In this document: piece by piece, positions 1 through 64,000 of the stretch
How positions within the stretch are numbered: the stretch's first letter is position 1
Layout: every line of letters begins with the position of its first letter
Assembly (NCBI GenBank): GCA_933822405.4
Contig: CAKOGP040000779.1
Span: 1-64,000, forward strand
Length of the DNA: 64,000 nucleotides
From: Cylindrotheca closterium
Lineage: Eukaryota; Bacillariophyta; Bacillariophyceae; Bacillariales; Bacillariaceae
Direction of reading: 5' to 3'
The notes under the pieces: generated by a model
Told to the model about the DNA's origin: nothing
Seen by the model: only the letters and a program-made list of their open reading frames with translations
Databases searched by the model: none
Position numbers and translations under genes: made by a program

Positions 1-100
1 CGTCGATGATATCACCCGTGTTGCTTGAAATCTCATCCGCATCTTGCGAAATTTTGAGTTGGGAGATGGAGTTAGCTTGGATTTGTTCAAGAATGCTCAT
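1..100 (-). CDS. LRR-like small protein, copy 1 (partial, cut by window edge)
   Basis: The complement of 98-100 is an ATG. The first ~33 codons read MSILEQIQANSISQLKISQD and then continue off the left edge. This N-terminus matches those of the two full paralogs at 859-1371 and 2539-3051, so it is the first seen member of a tandem family. Only the N-terminus is visible; the C-terminal LRR-like part would lie outside the window. Whether this copy is intact cannot be judged. Confidence 0.7.
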   Translation of the reverse strand, partial: MSILEQIQANSISQLKISQDADEISSNTGDIID

Positions 101-858
101 GTTCAAAATTTGTGAGACTGCTGTCAGATTGTGAGACAATGGAAAAGTGACATTCCCAAACATTTTGGCATGACGCAGTTCGGGTTGGTGTCTCGTCAAC
201 CGGTATTCGACGCAACCAATCCGAACGATCATAAAATAACATAACTCCAATCCGAACGATCATAAGTAAAATAATTGTTGATGCCTTCAGTCACACCTAC
301 TTAGTTTTCGCAATATTGTCTGTTTGTGGGAAGCAGAACGGCAGGAGTCATTCTCTGACAAAGTTTGATTAGGCATCTTATCTTCTTCTTCTGTACCGGT
401 AGCAGACCTCGTGTTCAATCGAGCCGCCGAACAGTTCTTTTTGGAGGCATTTTGGAGTATCTGGTAGAGGTACTGGTACGTGGTACGTGCACCAGTCCTC
501 AATCCTTGAGCTATGTCACTTGTAGCTGGTTTGAGCGCTTTTCTGCTTTGGCAAACCAGGGAAAGTGAGCCGAGTCGAGGTATGAAGTGGAGGCGGCGTC
601 AGCAGCTTACCTGAATGATATATATGAGTTGCACCTCCAGCTCTGCTCTCGTTGGAAAAATTGTCGTCCTTCAGCCATAACGATCACGAGTTCGCAACCC
701 ACTCCATTCAACTACCCTGGCCTACCGGTACTAACATTTTGAAGCACGACAATGTGGTGTATGTGTAGTATTTAGTCTGGATTTTAAGGATATAATCTAT
801 TGTAACTTATCATTATATATTTCTATAAGTGCTTTGTGTTTTCCATACCCCGAAGGAT
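101..858. other. Intergenic spacer with a short direct repeat
   Basis: No convincing gene. The 19-mer CCAATCCGAACGATCATAA occurs at 216-234 and again at 247-265 (31 bp period). TACCGGTA palindromes lie at 394-401 and 723-730. The right end should carry the 3' end of the minus-strand gene at 859-1371, and the left end the promoter of the edge copy. Confidence 0.5.
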
Positions 859-1371
859 TTACGCTGTCTGGGCGCTTGGCCCATTGCGCACAGGGTCAGA
901 AATCTTACTAAGCAGGGTAGTAGAGGTGGCCAAGCCGTCAAGTGAGATTTCTGCCACAGCTGGTCTGCACTTCTCCATCTTGAAAATCTTGAGGGAGTTG
1001 TGCGAGGCTAGGGTTGCTTCAAAGAATGAAAAATCAGATCCAATCCCTTGAAGAACAATGTTGTTGATGGAAAGTTCGCGAAGACCAGTTGCTTTGCAGA
1101 GCATATTTGCGATACCGCTGACAACAAGCAGAGTATCAGCAAGATAGACTAGTTGCAATGTTGGAATCGCCCCAATGGCCTCCACGACTTCGAGACGAGA
1201 ATCGTTTCTCATGGCTCCAAGGAACTCTCCCTCGAAGCGAACGGACACGATGCTCTTGTTGCTTCGCAGAGCATCGACGATTTCAGAAGTTCTTTCTGTA
1301 ATTTCATCCGCATCTTGCGAAAGATTGAGCTCGGAAATGGTGTTGGATTTGATTTGTTCGAGGACGCTCAT
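859..1371 (-). CDS. Small LRR-like protein, copy 2 (170 aa)
   Basis: A 170-residue single-exon protein starting MSVLEQIKSNTISELNLSQD. The start is set at the Met aligned with both neighbours; a longer frame runs upstream to 1476 but has no matching sequence in the paralogs. The body has weak leucine-rich repeat periodicity (ISELNLSQ, LRELSINNIVLQG, LKIFKMEKC), resembling the ribonuclease-inhibitor type of LRR fold. No signal peptide or membrane segment is seen. It is about 85-90% identical by eye to the copy at 2539-3051, with differences spread through the protein, so both copies look maintained. Function unknown; a protein-binding scaffold is inference. Confidence 0.7.
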   Translation of the reverse strand: MSVLEQIKSNTISELNLSQDADEITERTSEIVDALRSNKSIVSVRFEGEFLGAMRNDSRLEVVEAIGAIPTLQLVYLADTLLVVSGIANMLCKATGLRELSINNIVLQGIGSDFSFFEATLASHNSLKIFKMEKCRPAVAEISLDGLATSTTLLSKISDPVRNGPSAQTA

Positions 1372-2538
1372 ATTTTGTTTTCTTTCGATTGTGAAATTGT
1401 GTGCTCGTGAAATTGTGAGATGATAAACACGAGAGACGTTTTTGTCGTGGGGTTCGGATCGGATTGGTGACGCCACTTCTACAGTACTTAACGGATTTTG
1501 GTAAATGAGCGATTTTTACAACCATTGGTTTCAACTGCCAAACAATTCCGCGCACGTCCATCGCTTCCGTCTGCGTAGGGAAGTACCAGGTAACCAGGGA
1601 TAACAGATCGATGAGTTTAACGGACAAATTTCGAAATGACACAGATTTCACGGTCCGTCTGTCATCCGTGTCATGTCTGTTCGTAGATCGGTCTGGTCAT
1701 CGTCCGTTTTCACGAAATCTCTTTGCGACTTTTAAGTGCCTTCAGTACTGTACAGTATTGCGTGGTGCACCACTGAACTGATGTGTACTGTAGCTAGCTG
1801 CCTGTCGTCATCATTGGAGCTGAGGATCCGGCTCGTCATTGGACCTGCCTACGTATGAACAAGCGAAAGACACAACAAACAAACCTTAGTGTACTATACT
1901 CTTTCGCAGCAAAAAATTTAAACCTAATTGACTTTGCTCAATATCGCAACTACAACACTTTTTCTCAACTATAGTACGATACTTTTCTTGTTAGATTTTG
2001 CTTAATTATGACCTGAAATTGCAAATTTTCTTCTCCAAGAGGGCTCTGCCCCCCTGGATACCCCGCAAGGGTTCCACCCTTGACCCGGAGGGGCTTGGCC
2101 CCCAGACCCCCTTTACTTGGGGGCCCAACCCCCAAATCCCCACTACCAGAAAGACGACTTAACAGAAAGAATTCTCTTTTGCGGGACATTCTGTTAGCGG
2201 GTCGACTGACTGTACACGTTTACATGTACACGAAGAATGACCTAATAACCCTAGCTAGTCCTTTTTTCATTGTTACAATTCAGCCGAAGCCAAAGAATTA
2301 GAAAAGGACTACGTATTTATCATCCGTCTACGGTAGTACCTGGTACCGGTACCAATCAATATTACTACTTCGATAGAAAAAGTGTCAAAAATTTGTGCGT
2401 CCTACCGGTAGACCAGAAAAGGGTGTTGTCCAGATTGTGAAGATGTAATTCTATTATTTTACTTATCGTTGTATTGTTCTATCAGCAATGTGTTATTTGA
2501 TCAGTTGCATTGTACTCTGTACCGTCGAGGCTCCTCCT
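1372..2538. other. Intergenic spacer between LRR-like copies 2 and 3
   Basis: Holds the promoter side of copy 2, a GC-rich repeat at about 2035-2150 (listed separately), and TACCGGTA palindromes at 2344-2351 and 2403-2410. No gene seen. Confidence 0.5.
2035..2150. repeat. GC-rich palindromic repeat block
   Basis: About 115 bp of strongly GC-rich sequence inside AT-rich flanks. It is built of alternating GGGGC and GCCCC runs with CTTGACCC-, CTTGGCCCC- and TTGGGGGCC-like units that can pair with one another. It looks like a dispersed hairpin-forming repeat. No target duplication was identified, and element boundaries are uncertain. Confidence 0.55.
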
Positions 2539-3051
2539 CTAAGCTGTCTGGGCGCTTGGCCCGTTGCGCACAGGATCGGAAATCTTACTAAGCAGGGTAG
2601 TAGAGGTGGTCAAGCCATCGAGTGAGATGTTTTTCACAGCTGGTCGACAATCTTCCATCTTGAAAATCTTGAGGGAGTTGTGCGAGGCTAGGGTTGCTTC
2701 AAAGAAGGAAAAGTCAGATTCAATGCCTTGAAGGATCATGTTGCTGATGGAAAGTTCGCGAAGACCAGTTGCTTTGCAGAGCATATTTGCCATACCGCTC
2801 ACAAGAAGCAGAGTATCACCAAGGTGGACTCGTTGCAGTGTTGGGATCTTTCCCATGGCTTCGACGACTTCGAGTCGAGAATCGTTTCTCATGTCACCAA
2901 GGAACTCTCCCTCGAAGCGAACGGATACGATGCTCTTGTTGCTTCGCAGGGCATCGACGATTTCAGAAGTTCTTTCTGTAATCTCATCTACATCTTGCGA
3001 AAGATTGAGCTCGAAAATGGAGTTGGCTTTGATTTGTTCAAGGATGCTCAT
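2539..3051 (-). CDS. Small LRR-like protein, copy 3 (170 aa)
   Basis: 170 residues, single exon, starting MSILEQIKANSIFELNLSQD; start and stop align exactly with the copy at 859-1371. Weak LRR-like leucine spacing (LRELSISNMILQG, LKIFKMEDC). The C-terminal tail (ISDPVRNGPSAQTA) is identical to copy 2, and the first bases upstream of the ATG are also similar, so the duplication unit included the proximal promoter. Function not known. Confidence 0.7.
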   Translation of the reverse strand: MSILEQIKANSIFELNLSQDVDEITERTSEIVDALRSNKSIVSVRFEGEFLGDMRNDSRLEVVEAMGKIPTLQRVHLGDTLLLVSGMANMLCKATGLRELSISNMILQGIESDFSFFEATLASHNSLKIFKMEDCRPAVKNISLDGLTTSTTLLSKISDPVRNGPSAQTA

Positions 3052-3383
3052 GATTTGTTTTGTATTTGTAATTTTGTGAAGTTGTGAGATTTACTTTTGT
3101 GTGGTTTTACAAGAGACATTTTTGTGGAGTTCGGGTCGGATTGGAGACATTGCTTCTACTTAACGGGTTTTTTTGGACACATAATGTGGCTTTTGAAACA
3201 TTGATTTTCAACTGCCGAACAGTTCCACGCACTTTACCTGTCATTCTCCACCTCTACCAGGACCCCCCGACACTCCGCGTCTGCTCATCATCCGTCACTC
3301 TGGGGGATACTTTACCTTTTTCGTTCCACCATAATCTAGTGGTCCAGTTCAGGGGAACCCTGGTTTTACTTTGGGGTCGAATC

Positions 3384-3510
3384 GAAACTATACAAAAGGA
3401 GTCGAAAGTGGGCAAAGTCAATCCGAAAGGAGGCAAGGAAATTTGAAACTATACAAGGTCGATCTGAAAGTAGGCAAAATAATTATTGAAATTTGAAACT
3501 ATACAAGGTT
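3384..3510 (+). repeat. Degenerate short repeats, cluster 1
   Basis: Several copies of two linked motifs, GAAACTATACAA and CGATCTGAAAGTAGGCAAA, with drift between copies. The same motifs recur in the same orientation at about 4048-4176 and 5536-5740, so the three clusters flank the coding remnant and the transposase remnant. Confidence 0.6.
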
Positions 3511-4047
3511 AATAGAAGATTACCCGGCGCCGCCTCCACTCCTGGGCTTGAATCGCATGATGTAGTCTTTGTCTGGAGAGATCGCGCACGTATGCTACTA
3601 TGGAAACTGTGGCAAAAGCCTGATGCTACATACGAGCAGCGAGCAGGTTTGGCACAGTAGCGAGGTACTAAGTTAGTGATTGGCTTGCACCGAGGTCGAA
3701 TCATAGGATTCGAAAAGGACAATCAATAGGATTGACAGACAAACCCGGACCAAATGGGGTACCGAGCTATGGTGCAAATGAGAGAGAGAGGGTGGTGAGG
3801 GCGGGAAAAGCAAAAAAGCTGACGGTCTTGACCGAGCAGCTAAGCTCCTTCTATCGTCTCCATCCTCCCACAAGCTCCCATTGCGAACAATCTCTTCTCC
3901 AAATCTTCCGTCCTCTTCGTCGACACTCTTCGCTCCGTCCGCCAACCGTGTACTTCACTGAAGCGACGCGCCGTAATCGACACGACGGAAATTGAGACTA
4001 AGGAAGAGCTAGCAACGCCCATACGTCTCCCGTCTTGCCGATCAACG

Positions 4048-4176
4048 ATCTGAAAGTACGCAAAATAAATATTGAAATTTGAAAGTATACAATGTCGATC
4101 TGAAAGTAGGCAAAAATATAAATATCCAAATCTGAAACTACAGTAAACAAATTTCGATCTGAAACTACAGTAGGCA
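4048..4176 (+). repeat. Degenerate short repeats, cluster 2
   Basis: Copies of CGATCTGAAAGTAGGCAAA-like and GAAACTACAGTA-like units in the same orientation as clusters 1 and 3. It ends just upstream of the coding remnant at 4201-4521. Confidence 0.6.
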
Positions 4177-4200
4177 AATTGCTGCGACGAGGAGAACTAG

Positions 4201-4521
4201 CCAAAGGCGCGAAGGATCTTAGTTGAAGATGTGAAGAAAGGTGCTATTAAAGTTGATGACGACAATAAGCTTTGGGTTCACGGCCACGACAGCTCTGCAA
4301 TCATTTCCTTGCATCCAGAATATTCAGAGTATCTGCTAGATAAATCTGAAGATGACTGTTGGGAATCTACAAGAAATTGGTAGAAGAGTGCAACAGACCT
4401 GGGATTCCTGGATCAGTACATGGAACATAATCCAGTTTCGTATTTCAACAAGGCCTTCGGCAAGCAACTCCTGCCAGGAGCACAAGAGCTGCAGATATGT
4501 TTTGGAATAGATAGATTGTAG
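4201..4521 (+). pseudogene. Coding remnant of unknown protein with internal stop
   Basis: One forward frame reads through about 106 codons with protein-like composition. It contains KARRILVEDVKKGAIKVDDD and, later, FLDQYMEHNPVSYFNKAFGK, and is interrupted by a single in-frame TAG at about codon 62 and closed by a TAG at 4519-4521. There is no ATG at the front; a TAG lies immediately upstream at 4198-4200. The family is not recognised. It sits tail-to-tail with a broken transposase, so a decayed second ORF of a mobile element is possible, as is an exon fragment of an ordinary gene. Confidence 0.5.
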
Positions 4522-4592
4522 ATTCTAATTAACTAGGAGTCGTACATAGGTACACATGGGCGCCTTAATTAGAATTCGGTGGGGCTACCTAG

Positions 4593-5480
4593 CTATTCGT
4601 AGAGTGGAATCTCCCCTAGGATGCAACATTGTGCCAGAACGCAACAAGCTTCAAACGCATCTCTGAACTCGTTGTGACGGAAAAGGGGTATCCAAAATGT
4701 TGTTTTGCTTCAAAAAAATTGTTGCAGTTGTCCTTATATGTCTCTTGAGAGCTTGGCTCTTGAAGAGCTTGACTCCAGCATTATCGTGCGATTTGTAGGT
4801 GCTGACGTCATTTTTAGGTTTACCATGATTGTAGCCTTCATTGCCAATGGCGGATTGTTTTCATCGTTGAAGTTCCGTAACAGCCTTTCTCCCCAGAGCA
4901 GAGTAATATTATTAGTCCGCGCCGGAAAGGGACCACGCATCCACAACAGCCGATCGTCCAATAGTAGCGAAATTTCCAATTTATTGTCGAGACCGGCTTT
5001 GCTGTATTTGTGGGAGTAGTAGCGGGTATATTTGACTCCACTCCGAATGAGAGGGATCATTGATCCAGCAGTGTATCCCATCCACCGGCACCACCCATCT
5101 CTTACCCTTTTGAAATTTTCTTTCCATACAATTACCTTGTAATTCAACATCCGGATCTTTGCGATCGTAGCAAATGTTTTTGTCCTTGTTCAACCTGCTG
5201 AGAAATTGAACGCCGATGATAGGTCCTCTTCTGTAGGGTACTTTCGAAGGTAGTAAAGACCCATTAAAAAATGCTAGAGATCGTTTGCCGTTGAGTGTAG
5301 ACCCAAAATGCAGTGCATGGAGAGACTCCAACAAAGTGATGCATGAAGCGGAAGACATTCGTCTTCCCCTTGGCACGTTTGATTCGCCGCGCTCACGGTG
5401 TATCCGCTGAGGAGAAGGGCAATATTCATTATCTCCGATGGAGTGAGAATGTGATTGATTGGCGGCTCTTCATCCTCCAT
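4593..5480 (-). pseudogene. Broken DDE transposase, Harbinger/DDE_Tnp_4-like
   Basis: Pieces of one transposase are spread over several frames. The N-terminal part starts with the ATG at 5478-5480 (MEDEEPPINHILTPSE). A second frame carries VDGIHCWINDPSHSEWS, which fits the first catalytic Asp block. A shift leads into YYSHKYSKAGLDNKLEISLL and RLLWMRGPFPARTNNIT, the typical GPFP block. Another frame gives AIGNEGYNHGKPKND, normally GDxGY around the second Asp, here GNEGY, so that Asp is lost. The C-terminal part RHNEFRDAFEACCVLAQCCI ends GEIPLYE and a stop at 4593-4595. At least three frameshifts make it non-functional. Family assignment is from remembered motifs. Confidence 0.75.
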
Positions 5481-5925
5481 GGTATATTGTTTGACAGTAT
5501 ACCTATTAATGCCTATTATCCCAACAAATAAATAAATCCAAAACTATACAACTTCAATTTGAAAGTAGGCTAACTCGGATCGTTGAATCGAAACTAGACA
5601 AACTCGATCCGAAAATAGGCAAACTTGAATCGTTGAATTCGAAAATAGACAAACTCGATTCAAAAATATACAAGTCGATCCGAAAGTAGTCAAACTCAAT
5701 TCGAAAGTAGTCAAACTCGATCCGAAAATAGTCAAATTAATTTTGCCGAAAGAAAAAATCCCCGTGTTTACACCGTCCCCCTATAGCTTGTAAAAGTGTT
5801 CCCCTTTCAAGAAAAACAACACAATCCCCCTAAACGGACGAATGAAGGACAGTGTCGCGGGGTCCAGGACATACCGGTACTGTAGTATCACGATATATCC
5901 GGTTGTTGGCGCGTCAAAACCCAAG
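5481..5925. other. Spacer between transposase remnant and inverted-repeat element
   Basis: Contains repeat cluster 3 (5536-5740), a C-rich stretch near 5765-5835 and a TACCGGTA palindrome at 5872-5879. No gene. Confidence 0.45.
5536..5740 (+). repeat. Degenerate ~20-25 bp repeats, cluster 3
   Basis: At least eight consecutive variants of the unit CTCGATCCGAAAGTAGTCAAA (purines vary: GAAAATAGACAAA, GAAAGTAGGCTAA, AAAATATACAAG). They are head-to-tail and in the same orientation as clusters 1 and 2. Any open frame through here only reflects the repeat. Confidence 0.7.
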
Positions 5926-5975
5926 GGGGATGGCTCAAAAGTAGGTTTTTATGGGGGACGGACAAACAAGTACTT
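5926..5975 (+). repeat. Left terminal inverted repeat
   Basis: Pairs with 10362-10411 in inverted orientation: 17 identical bases at the tip, then roughly 80% identity over the rest. Confidence 0.65.
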
Positions 5976-6137
5976 ACTAAGTCTAAAACAGATGAAAACG
6001 GAACTTCATTTCGAGTTCTCAAAATCCCCCCAAAGTGACTGTTGATATACAAGGAACCAAGTCAGATTCCTGTGAGTAGGATTCCGCTGTTCGTACTGGA
6101 AATCCCGTACTATTACTTGTACGTACCTTTTACCACG

Positions 6138-6193
6138 AAAATCTGTAGGGCCAAAAGTATGATGACTAAAATCTGTAGGGCCGGAAGTATGAT
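6138..6193 (+). repeat. Two tandem 30-bp units (TGTAGGGCC..AAGTATGAT)
   Basis: AAAATCTGTAGGGCC followed by an AAGTATGAT core occurs twice here with a 30 bp period. A diverged third copy (GTCTGTTGGGCCTAAAGTATGATG) lies near the other end of the element, at about 10162-10190, in the same orientation. These could be subterminal repeats of the candidate element. Confidence 0.55.
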
Positions 6194-6215
6194 CGATTTC
6201 CAAGTCTCATAAACG

Positions 6216-6487
6216 CTACAGCACTTCGAAGTCAGCAGAATATTTTGTGCTGAGTCGCAGCTCTAGATATTTGGAATGGATACACGCAGGGCACAGACAG
6301 AATGCAGGCTGATGGACCGATTCAACGTTGAGTTCGAGTGGTAGTGATGCAAATGCTGTTACTGTACCTGTCAGAATGAAATTTCGCAGATGTTTCGTTG
6401 GGAAGTTATAGTCCATATACAGTTCCCCACTATCAACAATCAGCCTCTTGGAATATATGTTGTTGATCTGAGACGCTTGGTGTTGCT
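6216..6487. repeat. Duplicated block X, first copy
   Basis: This 272 bp block is repeated at 8608-8879 with no difference noticed by eye. It contains a 66-codon minus-strand frame (ATG at 6414-6416, MDYNFPTKHLRNFILTGTVT...). That frame has the feel of an exported or membrane peptide but no family I recognise; it may not be a gene. Confidence 0.75.
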
Positions 6488-6540
6488 GTTGTTGTTGCTG
6501 TTGTTGTTGTTGTTGAAAACCGTTTGAAACAGGAGATATT

Positions 6541-6715
6541 TGAAGCGGGGATTACCATGTTGGAAACGTGAGATTGTCATGTTTGACGGGATTACCATGT
6601 TTGAAGCGGGGAATACCATGTTTGAAGCGGGGAATACCATGTTTGAAGCGGGGAATACCATGTTTGAAACGTGTGACTGTCATGTTTGAAGCGGGGAGTG
6701 TGAAATGGGGAATGT
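6541..6715 (+). repeat. 21/22-bp minisatellite, array 1
   Basis: Eight or so head-to-tail units of TTTGAAGCGGGGAATACCATG. Two variant unit types (TTGGAAACGTGAGATTGTCATG and TTTGAAACGTGTGACTGTCATG) and one shortened TTTGACGGGATTACCATG are interspersed. Three adjacent units are identical, which points to recent slippage. The array ends in GGAGTGTGAAATGGGGAATGTCAAACG. Confidence 0.8.
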
Positions 6716-6989
6716 CAAACGAACAAGGATTGATTGTGACTGAAGCACTTTACTCTGTAGATCATTTGCACGGTCGGAGATCACCACCATCTTCTTTTAT
6801 ATAATAATATTGTTGTACCAGCTTGTATAGCAACAAAGGGTCGGCAAAGATCCACCAAGTTTCAATGGTTGCTGCTGCTAGTAAACAAATCAAGACACAA
6901 AGCACCACAATACCACAGGAATACATATATCTAGATCTTTTAATGATTAATGAAAGCTATCATTCGTCTCAAAGAGTAGTTTGACCGAA

Positions 6990-7145
6990 CACCATGTTGG
7001 AAACGTGAGATTGTCATGTTTGACGGGATTACCATGTTTGAAGCGGGGAATACCATGTTTGAAACGTGTGACTGTCATGTTTGAAGCGGGGAGTGTGAAA
7101 TGGGGAATGTCAAACGAACAAGGATTGATTGTGACTGAAGCACTT
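6990..7145 (+). repeat. 21/22-bp minisatellite, array 2
   Basis: The same unit order as array 1 but with two fewer identical TTTGAAGCGGGGAATACCATG units. It is followed by the same tail as array 1 (GTCAAACGAACAAGGATTGA and onward to GAAGCACTT). Arrays 1 and 2 are therefore copies that differ by unit loss or gain. Confidence 0.8.
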
Positions 7146-7224
7146 ATCTGCTCGCTAAAAATGTGATCACGATTTTTAACGGTTCTCAAGCATGCGCCCC
7201 GCGTGCTCTGAACGTGGTTGCACG

Positions 7225-7412
7225 TTGGTTTTCAAGCATGACAGTCCAAAGAATCATGATTGGAAAACTGGAGACTCTCAAGTCCCACGATTTGCAAACA
7301 TGATAGTCACAACTATCATGATTGGAAAACTGCAGACTGTCAAGTCCCATGATTGGAAAACATGTCAGTCCCAAGCATCATGATTGAAAAACTGCAGACT
7401 TTCAAGTCCCAC
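7225..7412 (+). repeat. Second motif array (CATGATTGGAAAACTGCAGAC)
   Basis: Three long units of ATCATGATTGGAAAACTGCAG followed by ACTSTCAAGTCCCAYGATT, plus partial units with CATGATAGTC and CATGTCAGTCCC. The shared CATG and TTGGAAA cores suggest distant relation to the 21/22-bp arrays. Confidence 0.65.
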
Positions 7413-7513
7413 AGACTCGAAATCCAAATCAATAGATTCAGGATGACTTGTTCCGGAGATCATAATTTGTTCATTGCGACTATCAAACAACGACTGTAGT
7501 AGCTTTTTTCACG

Positions 7514-7807
7514 ATGGCCTCTCATGAAGATGACAAAGACGAGATGTCTGGACCCACCTGCAAAAGAATCCAAGACTGGCACGAACAGCGAAAAGAGGAG
7601 CACCATGCGAGAGAGTTTGCATTTCAGCATTGCGTTGCAGGCTTGACACTGTTTGCATCTTTTCCAGATCCAAAGCCACTTCCCTTGAAGGCGTTTATGA
7701 TGGAATATTTGGGGACAGCACCACAAATGAGTAGCCTGAGCTTTACCTTTGCTTTGGAGATGCTCCATAAGGATTTCAAGAAGTACATGTATCCGCACGG
7801 CCATTAA
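7514..7807 (+). CDS. Hypothetical 97-aa protein, copy 1
   Basis: ORF starting MASHEDDKDEMSGPTCKRIQ and ending PHGH. It is charged at the N-terminus with a short more hydrophobic middle (GLTLFASFPDPKPLPLKAF). No domain, signal peptide or membrane span recognised. An identical protein is encoded at 8893-9186 inside the second copy of block Y. The identity says only that the duplication is recent, not that the ORF is selected. It lies inside the candidate inverted-repeat element and could be an element-borne accessory ORF or a chance frame. Confidence 0.4.
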   Translation: MASHEDDKDEMSGPTCKRIQDWHEQRKEEHHAREFAFQHCVAGLTLFASFPDPKPLPLKAFMMEYLGTAPQMSSLSFTFALEMLHKDFKKYMYPHGH

Positions 7808-8055
7808 GTCTGCAAAGACACCGAGCTGTATATATTTCTGACTTCAGTCACGACGAACTATAGTTTTGACTAATAGATCTAGGAGTATTTTGATTATTTT
7901 TCTTTTGAATACATATTCAGCACTAGAATTTGGCAAGAAGAACTAGCGATAATATAGCAGATAGCCAATCTAGTACAAGCCATCCCAGTCTTCTTCGTCG
8001 ATTGTGATAGCAATTATCAAGATACCTCTCAGACTCCCTTTGCAGCTATCAAATG

Positions 8056-8180
8056 AAACATGGTATTCCCCGCTTGAAACATGGTATTCCCCGCTTGAAA
8101 CAGGATAATCCCGTCAAACATGACACTCCTTTTTTTCAAACATGATATTCCCTTTTTTCAAAAACATGATATTCCCGTTT
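8056..8180 (-). repeat. 21/22-bp minisatellite, inverted copy 1
   Basis: GAAACATGGTATTCCCCGCTT twice, then GAAACAGGATAATCCCGTCAAACATG and two CATGATATTCCC units. These are the reverse complement of the units in arrays 1 and 2, so transcripts across the island could fold into long stems. Confidence 0.75.
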
Positions 8181-8607
8181 ATCTCCCTGATATCAAATAA
8201 GACATCCTCCAAGACGAAAACATCGACAACAAAAATCAACAAAAATCAACAAAAACCAAAATACACTAAACTAGAGCTCTATTTAATAACGAATACTTAT
8301 CTGTTCTAGGAGTAGCTTCGCTTATAATCTTGGTCTGCATATCCTCACAACTGCTGGTGCAACTTCGTGGCGAAAAGATGAGCGATTGGCACCACTCCTC
8401 CTTTTGCTATGAATGAATCCAACGAGACGATTTTTGTTGGCAGCGTTGAATAGAGGGCATTATGTTGATTCCTATGCAATTCATGTGGCATCCCAAGGCT
8501 GATTGTTGACAGTAGGGAACTGCATTTCCCTTGAAACGCATGGTGATTCTTCCAGAACCGCTTTACTCTGTAGATCATTTGCACGGTCGGAGAAGGAATA
8601 TGCTGCT

Positions 8608-8879
8608 CTACAGCACTTCGAAGTCAGCAGAATATTTTGTGCTGAGTCGCAGCTCTAGATATTTGGAATGGATACACGCAGGGCACAGACAGAATGCAGG
8701 CTGATGGACCGATTCAACGTTGAGTTCGAGTGGTAGTGATGCAAATGCTGTTACTGTACCTGTCAGAATGAAATTTCGCAGATGTTTCGTTGGGAAGTTA
8801 TAGTCCATATACAGTTCCCCACTATCAACAATCAGCCTCTTGGAATATATGTTGTTGATCTGAGACGCTTGGTGTTGCT
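8608..8879. repeat. Duplicated block X, second copy (X')
   Basis: Same 272 bp as 6216-6487. It directly abuts block Y' at 8879/8880, giving the uninterrupted X-Y arrangement. The 66-codon minus frame is repeated (ATG at 8806-8808). Confidence 0.75.
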
Positions 8880-8892
8880 AGCTTTTTTCACG

Positions 8893-9186
8893 ATGGCCTC
8901 TCATGAAGATGACAAAGACGAGATGTCTGGACCCACCTGCAAAAGAATCCAAGACTGGCACGAACAGCGAAAAGAGGAGCACCATGCGAGAGAGTTTGCA
9001 TTTCAGCATTGCGTTGCAGGCTTGACACTGTTTGCATCTTTTCCAGATCCAAAGCCACTTCCCTTGAAGGCGTTTATGATGGAATATTTGGGGACAGCAC
9101 CACAAATGAGTAGCCTGAGCTTTACCTTTGCTTTGGAGATGCTCCATAAGGATTTCAAGAAGTACATGTATCCGCACGGCCATTAA
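8893..9186 (+). CDS. Hypothetical 97-aa protein, copy 2
   Basis: Identical protein to the ORF at 7514-7807. The frame is open upstream to 8782 because block X' abuts here, but that extension exists only in this copy, so the ATG at 8893 is preferred. Function unknown. Confidence 0.4.
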   Translation: MASHEDDKDEMSGPTCKRIQDWHEQRKEEHHAREFAFQHCVAGLTLFASFPDPKPLPLKAFMMEYLGTAPQMSSLSFTFALEMLHKDFKKYMYPHGH

Positions 9187-9434
9187 GTCTGCAAAGACAC
9201 CGAGCTGTATATATTTCTGACTTCAGTCACGACGAACTATAGTTTTGACTAATAGATCTAGGAGTATTTTGATTATTTTTCTTTTGAATACATATTCAGC
9301 ACTAGAATTTGGCAAGAAGAACTAGCGATAATATAGCAGATAGCCAATCTAGTACAAGCCATCCCAGTCTTCTTCGTCGATTGTGATAGCAATTATCAAG
9401 ATACCTCTCAGACTCCCTTTGCAGCTATCAAATG

Positions 9435-9558
9435 AAACATGGTATTCCCCGCTTGAAACATGGTATTCCCCGCTTGAAACAGGATAATCCCGTCAAACAT
9501 GACACTCCTTTTTTTCAAACATGATATTCCCTTTTTTCAAAAACATGATATTCCCGTT
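9435..9558 (-). repeat. 21/22-bp minisatellite, inverted copy 2
   Basis: Same as 8056-8180, part of block Y'. Units are GAAACATGGTATTCCCCGCTT and diverged CATGATATTCCC types, inverted relative to the arrays at 6541 and 6990. Confidence 0.75.
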
Positions 9559-10361
9559 TATCTCCCTGATATCAAATAAGACATCCTCCAAGACGAAAAC
9601 ATCGACAACAACATCAAGCGTCTCAAATCAACAAAATCAACAAAAATCAACAAAAACCAAAATACACTAAACTAGAGCTCTATTTAATAACGAATACTTA
9701 TCTGTTCTAGGAGTAGCTTCGCTTATAATCTTGGTCTGCATATCCTCACAACTGCTGGTGCAACTTCGTGGCGAAAAGATGAGCGATTGGCACCACTCCT
9801 CCTTTTGCTATGAATGAATCCAACGAGACGATTTTTGTTGGCAGCGTTGAATAGAGGGCATTATGTTGATTCCTATGCAATTCATGTGGCATCCCAAGGC
9901 TGATTGTTGACAGTAGGGAACTGCATTTCCCTTGAAACGCATGGTGATTCTTCCAGAACCGCTTTACTCTGTAGATCATTTGCACGGTCGGAGAAGGAAT
10001 ATGCTGCTCTGCTTCACCAATAATGAAAATATGGTAGTATCACGCTAAGGGAGAAGGAAAAGCAGCGGCTCCGTCAGCAATCTATAATCCGCTTGAACAT
10101 CAACCGTCTAAACATCATTTTGTTCTTGGTGTTTTCCAAAAAAAGTACGATTTTTCGGAGAAATGACTGAAGTCTGTTGGGCCTAAAGTATGATGGGTAC
10201 GTAAATACCGTATCGTACTGGGTACGTCTGTTTCGGACCGTAAACGGAATCTTCCACTGACGAACCTAGAAAGGAAACTAGGGGAGGGAGGATCGTAAAA
10301 AATAATCTCGGATATACTTCCTCCCGTTTTTTGTAAGCTGGAGAACTCCTTTCTTATTTGG

Positions 10362-10411
10362 ACGTCCTTGTTCGTCCGTCCCCCAAACAAATCCACTTTT
10401 GAGCCATCCCC
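10362..10411 (-). repeat. Right terminal inverted repeat
   Basis: Reverse complement reads GGGGATGGCTCAAAAGT then GGATTTGTTTGGGGGACGG, matching the left terminus at 5926. It is followed by AAG at 10412-10414. Confidence 0.65.
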
Positions 10412-10668
10412 AAGTTGTTTTTATCATGTGGTATTCAACTTCTGCTTCACAGTCACACAATAAAACGTTCGAATTGATACTTTTTCTATCTTGCCTCCTC
10501 ATTAGAAAATTTCGACGCGACAATTGTGATAAATCCAACCAAGACCGCATGATTAGAACACATTGCGAAGTGATTATACCCCTAGAGGAAGAACTTCAGA
10601 GAACAGTTTCTATTACCGTCAATTTGTACCGGTATCTACCCAAGCAATATGGATGGTGGCTCATGCTG

Positions 10669-11839
10669 TCATCTGAGCTTAAATGCTACTCCGGAAAGTT
10701 TTTCGCTTTCCTCCCAAAGTGCCCGTGCTGAAGCTGGATCCATTGCAAAAGATTCGAGTTGCTTCACATTGCAGAATTCATCGTAGTATCGACCCTTTTT
10801 CAGTAGCGTAGGCTTTTCTGTTGCTTGGTATATCTGTGAGTTCGCTCCCTCAGCTACAGTCTTCATGCTGCCGTAAAACAATTTCGATGTTATGTCACTT
10901 CCTTTGGCCACGTTGTCTCTCCAAATATCTGTTCCAACGACTCCGGGATGCAGACAGGTTGTAGTGAACCAGTTGAACCCTGCAGCATCGGCACGCCGTT
11001 GCAACTCTTGCGTGAAGAGTATGTTCTCAAGTTTTGTTCTGCAATATGCAAGCCATCCTACATAATTTTTCTCAAAGTTCAGATCCTGCAAATCCAGAAC
11101 ACCCGCAAAGCTGTGAGCAGTAGAAGAAAGATTGACTACGCGGGAACCGTCACGGTTCAGAAGCGGAAACAAGAGAGCTGTCAAGACGAATGGACCCTTC
11201 AGAAGAGTGTTAGACGACAATTGGTTCCGTATTGCATGTCAAATGAAGCTTGATTCGTACCAAATGATTGGATTGAAATGTACGTTCAAACCCATCCCTA
11301 GTTATCTCCCTTTTGTTGATTTCAATCCCTGCATTGTTCATGAGTACGTCTACCTTGGTATTTGGCAAGAGTTGGCTGAATCGTTCGGGAAAGGACTGCA
11401 CCGTTGACAGGTCGTCGAGGTCCAAGGTCAAAAAGTAGATATTGGAATTTGCAACATTCTTCTGTGAGAGATAATCCTGAACTTGCTGGACTGCCGCCTC
11501 CCCCTTGGTAGGCGTCCGACTCGTAAGGACAACAGTTGCTCCAGCAGCCGCGATCCTCTTTGCCGATTCCAAACCAAGTCCAGTGGACGCTCCCGTGATT
11601 ATGTGTACTTTTCCAACTTGAGAGTTTGCTGGAGGCTCGTATAGTTTTGGAGCAGCAATAGCAGCTTCAGGAACTGATAAGAGTCCCCCCAGAGGAACAC
11701 TGCCGCCGAGGATCAGTGCTCCTTGGTGGAGGAAGCCCTTGCGATCACTTTTTGGTGGTCCTTGGAGTGACAAGGCGGCAGTTGGTTGATAACAGTTTGA
11801 TATGTATGCAACAAACAATCCGAGCAAAGAAAGATGCAT
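10669..11839 (-). CDS. Short-chain dehydrogenase/reductase with plastid-type presequence
   Basis: Two exons, 11261-11839 and 10669-11196. The GT-AG intron of 64 bp (11197-11260) joins ...FQSNHL to GPFVLTALLF in phase 0, giving 368 aa. Classical SDR motifs are present: TGASTGLGLESA (cofactor loop), NNAG, and YCRTK (catalytic Tyr and Lys), with a Ser in VVNLSSTAHS. The size and NHLGPF/PGVVGT layout resemble retinol dehydrogenase and protochlorophyllide-reductase-like SDRs that use NADP(H). The N-terminus has a signal-peptide-like segment to about residue 22 (TAALSL). Then comes DRKGFLHQGALILGG and an AIAAP cleavage-like site, which could be a thylakoid-transfer signal. Substrate unknown. Confidence 0.88.
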
Positions 11840-12143
11840 TGCGTTGTCACTGACTGGTCTTGGCTACAAAACAAAAGATCTGGATGTAAGAGATGGACAG
11901 CACTGGTGTCCGGTTATGACATGAATGCGATGATGTGATGATGGCTTTATCCTGTTGATGACGTCATTCACACGTTCGGTTGAGTCGAAAAGTGAGAATA
12001 GATAAATGTGCGTGAACCAAAGGTGATTTGATTGTAGTACTATGTAGTAGTAAGGCAGAGATGGAGTTCCACCAAGAAGGGGTAGACCTACAGTAGCGCC
12101 ACGGTGTTACACATGAGAAATTACATAAATTTCGCCTTATAAT
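11840..12143. other. Spacer between SDR promoter and lipase 3' end
   Basis: About 300 bp holding the upstream region of the SDR gene and the terminator side of the lipase gene. No gene or clear motif seen. Confidence 0.4.
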
Positions 12144-13814
12144 CTACTCGTCGTCTTCTTCTACCATTTCTGAGGAGGATAAAGTATCACTCTTTTTCTT
12201 TCCTAGACCCATCGCTCGAAAGGCAGTGCTCATGACGCCTCCATTCTTGGGCATGTAGTCTTTTTCCATCATGCTGCCTACAATTTTTGTATCCGCATAC
12301 AATTCATCCAGAGTGATTCCTGTAAGTTCGTCCCTACACTTTTCTAGGCGCTCTTCATACTCGGTACAGCTGGTGCGAGATTAAAATTTAATGTGAGACG
12401 CAATCCTCTGCTTGCAAATTGTTTGTTATCGAAGCAACTCACCTATGATATCGCTCCACGCGCTCAAAATCTTTTGTGACTACGGCCTTGAAAGCCTTCA
12501 TCAAGGATTTCCCTTGGTCCAAAGTATCCTGTACATCTTTGGTGAATTCCTCGTCGTCCATTCTCTGGTCAACAGGATAGGAGATGGAGTAAGGAAGCTC
12601 CGATTCTTCTTTTGCTTTTTGGGCCAGTTTCAGTCGCATTCCCACGTGCTTGTAAAGATTTCCAGCTCCGGTTTTGACGGCCAAAATAGGCATGAAGAAG
12701 CCAGCTTTGGGGACAGCAAATGGCATCAGAGTTACCATATCTTCCGCATTTTGGATCCGCAAATGTTGCAACCGTTTCCTTCGTTCTAGCTCTTGAAACG
12801 CAAATCTCCACTTCCAATTTCCAACAAATGGACTTTCATCGTTCGCGTAACGTGAGAAACAAACAGATTCATGGAAATCATATTTCACGTGTATCATTCG
12901 CGTACGTACCTTGCAACACTATAGACTATCACGCCATTTGGCGACAACTCAATCATTTCATCATCGGCGGCAGCAAAAAAGCCATACATGGTACTAAGGG
13001 CTCCTCCAAGGGAATGACCGGTGACATAGAGTTGAAATCCCGGATTTTCCTTTAGTTGTGTCTTGACGTCCTCCATGATAGTTTCGATCCGTGTCTTCTT
13101 TGTCTCCTTGTTCATCTGGAAGAGATACTGATAAAATCCAGTGTGGACGTTTATTGTCTCCGGCATGCTTTCTGTTCTCTCCTTTTCCATCATGGACTTC
13201 ACAGGGTTAGGGATCTTCTTTTGGCTCATCTTAGCGTCTTGTATGAAATCTTTGGGTGTCGCTGAACCACGAAAGACAACACTGACTCGTTTTCGATCTT
13301 GATTGACGACAATTGCATGTACAATCTCTTCTTTGGAGTTATCATCCACAAAGTTCGTCATAACAGCCGATTTCGCTGACTTCTTTTTGGGGGGATCCTT
13401 CTTGCCGTTCATGAAGCTACCAAGCACCTTATCAAGACCCATTTTGCTGCCAGTTTTACTTGTGAGCAGCGTATCGATCCCAGTGTTCCAAATGTTACTC
13501 AAGTATCCAGAACTCGCTCCTTCTTCAATGGCATCTTGATCATCGGCATGATGAATCTGCATATGTTTCATTGCTTTCAAAAGATCTTCAACATCCTGAT
13601 TATTGATAGCCATCTCTTCCAGCTTATCTTTGTTGGCCAATATAATGGCCAAAGTCTGCTCCGCGGTCAAGGGTGCTTGCAAGTCGTCAATGGTCATGCC
13701 ATCCAATTTGCCTTCCCGCGCCAATTCTCGAATGTCCGCAAAGATGTAAATGACAAGGGCCCCAGCTACCATTTCCAGGGCCTCCTGGTAGATGCTCTTG
13801 GGTTTAGGCGCCAT
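12144..13814 (-). CDS. Class 3 (alpha/beta hydrolase) lipase
   Basis: Three exons: 12910-13814, 12443-12832 and 12144-12369, separated by GT-AG introns of 77 and 73 bp; 506 aa. The nucleophile elbow is GHSLGGALS (Ser in GxSxG), preceded by the VVFRGSATPKDF strand and oxyanion region. SVASPFVGNWKW after the first intron matches the SPxVGN block of class 3 lipases, and the following QNAEDMVTLMPF carries the usual N-x-x-D catalytic Asp. An N-terminal ~100-residue helical region precedes the catalytic domain. The start is the ATG at 13812-13814 (MAPKPKSIY); an upstream in-frame start would add a short hydrophobic stretch. The C-terminus is acidic. Substrate (triacylglycerol or plastid glycolipid) not determinable. 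Confidence 0.9.
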
Positions 13815-14103
13815 GATTCTTGGTTCTGTGTCGTAATAAAGAGTTTTCTGTAGGCAGTATAGCAAGTACAAGATTGCAATGCCGGGATTGGAGCTTATTC
13901 CTATTGAAGATTATTCTTCAGAAATTTGACCGTTGCAATAATCACGTGATATGTCGTGATTGACAACGCAAGCTGGCCGGAATGGATGGTCGGATGAATC
14001 AAACAAAGAATATTTTGGAGAAAATTCCAGAAAAACAACATCGCGATCAATCATCTCATTCCTACAGTACAATTCAAAAGCCTACTAGGAACTTCATCCT
14101 CAA

Positions 14104-15000
14104 ATGGCAGTACGACTTTCAGAACAACAGGAAGAAAATAAGCCTGAGAGGAGCATACGACAGCTACCTCTCCTGATTCTTCTCATTATTGCCTCTATCT
14201 CGTTGCGTAAGTCATTGACGATGCCAAGAACATTTCTGGGTGATACTACACGAAAGCTAGACGCTGTAGAAGAAGAACTTCCTTTAAATGATTCGACTGT
14301 CATCATAACATCATCGTTGATCCCGACACATCCGTCTATCAGGATGGTCAACGAGACTGTAAATTCAATACGAGAAATGATTGGTGGGTTGGCCTACAAT
14401 ACCCCTATATTGATTTCCGTCGATGGGAAGAAGGAATACAACAACGAAGATATAGAAAGACTCCAGAAATACGTTGAAAACTTGCGAATACGATTCCTCC
14501 GTGATCCCTATGTCACTATTCTCAACAATTATCAATTTGGCCACATTTCGAATAGTATTCGAGTGGCGCTGCAGGTGGTGGAGACTGAATTCATCTACGT
14601 CGTCCAGCATGATTTCAAATTCATCAAGCCCATCAACCACACATCTCTAGTCGGTGTCATGCGAGAACACCCCAACCAAATCAAAATTGTAAGGTTCGGT
14701 AAACGTAAACATCGAGAAGACGTTCTTGACGTTTGTGATGAATATAATGAGTTGGATTCCGTGAAACATGGCCTGTATCTTGCACTTGCACATTGGTCGG
14801 ACAACAACCACTTTACTACCAAGAAGTACTACGCAAAGGTGTTAGATAATATTGGTCCTACTCCCAGACCAGTAGAGCATCCCATGATGAACAATCTTAT
14901 CCTGAATGCATCCGATTGTACGTACGTGCGGCAGTATCTTTACAACTGGAAGCACGGTCCGTTCATTGAGCATCTCGATGGCAGACTCACGCTTCAGTGA
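14104..15000 (+). CDS. Glycosyltransferase-like type II membrane protein, copy 1
   Basis: 298 aa, single exon. A short basic N-terminus (MAVRLSEQQEENKPERSIRQ) is followed by one hydrophobic anchor (LPLLILLIIASIS, about residues 21-33), then a lumenal domain. STVIITSSLIPTHPSI, ILISVDGKKEY and FIYVVQHDFKFI resemble a family-2-like glycosyltransferase fold with a DxD-type acidic site, though here it reads HDF. Potential N-glycosylation sites are NDS, NET, NHT and NAS. A Golgi location is inference. It is tandemly duplicated with the gene at 15291, which shares about 80% of residues by eye. Sugar donor and acceptor unknown. Confidence 0.75.
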   Translation: MAVRLSEQQEENKPERSIRQLPLLILLIIASISLRKSLTMPRTFLGDTTRKLDAVEEELPLNDSTVIITSSLIPTHPSIRMVNETVNSIREMIGGLAYNTPILISVDGKKEYNNEDIERLQKYVENLRIRFLRDPYVTILNNYQFGHISNSIRVALQVVETEFIYVVQHDFKFIKPINHTSLVGVMREHPNQIKIVRFGKRKHREDVLDVCDEYNELDSVKHGLYLALAHWSDNNHFTTKKYYAKVLDNIGPTPRPVEHPMMNNLILNASDCTYVRQYLYNWKHGPFIEHLDGRLTLQ

Positions 15001-15290
15001 AAGCTGCAATAGCCAATTCCATAACAGCTTTGAGGTACACGTACTCCATTCCTATACTTACAATCGGGATTGAACTTGCTGGTGATGATTTATGATGGAG
15101 AAATTTGACCGTTGGAAAAAGCAGATCATTTGTTTTTAAAAAATATATATTATAGAATAGAGTAGTAAAATGCAGTTTAGCGACAATATTGTGGGGCTGT
15201 GACACAAAGCGGACATTCACGAGTAGCCACATTTCATCGCTCATTATCGGATCCATCATCTTCCTATTCAACAACCTTTTTCATCCCCAA

Positions 15291-16202
15291 ATGGCAGTAC
15301 GACTTTCAAAACAGCAAGAAGAAAATAAGCCTGAGAGGAGCATACGACAGCTGCCTCTCCTGATTCTTCTCATTATTGCCGTTGTCTTTTTGTATGAGTC
15401 GTCATTTATGATGTCTTCTAGGGCATTTCTGGAGGGTGAGAAACGAAAACCGGAATCTGTCGCAGAGCAAATCCCATTAACTGATTCGACTGTCATCATA
15501 ACATCATCGTTGATCCCGACACATCCGTCTATCAGGATGGTCAACGAGACTGTAAATTCAATACGAGAAATGATTGGTGGGTTGGCCTACAATACCCCTA
15601 TATTGATTTCCGTCGATGGGAGGAAGGAATACAACAAAGAAGATATAGAAAGACTCCAGAAATACGTTGAAAACTTGCGAATGCGATTCCTCCATGATCC
15701 ATATGTCACTATTCTCAACAATTATCAATTTGGCCACATTTCGAATAGTATTCGAGTAGCACTGCAGATGGTGGAAACTGAATTTGTGTATGTTGTCCAG
15801 CATGATTTCAAATTCATCAAGCCCATCAACCACACATCTCTAGTCGGTGTCATGCGAGAGCACCCCGACCAAATCAAAATGGTTAGGTTCGGCAAAAACA
15901 GATTTCGAGGTGATGTCCTTGACGTTTGTGATGAATACAATAAGTTGGATTCCGTGAAGTATGGCATATATCTTGTTCTTGCCCAGTGGTCAGACAATAA
16001 CCACTTCACCACCAAGAAACACTACGATAGGATCTTGAAAGATATCGGTCCTACTCCCAGACCAGTAGAAGCACCCATGATGGGTCATCTTGTCCTAAAT
16101 GCAACTTCTGATTGCACATATTTGCTACAGTATACATACAACTGGATGCAGGGCCCATTCATTGGACATCTTGATGGCAGACTCACTCTTCAACGAAAGT
16201 AA
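15291..16202 (+). CDS. Glycosyltransferase-like type II membrane protein, copy 2
   Basis: 303 aa, single exon, ATG in CCCCAAATGGCAGTACG, the equivalent of CCTCAAATGGCAGTACG in copy 1. The anchor is LPLLILLIIAVVFLYES, about residues 21-37. The catalytic-like domain is conserved with copy 1 (STVIITSSLIPTHPSI, VVQHDFKFIKPINHTS), while the stem between anchor and domain (about residues 37-63) and the C-terminal third differ most. This pattern fits a retained duplicate with divergence in stem and acceptor-binding regions. Upstream sequence is also shared (AGAAATTTGACCGTTG), so the promoter was duplicated. Confidence 0.75.
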   Translation: MAVRLSKQQEENKPERSIRQLPLLILLIIAVVFLYESSFMMSSRAFLEGEKRKPESVAEQIPLTDSTVIITSSLIPTHPSIRMVNETVNSIREMIGGLAYNTPILISVDGRKEYNKEDIERLQKYVENLRMRFLHDPYVTILNNYQFGHISNSIRVALQMVETEFVYVVQHDFKFIKPINHTSLVGVMREHPDQIKMVRFGKNRFRGDVLDVCDEYNKLDSVKYGIYLVLAQWSDNNHFTTKKHYDRILKDIGPTPRPVEAPMMGHLVLNATSDCTYLLQYTYNWMQGPFIGHLDGRLTLQRK

Positions 16203-16240
16203 TAATATTAAACTTCATAATAGGGCGAGCAGTAGTCCTT

Positions 16241-18157
16241 TTATACTTCATTCATGACATAATCAACGATTCGTCGTCGTCGCCTCCCCCGTCCTCCTCT
16301 CGCTCTGCTGCTTCCGAGTCGACTACTTCTCTGCATTGCCAACTTGGATGGACTCTTGGCAATATGTGGCAAGACATTAGCAATGACGACTTCTGCTCCA
16401 GAACTAACAAGGCATTGCTGTCTCAATTCCAAGTCTTGGTTGACCTCATGTACCTTTGGCGGCTTTGGTTGCTGATAATTCATCAATTCCTTGTTCCACA
16501 TGGCCAATTCGAGCAAAGCAGCCATTTCACGCAGCTCAAAGTGTCTCAACTGCGCCAAGACGCTTTTCACATAGAATCGTTTCTCTGCAAACGACAGGTA
16601 TAGGGACGTAAGGTCGGTGTTATTGATCTTGGCCATGACTTCGTCCTTCCAAGCCTCCAGTCCTAGAATAGCCAGACGGCCGGCAGTCCCTTTGTTCAAT
16701 AAAAAGACAATCTTGTCCATGGAAAGATCCTTCAACCAATGCGGGGAGGCTATCAGTCGTTCGACTAAAGGGTCCCATAAAATGGCCTCGTTGGAAAAGT
16801 TTCGATCCTGGTATTGGACAAGCAACTGAAGAACGGGAAAGGAAACCAATTTCCAAAACCAAAATCTGTCTTGAATGCAAAGTCGGAGATTGATGCAATT
16901 TTCGTCCTTTTTCCGCTCACTTTCGTCCTCTTCGGCGAAGACAATTTTGTGACTTTGAAAGACCATTTGAATGGATTCCACTGATGCATGGTTGACACAC
17001 ATTTTCTTGATCATGGGAACCCATTCAATCTTGTGGTCCGGAAAGATGCGCTTTTGACTGTGTAACAACAACAAGACGCTTTCCAATGGTGCATGGGTCT
17101 GGTAGGCATATAGGAGTGGATAGTCTCCCCACTTGTCCTTGGTAATTAGATCAGTCGGATTGTAATCAATAAGCAGCCGATATAGATCCAACGATTGATG
17201 GACAGAACATGCCAAAATGTGTAGGGGAGTCATTCCAAAGGCATCTTGTTGGCTGCCTATATGCGGAGCGTCAATGTTTTCCAGTCTAGGAGTAAAAGGA
17301 CTTCCAGACCATGGGAAATGGAGAAGGTTCTGGTTTTTACCACCAAAGACGCCTCCACCGCAACCATCATGACAGTGCTTGTTTGCTAGATTGTGCTGCC
17401 GTTTGCCCCGTTCCCAAGCAATGGCCTTTTTCAGCTTGCGAATCGTGGTTTCTTGCGGATAATGAGACTGATAATAACAGAGTTTGTGAATCTGCAATCC
17501 ATCAAATCGATGTTTCAATGCTTCCATTAGTTCTTCTTCCTGTGGATAGTGCTTTTTCAATTCGGCACATCCCACAAAGGCTGTGACTGGGACTTCCATG
17601 TCCATCGATTGAGGAAGGGCAATGTTCCGAAGAGAATGACACAAATTAAAAGCAGCATCCTGAATGGCCACAGAAGAATCGTCGTGAAAGCACAATCCAA
17701 GTTTCCACAGAAAGCGGCTCCAGTCGCCAGCTAGATTGTCGGTCGTGCTATGATTCGATGCTTCGATTCGTTCGGGAAGTTCAATCGAACGGAGTTCCCA
17801 GCAGTTTGCAAAGGCGCTCCCTCCAATGGAATGGACCGTTGGAGGAATTCTCAACTTGCGCAACGACCAGCAGTTGTAAAAGGCCTTGTCCTCGATGGAT
17901 TCCAAAGTCTCTGGGAAATCCAATATCCGCAACGATTGGTTGGATGCGGCAATTCGTTTCCCAGTAGAAATTTCATATCTCGTCGTCATATGGGCGTTCG
18001 TTCTTGCATATGTGCTGTTGTTGGAAGGCCCATGAAAGGAGCGCTGAGCCATCAAAAGGTCTTCGTCCACAGTGGGTTCCTGGTCAGAGCTCTCCTCAAT
18101 CAGAACGTTGTTGTCGTTGTTATCGTTGTTGTTGGGTCGACGACGTGTGGATGCCAT
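16241..18157 (-). CDS. BspA-type LRR plus ankyrin-like repeat protein (638 aa)
   Basis: Single exon. After a low-complexity Asn/Asp N-terminus (residues 8-17), residues 75-200 hold BspA/LRR_5-type repeats: LRILDFPETLESIEDKAFYN, LRKLRIPPTVHSIGGSAF, LRNIALP, plus AFVGCAELKK. Residues 305-370 hold ankyrin-like helices (DAFGMTPLHILACS, DKWGDYPLLYAYQ). The rest is helical, ending in a very basic RGGRGRRRRR tail. No signal peptide. Proteins of this build are numerous in diatoms as I recall, mostly without known function. A homolog of the same architecture is at 24711-26654 on the other side of the SET gene, in opposite orientation. Confidence 0.8.
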   Translation of the reverse strand: MASTRRRPNNNDNNDNNVLIEESSDQEPTVDEDLLMAQRSFHGPSNNSTYARTNAHMTTRYEISTGKRIAASNQSLRILDFPETLESIEDKAFYNCWSLRKLRIPPTVHSIGGSAFANCWELRSIELPERIEASNHSTTDNLAGDWSRFLWKLGLCFHDDSSVAIQDAAFNLCHSLRNIALPQSMDMEVPVTAFVGCAELKKHYPQEEELMEALKHRFDGLQIHKLCYYQSHYPQETTIRKLKKAIAWERGKRQHNLANKHCHDGCGGGVFGGKNQNLLHFPWSGSPFTPRLENIDAPHIGSQQDAFGMTPLHILACSVHQSLDLYRLLIDYNPTDLITKDKWGDYPLLYAYQTHAPLESVLLLLHSQKRIFPDHKIEWVPMIKKMCVNHASVESIQMVFQSHKIVFAEEDESERKKDENCINLRLCIQDRFWFWKLVSFPVLQLLVQYQDRNFSNEAILWDPLVERLIASPHWLKDLSMDKIVFLLNKGTAGRLAILGLEAWKDEVMAKINNTDLTSLYLSFAEKRFYVKSVLAQLRHFELREMAALLELAMWNKELMNYQQPKPPKVHEVNQDLELRQQCLVSSGAEVVIANVLPHIAKSPSKLAMQRSSRLGSSRARGGRGRRRRRIVDYVMNEV

Positions 18158-18889
18158 TCTTCCGTTCCTAATTCGCTATTGCTCTACTGGCTGGGTGCTT
18201 TCTATTCTTTCAGTGCCTAGCTGTCTTTTTTGTTGTTGCTCCGAGGTATTGCTCGATATGGCACACAACAGAATGATGATGATATTTCAATGATATACAG
18301 TACCGTATGCTGGAGTCACGCTGAAGATGCGAGTACATAATAATACATGTATCTGTACAGTAGGATATATTATGGGTTTGGGCTGCAAACGGGGACGGGG
18401 GATACCGTAGTGTGCCTCACATTATAGGGCTTGTTGTTGGACCATGATTGCTATATACATAATTGATCCACATCCTTCACTTCACCTTACGACACTATAG
18501 CTCTTTTCTGAGCCTACCATGGGACAATTACTTTATTCTGTTCCTAGTATTGATCATTTTGCCTTATATATATGTACCTATAAAGAAGTACGATAGTAGT
18601 ACCAAAACTTCTCCAGTGTCTGGTAGGAAAATATTTTGGGGGAGGAAACAGAGGAGAAACTTCTGATTGACTGCGCAATGATTCGCGCAACAGCAAGTTA
18701 TTATTGGTTGTCTTTGGCATTATTATTTGCTAATGTTGAGATTTGGGCATCACTAATACGAATAAGACCGACGGTCACTCTCTCGTTTGCGATCGATTGA
18801 ACCTGTATATATACATATAGACACACACACACACACACATACACACTCCTTTATCCATCACAAGACACAAGAAAAAGAAGCAGAAGACC
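18158..18889. other. Divergent intergenic region upstream of SET-cyclin gene
   Basis: 732 bp between the BspA-type gene (leftward) and the SET gene (rightward), so it should contain both promoters. TATATATACATATAG (18806-18820) lies 70-85 bp before the SET ATG and is followed by an AC dinucleotide run. Nothing else supported. Confidence 0.45.
18821..18846 (+). repeat. AC dinucleotide microsatellite
   Basis: (AC)9-10 followed by ATACACAC, about 45-70 bp upstream of the ATG at 18890; probably in the 5' leader or core promoter of that gene. Confidence 0.85.
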
Positions 18890-21800
18890 ATGAGTTCACC
18901 TCCCTCGTTTGAGCCTGAAACCCAACCGCAACATGAATTGACCCAACTTGAAATGGACGACAACTTTACCATCATTGACTCCGTCGTTTGGGGAGGACCG
19001 GATACTACAGAGTATGATGAACTCGCGGCAAAACCCAAACCCGATCGTTCTGGGGATCCCTGTTATTGTAGACCTACAGGCAACGGAGAACGAACTTGTG
19101 TGGATTTGAGTTGCATCCTGCATGCGTGTTTGGAGGAATGCCGATCCAATTGTCCGGCGGGTGATTCCTGTGGCAATAAGAGGATTCAAAAGCGCGAATG
19201 GAAGGACTTTGAAGTTATTGATGCTGGGAAGAAAGGTAGGGGCTTACGATTGCTAGAAGATGCTAAGAAGGGAGACTTGATAACAGAATACTGCGGTCGT
19301 GCTGTCAACAAAAAATACTTGCCTCGCTTATTCCAACGCTATGGGAACGAACGGAAATTGTACATTATGGCCCTCGACAAAGATATTTACTTGGATGCTA
19401 GAAGTCATGGAAGTTTAGCCCGCTACATTAACCACGCTTGCGAACCAAATTGTCAGGTGGAACGGTGGAAGGTCCGCGGGGTGGTCCGAGCCGCTGTCAT
19501 TGCCAAATGTGACATTCCAGCTGGAACAGAGCTCTCCTTTGATTATCAGTGGGAACGAAAGCGAGGGCGAGCTCCAACCAAATGTCACTGTGGTACACCG
19601 ACCTGTCGGGGAACTCTGGAGGTCACCAAGTCCATGGACGAGCTGGCGTTGGAAAAGAAACTCAACGCACATTGGAAGAAACCATTTATGATGCGACCGC
19701 AAAACGAGATTGTCAATCGATGCGTCAAGATTTTTTCCAAGGAATCTCAAATCTATTTTATTGGGGATGTCACGTCGTACGATCCAGATACGGGGAAGCA
19801 CTTGATCATGTATCGACACGATTTTGAAGAAGTCTGGGAAGAGCTCAAGAACGAAGACTGGATGATTCTCGACGAAGAAGCTCAACAATTTATCATTCGC
19901 AAGAAGGTGACTCCTTTCAAGATTAGTGATGAATCTTCGTCTCTCTTGAACAATAACATGCTACCTGGAATGCTCCTACAGGGCCGGGGACAAATTGCAA
20001 AGAACTATCTTTATGTTCCGACTCAGGTCAAGACGACCATGCAATCCAAACACTTGATCGAACGATGTCAGCGAACTTGCCGTGTTACCATCACTCTACA
20101 AGAGTTTACGATCAATTCTGTAATCAACAAGACAGAACCTGAAGACACAGAACACAATGAGAAGCTGACAGCAATCTCCAAAAGTAAGGATGGGGTTGCC
20201 TGGAAGTTAACCATTTTGGGCGACGACATTTCCAAAGCACATGCTATTTTAGAAAAGAACGTGGCCTTTACGGAACGGGTCCTTGCCACAGAAGCAGCAA
20301 GTGGAGTTGCCAACGGGGTCAGTCCCAGTCCAATGATGCCCACTCCAAATCGATCTCCTTTGCCCAATGGTCCAGCCGGTTTGGCAATTACGCCCAGCCA
20401 ACTCGTGACACAAAATAGTACCGAAGTCATCTTACCAAGAACAATTGTGGATCAAGCAAAGCAATTGTTGCCAGTTGTGAGAGACTTGTGTCGGAGCGTC
20501 AACTTTTCGTTTGCACCATCGGAATCGAAAAGTAAACAATTTGCAAAGATTTTGGTGGATGGAAGCCTCCAGTCGGATGTGGAAGCCGCCAAGGGGCATC
20601 TTTGGCATTTGTTGGAACAGGCCTGTCAAGAAAATAATGCTCCCAAGACTCCTTCCGGTCTATACAAAGACTTGTGCATTTTGGGAGGTGAGATGAGCAG
20701 TCGTGACTTTCACAATCTTTTGGAATATGGCAAGACAGATACAGGAAACCAATTTCTATCGAAACAAGAGAGACAACAGCGCCAGCAACAGGAAATGATC
20801 AGACGTCTAGATGCCAAGGAAGACCTTACCAAATGGTCTCCTTTCTTCGCTTCATTCGAGATTTGTCAAAGATGTACGATATGGGTCCAGTCTGATTCGG
20901 ACAAGGGCCGTATTGATAGCGCCAATCGACGAGTGAGTGAAGCCACTCCAGATGCACCCCGAAAGATATACTTTGGATGTAATCCGAGAGAAATACCCAA
21001 ATTGTGGGATCTTGTCAAGTTGCGGTCCCAAGAAGTTGGACGGGGCGTCAAATATTTGTACCTAGGATCGGATCGTTTGTATCAACCAATGATGATGAAG
21101 AACAGTGGCCGATTCTTCGAATTTGTGCAAAAAGCGACTGGAGCCAATGTCACAGTAGATGGGATGACTGGAGATCACTTGCGGATTGACGGTCGCACTA
21201 AGGATGAGTCGAGTAACCCAATTGACGAAAACGGAAAATCAAGATCAGAGGAAGAACAAGCAGAATTGGCCGAAGAATTGGTACGATTACAAGTCGAAAT
21301 ATTTCGCGACAATGCCATTCGCAAGCAGAATTGGATTTTTGGAAGGGATTGGACACTGGCGGCGAAGAAAGCACGAGGCAATTCTTCTCCTGACGGTTCA
21401 CTTGCATCCGGAATCAGTGCCTCTTCGTCGAAATCAGTCTCTTTTGATTCGAAAACACTCATGCAAGCCTGCGTCGAAATTGAAGAAATCGTTACAAATC
21501 TCAATTTCCGAGGCACGGTGGGGGCTCATGCAGCAGTGATTCTGTATCGGTATGCTGCCGTTTTGCAGGATACCCAACTAAAGATTCGTGAAATATTGCT
21601 AGCGGCTATTTTCATTGCAAACAAGGCACAAAAGAACAAGAAATGGAAACCCTTGGAGCATATCTTGAGGGCAGCTTACAAGAGCTTCTATCCTGGAGTG
21701 CATTTTGATTCGAAGATGGCCGAAGTAGTTGTTTGGGAAGAAAAGGTCCTTGCAGCCGAATCCGAGATATTGCTATCTCTTCAATACGATGTCTTTTGGA

Positions 21801-24274
21801 AAGGTTTTGATTGGATTGAAGCAGCAGCAAATCAGTCTGGGGGAATGGATAAAAAGTCAGCCAGAAATGCTCTGATATTGTCGGTCAGTGGACCTTTCAT
21901 GTCAGCCGGGCCTGAAGTTTGGCTCGAGTATGGTCCTGATCATATATTCGCTGCAGCAGCTGGTTTCATGGGGGAGAAGATAGAACCACTCTTCTCAGCG
22001 TTGTCACTGATACCCATTCGGGTTATGCGTGTGGCAGAGATTATTTCTTCATGCATCAAAGAAACTGGAAGAAAACAATCGGAATCCATTTTTGAGCGCA
22101 AAAAAGCATTTTTGAGTCGGCTGGAAGGAATCAACACAACCTGTGTGTCAGCGATGATTTCATTCAATACTGACAATCCAAGTGGACAGCTTTCCGAGCG
22201 GGAACAGAGATATCGCATCATTGGAGATCGATGTCGAAAGCGACGTGTCTACTCTCAGATTGCCAAGGTAACGATAAAGGAATTGATACTTCCATACCTA
22301 GATGGTATCAGTGCGGAAAGTAATTGCAACATTTACATCGAGCAAGGCTCTCAGGAAGGTTTCTATGATGTCGCGATGGAAGGCTCATGGAGAGCCATTT
22401 CGATTGCATCCTTCTTATTGGATGAGTCGGTAAGAAGAATGGGACAATTGCCGTCGCCATTGGATAGTACAACCAATGTGAAATCTACAAGCATCATTCA
22501 AGCAAAGGGGGATGCTGGTTTGGTTCAAATGGATTCCATTGAAACTGTTGATGCTTGGATGGGGACTATACAAGCAGATATTGAAAAGAAGGCACCCTGG
22601 GGACGCAAGACGGGGGGAAAGTGCTGTGTTCCAGGCAAAATCAAGGAGTCAGATTTGAGGCAAGCTGGATTGAGATGGTGGCTTCCGCCAAGATATGGCC
22701 CAACCACCTCTGGGTCCATTTGCGAAATGTTCCTCATCAACAACGGTGACTCCGAAGCAATCGAAGCCCTTGGGGACCTGACGCAGGCATTCCAAGGCGA
22801 ATCCGAGGCATTCTCCCGCCTGAATTCTGCTGCATCCCAGCAATTGAATGGCAACAGTGATCGATTTGTAGCACTTTCAATGCAACGATGGCCCTCCGAG
22901 AAAGTGGCCAATTACGAACAGAAATTGGTAGATGGCTCCAAGAAGGATCCAACGAAGGCTTCCACGAAGGATTCCAAGAAGAGGAGGAAAGATAGGGAGA
23001 AAGACACCGCTCCAGTTAAATTGGGCTTTTCCCCAGCTGCTTTGCAAGAGATGCAACTACTTCACAAAATTCATGGGCTCATCAAGTCTCCTTACGGTCA
23101 TCCGAACTTTGTGCTTCCTGTTGGTGTTGCCATGCCATCCGAAGTCGAAAAAGAAGACGTTGATTCGCCAGTGAGCGGATCAAAAATCTTGGATCAAAAG
23201 CGTATCAATGATGACATTGAAGACATTTTCTCGCTCACAAGAACAAGCTTGGAGAACGAGGCCGCGGCTCAAAGTGAACGCAAACGAATTGAAAAGATAT
23301 CGGGTCCACATCTCGTTTTCCATGCAACGCCCTTTGTCATGCAACGTTTCTGCAGCAAAAAGAGCAAGAAAGAACCAGTCAGTCCAAGCATCCTTGCAGC
23401 ATGGTTTAATGACTTGCTATCCGCGATGCTGCACTGTCACTCCAATGATATAGTCCTGAGAAACTTTCAAGGGGATCAAATTGTCGTAGACCACAGTGGA
23501 GTCGCCAAGTTTGCTGGCTTTTATCGTGCCACGATTTTGAGTTCCGCAGACAGGTTGATGGATATTTACAGAATGGCAGAAGATGGGGAACTCAAACGCG
23601 AAGAAAAGAGCAAGAGCACAGAAATGCTGAGCAATCCATATGCAGCACCTGAAATACTATTGGGGGCACCCAAATTCATGAAAGAAACCGACATTTGGAC
23701 CTTGGGCTGCTTCTTTGCGCATTTGCTCCTGGGTCGTCCAGCTTTTGGTGGGAGCAGTCGAGACTCACCTCCCAGTAGAGAATCCATGCTGACAGCAATG
23801 TACAAGATGGTTGGGGTTCCTGCCGAAGATAACTTTCGAGAGGCAGCAAAATTCCCATACTACCGCAAGCCGGCAAAGAAGTATCCTCCAGATGTGAAGA
23901 AAGCTCTCAATGCCATGTTGAAAGACGAAGCTCCAAAACACATGGATGCCATTGATTTAATTGACAAGATGCTTCGATTGGACCCACGAGACCGAGTAAC
24001 AGCCGAAGAGGCCTTGCAACACAAATTTATGCAAGATTACATCGAACAGAGCAACGAAGCCGAGTTTCGTGACAAGTTTGTCAATGACTGGATCTCGTTG
24101 AAACGCAATTCCATGCGCCCCAACGATGAAATGGAAAAGGAACGTGGAATCAAACGCAAAGCAATGCTAATGGCAGCCTCCAATACCGCCGCAGAAACCA
24201 AGACGGAAGCCGACGATCTATATGATATGGACGACCTTATGGAGTCAGCGACGAAGGCAGCCAAAGTGGATTAA
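18890..24274 (+). CDS. SET-domain histone methyltransferase fused to cyclin box and CDK-like pseudokinase
   Basis: One uninterrupted 1794-codon frame. Residues 56-103 form a Cys-rich AWS domain. The SET domain spans 104-227, with KGRGL (115-119), the SAM-binding NHACEPNC (181-188) and ELSFDYQ (214-220), followed by post-SET KCHCGTPTCRG (231-241). This order matches H3K36 methyltransferases (SETD2/Set2, ASH1 groups). Residues 855-1060 look like a tandem cyclin fold of cyclin T/K/L type. Residues 1375-1720 resemble a CDK-family kinase: ALQEMQLLHKIHG (helix C), NPYAAPEILLG (APE intact), DIWTLGCFFAHLLLG, RVTAEEALQHKFM. Catalytic motifs are lost: LRNFQGDQI replaces HRDLKxxN and KFAGF replaces DFG, so it reads as a pseudokinase. 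Two or three KH-like segments (about 375-465, 512-580, 720-815) are tentative. Likely nuclear, coupled to transcription elongation (inference). Confidence 0.88.
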   Translation: MSSPPSFEPETQPQHELTQLEMDDNFTIIDSVVWGGPDTTEYDELAAKPKPDRSGDPCYCRPTGNGERTCVDLSCILHACLEECRSNCPAGDSCGNKRIQKREWKDFEVIDAGKKGRGLRLLEDAKKGDLITEYCGRAVNKKYLPRLFQRYGNERKLYIMALDKDIYLDARSHGSLARYINHACEPNCQVERWKVRGVVRAAVIAKCDIPAGTELSFDYQWERKRGRAPTKCHCGTPTCRGTLEVTKSMDELALEKKLNAHWKKPFMMRPQNEIVNRCVKIFSKESQIYFIGDVTSYDPDTGKHLIMYRHDFEEVWEELKNEDWMILDEEAQQFIIRKKVTPFKISDESSSLLNNNMLPGMLLQGRGQIAKNYLYVPTQVKTTMQSKHLIERCQRTCRVTITLQEFTINSVINKTEPEDTEHNEKLTAISKSKDGVAWKLTILGDDISKAHAILEKNVAFTERVLATEAASGVANGVSPSPMMPTPNRSPLPNGPAGLAITPSQLVTQNSTEVILPRTIVDQAKQLLPVVRDLCRSVNFSFAPSESKSKQFAKILVDGSLQSDVEAAKGHLWHLLEQACQENNAPKTPSGLYKDLCILGGEMSSRDFHNLLEYGKTDTGNQFLSKQERQQRQQQEMIRRLDAKEDLTKWSPFFASFEICQRCTIWVQSDSDKGRIDSANRRVSEATPDAPRKIYFGCNPREIPKLWDLVKLRSQEVGRGVKYLYLGSDRLYQPMMMKNSGRFFEFVQKATGANVTVDGMTGDHLRIDGRTKDESSNPIDENGKSRSEEEQAELAEELVRLQVEIFRDNAIRKQNWIFGRDWTLAAKKARGNSSPDGSLASGISASSSKSVSFDSKTLMQACVEIEEIVTNLNFRGTVGAHAAVILYRYAAVLQDTQLKIREILLAAIFIANKAQKNKKWKPLEHILRAAYKSFYPGVHFDSKMAEVVVWEEKVLAAESEILLSLQYDVFWKGFDWIEAAANQSGGMDKKSARNALILSVSGPFMSAGPEVWLEYGPDHIFAAAAGFMGEKIEPLFSALSLIPIRVMRVAEIISSCIKETGRKQSESIFERKKAFLSRLEGINTTCVSAMISFNTDNPSGQLSEREQRYRIIGDRCRKRRVYSQIAKVTIKELILPYLDGISAESNCNIYIEQGSQEGFYDVAMEGSWRAISIASFLLDESVRRMGQLPSPLDSTTNVKSTSIIQAKGDAGLVQMDSIETVDAWMGTIQADIEKKAPWGRKTGGKCCVPGKIKESDLRQAGLRWWLPPRYGPTTSGSICEMFLINNGDSEAIEALGDLTQAFQGESEAFSRLNSAASQQLNGNSDRFVALSMQRWPSEKVANYEQKLVDGSKKDPTKASTKDSKKRRKDREKDTAPVKLGFSPAALQEMQLLHKIHGLIKSPYGHPNFVLPVGVAMPSEVEKEDVDSPVSGSKILDQKRINDDIEDIFSLTRTSLENEAAAQSERKRIEKISGPHLVFHATPFVMQRFCSKKSKKEPVSPSILAAWFNDLLSAMLHCHSNDIVLRNFQGDQIVVDHSGVAKFAGFYRATILSSADRLMDIYRMAEDGELKREEKSKSTEMLSNPYAAPEILLGAPKFMKETDIWTLGCFFAHLLLGRPAFGGSSRDSPPSRESMLTAMYKMVGVPAEDNFREAAKFPYYRKPAKKYPPDVKKALNAMLKDEAPKHMDAIDLIDKMLRLDPRDRVTAEEALQHKFMQDYIEQSNEAEFRDKFVNDWISLKRNSMRPNDEMEKERGIKRKAMLMAASNTAAETKTEADDLYDMDDLMESATKAAKVD

Positions 24275-24710
24275 GGAGCTACAGTATAGTGCTGTAGGGT
24301 TCGATGAAAGGTTGAACACGTAATGGAATCCTCAGCTATCTTGTTGCAAGAAAAATATTGACTCCAACATATATACCGGTAAACTAATGAAGCCTTTTCA
24401 ATCTTGTGATACTCCAGGGGCTTCAAGTCTGTTTCTGCATTCTTCGCTCTTCCCGTAACACAGCGTATGCACAATGACCCGCTTGGAAGTATCATTATAT
24501 ATTATAATATCAATACGCCGCGATGCATTTTCTCTGTGCGACCCGGTCATTTTCGGCTGTTTTCAACCGTCAAATTGAAAATCCGAGAGCGTTTGTCTCG
24601 CGTGTTCTTTGCGCTTTTCCAGTTACGGTACAATCAATGGTTCAACTCCCAGAGCGCATGTTGCAAACAAACCAGAACCTTGCAAGCATCTTCTAGTCCA
24701 TGACATCGCC
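24275..24710. other. Intergenic region downstream of SET-cyclin gene
   Basis: 436 bp containing the 3' end of the SET gene and the promoter of the BspA-type gene. A TACCGGTA palindrome lies at 24374-24381. The frame of the next gene is open back to 24609 but has no ATG there. Confidence 0.4.
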
Positions 24711-26654
24711 ATGACTGGTCCAATGAACAAAATGAATGAAAACGCTGCTACCTATTATGCTATCAAAAGCTGTTCACGATTACATGCGCCTGTCCTGTTT
24801 TTTAGTTGGGACGATGCTTCCCAGTTTCTTCACAGCTCCACGCTGTCTTCCACAGAATACGCCGAGTTCGATGATATGTATCATGCTCTGGAATACATGA
24901 GCAGCAGCGACAGCTCTAATGAATCTCCTATTGCTCAAGAAGCGATACCAGCTGTTTCCACAAGCTGTGTCGCCCGAGCTGCTCATTGTTATAATAATAC
25001 TTTCCAGAGACCAGCTGAAGTGTGGAAAGCCACTACGAAACGATCACTCCCAGAGAGTGAACGACGCATCAAACGACGTAAACGGAATCGTATAAAAGAT
25101 GATCTATGCGCCACCACAAAGGCCCTGAGTGCCCTCAACTTTGACCGAAGCAATGGCAATCCCATGCTGACAAAGAATAACAGCAACAACAGCACCATGA
25201 ACAACGAGTTCTTTTTGTACACTGGACAAATACACGACGACATACCCAAAACAGTCACTTATGTTCGGACGCAAACATCGTTAGACTTTATTCCAGAAAG
25301 TACCTTTCGGGATCTAAAGCAGTTGGGGACTGTGGAAATTCAGAAACCGGTTCGAGTGATTGGACGTAGAGCCTTTTTTTCGTGTCGATCGCTTACAGAA
25401 GTATCCTTACCTTCCACTGTCAAGGTAATTGGTGATCATGCCTTTCGATCATGTTTTCCATCCGGCTCTTTAGCGCTTCCAGAAGGATTGGAAACGATTG
25501 GAAAGTGGGCCTTTCGACAGTGCGAGTTTAGGTCCATGAGAATCCCGGATTCGATTGAAGAAGTTACCGAAGCCTCCTTTTCCAACTGTTCCAAGTTGCT
25601 GTCCTGTGAAATATCCGAAAAAATGATTCGAATTCGAGATGGGGCCTTTTCGTATTGCCAACGATTAAGGAATATTGCTATTGGCAAGAACACCAGAACC
25701 TGCAAACGTGGTGTATTTGGTGGTTGCCAGGATTTGCTTGACCTCTTCCACTCGGAGGATGCCTTGGTGGATGCCTTGAAGCACCGTTTCGATGCACTGC
25801 CCTTGCACAAAACATGCTATTACCAGAGTTTCTCGGAAAATGTGGAGATTGTTCAAATGTTGGATATGAATTCGGACGATGGATCGAAACAGGATTGCCT
25901 TGGAATGACTCCTCTGCACATTCTAGCCCTCTCCTCCAGACAGGATATTCAAATGTACCAAAATGTGATCGAATGCTCCCCCAGTGATCTTGTGACCCTT
26001 GATAGATGGGGCGAAATTCCATTGAATTATGCTTGCCACAATGATATTCCAGTTGATATTCTCCAATGCATGCTAGAAGGTCACCTGTCAATGTTTCATA
26101 CGGAACATATAATCTGGGGAAGGTTGATCGATATATTGTGCTCCATTGGAGCGTCCCGAGAAAAGTTTCAGCTGGTACTAGAATCCCAACAAAGATATTC
26201 GCCCAATGAGAGACTCGATTGGGCTAAGATCTTGGAGACAACATTGCATATGAATGCTAACCCTGAAACCACTAGGTTTCTCTTTGAATGTAGCATTCAT
26301 CGACGATTGAAACAATTGGGGCTTGAAAAGTGGAGGTCGAGTGTGATCAATGAAGTGGCACAAATTGACGACTTCTCCAATCGACAAGCATGCAATGAGG
26401 TCGTGCACGAGAAGCTAGTAGAGATGGAGCGCAGGGAAATTCTTTCGTTGGTGGAACAATCAGTCTGGAAAGATAGAATGATGGATGGTGGCGAAGACAG
26501 TATGAAGATTGGATATCAAGAGGAAGAACCATCTGCGACTCGAAGCAATCCTTATTGGCGGGAACTCTGTCGCGTCAAGTGTGGTGCAGATATAGTGGTA
26601 TCCAATGTACTTCCTTTTCTGGGGAATTACCTTCAGCAACACCCAAAGAAGTGA
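24711..26654 (+). CDS. BspA-type LRR plus ankyrin-like repeat protein (647 aa)
   Basis: Single exon. The first ATG in frame is 24711 (MTGPMNKMNENAATYY). A basic nuclear-localisation-like cluster (SERRIKRRKRNRIKD) lies near residue 118. BspA/LRR_5 repeats follow: LGTVEIQKPVRVIGRRAFFS, LTEVSLPSTVKVIGDHAF, GSLALPEGLETIGKWAF, FRSMRIPDSIEEVTEASFSN and more, about six units. Then come DALKHRFDALPLHKTCYYQS and ankyrin-like CLGMTPLHILALSSRQDI. The LKHRFD..HKTCYYQS linker is shared with the protein at 16241-18157, so the two are paralogs. Function unknown. Confidence 0.8.
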   Translation: MTGPMNKMNENAATYYAIKSCSRLHAPVLFFSWDDASQFLHSSTLSSTEYAEFDDMYHALEYMSSSDSSNESPIAQEAIPAVSTSCVARAAHCYNNTFQRPAEVWKATTKRSLPESERRIKRRKRNRIKDDLCATTKALSALNFDRSNGNPMLTKNNSNNSTMNNEFFLYTGQIHDDIPKTVTYVRTQTSLDFIPESTFRDLKQLGTVEIQKPVRVIGRRAFFSCRSLTEVSLPSTVKVIGDHAFRSCFPSGSLALPEGLETIGKWAFRQCEFRSMRIPDSIEEVTEASFSNCSKLLSCEISEKMIRIRDGAFSYCQRLRNIAIGKNTRTCKRGVFGGCQDLLDLFHSEDALVDALKHRFDALPLHKTCYYQSFSENVEIVQMLDMNSDDGSKQDCLGMTPLHILALSSRQDIQMYQNVIECSPSDLVTLDRWGEIPLNYACHNDIPVDILQCMLEGHLSMFHTEHIIWGRLIDILCSIGASREKFQLVLESQQRYSPNERLDWAKILETTLHMNANPETTRFLFECSIHRRLKQLGLEKWRSSVINEVAQIDDFSNRQACNEVVHEKLVEMERREILSLVEQSVWKDRMMDGGEDSMKIGYQEEEPSATRSNPYWRELCRVKCGADIVVSNVLPFLGNYLQQHPKK

Positions 26655-27012
26655 AGCAGACTGACTCCTACCAGAATTTATTCACAATGACACAGTTTCC
26701 TATATAAATTACAGTATGTTCTAAAACAATATTTTGTTCAATCGCTGATTTCAACAAGCGGCAGATGTGCTATCAAGGATATCGGTATTGTATCTGGTAC
26801 CATGTACACGTACAATGGTGCTTTTGTATCGTCACAAAAAAGCGACAGAAACATTTATGAAAGACATTTGACACGTGACATATTGGTATGTTGGAAGTTG
26901 TCAAACGTAGCGTGTCAACCCAAGAGTAATATAGGACAGATATTGGTTGTAGCACGTAACGGGAATGTGCTTTCAAAACCATCTTTTGCTGCAATAGTAT
27001 ATCATTGGGAAC
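26655..27012. other. Intergenic spacer
   Basis: 358 bp, AT-rich, with CTGGTACCATGTACACGTAC near 26793. No gene seen; promoter region of the CRAL-TRIO/DUF6824 gene. Confidence 0.35.
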
Positions 27013-28684
27013 ATGTTTCCTCCAAACTCAGCCTTCATTACACCCTCGGAAAGCAACTCTTGCGTTTCATTTCTCAACTGTGGGGGACATTCGTCATTTC
27101 ACGGAGCTGCACTTCCTGTCTTCAGTCAACGCAAGACAGGCGATGACAGCAGAGATGAAATGAAACCTATCGAGGACTACCTTGCTTCCGAAATGAATAA
27201 ACTCTCTGTACAGGAACGGTCCAAAGCTCTCGACGATATCCATTGTGTCGGTGATGAGCTCGACGAGACCCCTGAAATGATTGAGAAATCCCTTGCAGAA
27301 TTTGACGAAATGCTTCAACGAAAAAAGAATGTAATCTATGAGATGGCTGAAAACCAAAATAGAGAATATGTCGAGAATCCAGAGTTCCGATTAAAGTTCC
27401 TGCGATCCGATTTGCACGATGTCAGCAAATCGGTTCGTAAGATGCTGAATTTCCTGCAACACAAGGCAACGTATTTTGGAAACGAAAAGGTCACCCGTGA
27501 CATCACGCTTGATGATTTGAATGAAGGAGACAAGAAGCTATTGTTGTTAGGCATCCAGCATATTCAGGAAGAAAGAGACCGAAGAGGCAGAGTCGTTCTC
27601 TTCTTTTTCAATCGATACATGGGTGTAGGCACGATTTATAATCATGTAAGGCTTCCGCTGTTTTTTTTGGTCTTATAGACTTCGGCGGCTTTCAAGAGGT
27701 CAACATGTTCCGTGTCTCTCACTGTGCTTCTATTTTCAACAGGCTCGGGTATCATATTATATTATGTTCAACATTCTTTCTCAGATTCCTGCCGTACAGA
27801 AGAAAGGGGTAAGAGATTTTTTTAGAGTGGACAATTGCTCTCTTTTCTGTTGTTGCTTAACCATCTGTCCCAATATTCACCTCACACCACAGATCGTCAA
27901 TTGCTTCTACGATATCACAAAACAAGGAGAGAATATCCCAAAGCCTGGGATCAGCTTTATGCTATCGATCTCAGATTTTGTGAACTCCCTTCCTGTCCGC
28001 TTTACAGCAATGCACCATTGCCTGAGGGCTGGGAAAGATGCAAACGTCGCCTTGAACAAGTTTGTGCTTGGAACAATTTCTAAATTTGCCCCGTACCATG
28101 TCAGGGCTAGAACCCGCATACACTACGGCACAGATTTGGAACTTCAATATCAGCTCAAAGGGCACGGAATTCCAGTCCATCATACGTTTCCTGTGGATTC
28201 GAATGGGAACATGCGTGAAGACATTAAGAATGTTTGGTTCTATAAGCATCTTCAAGCCGTGGAAGGTCCCAGTGAAAAAGATCCAGACATAGAAGAGCAT
28301 AACTGGGTCGATTTGCTAGAAGGGTATAACTGGGACGACTGGCCAATTGGAGATACTGATGAGAATGACGCAACATCTGGCCACTCGTCTCCAACTAGTC
28401 CGCCTCTCCAGGATATCCTCTTGGGGCGCGGGAAGCCGATCCAGAATCACTCTGGCAATGTCTGCTTTCGAGAGTATCTTAAACAGTTCAGTATTGAATA
28501 CAACGAAGCACCACGGCATCTCAGGCGAACGGTTCGTCTCAAGATAAGAGAAGATCTGAAAAGAAGAGGAATTCGGTTCCTTCAAGAAAAGGATGGCAGA
28601 TGGGTTGAATGTAGCGTAGCCGAAGCAGAGAAGACGATTGGCCAAGCCTTCCGGAATCAAAGAAAACAAAGCAGGAAAGAATAG
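27013..28684 (+). CDS. CRAL-TRIO (Sec14)-like protein with C-terminal DUF6824 domain
   Basis: Three exons: 27013-27645, 27743-27808 and 27893-28684. Both GT-AG introns (97 and 84 bp) are in phase 0; 496 aa. Exon junctions are supported by the inverted partial copy at 28901-29862, which keeps the same exon order. Residues ~50-330 resemble the CRAL-TRIO/Sec14-like proteins common in diatoms, with a helical N-lobe (LLLLGIQHIQEERDRRGRVV) and the RVSYYIMFNILSQIP and GISFMLSISDF strands. Residues ~400-496 match DUF6824: DILLGRGKPIQNHSGNVCFR, RRGIRFLQEKDGRWVECSVA, EKTIGQAFRNQRKQ. A lipid-binding lobe joined to DUF6824 (often viewed as a possible DNA-associated domain in stramenopiles) is unusual. 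Role unknown. Confidence 0.8.
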
Positions 28685-28900
28685 TCTGCTTGTTTCACGA
28701 CTTTTCCCTCTCACAATCTCAACCATTTGTGTGTACTCTACAGAATCGTTCGCTGTCTCCGGCCTTTGACCAGTGTACTAGTCAAGGCTGTTGCCTCAGG
28801 CAGTATTTGTAAAAGATATAACAAAGAAGTAGAACCACTTGCAAAATTTCACTAATCGGTGAACTTCGGAACCTTTCCTTTTGGCGATAACAAATAGAAA

Positions 28901-29862
28901 GGCAATGGTGCATTGCTGTAATGCGGACAGAAAGGGAGTTGATAAAATATGATATTGGCACAATAAAGGTGAGCCCAGGCTTTGGGGCCTTCTCTCCTGG
29001 TTTCGTGATATCGTAGTAACAATTGACGATCTGTGATTTGGTGTGAAGATTGAGACCAAAACTTAGCGACGAAAGATATAGGAGTGACCAATGACATTAA
29101 TTTGCCTTACCCCCTTTCTTCTGCACAGCAGGAATATGAGCCAGTATATTGAACATAATGTAACATGTTTCTCGAGCCTGTTGGGATAGGAGACAGTAAT
29201 GTGAGTGACACGCTACACAGTATCCCACCTTTTCAAAACCGCGAAAGTCTTACATGTGTATCGACCGTGCCTACCCCATATGCCGATTGAAAAGATACAA
29301 GATGACTCAGCCTCTTCGATCTCTTTCTTCCTTAATATGCTGTACGCCTGACAATAGCAGATTTTTGTCTTCGTCATTCAAATCATCAAGCGTGATATCG
29401 CGAGCAACCTTTTCGCTACCAAAATACGTTGCCTTATGTTGCAGGAAATTCAGCATCTGATGAACCGAGCTGCTGACATCGTGTAAACATGATCTCTGGA
29501 TTCCAGACATATTCGCTATTTTGGTTTTCAGCCATCTCATAGATTACATTCTTTTTTCGTTGAAGCATTTCGTCAAACTCTGCAAGGGATTTCTCAATCA
29601 TTGCAGGGGTCTCGAGCTCATCTCTGACACAATGCATATCGTCGAGAGCTTTGGACCGCTCTTGTACAGAGAGTTTATTCATTTCGGAAGCAAGGTAGTC
29701 CTCGATAGGTTTCATTTCATCTCCATTGTCATCGCCTGTCTTGCGTTGACTGAAGACAGGAAGTGCAGCTCCGTGAAACGACGACTGTTCCCCACAGCTG
29801 AGGAATGAAACGCAAGAGTTGCTTTCCGATGGTGTAATGAAGGCTGAGTTTGGAGGTAACAT
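28901..29862 (-). pseudogene. Inverted, broken copy of the CRAL-TRIO/DUF6824 gene
   Basis: Reads from ATG 29860-29862 (MLPPNSAFITPSESNSCVSF) with high similarity to the gene at 27013. A 20-bp loss after the codons for NPE shifts the frame. The frame resumes as HDVSSSVHQMLNFLQHKATY. Exon 2 is recognisable (YIMFNILAHIPAVQKKG), but its donor has an extra G (GGGGGTAAGG), which would shift exon 3. Exon 3 homology stops after ITAMHHC, so the last part and the whole DUF6824 domain are missing. Together with the intact gene it forms a convergent inverted pair about 0.2 kb apart. Confidence 0.85.
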
Positions 29863-30322
29863 TTTTTGTCAATTGCTCTTTGCTTCCAAATAGTACGATG
29901 CAGCAGAATACCGGTAGAGACCGTAAACAAAGGAAAAGGTTTAGGCCCCATACGTTATTTGTTTCAGGATCATACTGTAATCTCACGTTTAAATAGCCCG
30001 ATCGGCGGAATTTGAGACACTTCAAAGAACAGTTTTGTCTTTCTTGCTGACATTTTTCTTATTGTTTGGTGGTATGATTTTGGAAACAGTCTGGTAAACC
30101 TGGTCCCCTTCTCGTTGAAGAAACCTCTCCACTCCCTGTCCACCGTATGTAGGAATAATAGGCGACCGTTAAGTCATCTCCCATCATTCGCGCGATCGCG
30201 CAACAAGGAATGGTCCATACTGATTCGACCAACCAACAAATGTTTTTTTTGGAAAATACTGCCCATCATCAAACAACCAGTGCCATAAGCAATTAGGTCT
30301 ACATTGATTAAGTTTATATACC
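29863..30322. other. Intergenic region upstream of FKBP gene
   Basis: 460 bp with a TACCGGTA palindrome at 29908-29915 and AAGTTTATATACC just before the ATG at 30323, a TATA-like stretch. No gene. Confidence 0.4.
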
Positions 30323-31225
30323 ATGGGATCGTCACGCAAGCGTTCATTGGATAGTTCCAATCATAGGCAAGTGGACCTGTCGGAGACTCCAAAATCAGCG
30401 AAAAAGCTGAAGACTGCAAGTATTAGTTCCCTGAGCTCGAAAAAACCTCTCAAGAATACACCGATTCCCGAAGCAGATTACGGACCACCCAAGAGCAAAA
30501 AGGAGCTTCGTGCCTTGAAAAAAGCAGCTCGCAAGAGCAAGGATGTGGGAAAAAATGAGGCAACACAATATGATGCTGAAGACAAAATTCTTTCCAAAGA
30601 AGAATACAAACAAAAGAAGCAACAGGAAAAAAAAGAACAACGCAAGGCAATGATGCAAGAGCTTCGAAAGCAAGAAAGAGAAAGCATAAAGATTCGTCAA
30701 CAAAAGAAACTGAATCGAGAGCTTAATGCCCCAAAGTATAAGCAAGTCCAAGCGGAAGCAACAAATGAGCCAAAACATCAGCAACAATCAGAAAAGAAGA
30801 ACAAGAAAAAGGCAAAGAAAACTGGTTCTGAAGAGGACGAACAAGATGTCGCTATGAAAGCATTGAAGCAGGTACTGCTTGGGACTACGGATGAATCTGG
30901 AATGACAACTACTACTCTTGGCGTGAAGTACAAGGATGTTGTTGTTGGGACTGGCGATGAAGTTCGGGAGAAAAAATTGGTGACAGTCCAGTACCAGCTC
31001 AAGGGAGGCAAGTTCAAAGCCGTTTTGGACAGCTCGAAAAAGTTCAATTTTCGAGTTGGAAAGGGAGAGGTCATTCAGGGCTGGGATATTGGTCTTTTGG
31101 GGATGCGAGTGGGAGGCCGAAGGCAGCTGATCGTTCCTCCGAAGGCTGGATATGGCTCGCAAGACATAGGTGCAGGTCCGGGGGGACTCTTATACTTTGA
31201 TATTACTTTGTTGGCCCTTCGATGA
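30323..31225 (+). CDS. Nuclear-type FKBP peptidyl-prolyl isomerase
   Basis: 300 aa, single exon, ATG in ACCATGGGATC. Residues 1-195 are very basic and helical (KKLKTASISSLSSKKPLK, KQKKQQEKKEQRKAMMQELR), as in nuclear FKBPs such as yeast Fpr3/4 and insect FKBP46, though without their nucleoplasmin-like domain. Residues ~199-300 form one FKBP domain: VTVQYQL, AVLDSSKKFNF, VIQGWDIGLLGMRVGGRR, PPKAGYGS, LYFDITLLAL. Of the usual FK506-pocket residues, Tyr, Asp, Trp, Tyr and Phe are kept, and the first Phe is replaced (VLD for FD). Proline isomerisation in the nucleus or nucleolus is the expected role. Confidence 0.9.
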   Translation: MGSSRKRSLDSSNHRQVDLSETPKSAKKLKTASISSLSSKKPLKNTPIPEADYGPPKSKKELRALKKAARKSKDVGKNEATQYDAEDKILSKEEYKQKKQQEKKEQRKAMMQELRKQERESIKIRQQKKLNRELNAPKYKQVQAEATNEPKHQQQSEKKNKKKAKKTGSEEDEQDVAMKALKQVLLGTTDESGMTTTTLGVKYKDVVVGTGDEVREKKLVTVQYQLKGGKFKAVLDSSKKFNFRVGKGEVIQGWDIGLLGMRVGGRRQLIVPPKAGYGSQDIGAGPGGLLYFDITLLALR

Positions 31226-31353
31226 GGAATCACTTGCCTGATAGTACGCACTAGACTGATGTGAATCTGTTCAATCAACATCAAGCCTTTCATACGATGA
31301 TCCAATTTCAGTGCCGTGAAGGGCCGAAGCAATTGTATAGCTTTCATAACATT

Positions 31354-33273
31354 TTAGAATTCTATTGCTACTGGTTTTTTTTCAAACACAACAAGACTCT
31401 CCACATGCTTGGTTTGTGGGAAGAGGTCAAACGGTTGAACAGAGACGATTTCATATCCTCCAATTTCGACAATTCCTTTGGCATCTCTCGCTTGTGTGGC
31501 AGGGCCACAGCTCATGTACACAATTCGCTCCGGATTGTAGTCATACAGTTGTTTGAGGAACTCTTCTGAGCATCCTTTACGAGGTGGGTCCACCACAACA
31601 ACTGTCTGGTCTCGTGGAAATTCATTCACAGCAATCTCTCGTTTTGCTGTTGTTGTATTTCCCGCGTCAATGTCGCCGTTATTGTCCCCACTGCTTGGTG
31701 GCTCGTCACTTGACAATTCGATTTTTGGTGGGCTCGTAAAGATGGCTTCCGCACTGGCTGCCACAAAGTGACAGTTTGAAATGCTGTTCATCTCAGCGTT
31801 CACATAAGCTTCTTCGATCGCTTTTTCATTCAATTCAATTCCCACGCAAGCGTCAAAGGATGAGGCTGCACTCAAGGCAAACAAGCCAGAACCACAGTAA
31901 CAATCCAGCAAATAGGATGGGGGAGTGCCCTTCTTGGTCGGTTGTGTTGCAGCCTTGACGACGGCATCCACCATGAGTGGAATCACAAAGTTGTTGACTT
32001 GGAAGAAGTTACCAGCCAAGTATCGAAATTTTAGGTCCTTGATCGTTGTTGTCATGTATTCCTTGTGGTCTGTCACTACGACTGGATTGCCATTTTCGTC
32101 ATCATCTGCATGCCGGAACAGCAATGTCGCGCCAGTAGCACCACCTCGACCTCCTCGCTTTCGTTTCTTCTGTTTCGTCGGTTTGTTCAATTCACCAATC
32201 TTAGCTTGTTTGTGCAAGTGTTCTCGAACTTCCTTATATTTGGCATTGATTGCTGGTGTGGCAATGGGACACTCGGGAACATCCACCAAGTTGCGATTTG
32301 ATGACCTTTGGAAGCCAATCTCTTCCAATTGGTATTCGTCGAGACCAATCTCTCTAGGAGCTTGATAATGCGGTGTGATTTTGCTGCGGTATCCATATAC
32401 GTCATCCGTACCAACTGTGGGCAGGACCTCCCATGTTTTGCCGTAATCAGCACTCTCATAGCCTTGAATTTGTTGTTGAGAAAGCACCTCTTCGACATGT
32501 TTGGTCTTCCATTCTCGCTGAGCTTCAAGAGACATGTGTTGGTATTGGCATCCTCCACAGGTTCCCGCCAACGGACATTTCGGTTCGACCCGATGGGCGC
32601 TTGGTTCCAGCACTTCGATCAAATCAGCTTCGCTGTAGTTCTTTTGATTGCGAAAGATTCGGACTGATACCAGTTCTCCCACAACCACATGTGGTACCAT
32701 GACAACCCACATGCGACTAGGAGCATCCGTTTCAGAACCATCACCACCACCAACTTCGGTAACAATTTCTTCTTCGCTTTCGTCATCTTCAATTGCAACA
32801 CGACCGATACCCCATCCCATATTTGTCAAAGAATCAATTCGAATCGTTATCACTTGATGATATTCGAATGGCTTTGGAATAAACCTTCTGGGAGGTGCGG
32901 GTGTCTTCTCGGCACCATTATCATCCGCTGTTGTGGTAGTAGTTGTCGAGACTGTGTTCTCGTCAGGTGACGCCAGAGAGGAATATACGGCTATTGTCGG
33001 CGTATTTCGTTGCTGGAATCCTAGTCTTGCTGCTCCTGTTATTCTGTTTGATGTTGTAGATGATGTGGATGGTGATATGTAGGATATAGTGGTGGAATAA
33101 GGTGGTCCTTGCAGTACACCAGCCTTTCGAGCAACCGGCGCCATAAATGACCGTTGAAAGGCAGCTGTCGCCCGTGTCATGATCGACACCGTCATTGCAA
33201 GTAATAGAACTGTAGCCGACCAGTTTGATATGGATAAAAATCTTCTTGCGGAAACTCTTGAAGGATTCGCCAT
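31354..33273 (-). CDS. TrmA/RumA-type RNA uracil-5-methyltransferase, plastid-targeted form
   Basis: 639 aa, single exon. The start is the ATG at 33271-33273 (MANPSRVSARRF); the frame is open further upstream but only to a non-ATG codon. An N-terminal signal-peptide-like stretch (WSATVLLLAMTVSIM) ends in TRATAAFQRS, matching the diatom plastid cleavage pattern around a Phe. The order is then TRAM domain (VITIRIDSLTNMGWGIGRV), 4Fe-4S motif CPLAGTCGGCQYQ, SAM motif DCYCGSGLFALSAAS, VVVDPPRKGC, and MSCGPATQARD with the catalytic Cys. It methylates U to m5U in tRNA or rRNA in this family. A second paralog without the presequence is at 38839-40436, suggesting organellar and cytosolic division of labour. 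Confidence 0.88.
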   Translation of the reverse strand: MANPSRVSARRFLSISNWSATVLLLAMTVSIMTRATAAFQRSFMAPVARKAGVLQGPPYSTTISYISPSTSSTTSNRITGAARLGFQQRNTPTIAVYSSLASPDENTVSTTTTTTADDNGAEKTPAPPRRFIPKPFEYHQVITIRIDSLTNMGWGIGRVAIEDDESEEEIVTEVGGGDGSETDAPSRMWVVMVPHVVVGELVSVRIFRNQKNYSEADLIEVLEPSAHRVEPKCPLAGTCGGCQYQHMSLEAQREWKTKHVEEVLSQQQIQGYESADYGKTWEVLPTVGTDDVYGYRSKITPHYQAPREIGLDEYQLEEIGFQRSSNRNLVDVPECPIATPAINAKYKEVREHLHKQAKIGELNKPTKQKKRKRGGRGGATGATLLFRHADDDENGNPVVVTDHKEYMTTTIKDLKFRYLAGNFFQVNNFVIPLMVDAVVKAATQPTKKGTPPSYLLDCYCGSGLFALSAASSFDACVGIELNEKAIEEAYVNAEMNSISNCHFVAASAEAIFTSPPKIELSSDEPPSSGDNNGDIDAGNTTTAKREIAVNEFPRDQTVVVVDPPRKGCSEEFLKQLYDYNPERIVYMSCGPATQARDAKGIVEIGGYEIVSVQPFDLFPQTKHVESLVVFEKKPVAIEF

Positions 33274-33847
33274 TTCCCAAATCAATGCTCTAGAACTCCA
33301 CCAACAACACAGGATGATGATGCGGTGCACTTATTGTTGTGTTGTGTTAGACTGCTATTGTTGAATCAAAGACGTATTTTGCAAGAGAGCAGACTTTTCG
33401 AGATGAAGGCGGAGAAAAATAGGCTTATTGCAGTGGGAGTACTCGTACTGGTTTCGGAGTTCGAGCGACCCTCACTACTGTACCAGGTACTGATAGTGAT
33501 GATGTTTTGAAGAACAAGATTTGTTGATGGGTCGGAATCCGTTCCCGTACGAATGACGGACTCACGACGTTGTTGTTGTCTCTCATCTGACATCGAATGC
33601 GAATCATCATCACGAAGAAAGAGTCGTCCTTGAAGGATGACCGTCCTTTTAGCATGATACCGAAAACAAGCAATAATAGTCAACAATTTTTAGTGTATCG
33701 ATTGCACTCTTTTTATCAAATTTATCTGAATACGTTTTCTATCGCTATAGCAGTGAACATCCCCTAATCATGAATAATTATGATTGAATGAGAAACACAT
33801 GATCCTCTGATCGCAAGTACAGAAAGGTTGTTTTCTGCACATTGCAA
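33274..33847. other. Intergenic spacer
   Basis: 574 bp between the TrmA-type promoter side and the 3' end of the lumen-protein gene. Frames here (for example 33366-33686) have no protein signature. Nothing else supported. Confidence 0.35.
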
Positions 33848-34378
33848 TTAGTTGCTCTTGAGAGTTGACATGTCCTCGGGGCGACGGTCGTCGGTACCGC
33901 CAGTGACCTTTGTCCACTTGTTTCCATCAGGAAAGACAATGCCATTATCGTACGAAGCTTTCAAGTTTTGAGGGCCTCCCTTGGGAGAGAAGTCAATGAC
34001 AGCATCCGTTTCCGACAAAAGCTTTCCTTGAATCTTCCACAAATCAGGTCTGGTCGGGCGGTCTGTGCACATTGCGCCGTTTCCCTTGCCATCATATCCG
34101 GTCACTTCTACGACAGGATATTTAGATCGGGTTCCATCCGCACGTAGAGGGGCACCAATAACCTTAACTTGACGCAGACATCCTGGGTGGTTTGGATCAT
34201 CGTAGTCTCCAGTGAAAGCAGAAGCGGCGCCAGTCTTCATAGCGGCTTGTGCGTCAGGGGCTCCAGTGGCAAGGATGGCAGCAGCACCGGCGGCTTGACC
34301 GAACCATTGACGACGGTCCATTGCCGAAAAGGCATTTGCTGTTGTGGCCAAGATGAACAAAAGGGAAGCTGACTTCAT
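33848..34378 (-). CDS. Predicted thylakoid lumen protein, twin-arginine type
   Basis: 176 aa, single exon. The N-terminus is a tripartite plastid lumen presequence: an ER-type signal peptide ending ATTANAF, a short spacer, then the Tat signal MDRRQWFGQAAGAAAILATG with an AQAAM cleavage-like site. The mature ~125 residues start TGAASAFTGDYDDPNHPGCL and contain VEVTGYDGKGNGAMCTDRPT and PQNLKASYDNGIVFPDGNKW, a small beta-rich domain. I believe similar proteins occur in other diatoms, but function is not known. Targeting is inferred from sequence only. Confidence 0.82.
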   Translation of the reverse strand: MKSASLLFILATTANAFSAMDRRQWFGQAAGAAAILATGAPDAQAAMKTGAASAFTGDYDDPNHPGCLRQVKVIGAPLRADGTRSKYPVVEVTGYDGKGNGAMCTDRPTRPDLWKIQGKLLSETDAVIDFSPKGGPQNLKASYDNGIVFPDGNKWTKVTGGTDDRRPEDMSTLKSN

Positions 34379-34863
34379 TTCTTTTTAAAATTGAGTAGTT
34401 GTGTCTGTGTAGTGTGTAATTGCAATAAATTGTGATTCAGAAGGGGGTGTTTTTCCTGTCGACACATGTGACATGTGACGGTGTTGTTGGCGCTGATGGA
34501 CACATTGACTGAGTCAGGCAGGCGGGTATCTTATTGAATCATCTGATCGGAAAGCGGTACGATAAGGTTACTGTAGTCGACGCAGTCTATTCAATCGACT
34601 CATCCGAATATGTACGTTCGTATGTCCTTCATCCAAAGTTATTTGAATCGGATTTTGGTTTCTCTCGTTTGCACCATGTCCCATTCCATTCTTGGTCTAT
34701 TTGTCGCTTTGTTGCAGTCGCTATTGAAGATAATTGCACAGAAACTGAGATTGTATCTTCAATTTGTAAGATAGAGCAGTAAGAAATACTAAGAGATCGC
34801 CCCAAACTTGGCGAAATAGGTCGGTATTCCGAAAACAAACACAACCATATTTATCAACAAAAA
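34379..34863. promoter_or_regulatory. Divergent promoter region, lumen protein / p24 protein
   Basis: 485 bp separating two divergently transcribed genes, so both promoters lie here. CGACACATGTGACATGTGACG near 34459-34479 is a short direct repeat of a CATGTGAC core, an E-box-like motif. No other element is supported. Confidence 0.4.
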
Positions 34864-35559
34864 ATGACCACTTCCAATCCTTCCTTTGTGGCTCGGCGAT
34901 ATCTGATGCTATGGACGTCGATAATAGCGGGCTGTCTGTTGATTCAGCAGTGTGAAGCTTCCTATGTCGTCAAAGTGGAACCTTACGACGAACAGTGTTT
35001 CTACATTGCTCCATCGACACATTCCACGATTTATGGCGATTTTGAGATGCTAGAGGACGGTCTGAGCCCCAAGCCAATATCAGTATTAGTAACTGATGCC
35101 CAAGATAGCCGAACTCTGTATCGAAGTCGGACTAATGTTCGTAAGGGAAGTTTCAAAGTAGAGGCCAATCCCAGAGAGAAAATTTACATTTGCGTTCAAA
35201 ATGGGTTGGTAGCAGCCGGCAACAAGAACATTCAACGCAAAGGCAAGACGAAATCTGACGGGTTACCACGACTTGTGGGATTGGATATTAGTGTGGAAGA
35301 AAGGGATCTGCATGATGAAATTCATCAAACGCACTCCAAGATCTTGAGCAAAGCTGTAATGTTGTCCAAAGAGCTGACCAAACTCAAGAATCACCACGAG
35401 TACATGAGAGCCAGAGAAGCAAAACATCGAGAGACTGTGGAACACACTTTTTCCAAGCTACTGGGCTGGGCATTGGCACAGGCTTCGGGTGTTATTTTAA
35501 TTGCAGTGGGTCAAATCCTGTATTTGAAACGGTTCTTGGAGCGAAGGCGCTATATGTAG
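34864..35559 (+). CDS. p24/TMED (EMP24/GP25L) family cargo receptor
   Basis: 231 aa, single exon. The signal peptide (LWTSIIAGCLLIQQCEAS, to about residue 34) precedes a GOLD domain (YVVKVEPYDEQCFYI, IYGDFEMLED, GSFKVEANPREKIYICVQNG), a coiled-coil (ILSKAVMLSKELTKLKNHHE) and one C-terminal transmembrane helix (WALAQASGVILIAVGQILYL). The short cytosolic tail KRFLERRRYM holds an aromatic-plus-basic coat-binding type signal. p24 proteins cycle between ER and Golgi in COPII and COPI vesicles as cargo adaptors. The two Cys expected in the GOLD disulfide are present (QCFYI and ICVQN). Confidence 0.9.
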   Translation: MTTSNPSFVARRYLMLWTSIIAGCLLIQQCEASYVVKVEPYDEQCFYIAPSTHSTIYGDFEMLEDGLSPKPISVLVTDAQDSRTLYRSRTNVRKGSFKVEANPREKIYICVQNGLVAAGNKNIQRKGKTKSDGLPRLVGLDISVEERDLHDEIHQTHSKILSKAVMLSKELTKLKNHHEYMRAREAKHRETVEHTFSKLLGWALAQASGVILIAVGQILYLKRFLERRRYM

Positions 35560-35882
35560 TTCCGAGAAACAATGGTGGTAGTACCCCTGCAGATTCAATC
35601 GCACGAATGCATCAATCTGGTGTGTGAAATAAGAACTATCTCTTGACTTGACGGTATTTACTGCCTCGAACATCTATTTGCTCTGTCAAAAAGAAGCTAA
35701 CTTCGTTAGATAGCACCAGTCCTGCAAGTTCAAAATCGAGTGAAATGGTGTAGATCAAATGCTCGGATGTATTGCATATACGAGTATAGCTGCAATAGTA
35801 ATAGAGTTTCAACGGTCATATGTTTGAGAAGTTCCAAAAGGATATTATTGATGCCCGTTGGTGCATGATGCTGTGAAACCTA
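35560..35882. other. Convergent intergenic spacer
   Basis: 323 bp between the stop codons of the p24 gene and the CRAL-TRIO gene; should hold both 3' ends. No other feature seen. Confidence 0.35.
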
Positions 35883-36906
35883 TTAGAGCTCCAATCCCAA
35901 CGTTGCTTCCTTTTCCATTCTTTCTGCGATCCAGGTTGTGACTATTTCGTCGGCAGGTATCAATCCCTCTGCCATTTCTTCCGGCAAATAGAATGCATAG
36001 TCAGATTGCAAGTATTTGTGAAGCTCTGCTTCTGGAATCCGATGGATCTTTTCCAGAAACTCTTTCGACAGGGTTGCTTTCATCAATTTGAAGACGGAAT
36101 GAAAGCCCCCACTTTTTGGAGGATTGACAATCAACACCATTTCGATTCTCGCTGGTACGACGGTCCCCTCTAGTATTCTCATGAATTGAACCCAGTAAGT
36201 CTTGGAAAAGTTCTTTGGTTCCCAACCGTCCATGTTGATTAGGAGACCTGCCAGTCCACATACAGTACATATATGAGAGATTGGATTGAATCAACCATTT
36301 GTTGTTATCCACAAAAAAGGGCAGACACGGCCAATCAAAAGACGACGTACCTATTCCATGAGTGCGATTCCTTGTATGATTCTCCCTCATTGATTTTATA
36401 ACGTAAACCAAGTTCTCAACAATAGTCTCCTCATTATCAGCTGTCGGGACAAATCTCGAAGGGTTCATGTAGAACATGGCGTGATCCTCAGAAGACCTCA
36501 ACCCTGGTAGCGGGAACAGAGTTTGTGTTTCAAGCTGAGGCAAGAGATCCTTTGCTTTCAGGCTCCAGTTGTGGGGGTCATATCCACGAATGACGTCCCA
36601 GGCAGTTTTGCTGTTGTAGGGCTTGCCGGGAGAGCATTGTGCAAAATGCAAGATTAATTCATCATTGACAAAGCGCCCAATGTTTGCCTCCTCAACTTGT
36701 GATTTCAATCGACAGTAGCACTGATATTCGTTGTTTTTCAAGCGAATGAGTTGATCTTCCAAAGAAAGTTGGCTTCCTTCTATCTCAGGAGATTCACTGA
36801 AGGAGTCATCGCCACCACCCAGTCCACTGAGACTGTTCAAGCTGCTGTGAAGACTTCCCGCCAGACTTCTTACAAGGGAAGCGGCAGAATCGTGTAGTGC
36901 ACTCAT
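35883..36906 (-). CDS. CRAL-TRIO (Sec14-like) domain protein
   Basis: Two exons, 36351-36906 and 35883-36247. The 103 bp GT-AG intron (36248-36350) joins RNRTHGI-G to LLINMDGW; 306 aa. The N-terminus is Ser/Leu/Gly-rich (SLAGSLHSSLNSLSGLGGGD). Residues ~55-130 form the CRAL-TRIO N-lobe (FVNDELILHFAQCSPGKPYN), then TLFPLPGL and the lipid-binding lobe: GLLINMDGWEPKNFS, ARIEMVLIVNPPKS, LHKYLQSDYAFYLPEEMAEG. Members bind phosphoinositides or other lipids; the ligand is not determinable. It lacks the DUF6824 tail of the relative at 27013. Confidence 0.8.
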
Positions 36907-37215
36907 GATGTCAACTCTTTTTTAAAAGATGAAGAATGATAGATTCGTTGGTCTTCGTCTCTCTCGTTATGGCAGATGTGGGATCTTTCCGTTTTCTCGA
37001 AAAGAATAAAAGTGTTTTCGGTAGGCGGAATGTCGACGCACATCATATCGCGGATGTATAATTTGCTTCCCACAAGTTTCACCGAAAATGACCGGGAGTC
37101 TGTAGTAATGCAGAGGTAGGTAGCAGATTTGGCACAGTAAAACCTACTGTTGTAATAGCAGTTGCAGCATGTATATTCAACACTCTTACTAATACATGTA
37201 ATTAACTGCTGATTC
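36907..37215. other. Intergenic spacer
   Basis: 309 bp: promoter side of the CRAL-TRIO gene and 3' end of the RlmN-type gene. Nothing else seen. Confidence 0.35.
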
Positions 37216-38617
37216 CTATTCTGCACGTTTTCGTTTGGTTGCCAGTTGTCCACAAGCAGCACTCTCTTCGTCCCCCCGTGTAGTTCTGATGAAGCATTTG
37301 AAGCCTCTCGAGGTCAACCGTTCTTGAAAGGCCCAGACTCGTTCTACCTTTGGCTTTCGAAACTTTTGAAATCCAATATCATTGAATGGAATCAAATTTA
37401 CCATTGGTTTCATCCCAGGAACTTCGTCAATCATTTCTTGCACAAATTGAGCAAGATGATCAGCGTCTTCCACTGAATCGTTGATTTTATCAATTAGAAC
37501 GACCTCCAGCATGGTTGTTCGTAGTTTCATAGGGCGGCTCTTCAAGGCATCTAGATATCCCTGTCGTAGTTCGTTCATTGAATATTTGGTTGTCGGGACG
37601 AGCTCTTTGCGTAATTCAGGAGTCGTGGCATGAATACTCCATGCCAGGGTAGTATTGGCCCGTCCCAGTTCCATGAATGCATCTGGTGTTGGCGCAACCG
37701 TAGAAATGGTCACCTTTCGCTGAGCCATGCCGAATTGATCTTGGCTGGTCAATACGTTCGCTGCTCGGACAACATTTGCTGCATTATCACTGTATTAGGG
37801 AGAAAAGAAAAGTTTTGAGTTCCACTGTCATACAAGCAGTCGGGCAGATTGGACGAAAATGCAATCAATGAACGTACGCTGGTTCCCCCATACCCATAAA
37901 TACCACACCATCAACTGGGTTGATGTCGAGGACTCTACAGACTTTTCGAGCAAGAAATACTTGGGCACAAATTTCATCGGAAGATAGATTCTGGAGTCGC
38001 CCCATCTTCCCCGTCGCACAAAAGGTACATCCTTGAGCGCACCCCACTTGAGATGAAATGCAGAGCGTGGATCGACCAGTTTCTTCCCATGGAATGATCA
38101 CTGTTTCGACATCAAAGCCACTTTCGACCAAGCGCACCAGCAGTTTTGTCGTCCCATCACGGGCCATAGAGATATCTCTGATCGTCGCTACCGATTCTTC
38201 GATAGATTCGCCTCCGACTTTTCTTAGAGACTCAAGAGCTGCCTTTCCCAGTCCTTGTTCACGTCGTTTGGCAGTGATAAGCATCTTCAATTCATCTCTG
38301 GTCCATGATTTGGCTTCTCTTCCTTGTTGCTTCAAAATTTTGTGTACAGAATCATCCAGCTGTGAGTCAGCTATCGATTCATCATAAAACCATAGTGGAT
38401 CAATACCCATTCGGTAGCACTCCCACACCGCTCGAGATCGACCAATTCCTCGTTCTAAAGACACAGTCAGGTCATCGAATTGAAAGGAGAGGGGACTTCG
38501 AATACGTTCCGATTCTTTTATCTTAGTTGGAATCTTTGGAGCCTGTTCTAAAAGTGCAAAGTTGCATCTTATGAAAGCCACTAGAGCCGTGAGAAACAAG
38601 GCTTTTTGGCAAACCAT
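37216..38617 (-). CDS. rlmN: RlmN-type radical SAM rRNA/tRNA adenine-C2 methyltransferase
   Basis: Two exons, 37878-38617 and 37216-37789. The 88 bp GT-AG intron joins MGMGEPA to DNAANVVRAA; 437 aa. The radical SAM Cys triad is CAQGCTFC (in SSQVGCAQGCTFCATGKMG). GVVFMGMGEP, WSIHATTPELR and the C-terminal RTTRGDEESAACGQL, which holds the methyl-carrier-region Cys, match RlmN/Cfr. In bacteria RlmN makes m2A2503 in 23S rRNA and m2A37 in some tRNAs. The hydrophobic N-terminus (ALFLTALVAFIRCNFALLE) resembles a signal peptide with a plastid-type Phe junction, so a plastid ribosome role is likely (inference). It is divergent from the TrmA-type gene at 38839. Confidence 0.9.
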
Positions 38618-38838
38618 CGTTGCAATATAAATGATGATGGTGTTTTGAATGTCCCGAAGATTCTGATGTCAATGGTGATAAGGGAAGTCGGATGAGTCCA
38701 CTTAGACTGAAGTAGTTCCTTTAGTATCGTCCGTCATGCGACAACCAAACCAGACGACCAAAGAAAAAAACATGATGTGATCTTGATGGGATTTTGAACT
38801 TCGAACAAACTTCATTGGAAACCAAGACAAAGGACGCC
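38618..38838. promoter_or_regulatory. Short bidirectional promoter region between two RNA methyltransferase genes
   Basis: 221 bp separating the ATG of the RlmN-type gene (leftward) and the ATG of the TrmA-type gene (rightward). Both promoters must lie in or around it. No specific factor site is claimed. Confidence 0.45.
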
Positions 38839-40436
38839 ATGAAAGGCAAAATCCCTGAAGTTCCTGTTCGACGAACAACAGCAGATGGTACTGTAATCCC
38901 TATCAGGTTTGTAGACAAACCATTTCCGTATCACTATGAACTCAAAGTCCGGATCGATTCTTGGAATGACATGGGTTGGGGACTCGGCCATTTGGAAGAC
39001 GACTCGGAAACTCTTCCCGAACATCCTGAGAATTGGGGTGTCAGGGTACCAATGGTACTTCCTGGGGAGCTGGTGACCGTGAAGGTTTTTAAGAATATGG
39101 ACGACTACAGCGAAGGTGAGAGAACTGATGTGTTGCGGACATCTTTAGCTGCCGCAAATTTTTTCTACTATAGTAGATACCAGAAGAAGCCTGACAATTC
39201 TGATCGTTGCATGAATCGTGTCTCAACCCATATATTCCCCTCGCTTTAGGCGACTTGGTCAATGTATTGGAGCCATCTGAAGATCGAATTGAGCCTCAGT
39301 GTCCTTTGGCCGGAAAATGTGGGGGATGCCAATTCCAACATATGAAGATTGAAAAGCAACGAGAGTGGAAGTCCAATTTTGTCACCAAGGGTCTGGTGGA
39401 ACATGAGATCGAGGGATACAAGGGTATAGATGACATTAGTGCCAAACTTTTGCCTGTGGCTGGAACCGATGAAATCTATGGTTACCGCAGCAAGATCACA
39501 CCCCACTACGAAGCCCCGACTAAAGTAGGAGACGACGAATACGAAATGGAAGAAATTGGATTCCAGCAATTCATGACAAAGCGATTGGTGGATGTGGAAG
39601 AATGTCCCATTGCCACACCAGCTATCAATGCCAAGTTTAAGGAGACGAGAGTCGAACTGCACAAACAAGCAAAGGAGGGGCTCTTGAACAATCGAAAGAA
39701 ACGCAAACGACATCGTCGATCTAGGAACAAGGAACTAGGAGCTACTCTCTTGTTCAGACATGCCGATGATGATGAAAATGGGAATCCAGTGGTTGTGACA
39801 GACAATAAGGAATACATGACAACTACTGTCAAGGGAATCAAGTTTCGCTATGTTGCTGGCAACTTTTTCCAGAATAACAATTATGTTCTACCTCTCATGG
39901 TGGATGGAGTTCTATCAGCGGCTCTAAAACCCTCGGCTTCTGGGAAGGTACCATCGCACCTGATTGATTGCTATTGTGGGTCGGGTCTCTTTGCGTTGAG
40001 CGCAGCGTCCAACTTTCAATTGTGTGTTGGAATTGAGGTACAAGAGAAAGCCATCGAGGAGGCAACCTTTAATGCCGAAGCGAACAATATCAAAAACTGT
40101 CAATTTGTTGCGGCCAGTGCGGAAGCAATATTCGCCAGTCCTCACAAAGTGAAAATGGAAAATGGCGAAGAGCAAAGCGTCAGCGATTTCCCAAGAGACC
40201 AAACGGTCGTGGTTGTTGATCCACCCCGAAAAGGATGTTCTGGTGCATTTTTGGAACAATTGTATGCATACAGTCCCCAGCGAGTGGTATACATGAGTTG
40301 TGGACCAGCAACACAAGCGAGAGACGCAAAAGGACTCGTGGAGGTTGGGGGATATGAAATCGTCTCCATCCAACCGTTTGATCTTTTCCCACAGACGAAA
40401 CATATTGAGTGCCTCATGGTTTTTGAGAAACGATAA
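38839..40436 (+). CDS. TrmA/RumA-type RNA uracil-5-methyltransferase, form without presequence
   Basis: Two exons, 38839-39115 and 39250-40436. The 134 bp GT-AG intron joins DDYSE-G to DLVNVLEPSE; 487 aa. The first in-frame ATG is 38839 (MKGKIPEVPVRR); the frame is open slightly further but lacks an ATG. Motifs are as in the paralog at 31354: TRAM-like LKVRIDSWNDMGWGLGHL, Fe-S CPLAGKCGGCQFQ, SAM DCYCGSGLFALSAAS, VVVDPPRKGC, catalytic MSCGPATQARD. No signal peptide, so cytosolic or nuclear action is expected. The intron is absent from the paralog, and the presequence is absent here, so one copy may derive from the other by retroposition or targeting gain. Confidence 0.88.
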
Positions 40437-40510
40437 GAATAGATTCGACCTTTGGCATTGCTTGATTTTGTGTTCTTGTTTTGTCTCAATTATTGAACGG
40501 AATGCGGCCA

Positions 40511-42130
40511 TTATAGTGGCATAGTAAAAGAAGCTCTGTTCACAAGACCATCCTGTCCTATCTCGTGCAAGGAAGGCCGACGCGAATGACGTTTTCGATG
40601 CATTGGACGAGCTTCTGGTTCACCCTTGGCCTTTTCAGCGTCTGAGTTGAATGAATGCATCGTTGTCTTAACGGCCGCTTTCAGCTTATCCACAGCCTGT
40701 TTTCTCTTTCGTTTGTCTTTATCGAATCGTAGTATAAGCATGCTCAAAGTTCCTAGTCCCAACAAAGCACAAGTCAAGAACAAGGCTCTCGTGTTTCCAA
40801 GTGACTGCAGGCAGACGAAGACAACGGCAACAATGGCATTCGTCGGGAATTGAAACAGAGTGAGCAAAAGCTGTAAGTTCCCATTGCCATAGTGATTGCA
40901 TCGCAAGATTCCAATCGACGGAAAATAGGCACCAACACATCCTTCGAATATCAGAAATGCGGTAGTCAGCTGAATCAAGTGTTGTGTCCCATTGCCCTCT
41001 GGATCGAAAGTCGCTACAGAGTATGCTGCCAGACACATGGATAGCGTTGCACACAACATGAGTGAAATCATGGAAACATTGAATCCAAATACTCTTGACA
41101 CTTCGCCAAAGAATAGACCGCCGACCAAGCAACTGCACATCATACACGAGAAGATACTACCAAAAGGAGTTTTTGTCTCTCCATAAACAGCCTTGATAGC
41201 AGCATTCATCGTAGGAGGCCATAATAATACAAAAATATTCATGGCGGACTCGAAGAGCATTTGGATACAGCCAACCAAAAAGACATTGGAGTTTGTCATG
41301 ACCTCGCTCTTGAAAACACTCTTCAATGTCTCCCGATCTTTTTCCTGCTTGGTTGTTTCAGTATCATTTTGAATCGATGGACCATTCCATAGCAGCAAAA
41401 TCATCCCAATTGCTGCTCCCAAGATCAGTGGCTGAGCTTCAAAAGGCCCCGTTGGCCCTCGATAAGACGCAAATACTCCAGCCAGCTTCCCTGCAAGAAT
41501 TGCCAGAATAGGATCAAATTGAAATGCCCGTCCAAATATTGCACGAAGCCAAACTACGGAGGCATCTTTGTCCTTCCGTTTAGCTTCAGCTACAAGCCAT
41601 GCTTCTGGAGCACTGCTCATTAACGAGCTACCAAACCCACCGAATGCCCTTCCAAGAAACATAATTGGCAGGGAATTGGAGCAGAGTGACAATCCACCGA
41701 TACCGTAGAAAATCGCCGCGATTATGCTCCCGACTTTCGGTCCTTTTCTCGACAAAAAGTCACCAGCCAACGGACCAAGTATTGGCGTAGATATGTATCC
41801 AACCAACGCAATTTGAGAAATAGTAGACACTGAGAGAGGATTGCCATTTTGCATCTTGGATGCACATGCCGAGTAAAAGTATGGACCACTCATCCAGAAG
41901 GAGGTTCTTAAAAGCCAAAATACGGAGAGAAATTTGGTTTCGAGCTTGTCAATGGACACAGGTCTGCTCCGTTTCCTCTTGTTGCTCTTGCCCGTCCACC
42001 GAAGCGCCCATTGGGTCAAGTCCGGCAGCTGAAATGCGAATGCTGCACTACCGAGAAAAAAGAGGACGGATTGAAACAGCGCGTCTGGGTCTTCGACGCT
42101 CCACAGCCCAGTTATATCGAAACTGATCAT
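40511..42130 (-). CDS. MFS transporter, MFSD5 (molybdate-anion transporter) type
   Basis: 539 aa, single exon, start at the ATG 42128-42130 (MISFDITGLW); the frame continues upstream without an ATG. About 12 hydrophobic helices are visible, with LPIMFLGRAFGGFGSSLMSS and APEAWLVAEAKRK early and IFVLLWPPTMNAAI mid-protein. These match the MFS_5 family that includes human MFSD5 and the algal molybdate transporter MOT2. The C-terminal ~60 residues are basic and cytosolic. Transport of molybdate is inferred from family only. The stop is 74 bp from the stop of the TrmA-type gene. Confidence 0.82.
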   Translation of the reverse strand: MISFDITGLWSVEDPDALFQSVLFFLGSAAFAFQLPDLTQWALRWTGKSNKRKRSRPVSIDKLETKFLSVFWLLRTSFWMSGPYFYSACASKMQNGNPLSVSTISQIALVGYISTPILGPLAGDFLSRKGPKVGSIIAAIFYGIGGLSLCSNSLPIMFLGRAFGGFGSSLMSSAPEAWLVAEAKRKDKDASVVWLRAIFGRAFQFDPILAILAGKLAGVFASYRGPTGPFEAQPLILGAAIGMILLLWNGPSIQNDTETTKQEKDRETLKSVFKSEVMTNSNVFLVGCIQMLFESAMNIFVLLWPPTMNAAIKAVYGETKTPFGSIFSCMMCSCLVGGLFFGEVSRVFGFNVSMISLMLCATLSMCLAAYSVATFDPEGNGTQHLIQLTTAFLIFEGCVGAYFPSIGILRCNHYGNGNLQLLLTLFQFPTNAIVAVVFVCLQSLGNTRALFLTCALLGLGTLSMLILRFDKDKRKRKQAVDKLKAAVKTTMHSFNSDAEKAKGEPEARPMHRKRHSRRPSLHEIGQDGLVNRASFTMPL

Positions 42131-42462
42131 TTGACAGCTCCAGAAGTTCACAAGTGAGACAGCAGTGTTGTGATCTTCTGTGCTTTCTGGCGGATTATAT
42201 ATTGTACTGCAAAGTTTTTGTTCTTGGCTTTTTGACACGTGACAGACGTCATTGCACTACTGTCACTAATATAATACCGCTAGTTGCGATGCGCGATGAG
42301 CGACTATGTAAAAAGAAGTACTGTAGGTATATATAATAACTCTATTGAATTTATTTAGTCTATCAATTGAACGATGTATAACAATCTGTGCAACAATCTG
42401 TGCAGCATATTCATGGCAAGGACTCGTGTCCTGCTGGCATAGCAATGGTAGGTTGCCTCATT
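42131..42462. other. Intergenic spacer
   Basis: 332 bp between two minus-strand genes; TGACACGTGACAGACGTCATT near 42233-42253 contains CACGTG (G-box) and GACGTC palindromes in the MFSD5-like gene's upstream region. No gene. Confidence 0.4.
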
Positions 42463-44526
42463 TTAATAGTGAAGGTTGTATCCGATACTGAACGAATCAT
42501 CCAAGTGGTTGGAAACTGATGGTGACTTGTCCAAACCTCCAAGATAGGATGGAAATGCTACCAACTTATGGGTACTCTTCGTCCTTAGAGGACTCGCAAA
42601 CTCATTGGGGCTCGCCAGCAAATTGGAAGAATGCAAACCCTTGGTGTGGAAGCTTTGTCTTCGAATGAGATTGCTTTGTGAAAAGACTTGCGGAATGAGC
42701 GCAAAGCTTTCAGTGTATTTGAGGTACTCGTCATCTCCCATGGGCCGAAATAGGTACAGCTTGATGGGATCCACCACTAACATTTCAAATGCTGGATAAA
42801 TGGCACATGCCCATCGAATCACTCGGGCGTATCCTGCTGCTCGAAAAGCATCCATCGAACAGTGTATCAGATGTGGAAGCTTGTCGGGCAAGGTTGGGTG
42901 ATCCAAGACCTGGACCAGTGTCCCGGGCAAAATGCAGCGGTAAAAGAATGGTTTTGGAACAACGATGCCATTGGCATCTAGTTCTCCTGTGAAGAACCAT
43001 ACAAAAATGTCCAAAAAGCACACAATATCAATGCCCGACTCGAACATCTTGCCAGATTGCAGTACTAGCCGTGCTGCGGGATTAGTGGGGTAGCATTCGG
43101 CCAGTTCCACATTTCTGATATTCAAGATTTTCCCAACGAACCGTCGAACTGGTGTCCCTCTTTTAGTCATGATACGGAAGCGTTCCATCATGACCTGATC
43201 ACACTCCACCAGCAGAGAGGATATCATTTGCGTCAATGATACTCCAAAGGTCCCTGAAAGGTGCCAGGACGCATAAAGTCGAAACAATTCGGATAGAAGC
43301 GCAACTGTGACGATGACCCGCCATCCAACACTGAATCGTGTATGAGGCGACACCAAGTTCGAGCTCATCAGCGCTGTAATGACAGTAGTGGTCAGTTCTT
43401 GTCGCAAATCAATAATCTGATCGTACAGTTCTGAAGAGGGTACAGAAATGGAACCACGTCTGCCAACGTTTCGTTTCAAGACGTCGATCCGATGCCTGAG
43501 CTTTTGGGCTTGTTGCCGCTTTTCAACAATTGCGTTCCTGAGTCCGAGTGCTTGCATCTGCAGGTGAGATGGAATGCTGGAAAGAGCGGTGTTGAGTTTG
43601 GCAAGCGATTCAATCTTTCTGATATCCTCGAACATCATGGACCGTTCCGCCAAGCGCTTTCTTTTTTCAATTTCTGCTTGCAAAGATTGTCGCCAGGTCG
43701 AGGAAAATACCCAGAATTGATCCTGAAGTTTTAGGAGTACTCGTAGCAGTGGACCTGCATATCGAAGGTAGCGAAACCATCGGGATAGTTTTCGTATTCG
43801 CTTCCACAATCGCAATGGCTGCCGCAGGGAACCCCAAGGAAGGATTGTCCTTCGAAGGAAGTCTATCAATTCACTTTTTACCGTCTCCATAAATATTGAC
43901 ATATGAGTTATCGACTGAGTGATCCAGATGGTGGCAAGAGCCGGGTCATTGCCACATCCATCGTGGTTGCCTCTCCAAAAGTTGATCCATGGAATCAAAA
44001 TGAACCACGAAAACAAGACAGACATCACAGGAGTCCATGCTCTTAGATGATTTCTAGCTAGCTCGAGATCGTGGTGCCCCTGATCGTAATCAGCAATCCC
44101 TGGTTGTTGCCGAAAGACTCCAGATCGAGTCGTGGCATACAGCTTTGCCAGCTTTTTCTCAAAATTGTCCAGAGCCGCAGTTTCAAAGGCAATCTGTCGT
44201 GCTTCCTTGGCTCGAATCATTGCTTCTATCAGACAGCAGAAACAAAAGGTGATGCTGACCGCACCCCACATCGGATGCGCTGAACAAGTTTCATCGTCTG
44301 ATGATGATGAACGTTCACCGTCTATTTCATCTTTATGTCGATTGAGAACGAAGCCTAGAAAGTTCTTCTTGTCGTGATTATGATGATCAGAAGGAGTGAC
44401 ACCTTCACCTTCGTACCATCCTTCTACTAGAGCCGACAAACAGAAACTGATGTCCAAGATAGCACAAGCAGCAAAAACAATTTTCCAGACGGACCGACTC
44501 CAGTCTTTCCATCTTTCTGTTGGCAT
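42463..44526 (-). CDS. Large multi-pass membrane protein, ion-channel-like core (687 aa)
   Basis: Single exon. Hydrophobic segments occur near residues 14-32 (VFAACAILDISFCLSALVEG region), 86-105, 165-185, about 405-430 and 505-525. A basic, amphipathic and coiled-coil middle separates them (WRQSLQAEIEKRKRLAERSM, RNAIVEKRQQAQKLRHRIDV). The C-terminal section with DIVCFLDIFVWFFTGELDAN, then FYRCILPGTLVQVLDHPTLP, resembles the S2-S3 region of voltage- or cyclic-nucleotide-type channels as found in diatom proteins. No pore selectivity filter was found, so channel function is unproven. The Ser-rich C-terminal tail may be phosphorylated. Confidence 0.65.
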   Translation of the reverse strand: MPTERWKDWSRSVWKIVFAACAILDISFCLSALVEGWYEGEGVTPSDHHNHDKKNFLGFVLNRHKDEIDGERSSSSDDETCSAHPMWGAVSITFCFCCLIEAMIRAKEARQIAFETAALDNFEKKLAKLYATTRSGVFRQQPGIADYDQGHHDLELARNHLRAWTPVMSVLFSWFILIPWINFWRGNHDGCGNDPALATIWITQSITHMSIFMETVKSELIDFLRRTILPWGSLRQPLRLWKRIRKLSRWFRYLRYAGPLLRVLLKLQDQFWVFSSTWRQSLQAEIEKRKRLAERSMMFEDIRKIESLAKLNTALSSIPSHLQMQALGLRNAIVEKRQQAQKLRHRIDVLKRNVGRRGSISVPSSELYDQIIDLRQELTTTVITALMSSNLVSPHTRFSVGWRVIVTVALLSELFRLYASWHLSGTFGVSLTQMISSLLVECDQVMMERFRIMTKRGTPVRRFVGKILNIRNVELAECYPTNPAARLVLQSGKMFESGIDIVCFLDIFVWFFTGELDANGIVVPKPFFYRCILPGTLVQVLDHPTLPDKLPHLIHCSMDAFRAAGYARVIRWACAIYPAFEMLVVDPIKLYLFRPMGDDEYLKYTESFALIPQVFSQSNLIRRQSFHTKGLHSSNLLASPNEFASPLRTKSTHKLVAFPSYLGGLDKSPSVSNHLDDSFSIGYNLHY

Positions 44527-44824
44527 GATTCAGCCAAACAATGACATCAATCGATCACGTCCTCCCGTGATAAGTCGGAGTTAGAACATAGATGCGGTAC
44601 CTGGTACGGTACGTTTGTTGACACCGGCATCTGAGAAGAAATATTTAGATCCGGTGGTTTGATTCGTTCGACTAACGTTGGACTGACGTTTTTATTGATA
44701 CATTCTGAGAATAATGAGAGGCGCATCGCACCCATCACTTTACTGTCTTGTGGCTATTGTCTGTCTTTTCAATCTCTACAAATCATACAAAGTCGGTAGA
44801 CCATAAGAAGCCTATCGACTGAAC

Positions 44825-46036
44825 ATGACTAACTCGAAATTTGGCCTAGTCGTCGTTGGATGCGGCCAAATTGCCACTCATCACATGGATGCAATTGCTT
44901 CACGTCTTGGCGATGGTGCCATTCAGCTGCGAGCGCTGTGTGATCCTTCCGAAGAACGGCGCAACGTCTTGGCCAACTTGCCTTCGAGTCAAAAGCTTAG
45001 TAGCAACGAAACCGTCAAACAATATTCTACCTTTGACGATCTCATTGCCGACTCGGATTTCTTTCAACAGACAATTGACATAATTTTCATTGCCGTTCCA
45101 CACGATCTGCACGAGAAATTGGCACTCCAAGCGTTGGCCCAAAACAAGATTGTGGTGCTAGAAAAACCTCTGGCACCCACATTGGATTCTTGCAACAAAT
45201 TGACCGAGGCCTCTTTGGCGCTACAAAAAGATGGGCCCAATTCCAAAGAGGGTCCCATGCTCATCGTGGCCGAACAATCCCCGTATTGGGAATCGGTGGC
45301 GTTAGCGCGTGAAATGATTGCTGATGGCAAGATTGGGCGTCTAGTCACAGCTTCTGCTTATTATTATGAGAGTATGAGGGACAATATTACGAGTGGCAGT
45401 GTGGATTCTACTGGTGGTCTTGGTTGGAGAGGCTCCATTGCTCGCGCAGGAGGTGGCATTGCCATTGACGGTGGCTTGCATTGGATTCGGCCATTGCGGG
45501 AACTGCTGGGACGTATCGACGAAGTAGTAGCGGTCACGAGATATGGTCTGGCTCCTGAGCTGGGAATGGAAGGAGAAAGTTTGGGCCATGCCATTTTCAA
45601 AATCCAACCAGCCCTTGAAAGCAGTAGTCCACTTGCACAACCGAATGAGTCTGGTTGTCTGACGGCTACATATTCTTGTAATATGCTCTCAACAGCTCCC
45701 ATGGCACACGACATGTGCCCCTACTTTCGAGTGACGGGGACCAAAGGGGAATTGATCATTGGAGGCGACGGTTTGGCAAAGGAGAAACCAGGTGCTGGCG
45801 GATTGAGGCTATACGACGACGAGAGTCCTACTGGCAGAGACATGTTACCGACAGATCGACTGGGCGGCTTCTTCTTGGGCTTTTCTGGACTTTGGCAAGA
45901 GATCTATCGGATTTGTATCGAGAGGGATGTGACCAAAGCTCACGAGACGGTGGTACGAGCCGCAGACGATGTTCGAACGGTTCTAGCCATGTACAAGAGT
46001 GCCAAATCTGGTAATTGGGAGTCAACTCAAATATGA
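44825..46036 (+). CDS. Gfo/Idh/MocA family NAD(P)-dependent oxidoreductase
   Basis: 403 aa, single exon. The Rossmann fold starts at once (FGLVVVGCGQIATHHMDAI), with DIIFIAVPHDLHEKLALQAL and the family signature EKPLAPTLDSC. The C-terminal alpha/beta domain contains GGLGWRGSIARAGGGIAIDG followed by GLHWIRPLRELLG, in which the His after GG(x)H is the usual catalytic residue. No signal peptide, so probably cytosolic. Members oxidise sugars, inositols or reduced bile pigments; the substrate cannot be read from sequence. The length is typical for the family. Confidence 0.9.
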   Translation: MTNSKFGLVVVGCGQIATHHMDAIASRLGDGAIQLRALCDPSEERRNVLANLPSSQKLSSNETVKQYSTFDDLIADSDFFQQTIDIIFIAVPHDLHEKLALQALAQNKIVVLEKPLAPTLDSCNKLTEASLALQKDGPNSKEGPMLIVAEQSPYWESVALAREMIADGKIGRLVTASAYYYESMRDNITSGSVDSTGGLGWRGSIARAGGGIAIDGGLHWIRPLRELLGRIDEVVAVTRYGLAPELGMEGESLGHAIFKIQPALESSSPLAQPNESGCLTATYSCNMLSTAPMAHDMCPYFRVTGTKGELIIGGDGLAKEKPGAGGLRLYDDESPTGRDMLPTDRLGGFFLGFSGLWQEIYRICIERDVTKAHETVVRAADDVRTVLAMYKSAKSGNWESTQI

Positions 46037-46258
46037 CAGCACTGAGCGGGTGGTAGCAGATAAATAGTTAAATAGTTCAACTGCAGCTTGAAACTGGTGT
46101 CTATACGCATCTCAATCGATTACATAATAATGGGGGCTGGGCAACTGGGTACCAAACGTTCGTCATCCTGATGAGACAGAACATCAAGGCGACGGATTTG
46201 CTTGACCTCATCCAACGGATAATAGGTACCTGGTTTTCAATAGGAGCATGACATGTTA

Positions 46259-48139
46259 CTATTCATTATTACCGCACTTAGCGGAACGAAGATACCGCAG
46301 TTCTTCTATCATGCTCTTTACCCTGTCCAATCGATCGGCTCTATCTTCGTATAGATCAAATTCAGCTTCATCACCCTCAATCCTGTGTCGCGAGACTCTT
46401 TGTTGGTCGCTGGGCATCGGCTTTTTTCTCACCTTACTAGATTTGCCAGGCTTATGGAGCTTCTCATTCCTTTTCCCGCTGTTATCTTTATTTCCCTTCC
46501 CCGGAGAAATTGTCATCTGGTGGGCACCACCTAAGGCAGAGGTCATCAGCTTGGATGCCGCGAGTTCCTTGCGAACCGTCATTGCAGCCTCGTCTCGCTT
46601 GGCACGGAGCAACATAAGATTGCTCTGTGGTGGCCCCACTCTCGCATCCAGATCATTTGGTCTTGCAGTAGCCTTTGTTTCTTTGTGCATTCTGGAAAAC
46701 GACTCTATCTTCCTTGTGTCGTTATTGTTTGTTCCATTTCGCTCTAACTCAAAACGCTGAATGGCTGCAAGGTTGCGTAGTAATTCAGAAGTGTTTTCGC
46801 GAAGCATCCGTCTGTTCAAATCCTTGTTCCCAGTCGAACTAGCCAGCCGTTTTTGTGACTGTACCATGTGATTGGCAACATTGGCAATGTGAGACACTAT
46901 GTCGTCGTTTTGCTTCACAGGATTCTTTGCTTGTCGTTGCTTTTGTTGTTGACGGGGCACGATGGCATCTGTATGTTTCACGAAATTCTTTGCTTGTTGT
47001 CGCTGTCGTTGTTGCTGTCGTTGTTGTTGTTGTTGTTGTTTTTGAGGCACGATGAAGTTTTTTTGCTTCATAAAGTTGTTTGCTTGTCGTTGTTGTGGTG
47101 CCGCCATTTGGCACGCTCGATGTGGCATTGGCGGTGGAATTCGACTTGATATATTATTTGTGATCATGGCGCTTGGTTTCGGCCAATTGATCACTTCTGA
47201 AGGTGCCGGATGCTTTGGAAGTGGATTTGGAATCCAGCCTGACGGCGCATCATTACGATCTTCGGCAGCAGCAGCAGCGAATAGCACTTCTAACTCTTCG
47301 CTCTCTAGAGAACTGGATCCGTCGTCTTCAATAAAACTCTCATCAGCCTTTGCAGCACTTCTTGGTTCATTGACAAAACCCAACTTTTGAAGCCTTTGAT
47401 TTTTCCTTGCCTCAAACTCTTTTATCGTTCGGAAAAGCTCTATTTGATACTCATCAAATTCCCTTGGCGGTTTTTTCTCATTAGCATTCGCTTTGGCATT
47501 GAGGAGACGATCGGCCAAACGCAATTCATCTACATTGTACCCCTTGACGTCTCTTGGTCGAGTAGCCACAATATCAAAACAGTCTCGAGGAACTTCCTTT
47601 CTCAAATCGAGAGTCGCCGTGCGAATGTCATTTTCTGGATTGCCTTTTCCAAATCATTGTTGGTGAGACGAATTGACTTGATCTCAATAGCGAAAGAAAT
47701 TTCGATCAATATGCTCACCTTGTTTTCCTGCGCCCATCGCACCAGCTCTCTGTCCCCGATCTTGTTTTGGTATTTTGAACAGCGTTTGTAATTCGTTCTG
47801 CAGGTCGTTTGACAGCTCAGCAGACCCAGATTGTTGTTTTTTCCCGTTGTTCTTGTTGTTGCTGTTGAAGACATAATTGCCACCGTTTCTAGCGCTATTG
47901 CTTAGATCTACCTCTTCTGTTGTCATTGGTTCTGGATCTCTGAGCGTCCTCTTCTGATTTTCTTGACTGGTGTTATCCGTCGTCGAGGCATCATCATCAT
48001 CAGCACTCAGCATCGACGAGGTACTAGTACTACTGACTACAGAGAAATCATAATGTACAGAACCATGGTCCGTCTGTGATTCTCTCATATATCGTAGAGC
48101 TCTCTTCAACTTTTTCGATCGCTTGAATTTGATCGTCAT
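46259..48139 (-). CDS. Unknown Gln/Asn-rich protein with poly-Q tract
   Basis: Two exons, 47719-48139 and 46259-47634 (intron 47635-47718); 598 aa. The donor AAG/GTGAGC is clear. The acceptor is either ATCCAG at 47635 or an AAAAG nine bases earlier in transcript order, both in frame. The basic start (MTIKFKRSKKLKRALRYM) is followed by Ser/Asp-rich sequence, a conserved-looking block NDIRTATLDLRKEVPRDCFD, YQIELFRTIKEFEARKNQRL, and Gln-rich tracts (QQQQQQRQQQRQRQQ). No domain recognised. The poly-Q comes from a CAA/CAG repeat at about 46930-47045 that is likely length-variable. It is divergent from BUD13. Confidence 0.6.
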
Positions 48140-48474
48140 GGTACACAGAGAGTGGTGGTGAATGGACTATAGTGGAGGGAAGCGTGTGAGGGTTATGAAT
48201 GAGAATTTAGCGATAATTCGTGACTGAAGAACCAGGATTCGATCGCGCAAGGTCGCGCACTTTCTATCAAGGAGCATGATGCTCCAACATCATAAAAAAA
48301 GGACAGCTTCATTTTGTCGGGGGACCTCATCATCGTGTCAGCTCACTCTCATCAAGCCATTCATTGATCTGTATTTTTGTTATTCTTAGTATCACTAATC
48401 AAAACCACCTTTCAATTCCTGAACGAGTGAGTCCCAAAGGCCATTCACATAACACACAACCACAAACAGCACCA
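48140..48474. promoter_or_regulatory. Divergent promoter region, poly-Q protein / BUD13
   Basis: 335 bp between two divergent start codons. The BUD13 frame is open back to 48364 but without ATG. No specific motif is supported. Confidence 0.35.
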
Positions 48475-50235
48475 ATGTCCAGCAAATTGGATTACCTTTC
48501 CAAATACATCTCATCCGAGCAGGACAGTAAGTCGAAAAAGAAGAGCAAGAAGAAAAAGAAGAAAACGAAGCAGAGTAGTGACTATGAGGAACCACCCAAG
48601 CTACCAGTAAAAGAAACTTCTGTATATGACGAGGATGACGCCATTCAATTCCCCAAGGGTGACTTGGCGGAAGATGACGATGACGATGATATCATGGCCA
48701 TACCCGAAGAGGATCGACCGACCATTGTGAGTTCGCAAGACTTGGGGGCGCATGGTGATTTGCTGTTACCAAAAGTTCGAGTTCAGTCTCGTGGTAGTTG
48801 GAAGACGACGACCGCTACTGGGGCCAGCACCAGCAATAACAATATCCATGGTGATGCCGATAATGTCAATGCCGATCCACATCCATCGCGACGTCGCCGA
48901 TACGATTCTTCCGATGACGAAAGCAACCAACGACGTCGGCCCAAAAGACGGCACGATTCCGAGGATGAAAACAAAAAGCCGACAATTGATAATCGCAGTG
49001 CCTCTCCACCACAAAGACGTCGATATGACTCTGAAGAGGACGGACCGGAGGCCAAACCTGAGGATACGCACCGACCACGGCGACGATACGATTCCGATGA
49101 CGAGAGCGATGGAAAGAATGGCAAACCTGATGAAGCTATGCGTAAACCTAGAAGACGATATGACTCGGAAGACGATGATGAAGACCCAAAACCAATTAAA
49201 GAACCACCGAAGGAAGAAGACACAGGAGGTGGTGATATGAGACGATCAAGAAGGAGATATGACTCCTCGGAAGATGAAAAAGACGACAACAAAAAGGAAT
49301 CGTCGTCGCCCCAGCATCACCATCGGTATGATTCCGAAGAAGAGGGCTCGTCCGGTCGCAGGAAACGCCGAAGGTTCGACGTGGAAGTCAACAATGACGA
49401 GACAAAGCCACCCAAGGAAAAATCACCAGAGGCTCATCCAGATGTCGCAAAATCAGATGGCAATGCAAGAAGCAGACGGTACGATTCAGAGGATGACGAC
49501 GAGGGGGAGAATTCGAATGACAATGGTGGCCGGCGCCAACGTCGTCAACGATACGATTCCTCGGATGATGATGATGACGATAACGTTGATAAAGATAAGA
49601 AAGGACGCATGTCATCTGGTCACAAGGCTGGATTGCAAAACTACAAGGACTTTAACAGTGCCGAAAAGGTAATTCAACAACGCAAGCAGAATGACGCACA
49701 GGTCATGGTGGACAAGTACGGTATGGGGGAGACTGTGTACAGGGATGCCAAAGGGAGGCGGACGACCAACACGGAAACTCCTGGGCAATCCGTCGAGCAA
49801 CAAGAGCAAATTAAGAATCTGAACGAAGGCAAGCTGCAGCGCTTGGAACGAGAAAGAAAAGCCCAGGAAATGGTCAATTTACAAAATTCCACATTTGCCC
49901 GTCACGAAACTGACCATCGATTGGAAGATATGCGAAAAAACGAAATTCGAAAGGGGGATCCCATGGCGGCCTATGCCCTCAAGAACGATTCCAAGAAAAA
50001 GAAGAAGAAGAAAAAAAGCAGTAGCAAGCGAGGAAATGATGCAAATATGGAAGAAGATGAAAAGCCAACCTACAAAGGGCCGCCACCAAGACCGAATCGA
50101 TTTGGAATTCGACCGGGGTACCGCTGGGATGGTGTGGATCGTGGGAATGGGTGGGAGGACAAGCTATTGGCAAAGCAGTACATGGCCAAAACGAAACAAG
50201 AGGAGGCGTATCGTTGGCGTTCGGCAGACATGTAA
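48475..50235 (+). CDS. BUD13: BUD13 pre-mRNA splicing factor (RES complex)
   Basis: 586 aa, single exon. The start is the ATG at 48475 (MSSKLDYLSKYISSEQDSKS), matching the conserved BUD13 N-terminus. A lysine-rich run follows. Then at least nine copies of an RRRYDSxDDE-like acidic/basic repeat span about residues 140-370, with one RHDS and one RRFD variant. The conserved C-terminal domain has MGETVYRDAKGRR, EMVNLQNSTFARHETD, then PPPRPNRFGIRPGYRWDGVD and RGNGWEDKLLAKQ. BUD13 binds Snu17 and Pml1 in the spliceosomal retention and splicing complex, acting in the nucleus. The Ser in RYDS is a probable phosphosite (inference). Confidence 0.93.
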   Translation: MSSKLDYLSKYISSEQDSKSKKKSKKKKKKTKQSSDYEEPPKLPVKETSVYDEDDAIQFPKGDLAEDDDDDDIMAIPEEDRPTIVSSQDLGAHGDLLLPKVRVQSRGSWKTTTATGASTSNNNIHGDADNVNADPHPSRRRRYDSSDDESNQRRRPKRRHDSEDENKKPTIDNRSASPPQRRRYDSEEDGPEAKPEDTHRPRRRYDSDDESDGKNGKPDEAMRKPRRRYDSEDDDEDPKPIKEPPKEEDTGGGDMRRSRRRYDSSEDEKDDNKKESSSPQHHHRYDSEEEGSSGRRKRRRFDVEVNNDETKPPKEKSPEAHPDVAKSDGNARSRRYDSEDDDEGENSNDNGGRRQRRQRYDSSDDDDDDNVDKDKKGRMSSGHKAGLQNYKDFNSAEKVIQQRKQNDAQVMVDKYGMGETVYRDAKGRRTTNTETPGQSVEQQEQIKNLNEGKLQRLERERKAQEMVNLQNSTFARHETDHRLEDMRKNEIRKGDPMAAYALKNDSKKKKKKKKSSSKRGNDANMEEDEKPTYKGPPPRPNRFGIRPGYRWDGVDRGNGWEDKLLAKQYMAKTKQEEAYRWRSADM

Positions 50236-50302
50236 ACTACAGTGTTGTTCATTCAAAACTATGATAACGATAAGGGCAGCTTGTTATCAGATCTCCTTTA
50301 CT

Positions 50303-53300
50303 CTAGTATTCGATGATGACTTCGCCGTCCTCATTGGTCTCATCCGCATTGATGGTAACTGCAATTTTAATACAGCGACCAATACACGCAACACCATTTA
50401 CGCCTGGTGTACTGCCTGCCACGCTCCAAGTAGCCTGTAGACCGCCTACAAAGGCCTTCACATTTGCAGTATCGACAACTGGAAGGAACACGACTATGTT
50501 CCCCTCACGCTTCAACTCTGTCTTCAGCTTGACCATCACCTTATTGCTTTGACTAGCGTCGAACGACAGTACCTCGTAACCGCATGAGAAGTGCATGTCA
50601 CTTCCAATGTATTGAGGCACACCTGGCGTCACTGCCTTGAGGTGGAATATTTCAGACTGATGTTTTCGAAGTTTATGGCTCAGTGGTCCAGTAGCCTCTC
50701 GTATCGAAGACTTGGATTGATATGCCGATGCCGGAGCCCAAGTGTAGTTACCGGACCAAAAGGAGAAAATGTGACAACCATCTTTGCTCGAAGAAACGCC
50801 ACCTGAAGGCAGTGGACGGAGAGCTCTTGGTGGAATATGCATGACGGTCGGCTCATCTGCAAGGTTAGAAAGGGAAACAACAGCCCATGTGCCCAAACCA
50901 TTGGCAACATGGATACAGCTGCGTGCTCGATCACTCGGATGAGATTTNNNNNNNNNNNNNNNNNNNNNNNNNNNNNNNNNNNNNNNNNNNNNNNNNNNNN
51001 NNNNNNNNNNNNNNNNNNNNNNNNNNNNNNNNNNNNNNNNNNNNNNNNNNNNNNNNNNNNNNNNNNNNNNNNNNNNNNNNNNNNNNNNNNNNNNNNNNNN
51101 NNNNNNNNNNNNNNNNNNNNNNNNNNNNNNNNNNNNNNNNNNNNNNNNNNNNNNNNNNNNNNNNNNNNNNNNNNNNNNNNNNNNNNNNNNNNNNNNNNNN
51201 NNNGTAAGATCGTCGGACAGCAGCATCATTCCACATGTCAGTCCAACCACTGAGCACGCAGTGGCAACTTCATCATTTGTCAAACTGGTTGTTTTTCCAA
51301 GCAGCAGACAGTCCGGATCATTGTGCCACCACCGATGGCCATACGAAGCTCGCGTCATGCTGTTCCGAATCATTGCTCGTAGACTAGGAAGAGTGCCATT
51401 GTCCCACCAAGGCAATGGGAATGCTGGATACCATGTAGGGCCAGTGTCAGCAGATATCCTCATTCCATCCACGTAACCAATCCCAACACCAACAGGACAA
51501 CCGCAACCAATCAAGAAGACGTTTGGACCAGCCGCCTCCCGAATCGTCTGAAGTGCCAAATGCATGGCTTGTGCTCGTGTCATGGACAAATCATATTTAC
51601 CATTTCCTTCCAGACACGCCGCATACAAAAAGTCAATCTTTAGCGCCTCGAACCCCCAATCCTTCACCGCTCGTCGAATGCACTTGGCCACATATTCTCT
51701 GACATGAGGGTTGGTAGCATCCAAACCGTAAAAGAATTTACCGCAATTTGAGGAATTTGCCGGTCGGCCCTGATCGTTGCGAATGATCCAGTCCGGGTGT
51801 TGCTTTGCAATCATTGAATGCTTATCGCAGGCAAAGGGAGCCAACCAGATACCTGGGCGCATACCATTTCGTTCAATATCCTGTGACACAAACCTCATAT
51901 CCGTAAACTTTTTTGGTTTGAAGGAATCCCAATCTCCCCAAGCAGTCATATAGCCATCATCGACGACAGCCACATTGGTTGGTACATCGTCCTGTATTGT
52001 AGCAAGCTTGGCAAAATTCTCTCGTAGGTTCTCTTCGGAAATATTCTCGTAGTAGTGATACCAACTGCACCATCCAGTCAGCATTGGACCATTCTGCAAT
52101 GGCCGAGCCTCGTTGAAGGCGGCCGCAGCATGCAAATAGTGGACCAAGGGTTCCTCGTCATAGTGATGCGGCGATACCAATTGCGCATAGGCCCAATCGG
52201 TAGTGGTAATGGGTGCGACCAGCTGGGCCCTGTGGGTGGCGTGCATTTCCAGTTGTGTCAGACTGGGATCCAAATTCAGCGTCCCTAATTGTTCGTGTTG
52301 GGACAACCAACCACACACCAATGCCGGTCCACCAAACTCATCCAAAATATTTCCTTTGCTCGTAGTAATTCCCACAAAATAATCCGATTGGTACATTCGT
52401 TTGTCTTGCAGTTCATGGACGGATGGAAGCTTGCTCATATCCGTTCTTGGAGGAAAGACAATAGTGGGCGTCTCGCAGGGCATTCCTCCAAAGTTGAATG
52501 CTTTGCTAAACATGTCTGGCATGGCTGGCTGTGGCTGCTTCTTTCCTTTTACTACAGAACCTGTATAGGACCAAGATTGATATCCTTGAATGTACACATG
52601 GGTCGGGTTCTCCTTCATATCGACTGTTCCATCAAAGACAGTGAGAGTATCGATACAAACATCTGTGGATTGAAATCTTGGAACATCTACTTTCCATAAC
52701 AACGGCGGATCGCATGTAGGGTCATCATTGGTCAATGGAATGGCAAAGGTGACGACAATATGGTTGATATGGCTGGGCGACGAATCGGGTGCTTCGGTAA
52801 ACCGAGACCATTGTGGTTGTTGTTCTTGTTGATCGGATCGTTGCTGGTTTCCCATTCGTTGTCGGTGAAGGCCCAAACTAGATTGCATCTCACGGGGAGG
52901 ACTCATCCGCTCTTGCGAGGCATCATCATTATCATGATCAAACAAGGGTTTCAAAAAAACTTGCATGGCTTGACATTTTCCCACCCCTCGAATGGTGATT
53001 TCTCGTTTTTCCGTCTTGACCACTTGTTCTTGTGTGTAAATTTCCCAGACCTGTTCTTCTTCCATTTCACCAGCATAACTTTTACATTGGCAACACGAAG
53101 CAAGACTACTAGAGTTGGTGTATTCTGGAATGGCTTGCCATGCAGGTCGATACGAGAGTTTCAATAGAATATTCGATTGTAGATTCATTCCTCGAGGTCC
53201 GCTGTATTGCCAACAGCATTGTTGTCCTTGTGGAGATGATTTATCATCAGACGACAAACCAAGCAGTGATTTCTTTTCACGAGCATCAGGATTGGAAGTG

Positions 53301-53485
53301 TCGCTATCTCCATCAGCATCAGTTGGTGCTGTTGAAGAACTGGAAGATGCCGCTGTGGTTGTGCGTCGACCAGAAGCTGGAGTTTGTGTCGTGACAATGC
53401 TGTATTTTTCTGCATCGTAGTTCGCCGTTGTTGAAGGAATGTTTAACTTGAATTCCCATCTTTCTTCTTCTACTGGTTTAGGCAT
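50303..53485 (-). CDS. GH36-type alpha-galactosidase (interrupted by assembly gap)
   Basis: About 1060 codons, single frame across a 256-base N run at 50948-51203. Catalytic core: TGWCSWYHYYENISEENLR (about 470-488), VAVVDDGYMTAWGDW, GIWLAPFACDKHSM, KIDFLYAAC with nucleophile Asp618, and GMRISADTGPTWYP with acid/base Asp680. The N-terminal ~300 residues form the beta-rich domain of this family (YIQGYQSWSYTGS), with Thr/Ser- and Asp-rich insertions at 40-80. No signal peptide, so intracellular. The family releases terminal alpha-galactose from oligosaccharides or glycolipids. Both sides of the gap are in the same frame, supporting a single gene. The stop is only 67 bp from that of BUD13. Confidence 0.88.
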   Translation of the reverse strand: MPKPVEEERWEFKLNIPSTTANYDAEKYSIVTTQTPASGRRTTTAASSSSSTAPTDADGDSDTSNPDAREKKSLLGLSSDDKSSPQGQQCCWQYSGPRGMNLQSNILLKLSYRPAWQAIPEYTNSSSLASCCQCKSYAGEMEEEQVWEIYTQEQVVKTEKREITIRGVGKCQAMQVFLKPLFDHDNDDASQERMSPPREMQSSLGLHRQRMGNQQRSDQQEQQPQWSRFTEAPDSSPSHINHIVVTFAIPLTNDDPTCDPPLLWKVDVPRFQSTDVCIDTLTVFDGTVDMKENPTHVYIQGYQSWSYTGSVVKGKKQPQPAMPDMFSKAFNFGGMPCETPTIVFPPRTDMSKLPSVHELQDKRMYQSDYFVGITTSKGNILDEFGGPALVCGWLSQHEQLGTLNLDPSLTQLEMHATHRAQLVAPITTTDWAYAQLVSPHHYDEEPLVHYLHAAAAFNEARPLQNGPMLTGWCSWYHYYENISEENLRENFAKLATIQDDVPTNVAVVDDGYMTAWGDWDSFKPKKFTDMRFVSQDIERNGMRPGIWLAPFACDKHSMIAKQHPDWIIRNDQGRPANSSNCGKFFYGLDATNPHVREYVAKCIRRAVKDWGFEALKIDFLYAACLEGNGKYDLSMTRAQAMHLALQTIREAAGPNVFLIGCGCPVGVGIGYVDGMRISADTGPTWYPAFPLPWWDNGTLPSLRAMIRNSMTRASYGHRWWHNDPDCLLLGKTTSLTNDEVATACSVVGLTCGMMLLSDDLXXXXXXXXXXXXXXXXXXXXXXXXXXXXXXXXXXXXXXXXXXXXXXXXXXXXXXXXXXXXXXXXXXXXXXXXXXXXXXXXXXXXXXKSHPSDRARSCIHVANGLGTWAVVSLSNLADEPTVMHIPPRALRPLPSGGVSSSKDGCHIFSFWSGNYTWAPASAYQSKSSIREATGPLSHKLRKHQSEIFHLKAVTPGVPQYIGSDMHFSCGYEVLSFDASQSNKVMVKLKTELKREGNIVVFLPVVDTANVKAFVGGLQATWSVAGSTPGVNGVACIGRCIKIAVTINADETNEDGEVIIEY
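50948..51203. other. Assembly gap (256 N)
   Basis: A run of N inside the alpha-galactosidase gene. About 85 residues between ...MMLLSDDL and SHPSDRARSC are unknown. The true length is uncertain, and an intron in the gap cannot be excluded. Confidence 1.
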
Positions 53486-53949
53486 GATCCGAATGCAGGC
53501 TCTCTCTCTCTCGCTCTTGATCTGATGTATGTATATTATATATTAGCAAGAAAAATGAATAAGAATGTGAATGTGAGACGTTATTGTCACGTTTCGTCGC
53601 ATTGTGTGAAAAGTATTAGATTTTTGGAACTCGGCAGCAAGTCTGTCCTTCGGCGGGCGGTCGTTCCGAAAGGAAACTAGATCAGAACCATGCTGACGCA
53701 AGATGGGAACACCTTTGTCGTCTTACGTCAGCAATGATTCTCCACGATCTTGCTCACTATTCACGAAAAATTCGCATCGTTCTCAGATCTTGTTCAGACG
53801 ATTCTCAAGCTTCTCAATTTTGGTTTGTTTCGACGGAGGAGGATACCTCCCTCCTTCATATTTTTTTTGAAAAAAAGATACCTTGACGTGATAGCAAACA
53901 TCATTCCTTCACTCGCTCCACAGCCACTGAAAACACCAAAAAGAACATT
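53486..53949. promoter_or_regulatory. Divergent promoter region
   Basis: 464 bp between the alpha-galactosidase ATG and the ATG of the plastid-type protein at 53950. It contains a (CT)-rich run, GATTTATGTATATTATATATTAG-like AT sequence on the alpha-galactosidase side, and two GACG/ACGTCA-like motifs near 53695-53730. No gene. Confidence 0.4.
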
Positions 53950-54549
53950 ATGAAAACCACCTCTACTCAACTTCTTTTTACCAGTCTTTCCATGGCGGCA
54001 TCTCTTGCCACTGTGGAATCCTTTCACGTTCCACAACAGCTTGTTGCATCATCCGCCTCCTCTCGTCCATCGTCTGCATTGCGAGCAGAAATCTCCTCTT
54101 CGTCTCCTGATGATGGCGGCTTTGACCTGAGGAAGATGAGCAAGGAGCTCATGCAACAAAAGAACACTAAGCACCAGGAGGACCAACAGCAACAAACAAA
54201 CAACAACAATAATGCAGGTGCCAATGATATCGCTAGTCGATACATGAGCTTTGCTACTGGCTCACCCAAGCCTTTTGTTACTTCGTCGACCTGGAAAAAG
54301 GAAGACACAACCACCAAACAAGAAGAACAATCGATTGACGCTCCGTCCACAGGATACTACGAAGACTATTCTGTGCCCACGCCAAACACCGATGAATGGT
54401 TCACAACCTTGGCGGAGCTGGAAGATCGAATGGAACAAACCAGACGAAGCCTGGACGAGTACACAATGAAGCACACCCAAGCTTGGGGCGCGGAATCATC
54501 GGTTCACTCACCAACAAGCATGTACGATTTCGAAGGTTGCTGGCAGTAA
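53950..54549 (+). CDS. Unknown plastid-targeted protein (199 aa)
   Basis: Single exon. The N-terminus is a diatom plastid-type presequence: signal peptide LLFTSLSMAASLATVES with cleavage before FHVPQQ, then a Ser-rich transit-like stretch (ASSASSRPSSALRAE). The mature part is hydrophilic with a Gln/Asn tract (QQQQTNNNNNAG), ASRYMSFATGSPKPFV, then TDEWFTTLAELEDRMEQTRR and a short C-terminal helix ending YDFEGCWQ. No domain recognised. Confidence 0.7.
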   Translation: MKTTSTQLLFTSLSMAASLATVESFHVPQQLVASSASSRPSSALRAEISSSSPDDGGFDLRKMSKELMQQKNTKHQEDQQQQTNNNNNAGANDIASRYMSFATGSPKPFVTSSTWKKEDTTTKQEEQSIDAPSTGYYEDYSVPTPNTDEWFTTLAELEDRMEQTRRSLDEYTMKHTQAWGAESSVHSPTSMYDFEGCWQ

Positions 54550-55251
54550 CAACAAAAAGTACAGAAAGAAAGTGAGGAGTGGTCCCGCCGACATCCTAGA
54601 TCTTGCTACAGGAAGGGACAAGACCAATATTGAAATGCTATGTTTTAACAATGATATAACAGAATTTTTAAGAAAGCCATCCAAGCCAAACCCATCGTTT
54701 GCTCTAGATAAACATTTCTCTTTCTCCAACCACCATTTTGGACTTTCTCTATCCATGCACCGAAACTGAATTAAAGGCGAAAATGCTTTTTTTACTGCAA
54801 TAAGTACCGGTACTGTAGTAATTGGCGCATTCTTCTTTCTCGTCATCTCAACGTCACTCGACGTCATCCGGAACGGCAAAGCCATCCAAACCACCACACA
54901 CAACTTCCAGCGATCCATGCTTCTGAACAACAACCGCCACCTACTATATGTACCGGTACGCGCTACAGTACGTCATTCCTTCGCTGATGCGAACTTTGCG
55001 CGCAATCGCTCGGATGGGTCGACTCACTGGTTGGCCGCGAAACCCAGAGGAGGAGACCAATAGTATAGTACGGTATCCAAAAATGTGGGAGGAGGTACTT
55101 GCCATCCAGCCTACAACGTTGCCAACACACCAGAATTGAACACTCTATAGAACACAGAAGAAAAAAAAAGCCGGTAATATATCAATATAGCAAGCATACT
55201 GCACAACAAACTTCTAAAAAAAATCTGAAAATTACAAAATTTTTGGCCGTT
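54550..55251. other. Convergent intergenic region
   Basis: About 700 bp between two 3' ends. TACCGGTA palindromes at 54805-54812 and 54951-54958. A short frame at 54948-55139 has no protein character. Otherwise nothing seen. Confidence 0.4.
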
Positions 55252-56106
55252 TTACTGCATTCCAAACATACCCTTCACGATACGCGTCACACTCCACAAA
55301 CAACCTTCCATGAATCGCACATCTGCCATCATGTTGGTTTGTTGACGTTGTTTTCGTGTCTTTTTCGCTCTTTGGTTGGCAAGCCTAATTTCATTCTCGG
55401 TGAAATTGTACCAATGCATCAAAACTTTGTGTCGATAATAACGACTCAACACCAATTGACGGATAGGACGAGTTGTTCGTCCTGCATGATAAAGATTAAT
55501 ATCAATTGGAGGATGCTCGTTGTAGCACCAATCAAGTTGAATGGGTGCACCATTCGATACGGCAGGGTTGTCGCTTAACGTTTGTCCATACATTCGAACC
55601 TGAACCGAATGGAAGCGTACTTCCTGTGACTCGGAGCGCTTACTAGATGATGATTCTCCATCTAAAATATTAACATCCGATGAGCTTCCCAACGACTTTT
55701 CAATTTCCAATAGATTTGGTGGCTGAAGTCGATGCCATGGTCCCTGCGCATCGACGAATTGAGTTGGGGATTCTCCCTTCGGCCGTTTCAGGATGCTCTG
55801 CTTGCAGGAAAACATTTCGGAAGAGTCGTCATATTTGTCGGACTTTGTACTAGTGGTACCGTCGTTAGTTTCTTCTGGCCGTTCTTGTTCGTGCAGCGCC
55901 TTGGTTGGACATGCTGATTTCCCAATCGACTTGTCAGGCTCTCCCAGTTGCTTGTCGGGATCTTGCGACTCGGAATCGAGCTGATTCTTCCGCATTTCTT
56001 TATCATGCTGTAGCTGGATTTCCACCTTTTGCATCAGAATTTCCTCTGGTAGGAGAGGTCTAGGACCTGACCAGTCTGAGCCGGAAACACTTGCTGGTGA
56101 TGCCAT
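55252..56106 (-). CDS. Diatom-type conserved protein of unknown function (284 aa)
   Basis: Single exon, start at the ATG 56104-56106 (MASPASVSGSDWSGPRPLLP); the open frame upstream lacks an ATG. The N-terminal half is charged and low complexity. The core VRFHSVQVRMYGQTLSDNPA, continuing SNGAPIQLDWCYNE, matches a pattern I associate with a widespread diatom family (VxVRxYxxTLxDNPxVxxGxPxxLxW). It is followed by the basic helical segment RRPIRQLVLSRYYR-like (TTRPIRQLVLSRYYRHKVL) and RLANQRAKKTRKQRQQ. No signal peptide. Function unknown. Confidence 0.7.
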   Translation of the reverse strand: MASPASVSGSDWSGPRPLLPEEILMQKVEIQLQHDKEMRKNQLDSESQDPDKQLGEPDKSIGKSACPTKALHEQERPEETNDGTTSTKSDKYDDSSEMFSCKQSILKRPKGESPTQFVDAQGPWHRLQPPNLLEIEKSLGSSSDVNILDGESSSSKRSESQEVRFHSVQVRMYGQTLSDNPAVSNGAPIQLDWCYNEHPPIDINLYHAGRTTRPIRQLVLSRYYRHKVLMHWYNFTENEIRLANQRAKKTRKQRQQTNMMADVRFMEGCLWSVTRIVKGMFGMQ

Positions 56107-57599
56107 GGAGAGTGAGTGCACTACCGGTATGACAGTCAGAGTGTACCGTACCGGTATGAGCGTATGTTTGGGACTCTTGCAATACTGGTACTTGGTACCT
56201 GGTACTGTACCGATAAGTAGTCTAGCGCACATTCCCACCTGCAAGTTCCCAATTTTGTTTCAGAAGCAAGTATTTTTGTTAATAGAAGATCGAAAGAAAC
56301 ACGAGCGAGAGCCATTTCTTAAATGTTGGAGGTCTCATAACACTTCTTGCATTAAATGTTTCCGGAGAAGAACAAAATGAAAAACGTCCAGTGTCATTCG
56401 ATAGGTATTTGGGGTATTGAAGTTGGAAATCTGAACAAGAGCAATAACATCACATATGACCTTTGCCCGTTCTGCCATATAATTTCGTAACTGGTGTACG
56501 TGAACCCGCGTTTCCGTTTCGCCTTGTTCCGCGCGGGGCAGTTCACTATACGGTTTCTGCATATGTATCATCGAGGACCTACCAGTATCAGCCAATCCAA
56601 AGCGAAACAGCTGAAGACGAGTTCTGTACTGATATATAAAACTATTAAAAGTACTACTCTGTACTCGTCATGTATTGAACAAAGGCTCTTCACAATCACG
56701 GCTTTAGGGTCGCAGGTTCGGCTGAGCCGAGAATGGAGCTGGAATCGACTACCGGTATGCAGATGAAGAATAGCATCCAATCGACACGGTCTGCATGAAT
56801 GGAAAAGACTTATCACAGGTTGTTCGAAAAGCTTGAAAAGATGAATAATCAAAATTGATGTTATAGTATGTATTCTTCTCAGAGAATAACGAACGCTCCT
56901 CTTTTGAGAAGAACGATCATTGGTGAGGAGAACGATTGGTGAGGTATATACTGTATCTTCATGTGTTGCACTATGAATGATGTTTCTTTGATCGATACCG
57001 AACGAGAGCCGAAGCCTGCATTCGTTGCACTCTTCGAAACGAAGAAGATATTCATCAAGAGGACAATTTCAAATTGATGTATGATTTTAGATTGATTGAG
57101 ATTCTGCCTCCCCGTAACGTGACTGACTGAACTGCCGAGTCCCTAGCAGACAGAGTGAGCAAAAAGTTGTCGATCCCAAACACGCAGCTCCATCATCCAT
57201 CTACTCAGTGTTGTCTCAGCCTCCCAGCTATATCCCATTATAGAGTACCAGCCAACGCCTGCACCATGTCTAGTAGCCGCTGGCAGAGGAGGAGCCATAG
57301 GTTAGGCCGTTAAGTCCTCTCGAATCACGCGCACGCCGAACGGCCGTCTAGTTTATATTATCTTCTACCTTGGCACTCTACTGGTTCGCCCCTGATGGTA
57401 GCGTACTTATTCAGCATTAAATGTCCATTTGATTGGAATGACATCGTCACATTACTGTGGCCGACAAATACTCATTCGCATCGCATTTAAGCATAATGTG
57501 AAGGTACACTCGGCGCGGTCTTGATGGATGGAAGGTTCGAAATCCATGAAAATGGTGTATAGATCTTTCTAATTATTTTTCAGAGCAAGTGGAAATCAA
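56107..57599. other. 1.5 kb intergenic region
   Basis: The longest gene-free stretch after 10.5 kb. Contains TACCGGTA at 56122-56129, 56149-56156 and 56750-56757 and related TACTGGTACTTGGTACCTGG near 56185-56204. Near 56895-56945 there is a weak repeat of GAGAACGAT. No ORF or RNA gene recognised. Confidence 0.4.
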
Positions 57600-58751
57600 C
57601 TACAGTTTGCACTCGTTGCACTCTTCGTAGTGGAAGTATTTTGTCAATACATTGTTGTAGAGAAAGCATCCAACGCAGAAGCCGGCGTTTCCTTCCAACC
57701 AAGTCGCCAAGAAACAAGTGAACGCAACCGCTGTTACTGATGGCTTGTACGCAGCTCCCAACTCCTTGCGGTATTGAACCAAGATGAAACAAGTCGTGGC
57801 CAACATCAATCCAATGGCCCAGGCAAACCGCTTTGGATTGGCAGGCTTCCACAATGGCGTGGGCTGCAAGATGGTAGACATGATGGTCCCGATCCATCCC
57901 AGTGGAGCAAACGGAGTCAGTCCAAAGATCAACGACGAGGTAAACTCCCACGCCACCAAGGGAAAGATGATATTCACCAACTCGGGATCCTCAATGAAGA
58001 AGACATTCATCAATGCCACCACAGTGACAATATTCAGTAGACCGGCTCGGGTACGAACGGCGTGTTCGTCCATGTACATGTCTCCAGGGTGGACCTCAGA
58101 CACATTGCGGTGTCCCAATTGCCACCAGTTACCGTGCTTGCCTGAGATCCAGATACGTTCCCAAGCGGTCACAGGGGCAGCTTGACGACTTTCGATCGAG
58201 CCCCAAGGAAAGTTCTTGCATTGGGGATCGACTTCGAGGATCTCGCGAGCGTTGCTATAGATTTTTGGTTTCTTCGACTCAAAGTCCTTGTTGGCGAGGA
58301 TCATCAATGCAGGAATGGTCTTGAGGCCGAATAGGTCTCTCATGGCGGCCGTCTTGGTAGTATCATATTCCATGACATCGAGACCGCGGACCTTGGCACA
58401 GCTCTGATCGAAGTTGTCTTGATCACGGTCATTACTGACAAAGATGGTCTTGCACTTCTTTCCTTCCAAGAACTGCTTCGCAGCAACGACGGAAGGAGCG
58501 AACTTTTTACAGAAGGGACAGTAGTTGGCTCCAAAGAAGAGAGCAATGTATTCATATCCTTCAAAGAATTCTTGTGTAGGCTGTGACTCTGTGACGGTGT
58601 AGGGGGCGTCTTCTTGGGGTGCTTCAGGGTTTTCGACATCCTTGGTCATCTTGGATTGATCGACTGTAGAGTTTAGGAGGACATGTTGACCAAAAAGCTC
58701 GAGACGCCAGTCATCTCCAATGTTGTTTGTGTTGTTCTTTTCTGCAGACAT
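57600..58751 (-). CDS. Thioredoxin-like plus DUF4395 membrane protein, copy 1
   Basis: 383 aa, single exon. Residues 50-175 are a TlpA/nucleoredoxin-like thioredoxin fold: ALFFGANYCPFCKKFAPS with CxxC at 78-81 and the cis-Pro in KTIPALM. Residues 225-370 match DUF4395: MDEHAVRTRAGLLNIV, FTSSLIFGLTPFAPLGWIG, NPKRFAWAIGLML and GNAGFCVGCFLYN, with four or so membrane helices and CVGC at 359-362. The C-terminus ends CNECKL, a third CxxC. This suggests electron or disulfide transfer across a membrane, between a soluble thioredoxin domain and membrane Cys pairs (inference). It is nearly identical to the genes at 59390 and 61288. Confidence 0.85.
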   Translation of the reverse strand: MSAEKNNTNNIGDDWRLELFGQHVLLNSTVDQSKMTKDVENPEAPQEDAPYTVTESQPTQEFFEGYEYIALFFGANYCPFCKKFAPSVVAAKQFLEGKKCKTIFVSNDRDQDNFDQSCAKVRGLDVMEYDTTKTAAMRDLFGLKTIPALMILANKDFESKKPKIYSNAREILEVDPQCKNFPWGSIESRQAAPVTAWERIWISGKHGNWWQLGHRNVSEVHPGDMYMDEHAVRTRAGLLNIVTVVALMNVFFIEDPELVNIIFPLVAWEFTSSLIFGLTPFAPLGWIGTIMSTILQPTPLWKPANPKRFAWAIGLMLATTCFILVQYRKELGAAYKPSVTAVAFTCFLATWLEGNAGFCVGCFLYNNVLTKYFHYEECNECKL

Positions 58752-59389
58752 GATGAAAGCGGGATACTTTTTCGTGTTGTTCTGAGATTTGTGTGAAGTT
58801 TGAGTGTTTGACTTTATTTCAGATTGAGATTTGTGAGTCCATTGCGAATGTAGAGTAAATTATCGTTGGCGAAGATGACTCTCGGGGAAAGGCCTTCGTT
58901 TCGACTTTCAGTAGTTTTACCACGGCTTTTGGTCAAAGATCGGAGTTCTCATCCTGCTCAAGGCTTTTTTAAAGATGCGAGAATATGGTGGCGAAACTCC
59001 GAACGAACCCTGATTTTGATAGCGAGGGAAGTTCGAAGGAATTCCCAACTACTGGTACGTCCGAACAACACCAATTCGATAAAACAGTACCGGTACAAAA
59101 GGTCTGCTGCTATGGAACTCGGTGGCTCATGAACGGCAAATAGTGGCTCAGATTTCCAGAAAAAGAAAGACCTTCGCTATCTAATCAACTTTCATGCATG
59201 ATGGAAAATGGTTTAAAAAGTGAACCAATCCAAGCATCCTATTTGATACAGGAGCAAAGAAAGATGACATAATCATTATTTGTGTGGTTTCAAGGTCGAG
59301 GATTGTGGATAGGAGTTATGTATATTTTAGGATTTTGTACTAAATAGTTGTAGAGTATCTTACAGGTATCGTATTCCGTAACAAATCGA
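58752..59389. other. Spacer between thioredoxin-DUF4395 copies 1 and 2
   Basis: 638 bp. The copy 1 upstream part shares short stretches with the other spacers (TTTGACTTTATTTCAGATTGAGATTTGTGAG, GAAGATGACTCTCGGGGAAAGGCCTTC) but is much more diverged than the genes. TACCGGTA at 59088-59095. The open frame 58866-59132 is not conserved. Confidence 0.5.
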
Positions 59390-60541
59390 CTACAGTTTGC
59401 ATTCGTTGCACTCTTCGTAGTGGAAGTATTTTGTCAATACATTGTTGTAGAGAAAGCATCCAACGCAGAAGCCGGCGTTTCCTTCCAACCAAGTCGCCAA
59501 GAAACAAGTGAACGCAACCGCTGTTACTGATGGCTTGTACGCAGCTCCCAACTCCTTGCGGTATTGAACCAAGATGAAACAAGTCGTGGCCAACATCAAT
59601 CCAATGGCCCAGGCAAACCGCTTTGGATTGGCAGGCTTCCACAATGGCGTGGGCTGCAAGATGGTAGACATGATGGTCCCGATCCATCCCAGTGGAGCAA
59701 ACGGAGTCAGTCCAAAGATCAACGACGAGGTAAACTCCCACGCCACCAAGGGAAAGATGATATTCACCAACTCGGGATCCTCAATGAAGAAGACATTCAT
59801 CAATGCCACCACAGTGACAATATTCAGTAGACCGGCTCGGGTACGAACGGCGTGTTCGTCCATGTACATGTCTCCAGGGTGGACCTCAGACACATTGCGG
59901 TGTCCCAATTGCCACCAGTTACCGTGCTTGCCTGAGATCCAGATACGTTCCCAAGCGGTCACAGGGGCAGCTTGACGACTTTCGATCGAGCCCCAAGGAA
60001 AGTTCTTGCATTGGGGATCGACTTCGAGGATCTCGCGAGCGTTGCTATAGATTTTTGGTTTCTTCGACTCAAAGTCCTTGTTGGCGAGGATCATCAATGC
60101 AGGAATGGTCTTGAGGCCGAATAGGTCTCTCATGGCGGCCGTCTTGGTAGTATCATATTCCATGACATCGAGACCGCGGACCTTGGCACAGCTCTGATCG
60201 AAGTTGTCTTGATCACGGTCATTACTGACAAAGATGGTCTTGCACTTCTTTCCTTCCAAGAACTGCTTCGCAGCAACGACGGAAGGAGCGAACTTTTTAC
60301 AGAAGGGACAGTAGTTGGCTCCAAAGAAGAGAGCAATGTATTCATATCCTTCAAAGAATTCTTGTGTAGGCTGTGACTCTGTGACGGTGTAGGGGGCGTC
60401 TTCTTGGGGTGCTTCAGGGTTTTCGACATCCTTGGTCATCTTGGATTGGTCGACTGTAGAGTTTAGGAGGACATGTTGACCGAAAAGCTCGAGACGCCAG
60501 TCATCGCCAATGTTGTTTGTGTTGTTCTTTTCTGCAGACAT
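59390..60541 (-). CDS. Thioredoxin-like plus DUF4395 membrane protein, copy 2
   Basis: 383 aa, protein identical to copy 1 as translated. By eye only a handful of silent bases differ (for example in the last codons and in the first ~30 codons). Same motifs: CPFC, CVGC, terminal CNEC. The 3' flank after the stop is unrelated to that of copy 1, so identity ends sharply at the coding region. Confidence 0.85.
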   Translation of the reverse strand: MSAEKNNTNNIGDDWRLELFGQHVLLNSTVDQSKMTKDVENPEAPQEDAPYTVTESQPTQEFFEGYEYIALFFGANYCPFCKKFAPSVVAAKQFLEGKKCKTIFVSNDRDQDNFDQSCAKVRGLDVMEYDTTKTAAMRDLFGLKTIPALMILANKDFESKKPKIYSNAREILEVDPQCKNFPWGSIESRQAAPVTAWERIWISGKHGNWWQLGHRNVSEVHPGDMYMDEHAVRTRAGLLNIVTVVALMNVFFIEDPELVNIIFPLVAWEFTSSLIFGLTPFAPLGWIGTIMSTILQPTPLWKPANPKRFAWAIGLMLATTCFILVQYRKELGAAYKPSVTAVAFTCFLATWLEGNAGFCVGCFLYNNVLTKYFHYEECNECKL

Positions 60542-61287
60542 GATGAAAGCGGGATTTTTTTTGGTTTTGTTCTGAGATTTGATTGTTTACGTTTGACTTT
60601 ATTTCAGATTGAGATTTGTGAGCATATTCCGAATGCAAAGTAAATTATCGTTGGCGAAGATGACTCTCGGGGAAAGGCCTTCGGTTGGATATATCATGTT
60701 GTAGTGCGGTACTCTTACCAGTACTGGTACATACTGGTAGCTGGTAGTTTCACCACGGCTTTTGGTCAAAGATCGGAGTTCTCATCCTCTGCTCAAGGCT
60801 TTTTACATGCAAGAATATGGTGGCGAAACTCCGGATAAACACCGAATTTGATCGCGAGGGAAATTCGAAGGAATCCCGTCGACTTCGAAACAACGCCAAT
60901 TCGATTCTTCCTCCAAATTGTGTAGCTACAAATTCTGCTCGGATGGAACTAAGAATTTGTTGTGTGAACGGTGGCTCATGAACTGCGTGTATCGGCTCAG
61001 ACTTGTAGTTCAAACAGACAACAAGAAAAGAAGTTCACTCATCGTCCAATCAGTCACATTCTTAGCAAATGAATGAATCCTTCTGATCGGAGTGAGCCAA
61101 TCCAAATCTGCAAAAATCGTCCCTTGACACCACAAGAGTCTATATGACATCGTCGCTTGTGAGTTTAGGGTAGACGACTGCAGTTGGTAGTTAGTTTCTA
61201 TAGATGCATGTCTCTACAATATGATTTATATTAGTTATACAGAAGATTGATAGTATACTGTAGCTGTCGGATTTTGGAGAAAATCAA
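60542..61287. other. Spacer between thioredoxin-DUF4395 copies 2 and 3
   Basis: 746 bp. Shares patches with the previous spacer (GATTGAGATTTGTGAG, GACTCTCGGGGAAAGGCCTT, CACGGCTTTTGGTCAAAGAT followed by CGGAGTTCTCATCC) with many differences and indels. Tract CCAGTACTGGTACATACTGG near 60718-60737. No gene. Confidence 0.5.
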
Positions 61288-62451
61288 CTACAGTTTGCAT
61301 TCGTTGCACTCTTCGTAGTGGAAGTATTTTGTCAATACATTGTTGTAGAGAAAGCATCCAACGCAGAAGCCGGCGTTTCCTTCCAACCAAGTCGCCAAGA
61401 AACAAGTGAACGCAACCGCTGTTACTGATGGCTTGTACGCAGCTCCCAACTCCTTGCGGTATTGAACCAAGATGAAACAAGTCGTGGCCAACATCAATCC
61501 AATGGCCCAGGCAAACCGCTTTGGATTGGCAGGCTTCCACAATGGCGTGGGCTGCAAGATGGTAGACATGATGGTCCCGATCCATCCCAGTGGAGCAAAC
61601 GGAGTCAGTCCAAAGATCAACGACGAGGTAAACTCCCACGCCACCAAGGGAAAGATGATATTCACCAACTCGGGATCCTCAATGAAGAAGACATTCATCA
61701 ATGCCACCACAGTGACAATATTCAGTAGACCGGCTCGGGTACGAACGGCGTGTTCGTCCATGTACATGTCTCCAGGGTGGACCTCAGACACATTGCGGTG
61801 TCCCAATTGCCACCAGTTACCGTGCTTGCCTGAGATCCAGATACGTTCCCAAGCGGTCACAGGGGCAGCTTGACGACTTTCGATCGAGCCCCAAGGAAAG
61901 TTCTTGCATTGGGGATCGACTTCGAGGATCTCGCGAGCGTTGCTATAGATTTTTGGTTTCTTCGACTCAAAGTCCTTGTTGGCGAGGATCATCAATGCAG
62001 GAATGGTCTTGAGGCCGAATAGGTCTCTCATGGCGGCCGTCTTGGTAGTATCATATTCCATGACATCGAGACCGCGGACCTTGGCACAGCTCTGATCGAA
62101 GTTGTCTTGATCACGGTCATTACTGACAAAGATGGTCTTGCACTTCTTTCCTTCCAAGAACTGCTTCGCAGCAACGACGGAAGGAGCGAACTTTTTACAG
62201 AAGGGACAGTAGTTGGCTCCAAAGAAGAGAGCAATGTATTCATATCCTTCAAAGAATTCTTGTGTAGGCTGTGACTCTGTGACGGTGTAGGGGGCGTCTT
62301 CTTGGGGTGCTTCAGGGTTTTCGACATCCTTGGTCATCTTGGATTGGTCGACCATGGAGTTTAGGAGGATGTTTTCACCAAAGAGCTCGAGACGCCAGTC
62401 GTCGGGAATATCACCGACAACGTCGTTGGTAATGTTTTTGTCGACAGTCAT
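61288..62451 (-). CDS. Thioredoxin-like plus DUF4395 membrane protein, copy 3
   Basis: 387 aa. Identical to copies 1 and 2 from about residue 35 (DQSKMTKDVENPEAP) to the end. The first ~34 residues differ (MTVDKNITNDVVGDIPDDWR, then ELFGENILLNSMV), including a four-residue insertion. That change marks the edge of a homogenised tract. Same CPFC, CVGC and CNEC motifs. Confidence 0.85.
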   Translation of the reverse strand: MTVDKNITNDVVGDIPDDWRLELFGENILLNSMVDQSKMTKDVENPEAPQEDAPYTVTESQPTQEFFEGYEYIALFFGANYCPFCKKFAPSVVAAKQFLEGKKCKTIFVSNDRDQDNFDQSCAKVRGLDVMEYDTTKTAAMRDLFGLKTIPALMILANKDFESKKPKIYSNAREILEVDPQCKNFPWGSIESRQAAPVTAWERIWISGKHGNWWQLGHRNVSEVHPGDMYMDEHAVRTRAGLLNIVTVVALMNVFFIEDPELVNIIFPLVAWEFTSSLIFGLTPFAPLGWIGTIMSTILQPTPLWKPANPKRFAWAIGLMLATTCFILVQYRKELGAAYKPSVTAVAFTCFLATWLEGNAGFCVGCFLYNNVLTKYFHYEECNECKL

Positions 62452-63047
62452 GATTATGAATGTATTTTCTGTTTGGTATGTTTGAAGTTTGAGTGTTTGA
62501 CTTTATTTCAGATTGAGATTTGTGAGCAGACTTTGAATGTGAATGGGGAAATGGAAGACGACAAAAGAATGGCCTTCAATGTTGACAACCGTATCATTTG
62601 GAATGGGAAGTAGCCCTTCGGCATTTCTGATAAAAGTTGTGATGAGACGGTGTTCGGGTTGGAAGCAAGAGGCTTTTTTCCCAAATAGCCGAGACGCAAA
62701 TAAGAAGTTGTTCTGCAGATTTTTAAGACTAGTACTTGCTTAGTGCTTCCATTTTCGAACCGGTCGATTTTAAACCACGTGGAAGCAGACAGACAGACGA
62801 CCATCAAACAGGGTTTCGTTTCACCAAAAAGCAACCGCAAGCAAGCATCAATCGAAGACAAAAAAGGTTGAAAACATCATCAACCTCATTGCCTCTACAA
62901 CGAACAAGACGCTTCCTAAGAGATCAACCAGGACTACTGTAACAAGAAACTTTAGAAGAAAGTCACGCTTCCACTTCCAACAAGTAAACACAGTACCCTA
63001 AGTTCCAATAGACTATCATAAACCAAAAATACAATACAACAACAACA
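62452..63047. promoter_or_regulatory. Divergent region, thioredoxin-DUF4395 copy 3 / SEC11
   Basis: 596 bp holding both promoters. The first ~75 bp resemble the upstream regions of copies 1 and 2 (GTTTGACTTTATTTCAGATT followed by GAGATTTGTGAG). An AACAACAACA leader precedes the SEC11 ATG. Confidence 0.45.
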
Positions 63048-63844
63048 ATGATTAAGGATATGATTGACAAGCAAGTCCTGGAGCTTAAAAAGCTCTGGGC
63101 TAACAAACGCCAATTGCTATTTCAACTTTTGAATTTGGCAATGATTGTATTTTCGGCATTGATGATCTGGAAGGGTCTCATGTTTTTGACAAAGGTACGG
63201 ATGGAGGTATCACTTGATTCATCATCATCATTGCTGCTGCTGTTGCGGCACGAAGGGTTTTTTTTTCCGTTGCTGGATTTCTCGTCTAGTTCAACGCAAG
63301 AATGCACACCCCTATGACCAATTCGATGAACACTTGTTGAAATTGAATGGGAACTTACACATTTTTCTTTCTCCTTGTGTTCTCTATTTCAATGCTCTGT
63401 TTGAAACCATTACTGCGCTCATTTCCAAAACAACAGAGTGAATCCCCAGTCGTTGTGGTATTGTCAGGATCCATGGAACCTGCCTTTCAAAGAGGTGATA
63501 TTTTGTTCTTGAACAATGCGGTGGAACAAGTAGGAGTCGGTGACGTTGTCGTCTTCAAAATCAAGGATCGAGATATTCCCATTGTCCATCGCATCCTCAA
63601 GGTTCATGAAGATGAAAATGGCAAGGTCGAACTCTTGACCAAGGGAGACAATAATCGAGTAGATGATAGAGGCTTGTATGCTCCTGGACAACTGTGGCTG
63701 GAGCGAGAGGATATTTTGGGCAAGGCCGTAGGTACCCTGCGGTATGTGGGTATGGTGACCATTGCCTTGAACGATTATCCCGTATTGAAATACGTCCTAG
63801 TGGGGATGATGGGACTCTTTGTTTTGACTAGTAAAGAGGGCTAA
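63048..63844 (+). CDS. SEC11: SEC11 signal peptidase catalytic subunit
   Basis: Two exons, 63048-63194 and 63437-63844. The 242 bp GT-AG intron joins LMFLTK to [15 protein letters not shown] in phase 0; 184 aa. One N-terminal membrane anchor ([20 protein letters not shown], about 28-47). Box [13 protein letters not shown] carries the catalytic Ser, [12 protein letters not shown] the His (eukaryotic-type replacement of Lys), and [18 protein letters not shown] the Asp residues. A second hydrophobic segment at the C-terminus ([13 protein letters not shown]). It removes signal peptides in the ER membrane within the signal peptidase complex. The intron is the longest in the window. Confidence 0.95.
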
Positions 63845-64000
63845 AGTAAAAACATACAAATTTATACATTTGAAGAGCCTTCGATCTCTGGGAATGGTGA
63901 CTGTGAAAAAAAAGGCCAGTGTTTTGAAGACAAAGCGGCTATTCCAATACCAATTGAGGTATTTTCTAATGCCCCATCACCATGGATCCGTCATTACGAT

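Follow-up and report, generated by a model that had tools for sequence, protein, structure and literature searches.

A SETD2-type methyltransferase of diatoms fused to a Tudor domain, KH-like units, a cyclin and a CDK-fold pseudokinase, with a possible role in docking to the polymerase complex

Recruitment of Set2 through the phosphorylated tail of RNA polymerase II is regarded as an almost universal rule; the phosphorylation itself is written by P-TEFb or CDK12. Methyltransferase and kinase parts have been described on one chain in oomycetes: the accessible part of a 2010 study presents the Phytophthora protein PITG_14137 as an inactive CDK-like kinase with an N-terminal histone-lysine methyltransferase, with orthologs in P. 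ramorum and P. sojae and none outside Phytophthora (PMC3019232). The same passages list four probably inactive CDK-cyclin fusions from oomycetes, ciliates and Theileria. For diatoms, SETD2 homologs have been reported with an AWS-SET-PS arrangement and, in some diatoms, with additional conserved motifs IV-VII (PMC10421102), and the words kinase and cyclin occur 0 times in the accessible main text of that paper. Likewise, the available part of a 2011 review (PMC3145265) has 0 occurrences of cyclin, and its kinase passages concern receptor kinases.

The window analysed here, 64,000 nucleotides of a contig of the diatom Cylindrotheca closterium (CAKOGP040000779.1), holds a gene whose product is ordered as AWS-SET-postSET, Tudor, KH-like units, cyclin, KH-like unit and CDK-fold pseudokinase (Table 1). 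It resembles PITG_14137 in joining a SET-type enzyme to a dead CDK-like kinase, in the same order and in another stramenopile, but the cyclin, Tudor and KH parts are unmentioned in the accessible passages of PMC3019232 and the two proteins are compared by description only. The remark in the original prediction that no description of this architecture was known to its author must be corrected for the same reason: an inactive CDK-like kinase with an N-terminal methyltransferase was already on record for Phytophthora, though not for diatoms, and these passages do not mention the additional domains for it. We found no further open-licence PubMed Central paper naming PITG_14137. The four CDK-cyclin fusions listed there likewise combine a CDK lacking the catalytic Asp with a cyclin on one chain; in these, however, the cyclin is C-terminal to the kinase, SET is unmentioned in the accessible part, and T. 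pseudonana and P. tricornutum are reported to lack them (PMC3019232). Compared with Set2 and SETD2, the diatom protein shares an AWS-SET-postSET part with intact catalytic residues, SETD2 being the closest solved relative, but adds Tudor, KH-like units, cyclin and pseudokinase, and SRI and WW were not found in it. Its cyclin-kinase pair differs from P-TEFb (CDK9/cyclin T) and CDK12/cyclin K by being fused on the same chain with a methyltransferase and by the loss of the VAIK Lys, the HRD Asp and the DFG Asp. The SETD2 proteins of PMC10421102 and the SETD2 entries of PMC3145265 probably belong to the same gene family, a likeness drawn from the descriptions in their available parts. Neither the Tudor-KH-cyclin-pseudokinase set on Set2 nor its diatom-wide conservation was found among the papers matched in searches of the open-licence PubMed Central literature, where absence counts for little. 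What may be new is this diatom-conserved set, with a brief oomycete precedent.

The gene was found once in a search of the 47.6-Mb genome (572 contigs), where the next matches were other SET genes and CDKs; its closest named relatives by protein search come from Cylindrotheca fusiformis (60%), Nitzschia inconspicua (51%) and Seminavis (45%). That the fusion lies in a single uninterrupted frame, as originally predicted, is confirmed. The predicted domain list was right for SET, cyclin and pseudokinase, and missed the Tudor domain, about five KH-like units and the C-terminal DDLYDMDD motif. The exact start is weakly supported (M1 is aligned in all, and P4 in at least 90%, of a 26-member alignment). 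At the other end, the conserved DDLYDMDD motif close to the C-terminus indicates that the protein has the same end as its relatives. Within the motif, L1777 is kept in 142/142, Y1778 in 140/141 and D1775 in 135/142 aligned members; this short acidic stretch resembles a docking motif for some partner. The stretch has low model confidence despite its near-invariance. NCBIfam matches to a MADS6 kinase and to AnkI scored far below the cut-offs and were set aside. As for the neighbourhood, two related open reading frames with similar C-terminal regions lie one on each side of the gene (16241-18157 on the - strand and 24609-26654 on the + strand), and their translations, judged by eye, look like BspA-type leucine-rich-repeat proteins. 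Two adjacent and very similar frames (14104-15000 and 15189-16202, + strand) appear to have arisen in tandem by duplication; their product is a putative glycosyltransferase-like protein with a membrane anchor, again by eye.

Table 1. Features of the fusion gene, in positions of the window
Feature	Position	Strand	Remarks
Whole fusion gene	18890..24274	+	1794 aa, one uninterrupted frame, single copy
AWS-SET-postSET, SETD2-type	19055..19621	+	residues 56-244; best PDB match SETD2
Tudor domain	19694..19870	+	residues 269-327; predicted structure
KH-like unit 1	20006..20302	+	residues 373-471; AlphaFold secondary structure
KH-like unit 2	20414..20632	+	residues 509-581; secondary structure
KH-like unit 3	20675..21043	+	residues 596-718; secondary structure
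KH-like unit 4	21050..21325	+	residues 721-812; AlphaFold secondary structure
Cyclin region	21449..22063	+	residues 854-1058; helices fit two cyclin boxes; CDK-contact pair Lys912, Glu957
KH-like unit 5	22238..22432	+	residues 1117-1181 (b-a-b-b-a); AlphaFold secondary structure
CDK-fold pseudokinase	22505..24115	+	residues 1206-1742; two-lobed CDK fold, predicted structure
VAIK Lys position, Ser1330	22877..22879	+	by alignment; Ser 143/144, Thr 1/144
Alpha-C (PSTAIRE-like) helix	23033..23077	+	residues 1382-1396; Glu1387 kept, E 143/143
HRD position, LRN	23456..23464	+	residues 1523-1525; Asp in 0/143 aligned members
DFG position, AGF	23513..23521	+	residues 1542-1544; Asp in 0/143 aligned members
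Acidic C-terminal motif around DDLYDMDDL	24209..24247	+	residues 1774-1786

In the methyltransferase part, residues 54-243 matched SETD2 best in the PDB (1e-40), followed by ASH1L and then NSD; the catalytic Asn181 and His182 are present in 135/136 aligned members and Tyr219 in 135/135, and the eight N-terminal cysteines examined are invariant or nearly so. This ranking and these residues bear out the H3K36-type SET domain of the original prediction, and the protein is a diatom Set2/SETD2-type H3K36 methyltransferase, with putative activity. It cannot be called the sole H3K36-type enzyme of the genome: the AWS model matched once genome-wide, but one of seven other SET loci (L003) is an NSD-type PHD-AWS-SET gene, with SET, a PHDvar_NSD match just below the cut-off and NSD2 as its best PDB match. 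An insert in the AWS domain of this locus keeps the Pfam AWS model from matching it. PDB comparison of the two AWS-type genes thus makes the fusion gene the one closest to SETD2 and L003 the one of NSD type, in agreement with the available part of PMC3145265, which has one SETD2 and one ASH1/WHSC1 entry per species in its first two columns, taken as Phaeodactylum and Thalassiosira.

The region that follows is known mostly from predicted structure. The Tudor region is modelled as a five-stranded barrel with aromatic residues, of the RDM15/PTM type; by Pfam it is weak, with an E of 0.056 in the C. closterium protein and matches at E<=1 in 4/26 members. Four KH-like units share a piece with it and a fifth lies between cyclin and kinase. 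In a Foldseek search with the Tudor-KH piece, the eight matches after Tudor were tandem KH domains of IMP1/2/3 (E 5e-4 to 6e-3, with a large rmsd over the pair), and amidase lid domains, which are non-KH a/b folds, tie with KH for these units (VIA). Pfam KH_1 was matched in 1/26 members, and the sole PDB match of the unit 5 profile at E<=10 was an arginase (E 1.7). The GxxG loop with which KH domains grip RNA is missing from most members in four of the five units, and some GxxG is present in unit 3 in 108/144. Given the modelled fold, nucleic-acid binding by these units is possible. Their origin as mutual repeats was rejected, profile comparison of 45 region pairs having returned one weak pair (units 2 and 5; probability 7.85%, E 0.0012). 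With a pTM of 0.58 in AlphaFold, the Tudor-KH piece looks flexible.

The cyclin match is weak in the C. closterium protein alone (E 0.029), and is clear across the family, where Cyclin_N was found in 11/11 fragments and all 11 PDB matches of the cyclin profile at E<=1 were to the first box of cyclin T1. Lys912 and Glu957 are invariant (144/144) and align with K93 and E137 of cyclin T1, a pair which we take to contact the CDK αC helix. These results uphold the cyclin-like region originally placed at about 855-1060. Helices predicted by AlphaFold at 854-963 and 974-1058 are compatible with two cyclin boxes; the Cyclin_C profile had no match in the family members scanned, and the second box is a candidate. 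Foldseek was uninformative on this fold, since the best 50 matches of the 950-residue cyclin-KH-kinase model were all kinases. Among the cyclin loci of the same genome (20 loci out of 37 matches, plus L030), the profile ranked L030 first, with a whole-sequence E of 1.1e-6 summed over three weak stretches, and the next at 0.01. L030 is a separate cyclin L/K/T-like gene matching cyclins L1, L2, K and T.

The kinase region has lost the catalytic residues of an active CDK and kept other conserved residues. The VAIK Lys is found in 0/144 aligned members and the HRD and DFG Asp in 0/143 each, whereas Pro and Glu of APE and the Asp of DxWxxG are kept in 143/143 and the Arg of LDPxxR in 142/143. The claim of a pseudokinase without HRD Asp and DFG but with APE and the DIWTLGC helix is thus upheld; the kinase fold itself also stood, but the boundaries given for it (1375-1720) missed the N-lobe, and the fold extends back to about 1206. 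The PSTAIRE Arg is lost as well (Gln in 139/143 aligned members, Arg in 1), so that the contact between cyclin and kinase cannot be fully canonical. An origin from CDK9/12 was considered but is not claimed, because neither profile nor fold ranks separate the subfamilies: CDK12 tops one ranking, tied with other CDKs, and a CDK1/2-like kinase tops another. On the predicted structure we claim only a CDK fold. The piece from cyclin to kinase (845-1794) reached a pTM of 0.87 in AlphaFold, against 0.58 for the Tudor-KH piece, which suggests that cyclin and kinase may be held in a fixed arrangement.

The family comprises at least 144 members; of these 144, 131 cover the SET, Tudor, cyclin and kinase regions; coverage fell below 70% for the SET region in 11/144 and for the kinase region in 2/144. 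Ordinary SETs and kinases (P0076-P0089, P0120) and the NSD protein of C. closterium itself (P0121) were excluded. One protein search listed 120 of its 172 matches. All three protein searches scored about 8,000 candidates each, chosen for the largest number of shared words, which may leave out relatives from oomycetes or other distant groups. Named sources are Cyclotella (P0140, P0147), Thalassionema (P0064), Seminavis, Nitzschia, Cylindrotheca, Epithemia, Mayamaea and Fistulifera, and Phaeodactylum is absent among the named members listed; most other members are metagenome or assembly entries assigned to diatoms by resemblance only. A search for the same domain order in stramenopiles, as originally proposed, was thus positive among diatoms. 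Since the sources include centric (Cyclotella), araphid (Thalassionema) and raphid diatoms, the fusion dates back, under vertical descent, at least to the ancestor they share. One entry labelled as the dinoflagellate Alexandrium tamarense (P0134) resembles the Cyclotella entries at the kinase motifs; judging from this sequence likeness, it is probably diatom material, by contamination or a mislabelled source. Among the 137 longer members, the median identity to the C. closterium protein is 66% for SET, 51 and 41% for the cyclin boxes and 45 and 47% for the kinase lobes, and only 14 and 17% for two linkers. That the kinase lobes are conserved to roughly the same degree as the cyclin boxes, with αC Glu and APE kept, indicates a pseudokinase that is constrained and not decaying. 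The fusion is real, single-copy, old and constrained.

How would such a protein find its chromatin? The 15 families matched at E<=1 across 26 scanned members did not include SRI or WW, both of which a scan of the same kind detected in a fungal Set2 used as control; neither was found at E<=10 in the C. closterium protein, although a strongly diverged SRI could escape; a genome-wide SRI search, which had no positive control, returned nothing. The Rpb1 tail of the host (L043, C340, - strand) consists of 25 heptads, of which 23 read YSPTSPA, with Ala instead of Ser at position 7, and hence a CTD in which the Ser2 and Ser5 positions are present. This tail is a possible docking target of the fusion protein. 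In Phaeodactylum, H3K36me3 covers genic regions, with levels that increase past the start of active genes, according to the available part of PMC10421102.

We propose that the Tudor domain, the KH-like string and the fused cyclin T/K-like and dead CDK parts may stand in place of the classical WW and SRI modules. The cyclin would dock on the pseudokinase of its own chain, giving a rigid, ATP-independent pseudo-P-TEFb, and this unit would serve as a docking platform, bringing the SET domain into the complex of the elongating polymerase either by occupying a P-TEFb/CDK12-like site or by attaching to the tail or to partners of the tail. The KH-like units may touch nascent RNA, and the Tudor domain may contact a methylated histone tail. 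A SETD2-type enzyme with a built-in dead cyclin-CDK pair as its docking unit is the reading we favour, at a little under even confidence and from sequence and models. It is favoured by SETD2 being the best PDB match while a separate NSD gene covers the other H3K36 class, by SRI and WW not being found, by a cyclin nearest to cyclin T1, by the invariance of K912, E957 and the αC Glu, and by the high pTM of the cyclin-kinase piece. It is weakened, however, by a kinase profile that is not specific to CDK9/12, by the lost PSTAIRE Arg, by the missing Cyclin_C match and by the scarcity of GxxG. The broader proposal, that the stramenopile Set2 swapped its SRI link to the tail for a dead cyclin T/K-CDK pair, a pseudo-P-TEFb acting as an address tag to elongating RNA polymerase II, is more tentative. 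The original idea of a scaffold by which the methyltransferase would take a CDK/cyclin place in an elongation complex is compatible with the cyclin T1 likeness, the invariant CDK-binding residues and the SRI domain not being found, and stays a hypothesis.

The invariant CDK-contact pair of the cyclin could also point to an active CDK, encoded elsewhere, that the cyclin recruits and activates in trans; the SET enzyme would then carry a CTD kinase with it, and the pseudokinase would only stabilise the chain. Candidates are at hand, as the genome has other CDK-like kinases, with HRD intact in 6/6 frames examined, DFG in the same frame in 3/6, and a VAIK-like motif, HRD and DFG together in 2/6 (introns or variants may hide the rest). 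Yet the chain has a CDK fold of its own, whose alpha-C helix is conserved and which would rival such a kinase for the cyclin, the pTM suggests a fixed arrangement of the two, and L030 is an ordinary cyclin of this kind in the same genome; we consider this explanation unlikely. Pseudokinases frequently serve as allosteric partners, and with all parts on one chain in 131/144 members the cyclin-pseudokinase module might instead be an internal on/off regulator of SET, by autoinhibition or allostery, with no role in recruitment to the polymerase. The 600 residues of Tudor and KH-like units between SET and the cyclin-kinase part, apparently flexible, speak against such a regulator, to which we assign a similarly low probability.

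A dead kinase beside a cyclin closest to T1, in a genome with other CDK-like genes, might also act as a decoy that sequesters partners or substrates of P-TEFb and restrains active CDK9/12, but fusion to the writer of an activating mark favours a shared address over inhibition, and this is improbable. Finally, a fusion created by assembly or gene modelling, or a kinase that has decayed and lost its function, can hardly be right: the partial SET (11/144) and kinase (2/144) regions, one in a transcript labelled complete (P0075), are probably incomplete entries, and four regions recurring together in many assemblies and transcriptomes, kinase lobes on a par with the cyclin boxes in conservation and an invariant alpha-C Glu and APE refute it in our view, as do the full-length transcripts, upholding the earlier claim that the fusion is no gene-model artefact.

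If a docking unit is what the cyclin-pseudokinase module provides, and if PITG_14137 is an ortholog, the switch from SRI to pseudo-P-TEFb would predate the split of oomycetes and ochrophytes. An H3K36me3 map already exists for Phaeodactylum (PMC10421102, available part). Overall, a major algal group seems to join a dead kinase module to a methyltransferase in which the recognised tail-binding domain was not found. Such a fusion is of interest as a pseudokinase that is widely conserved together with its naturally fused cyclin, and as a natural experiment on the coupling of H3K36 methylation to elongation.
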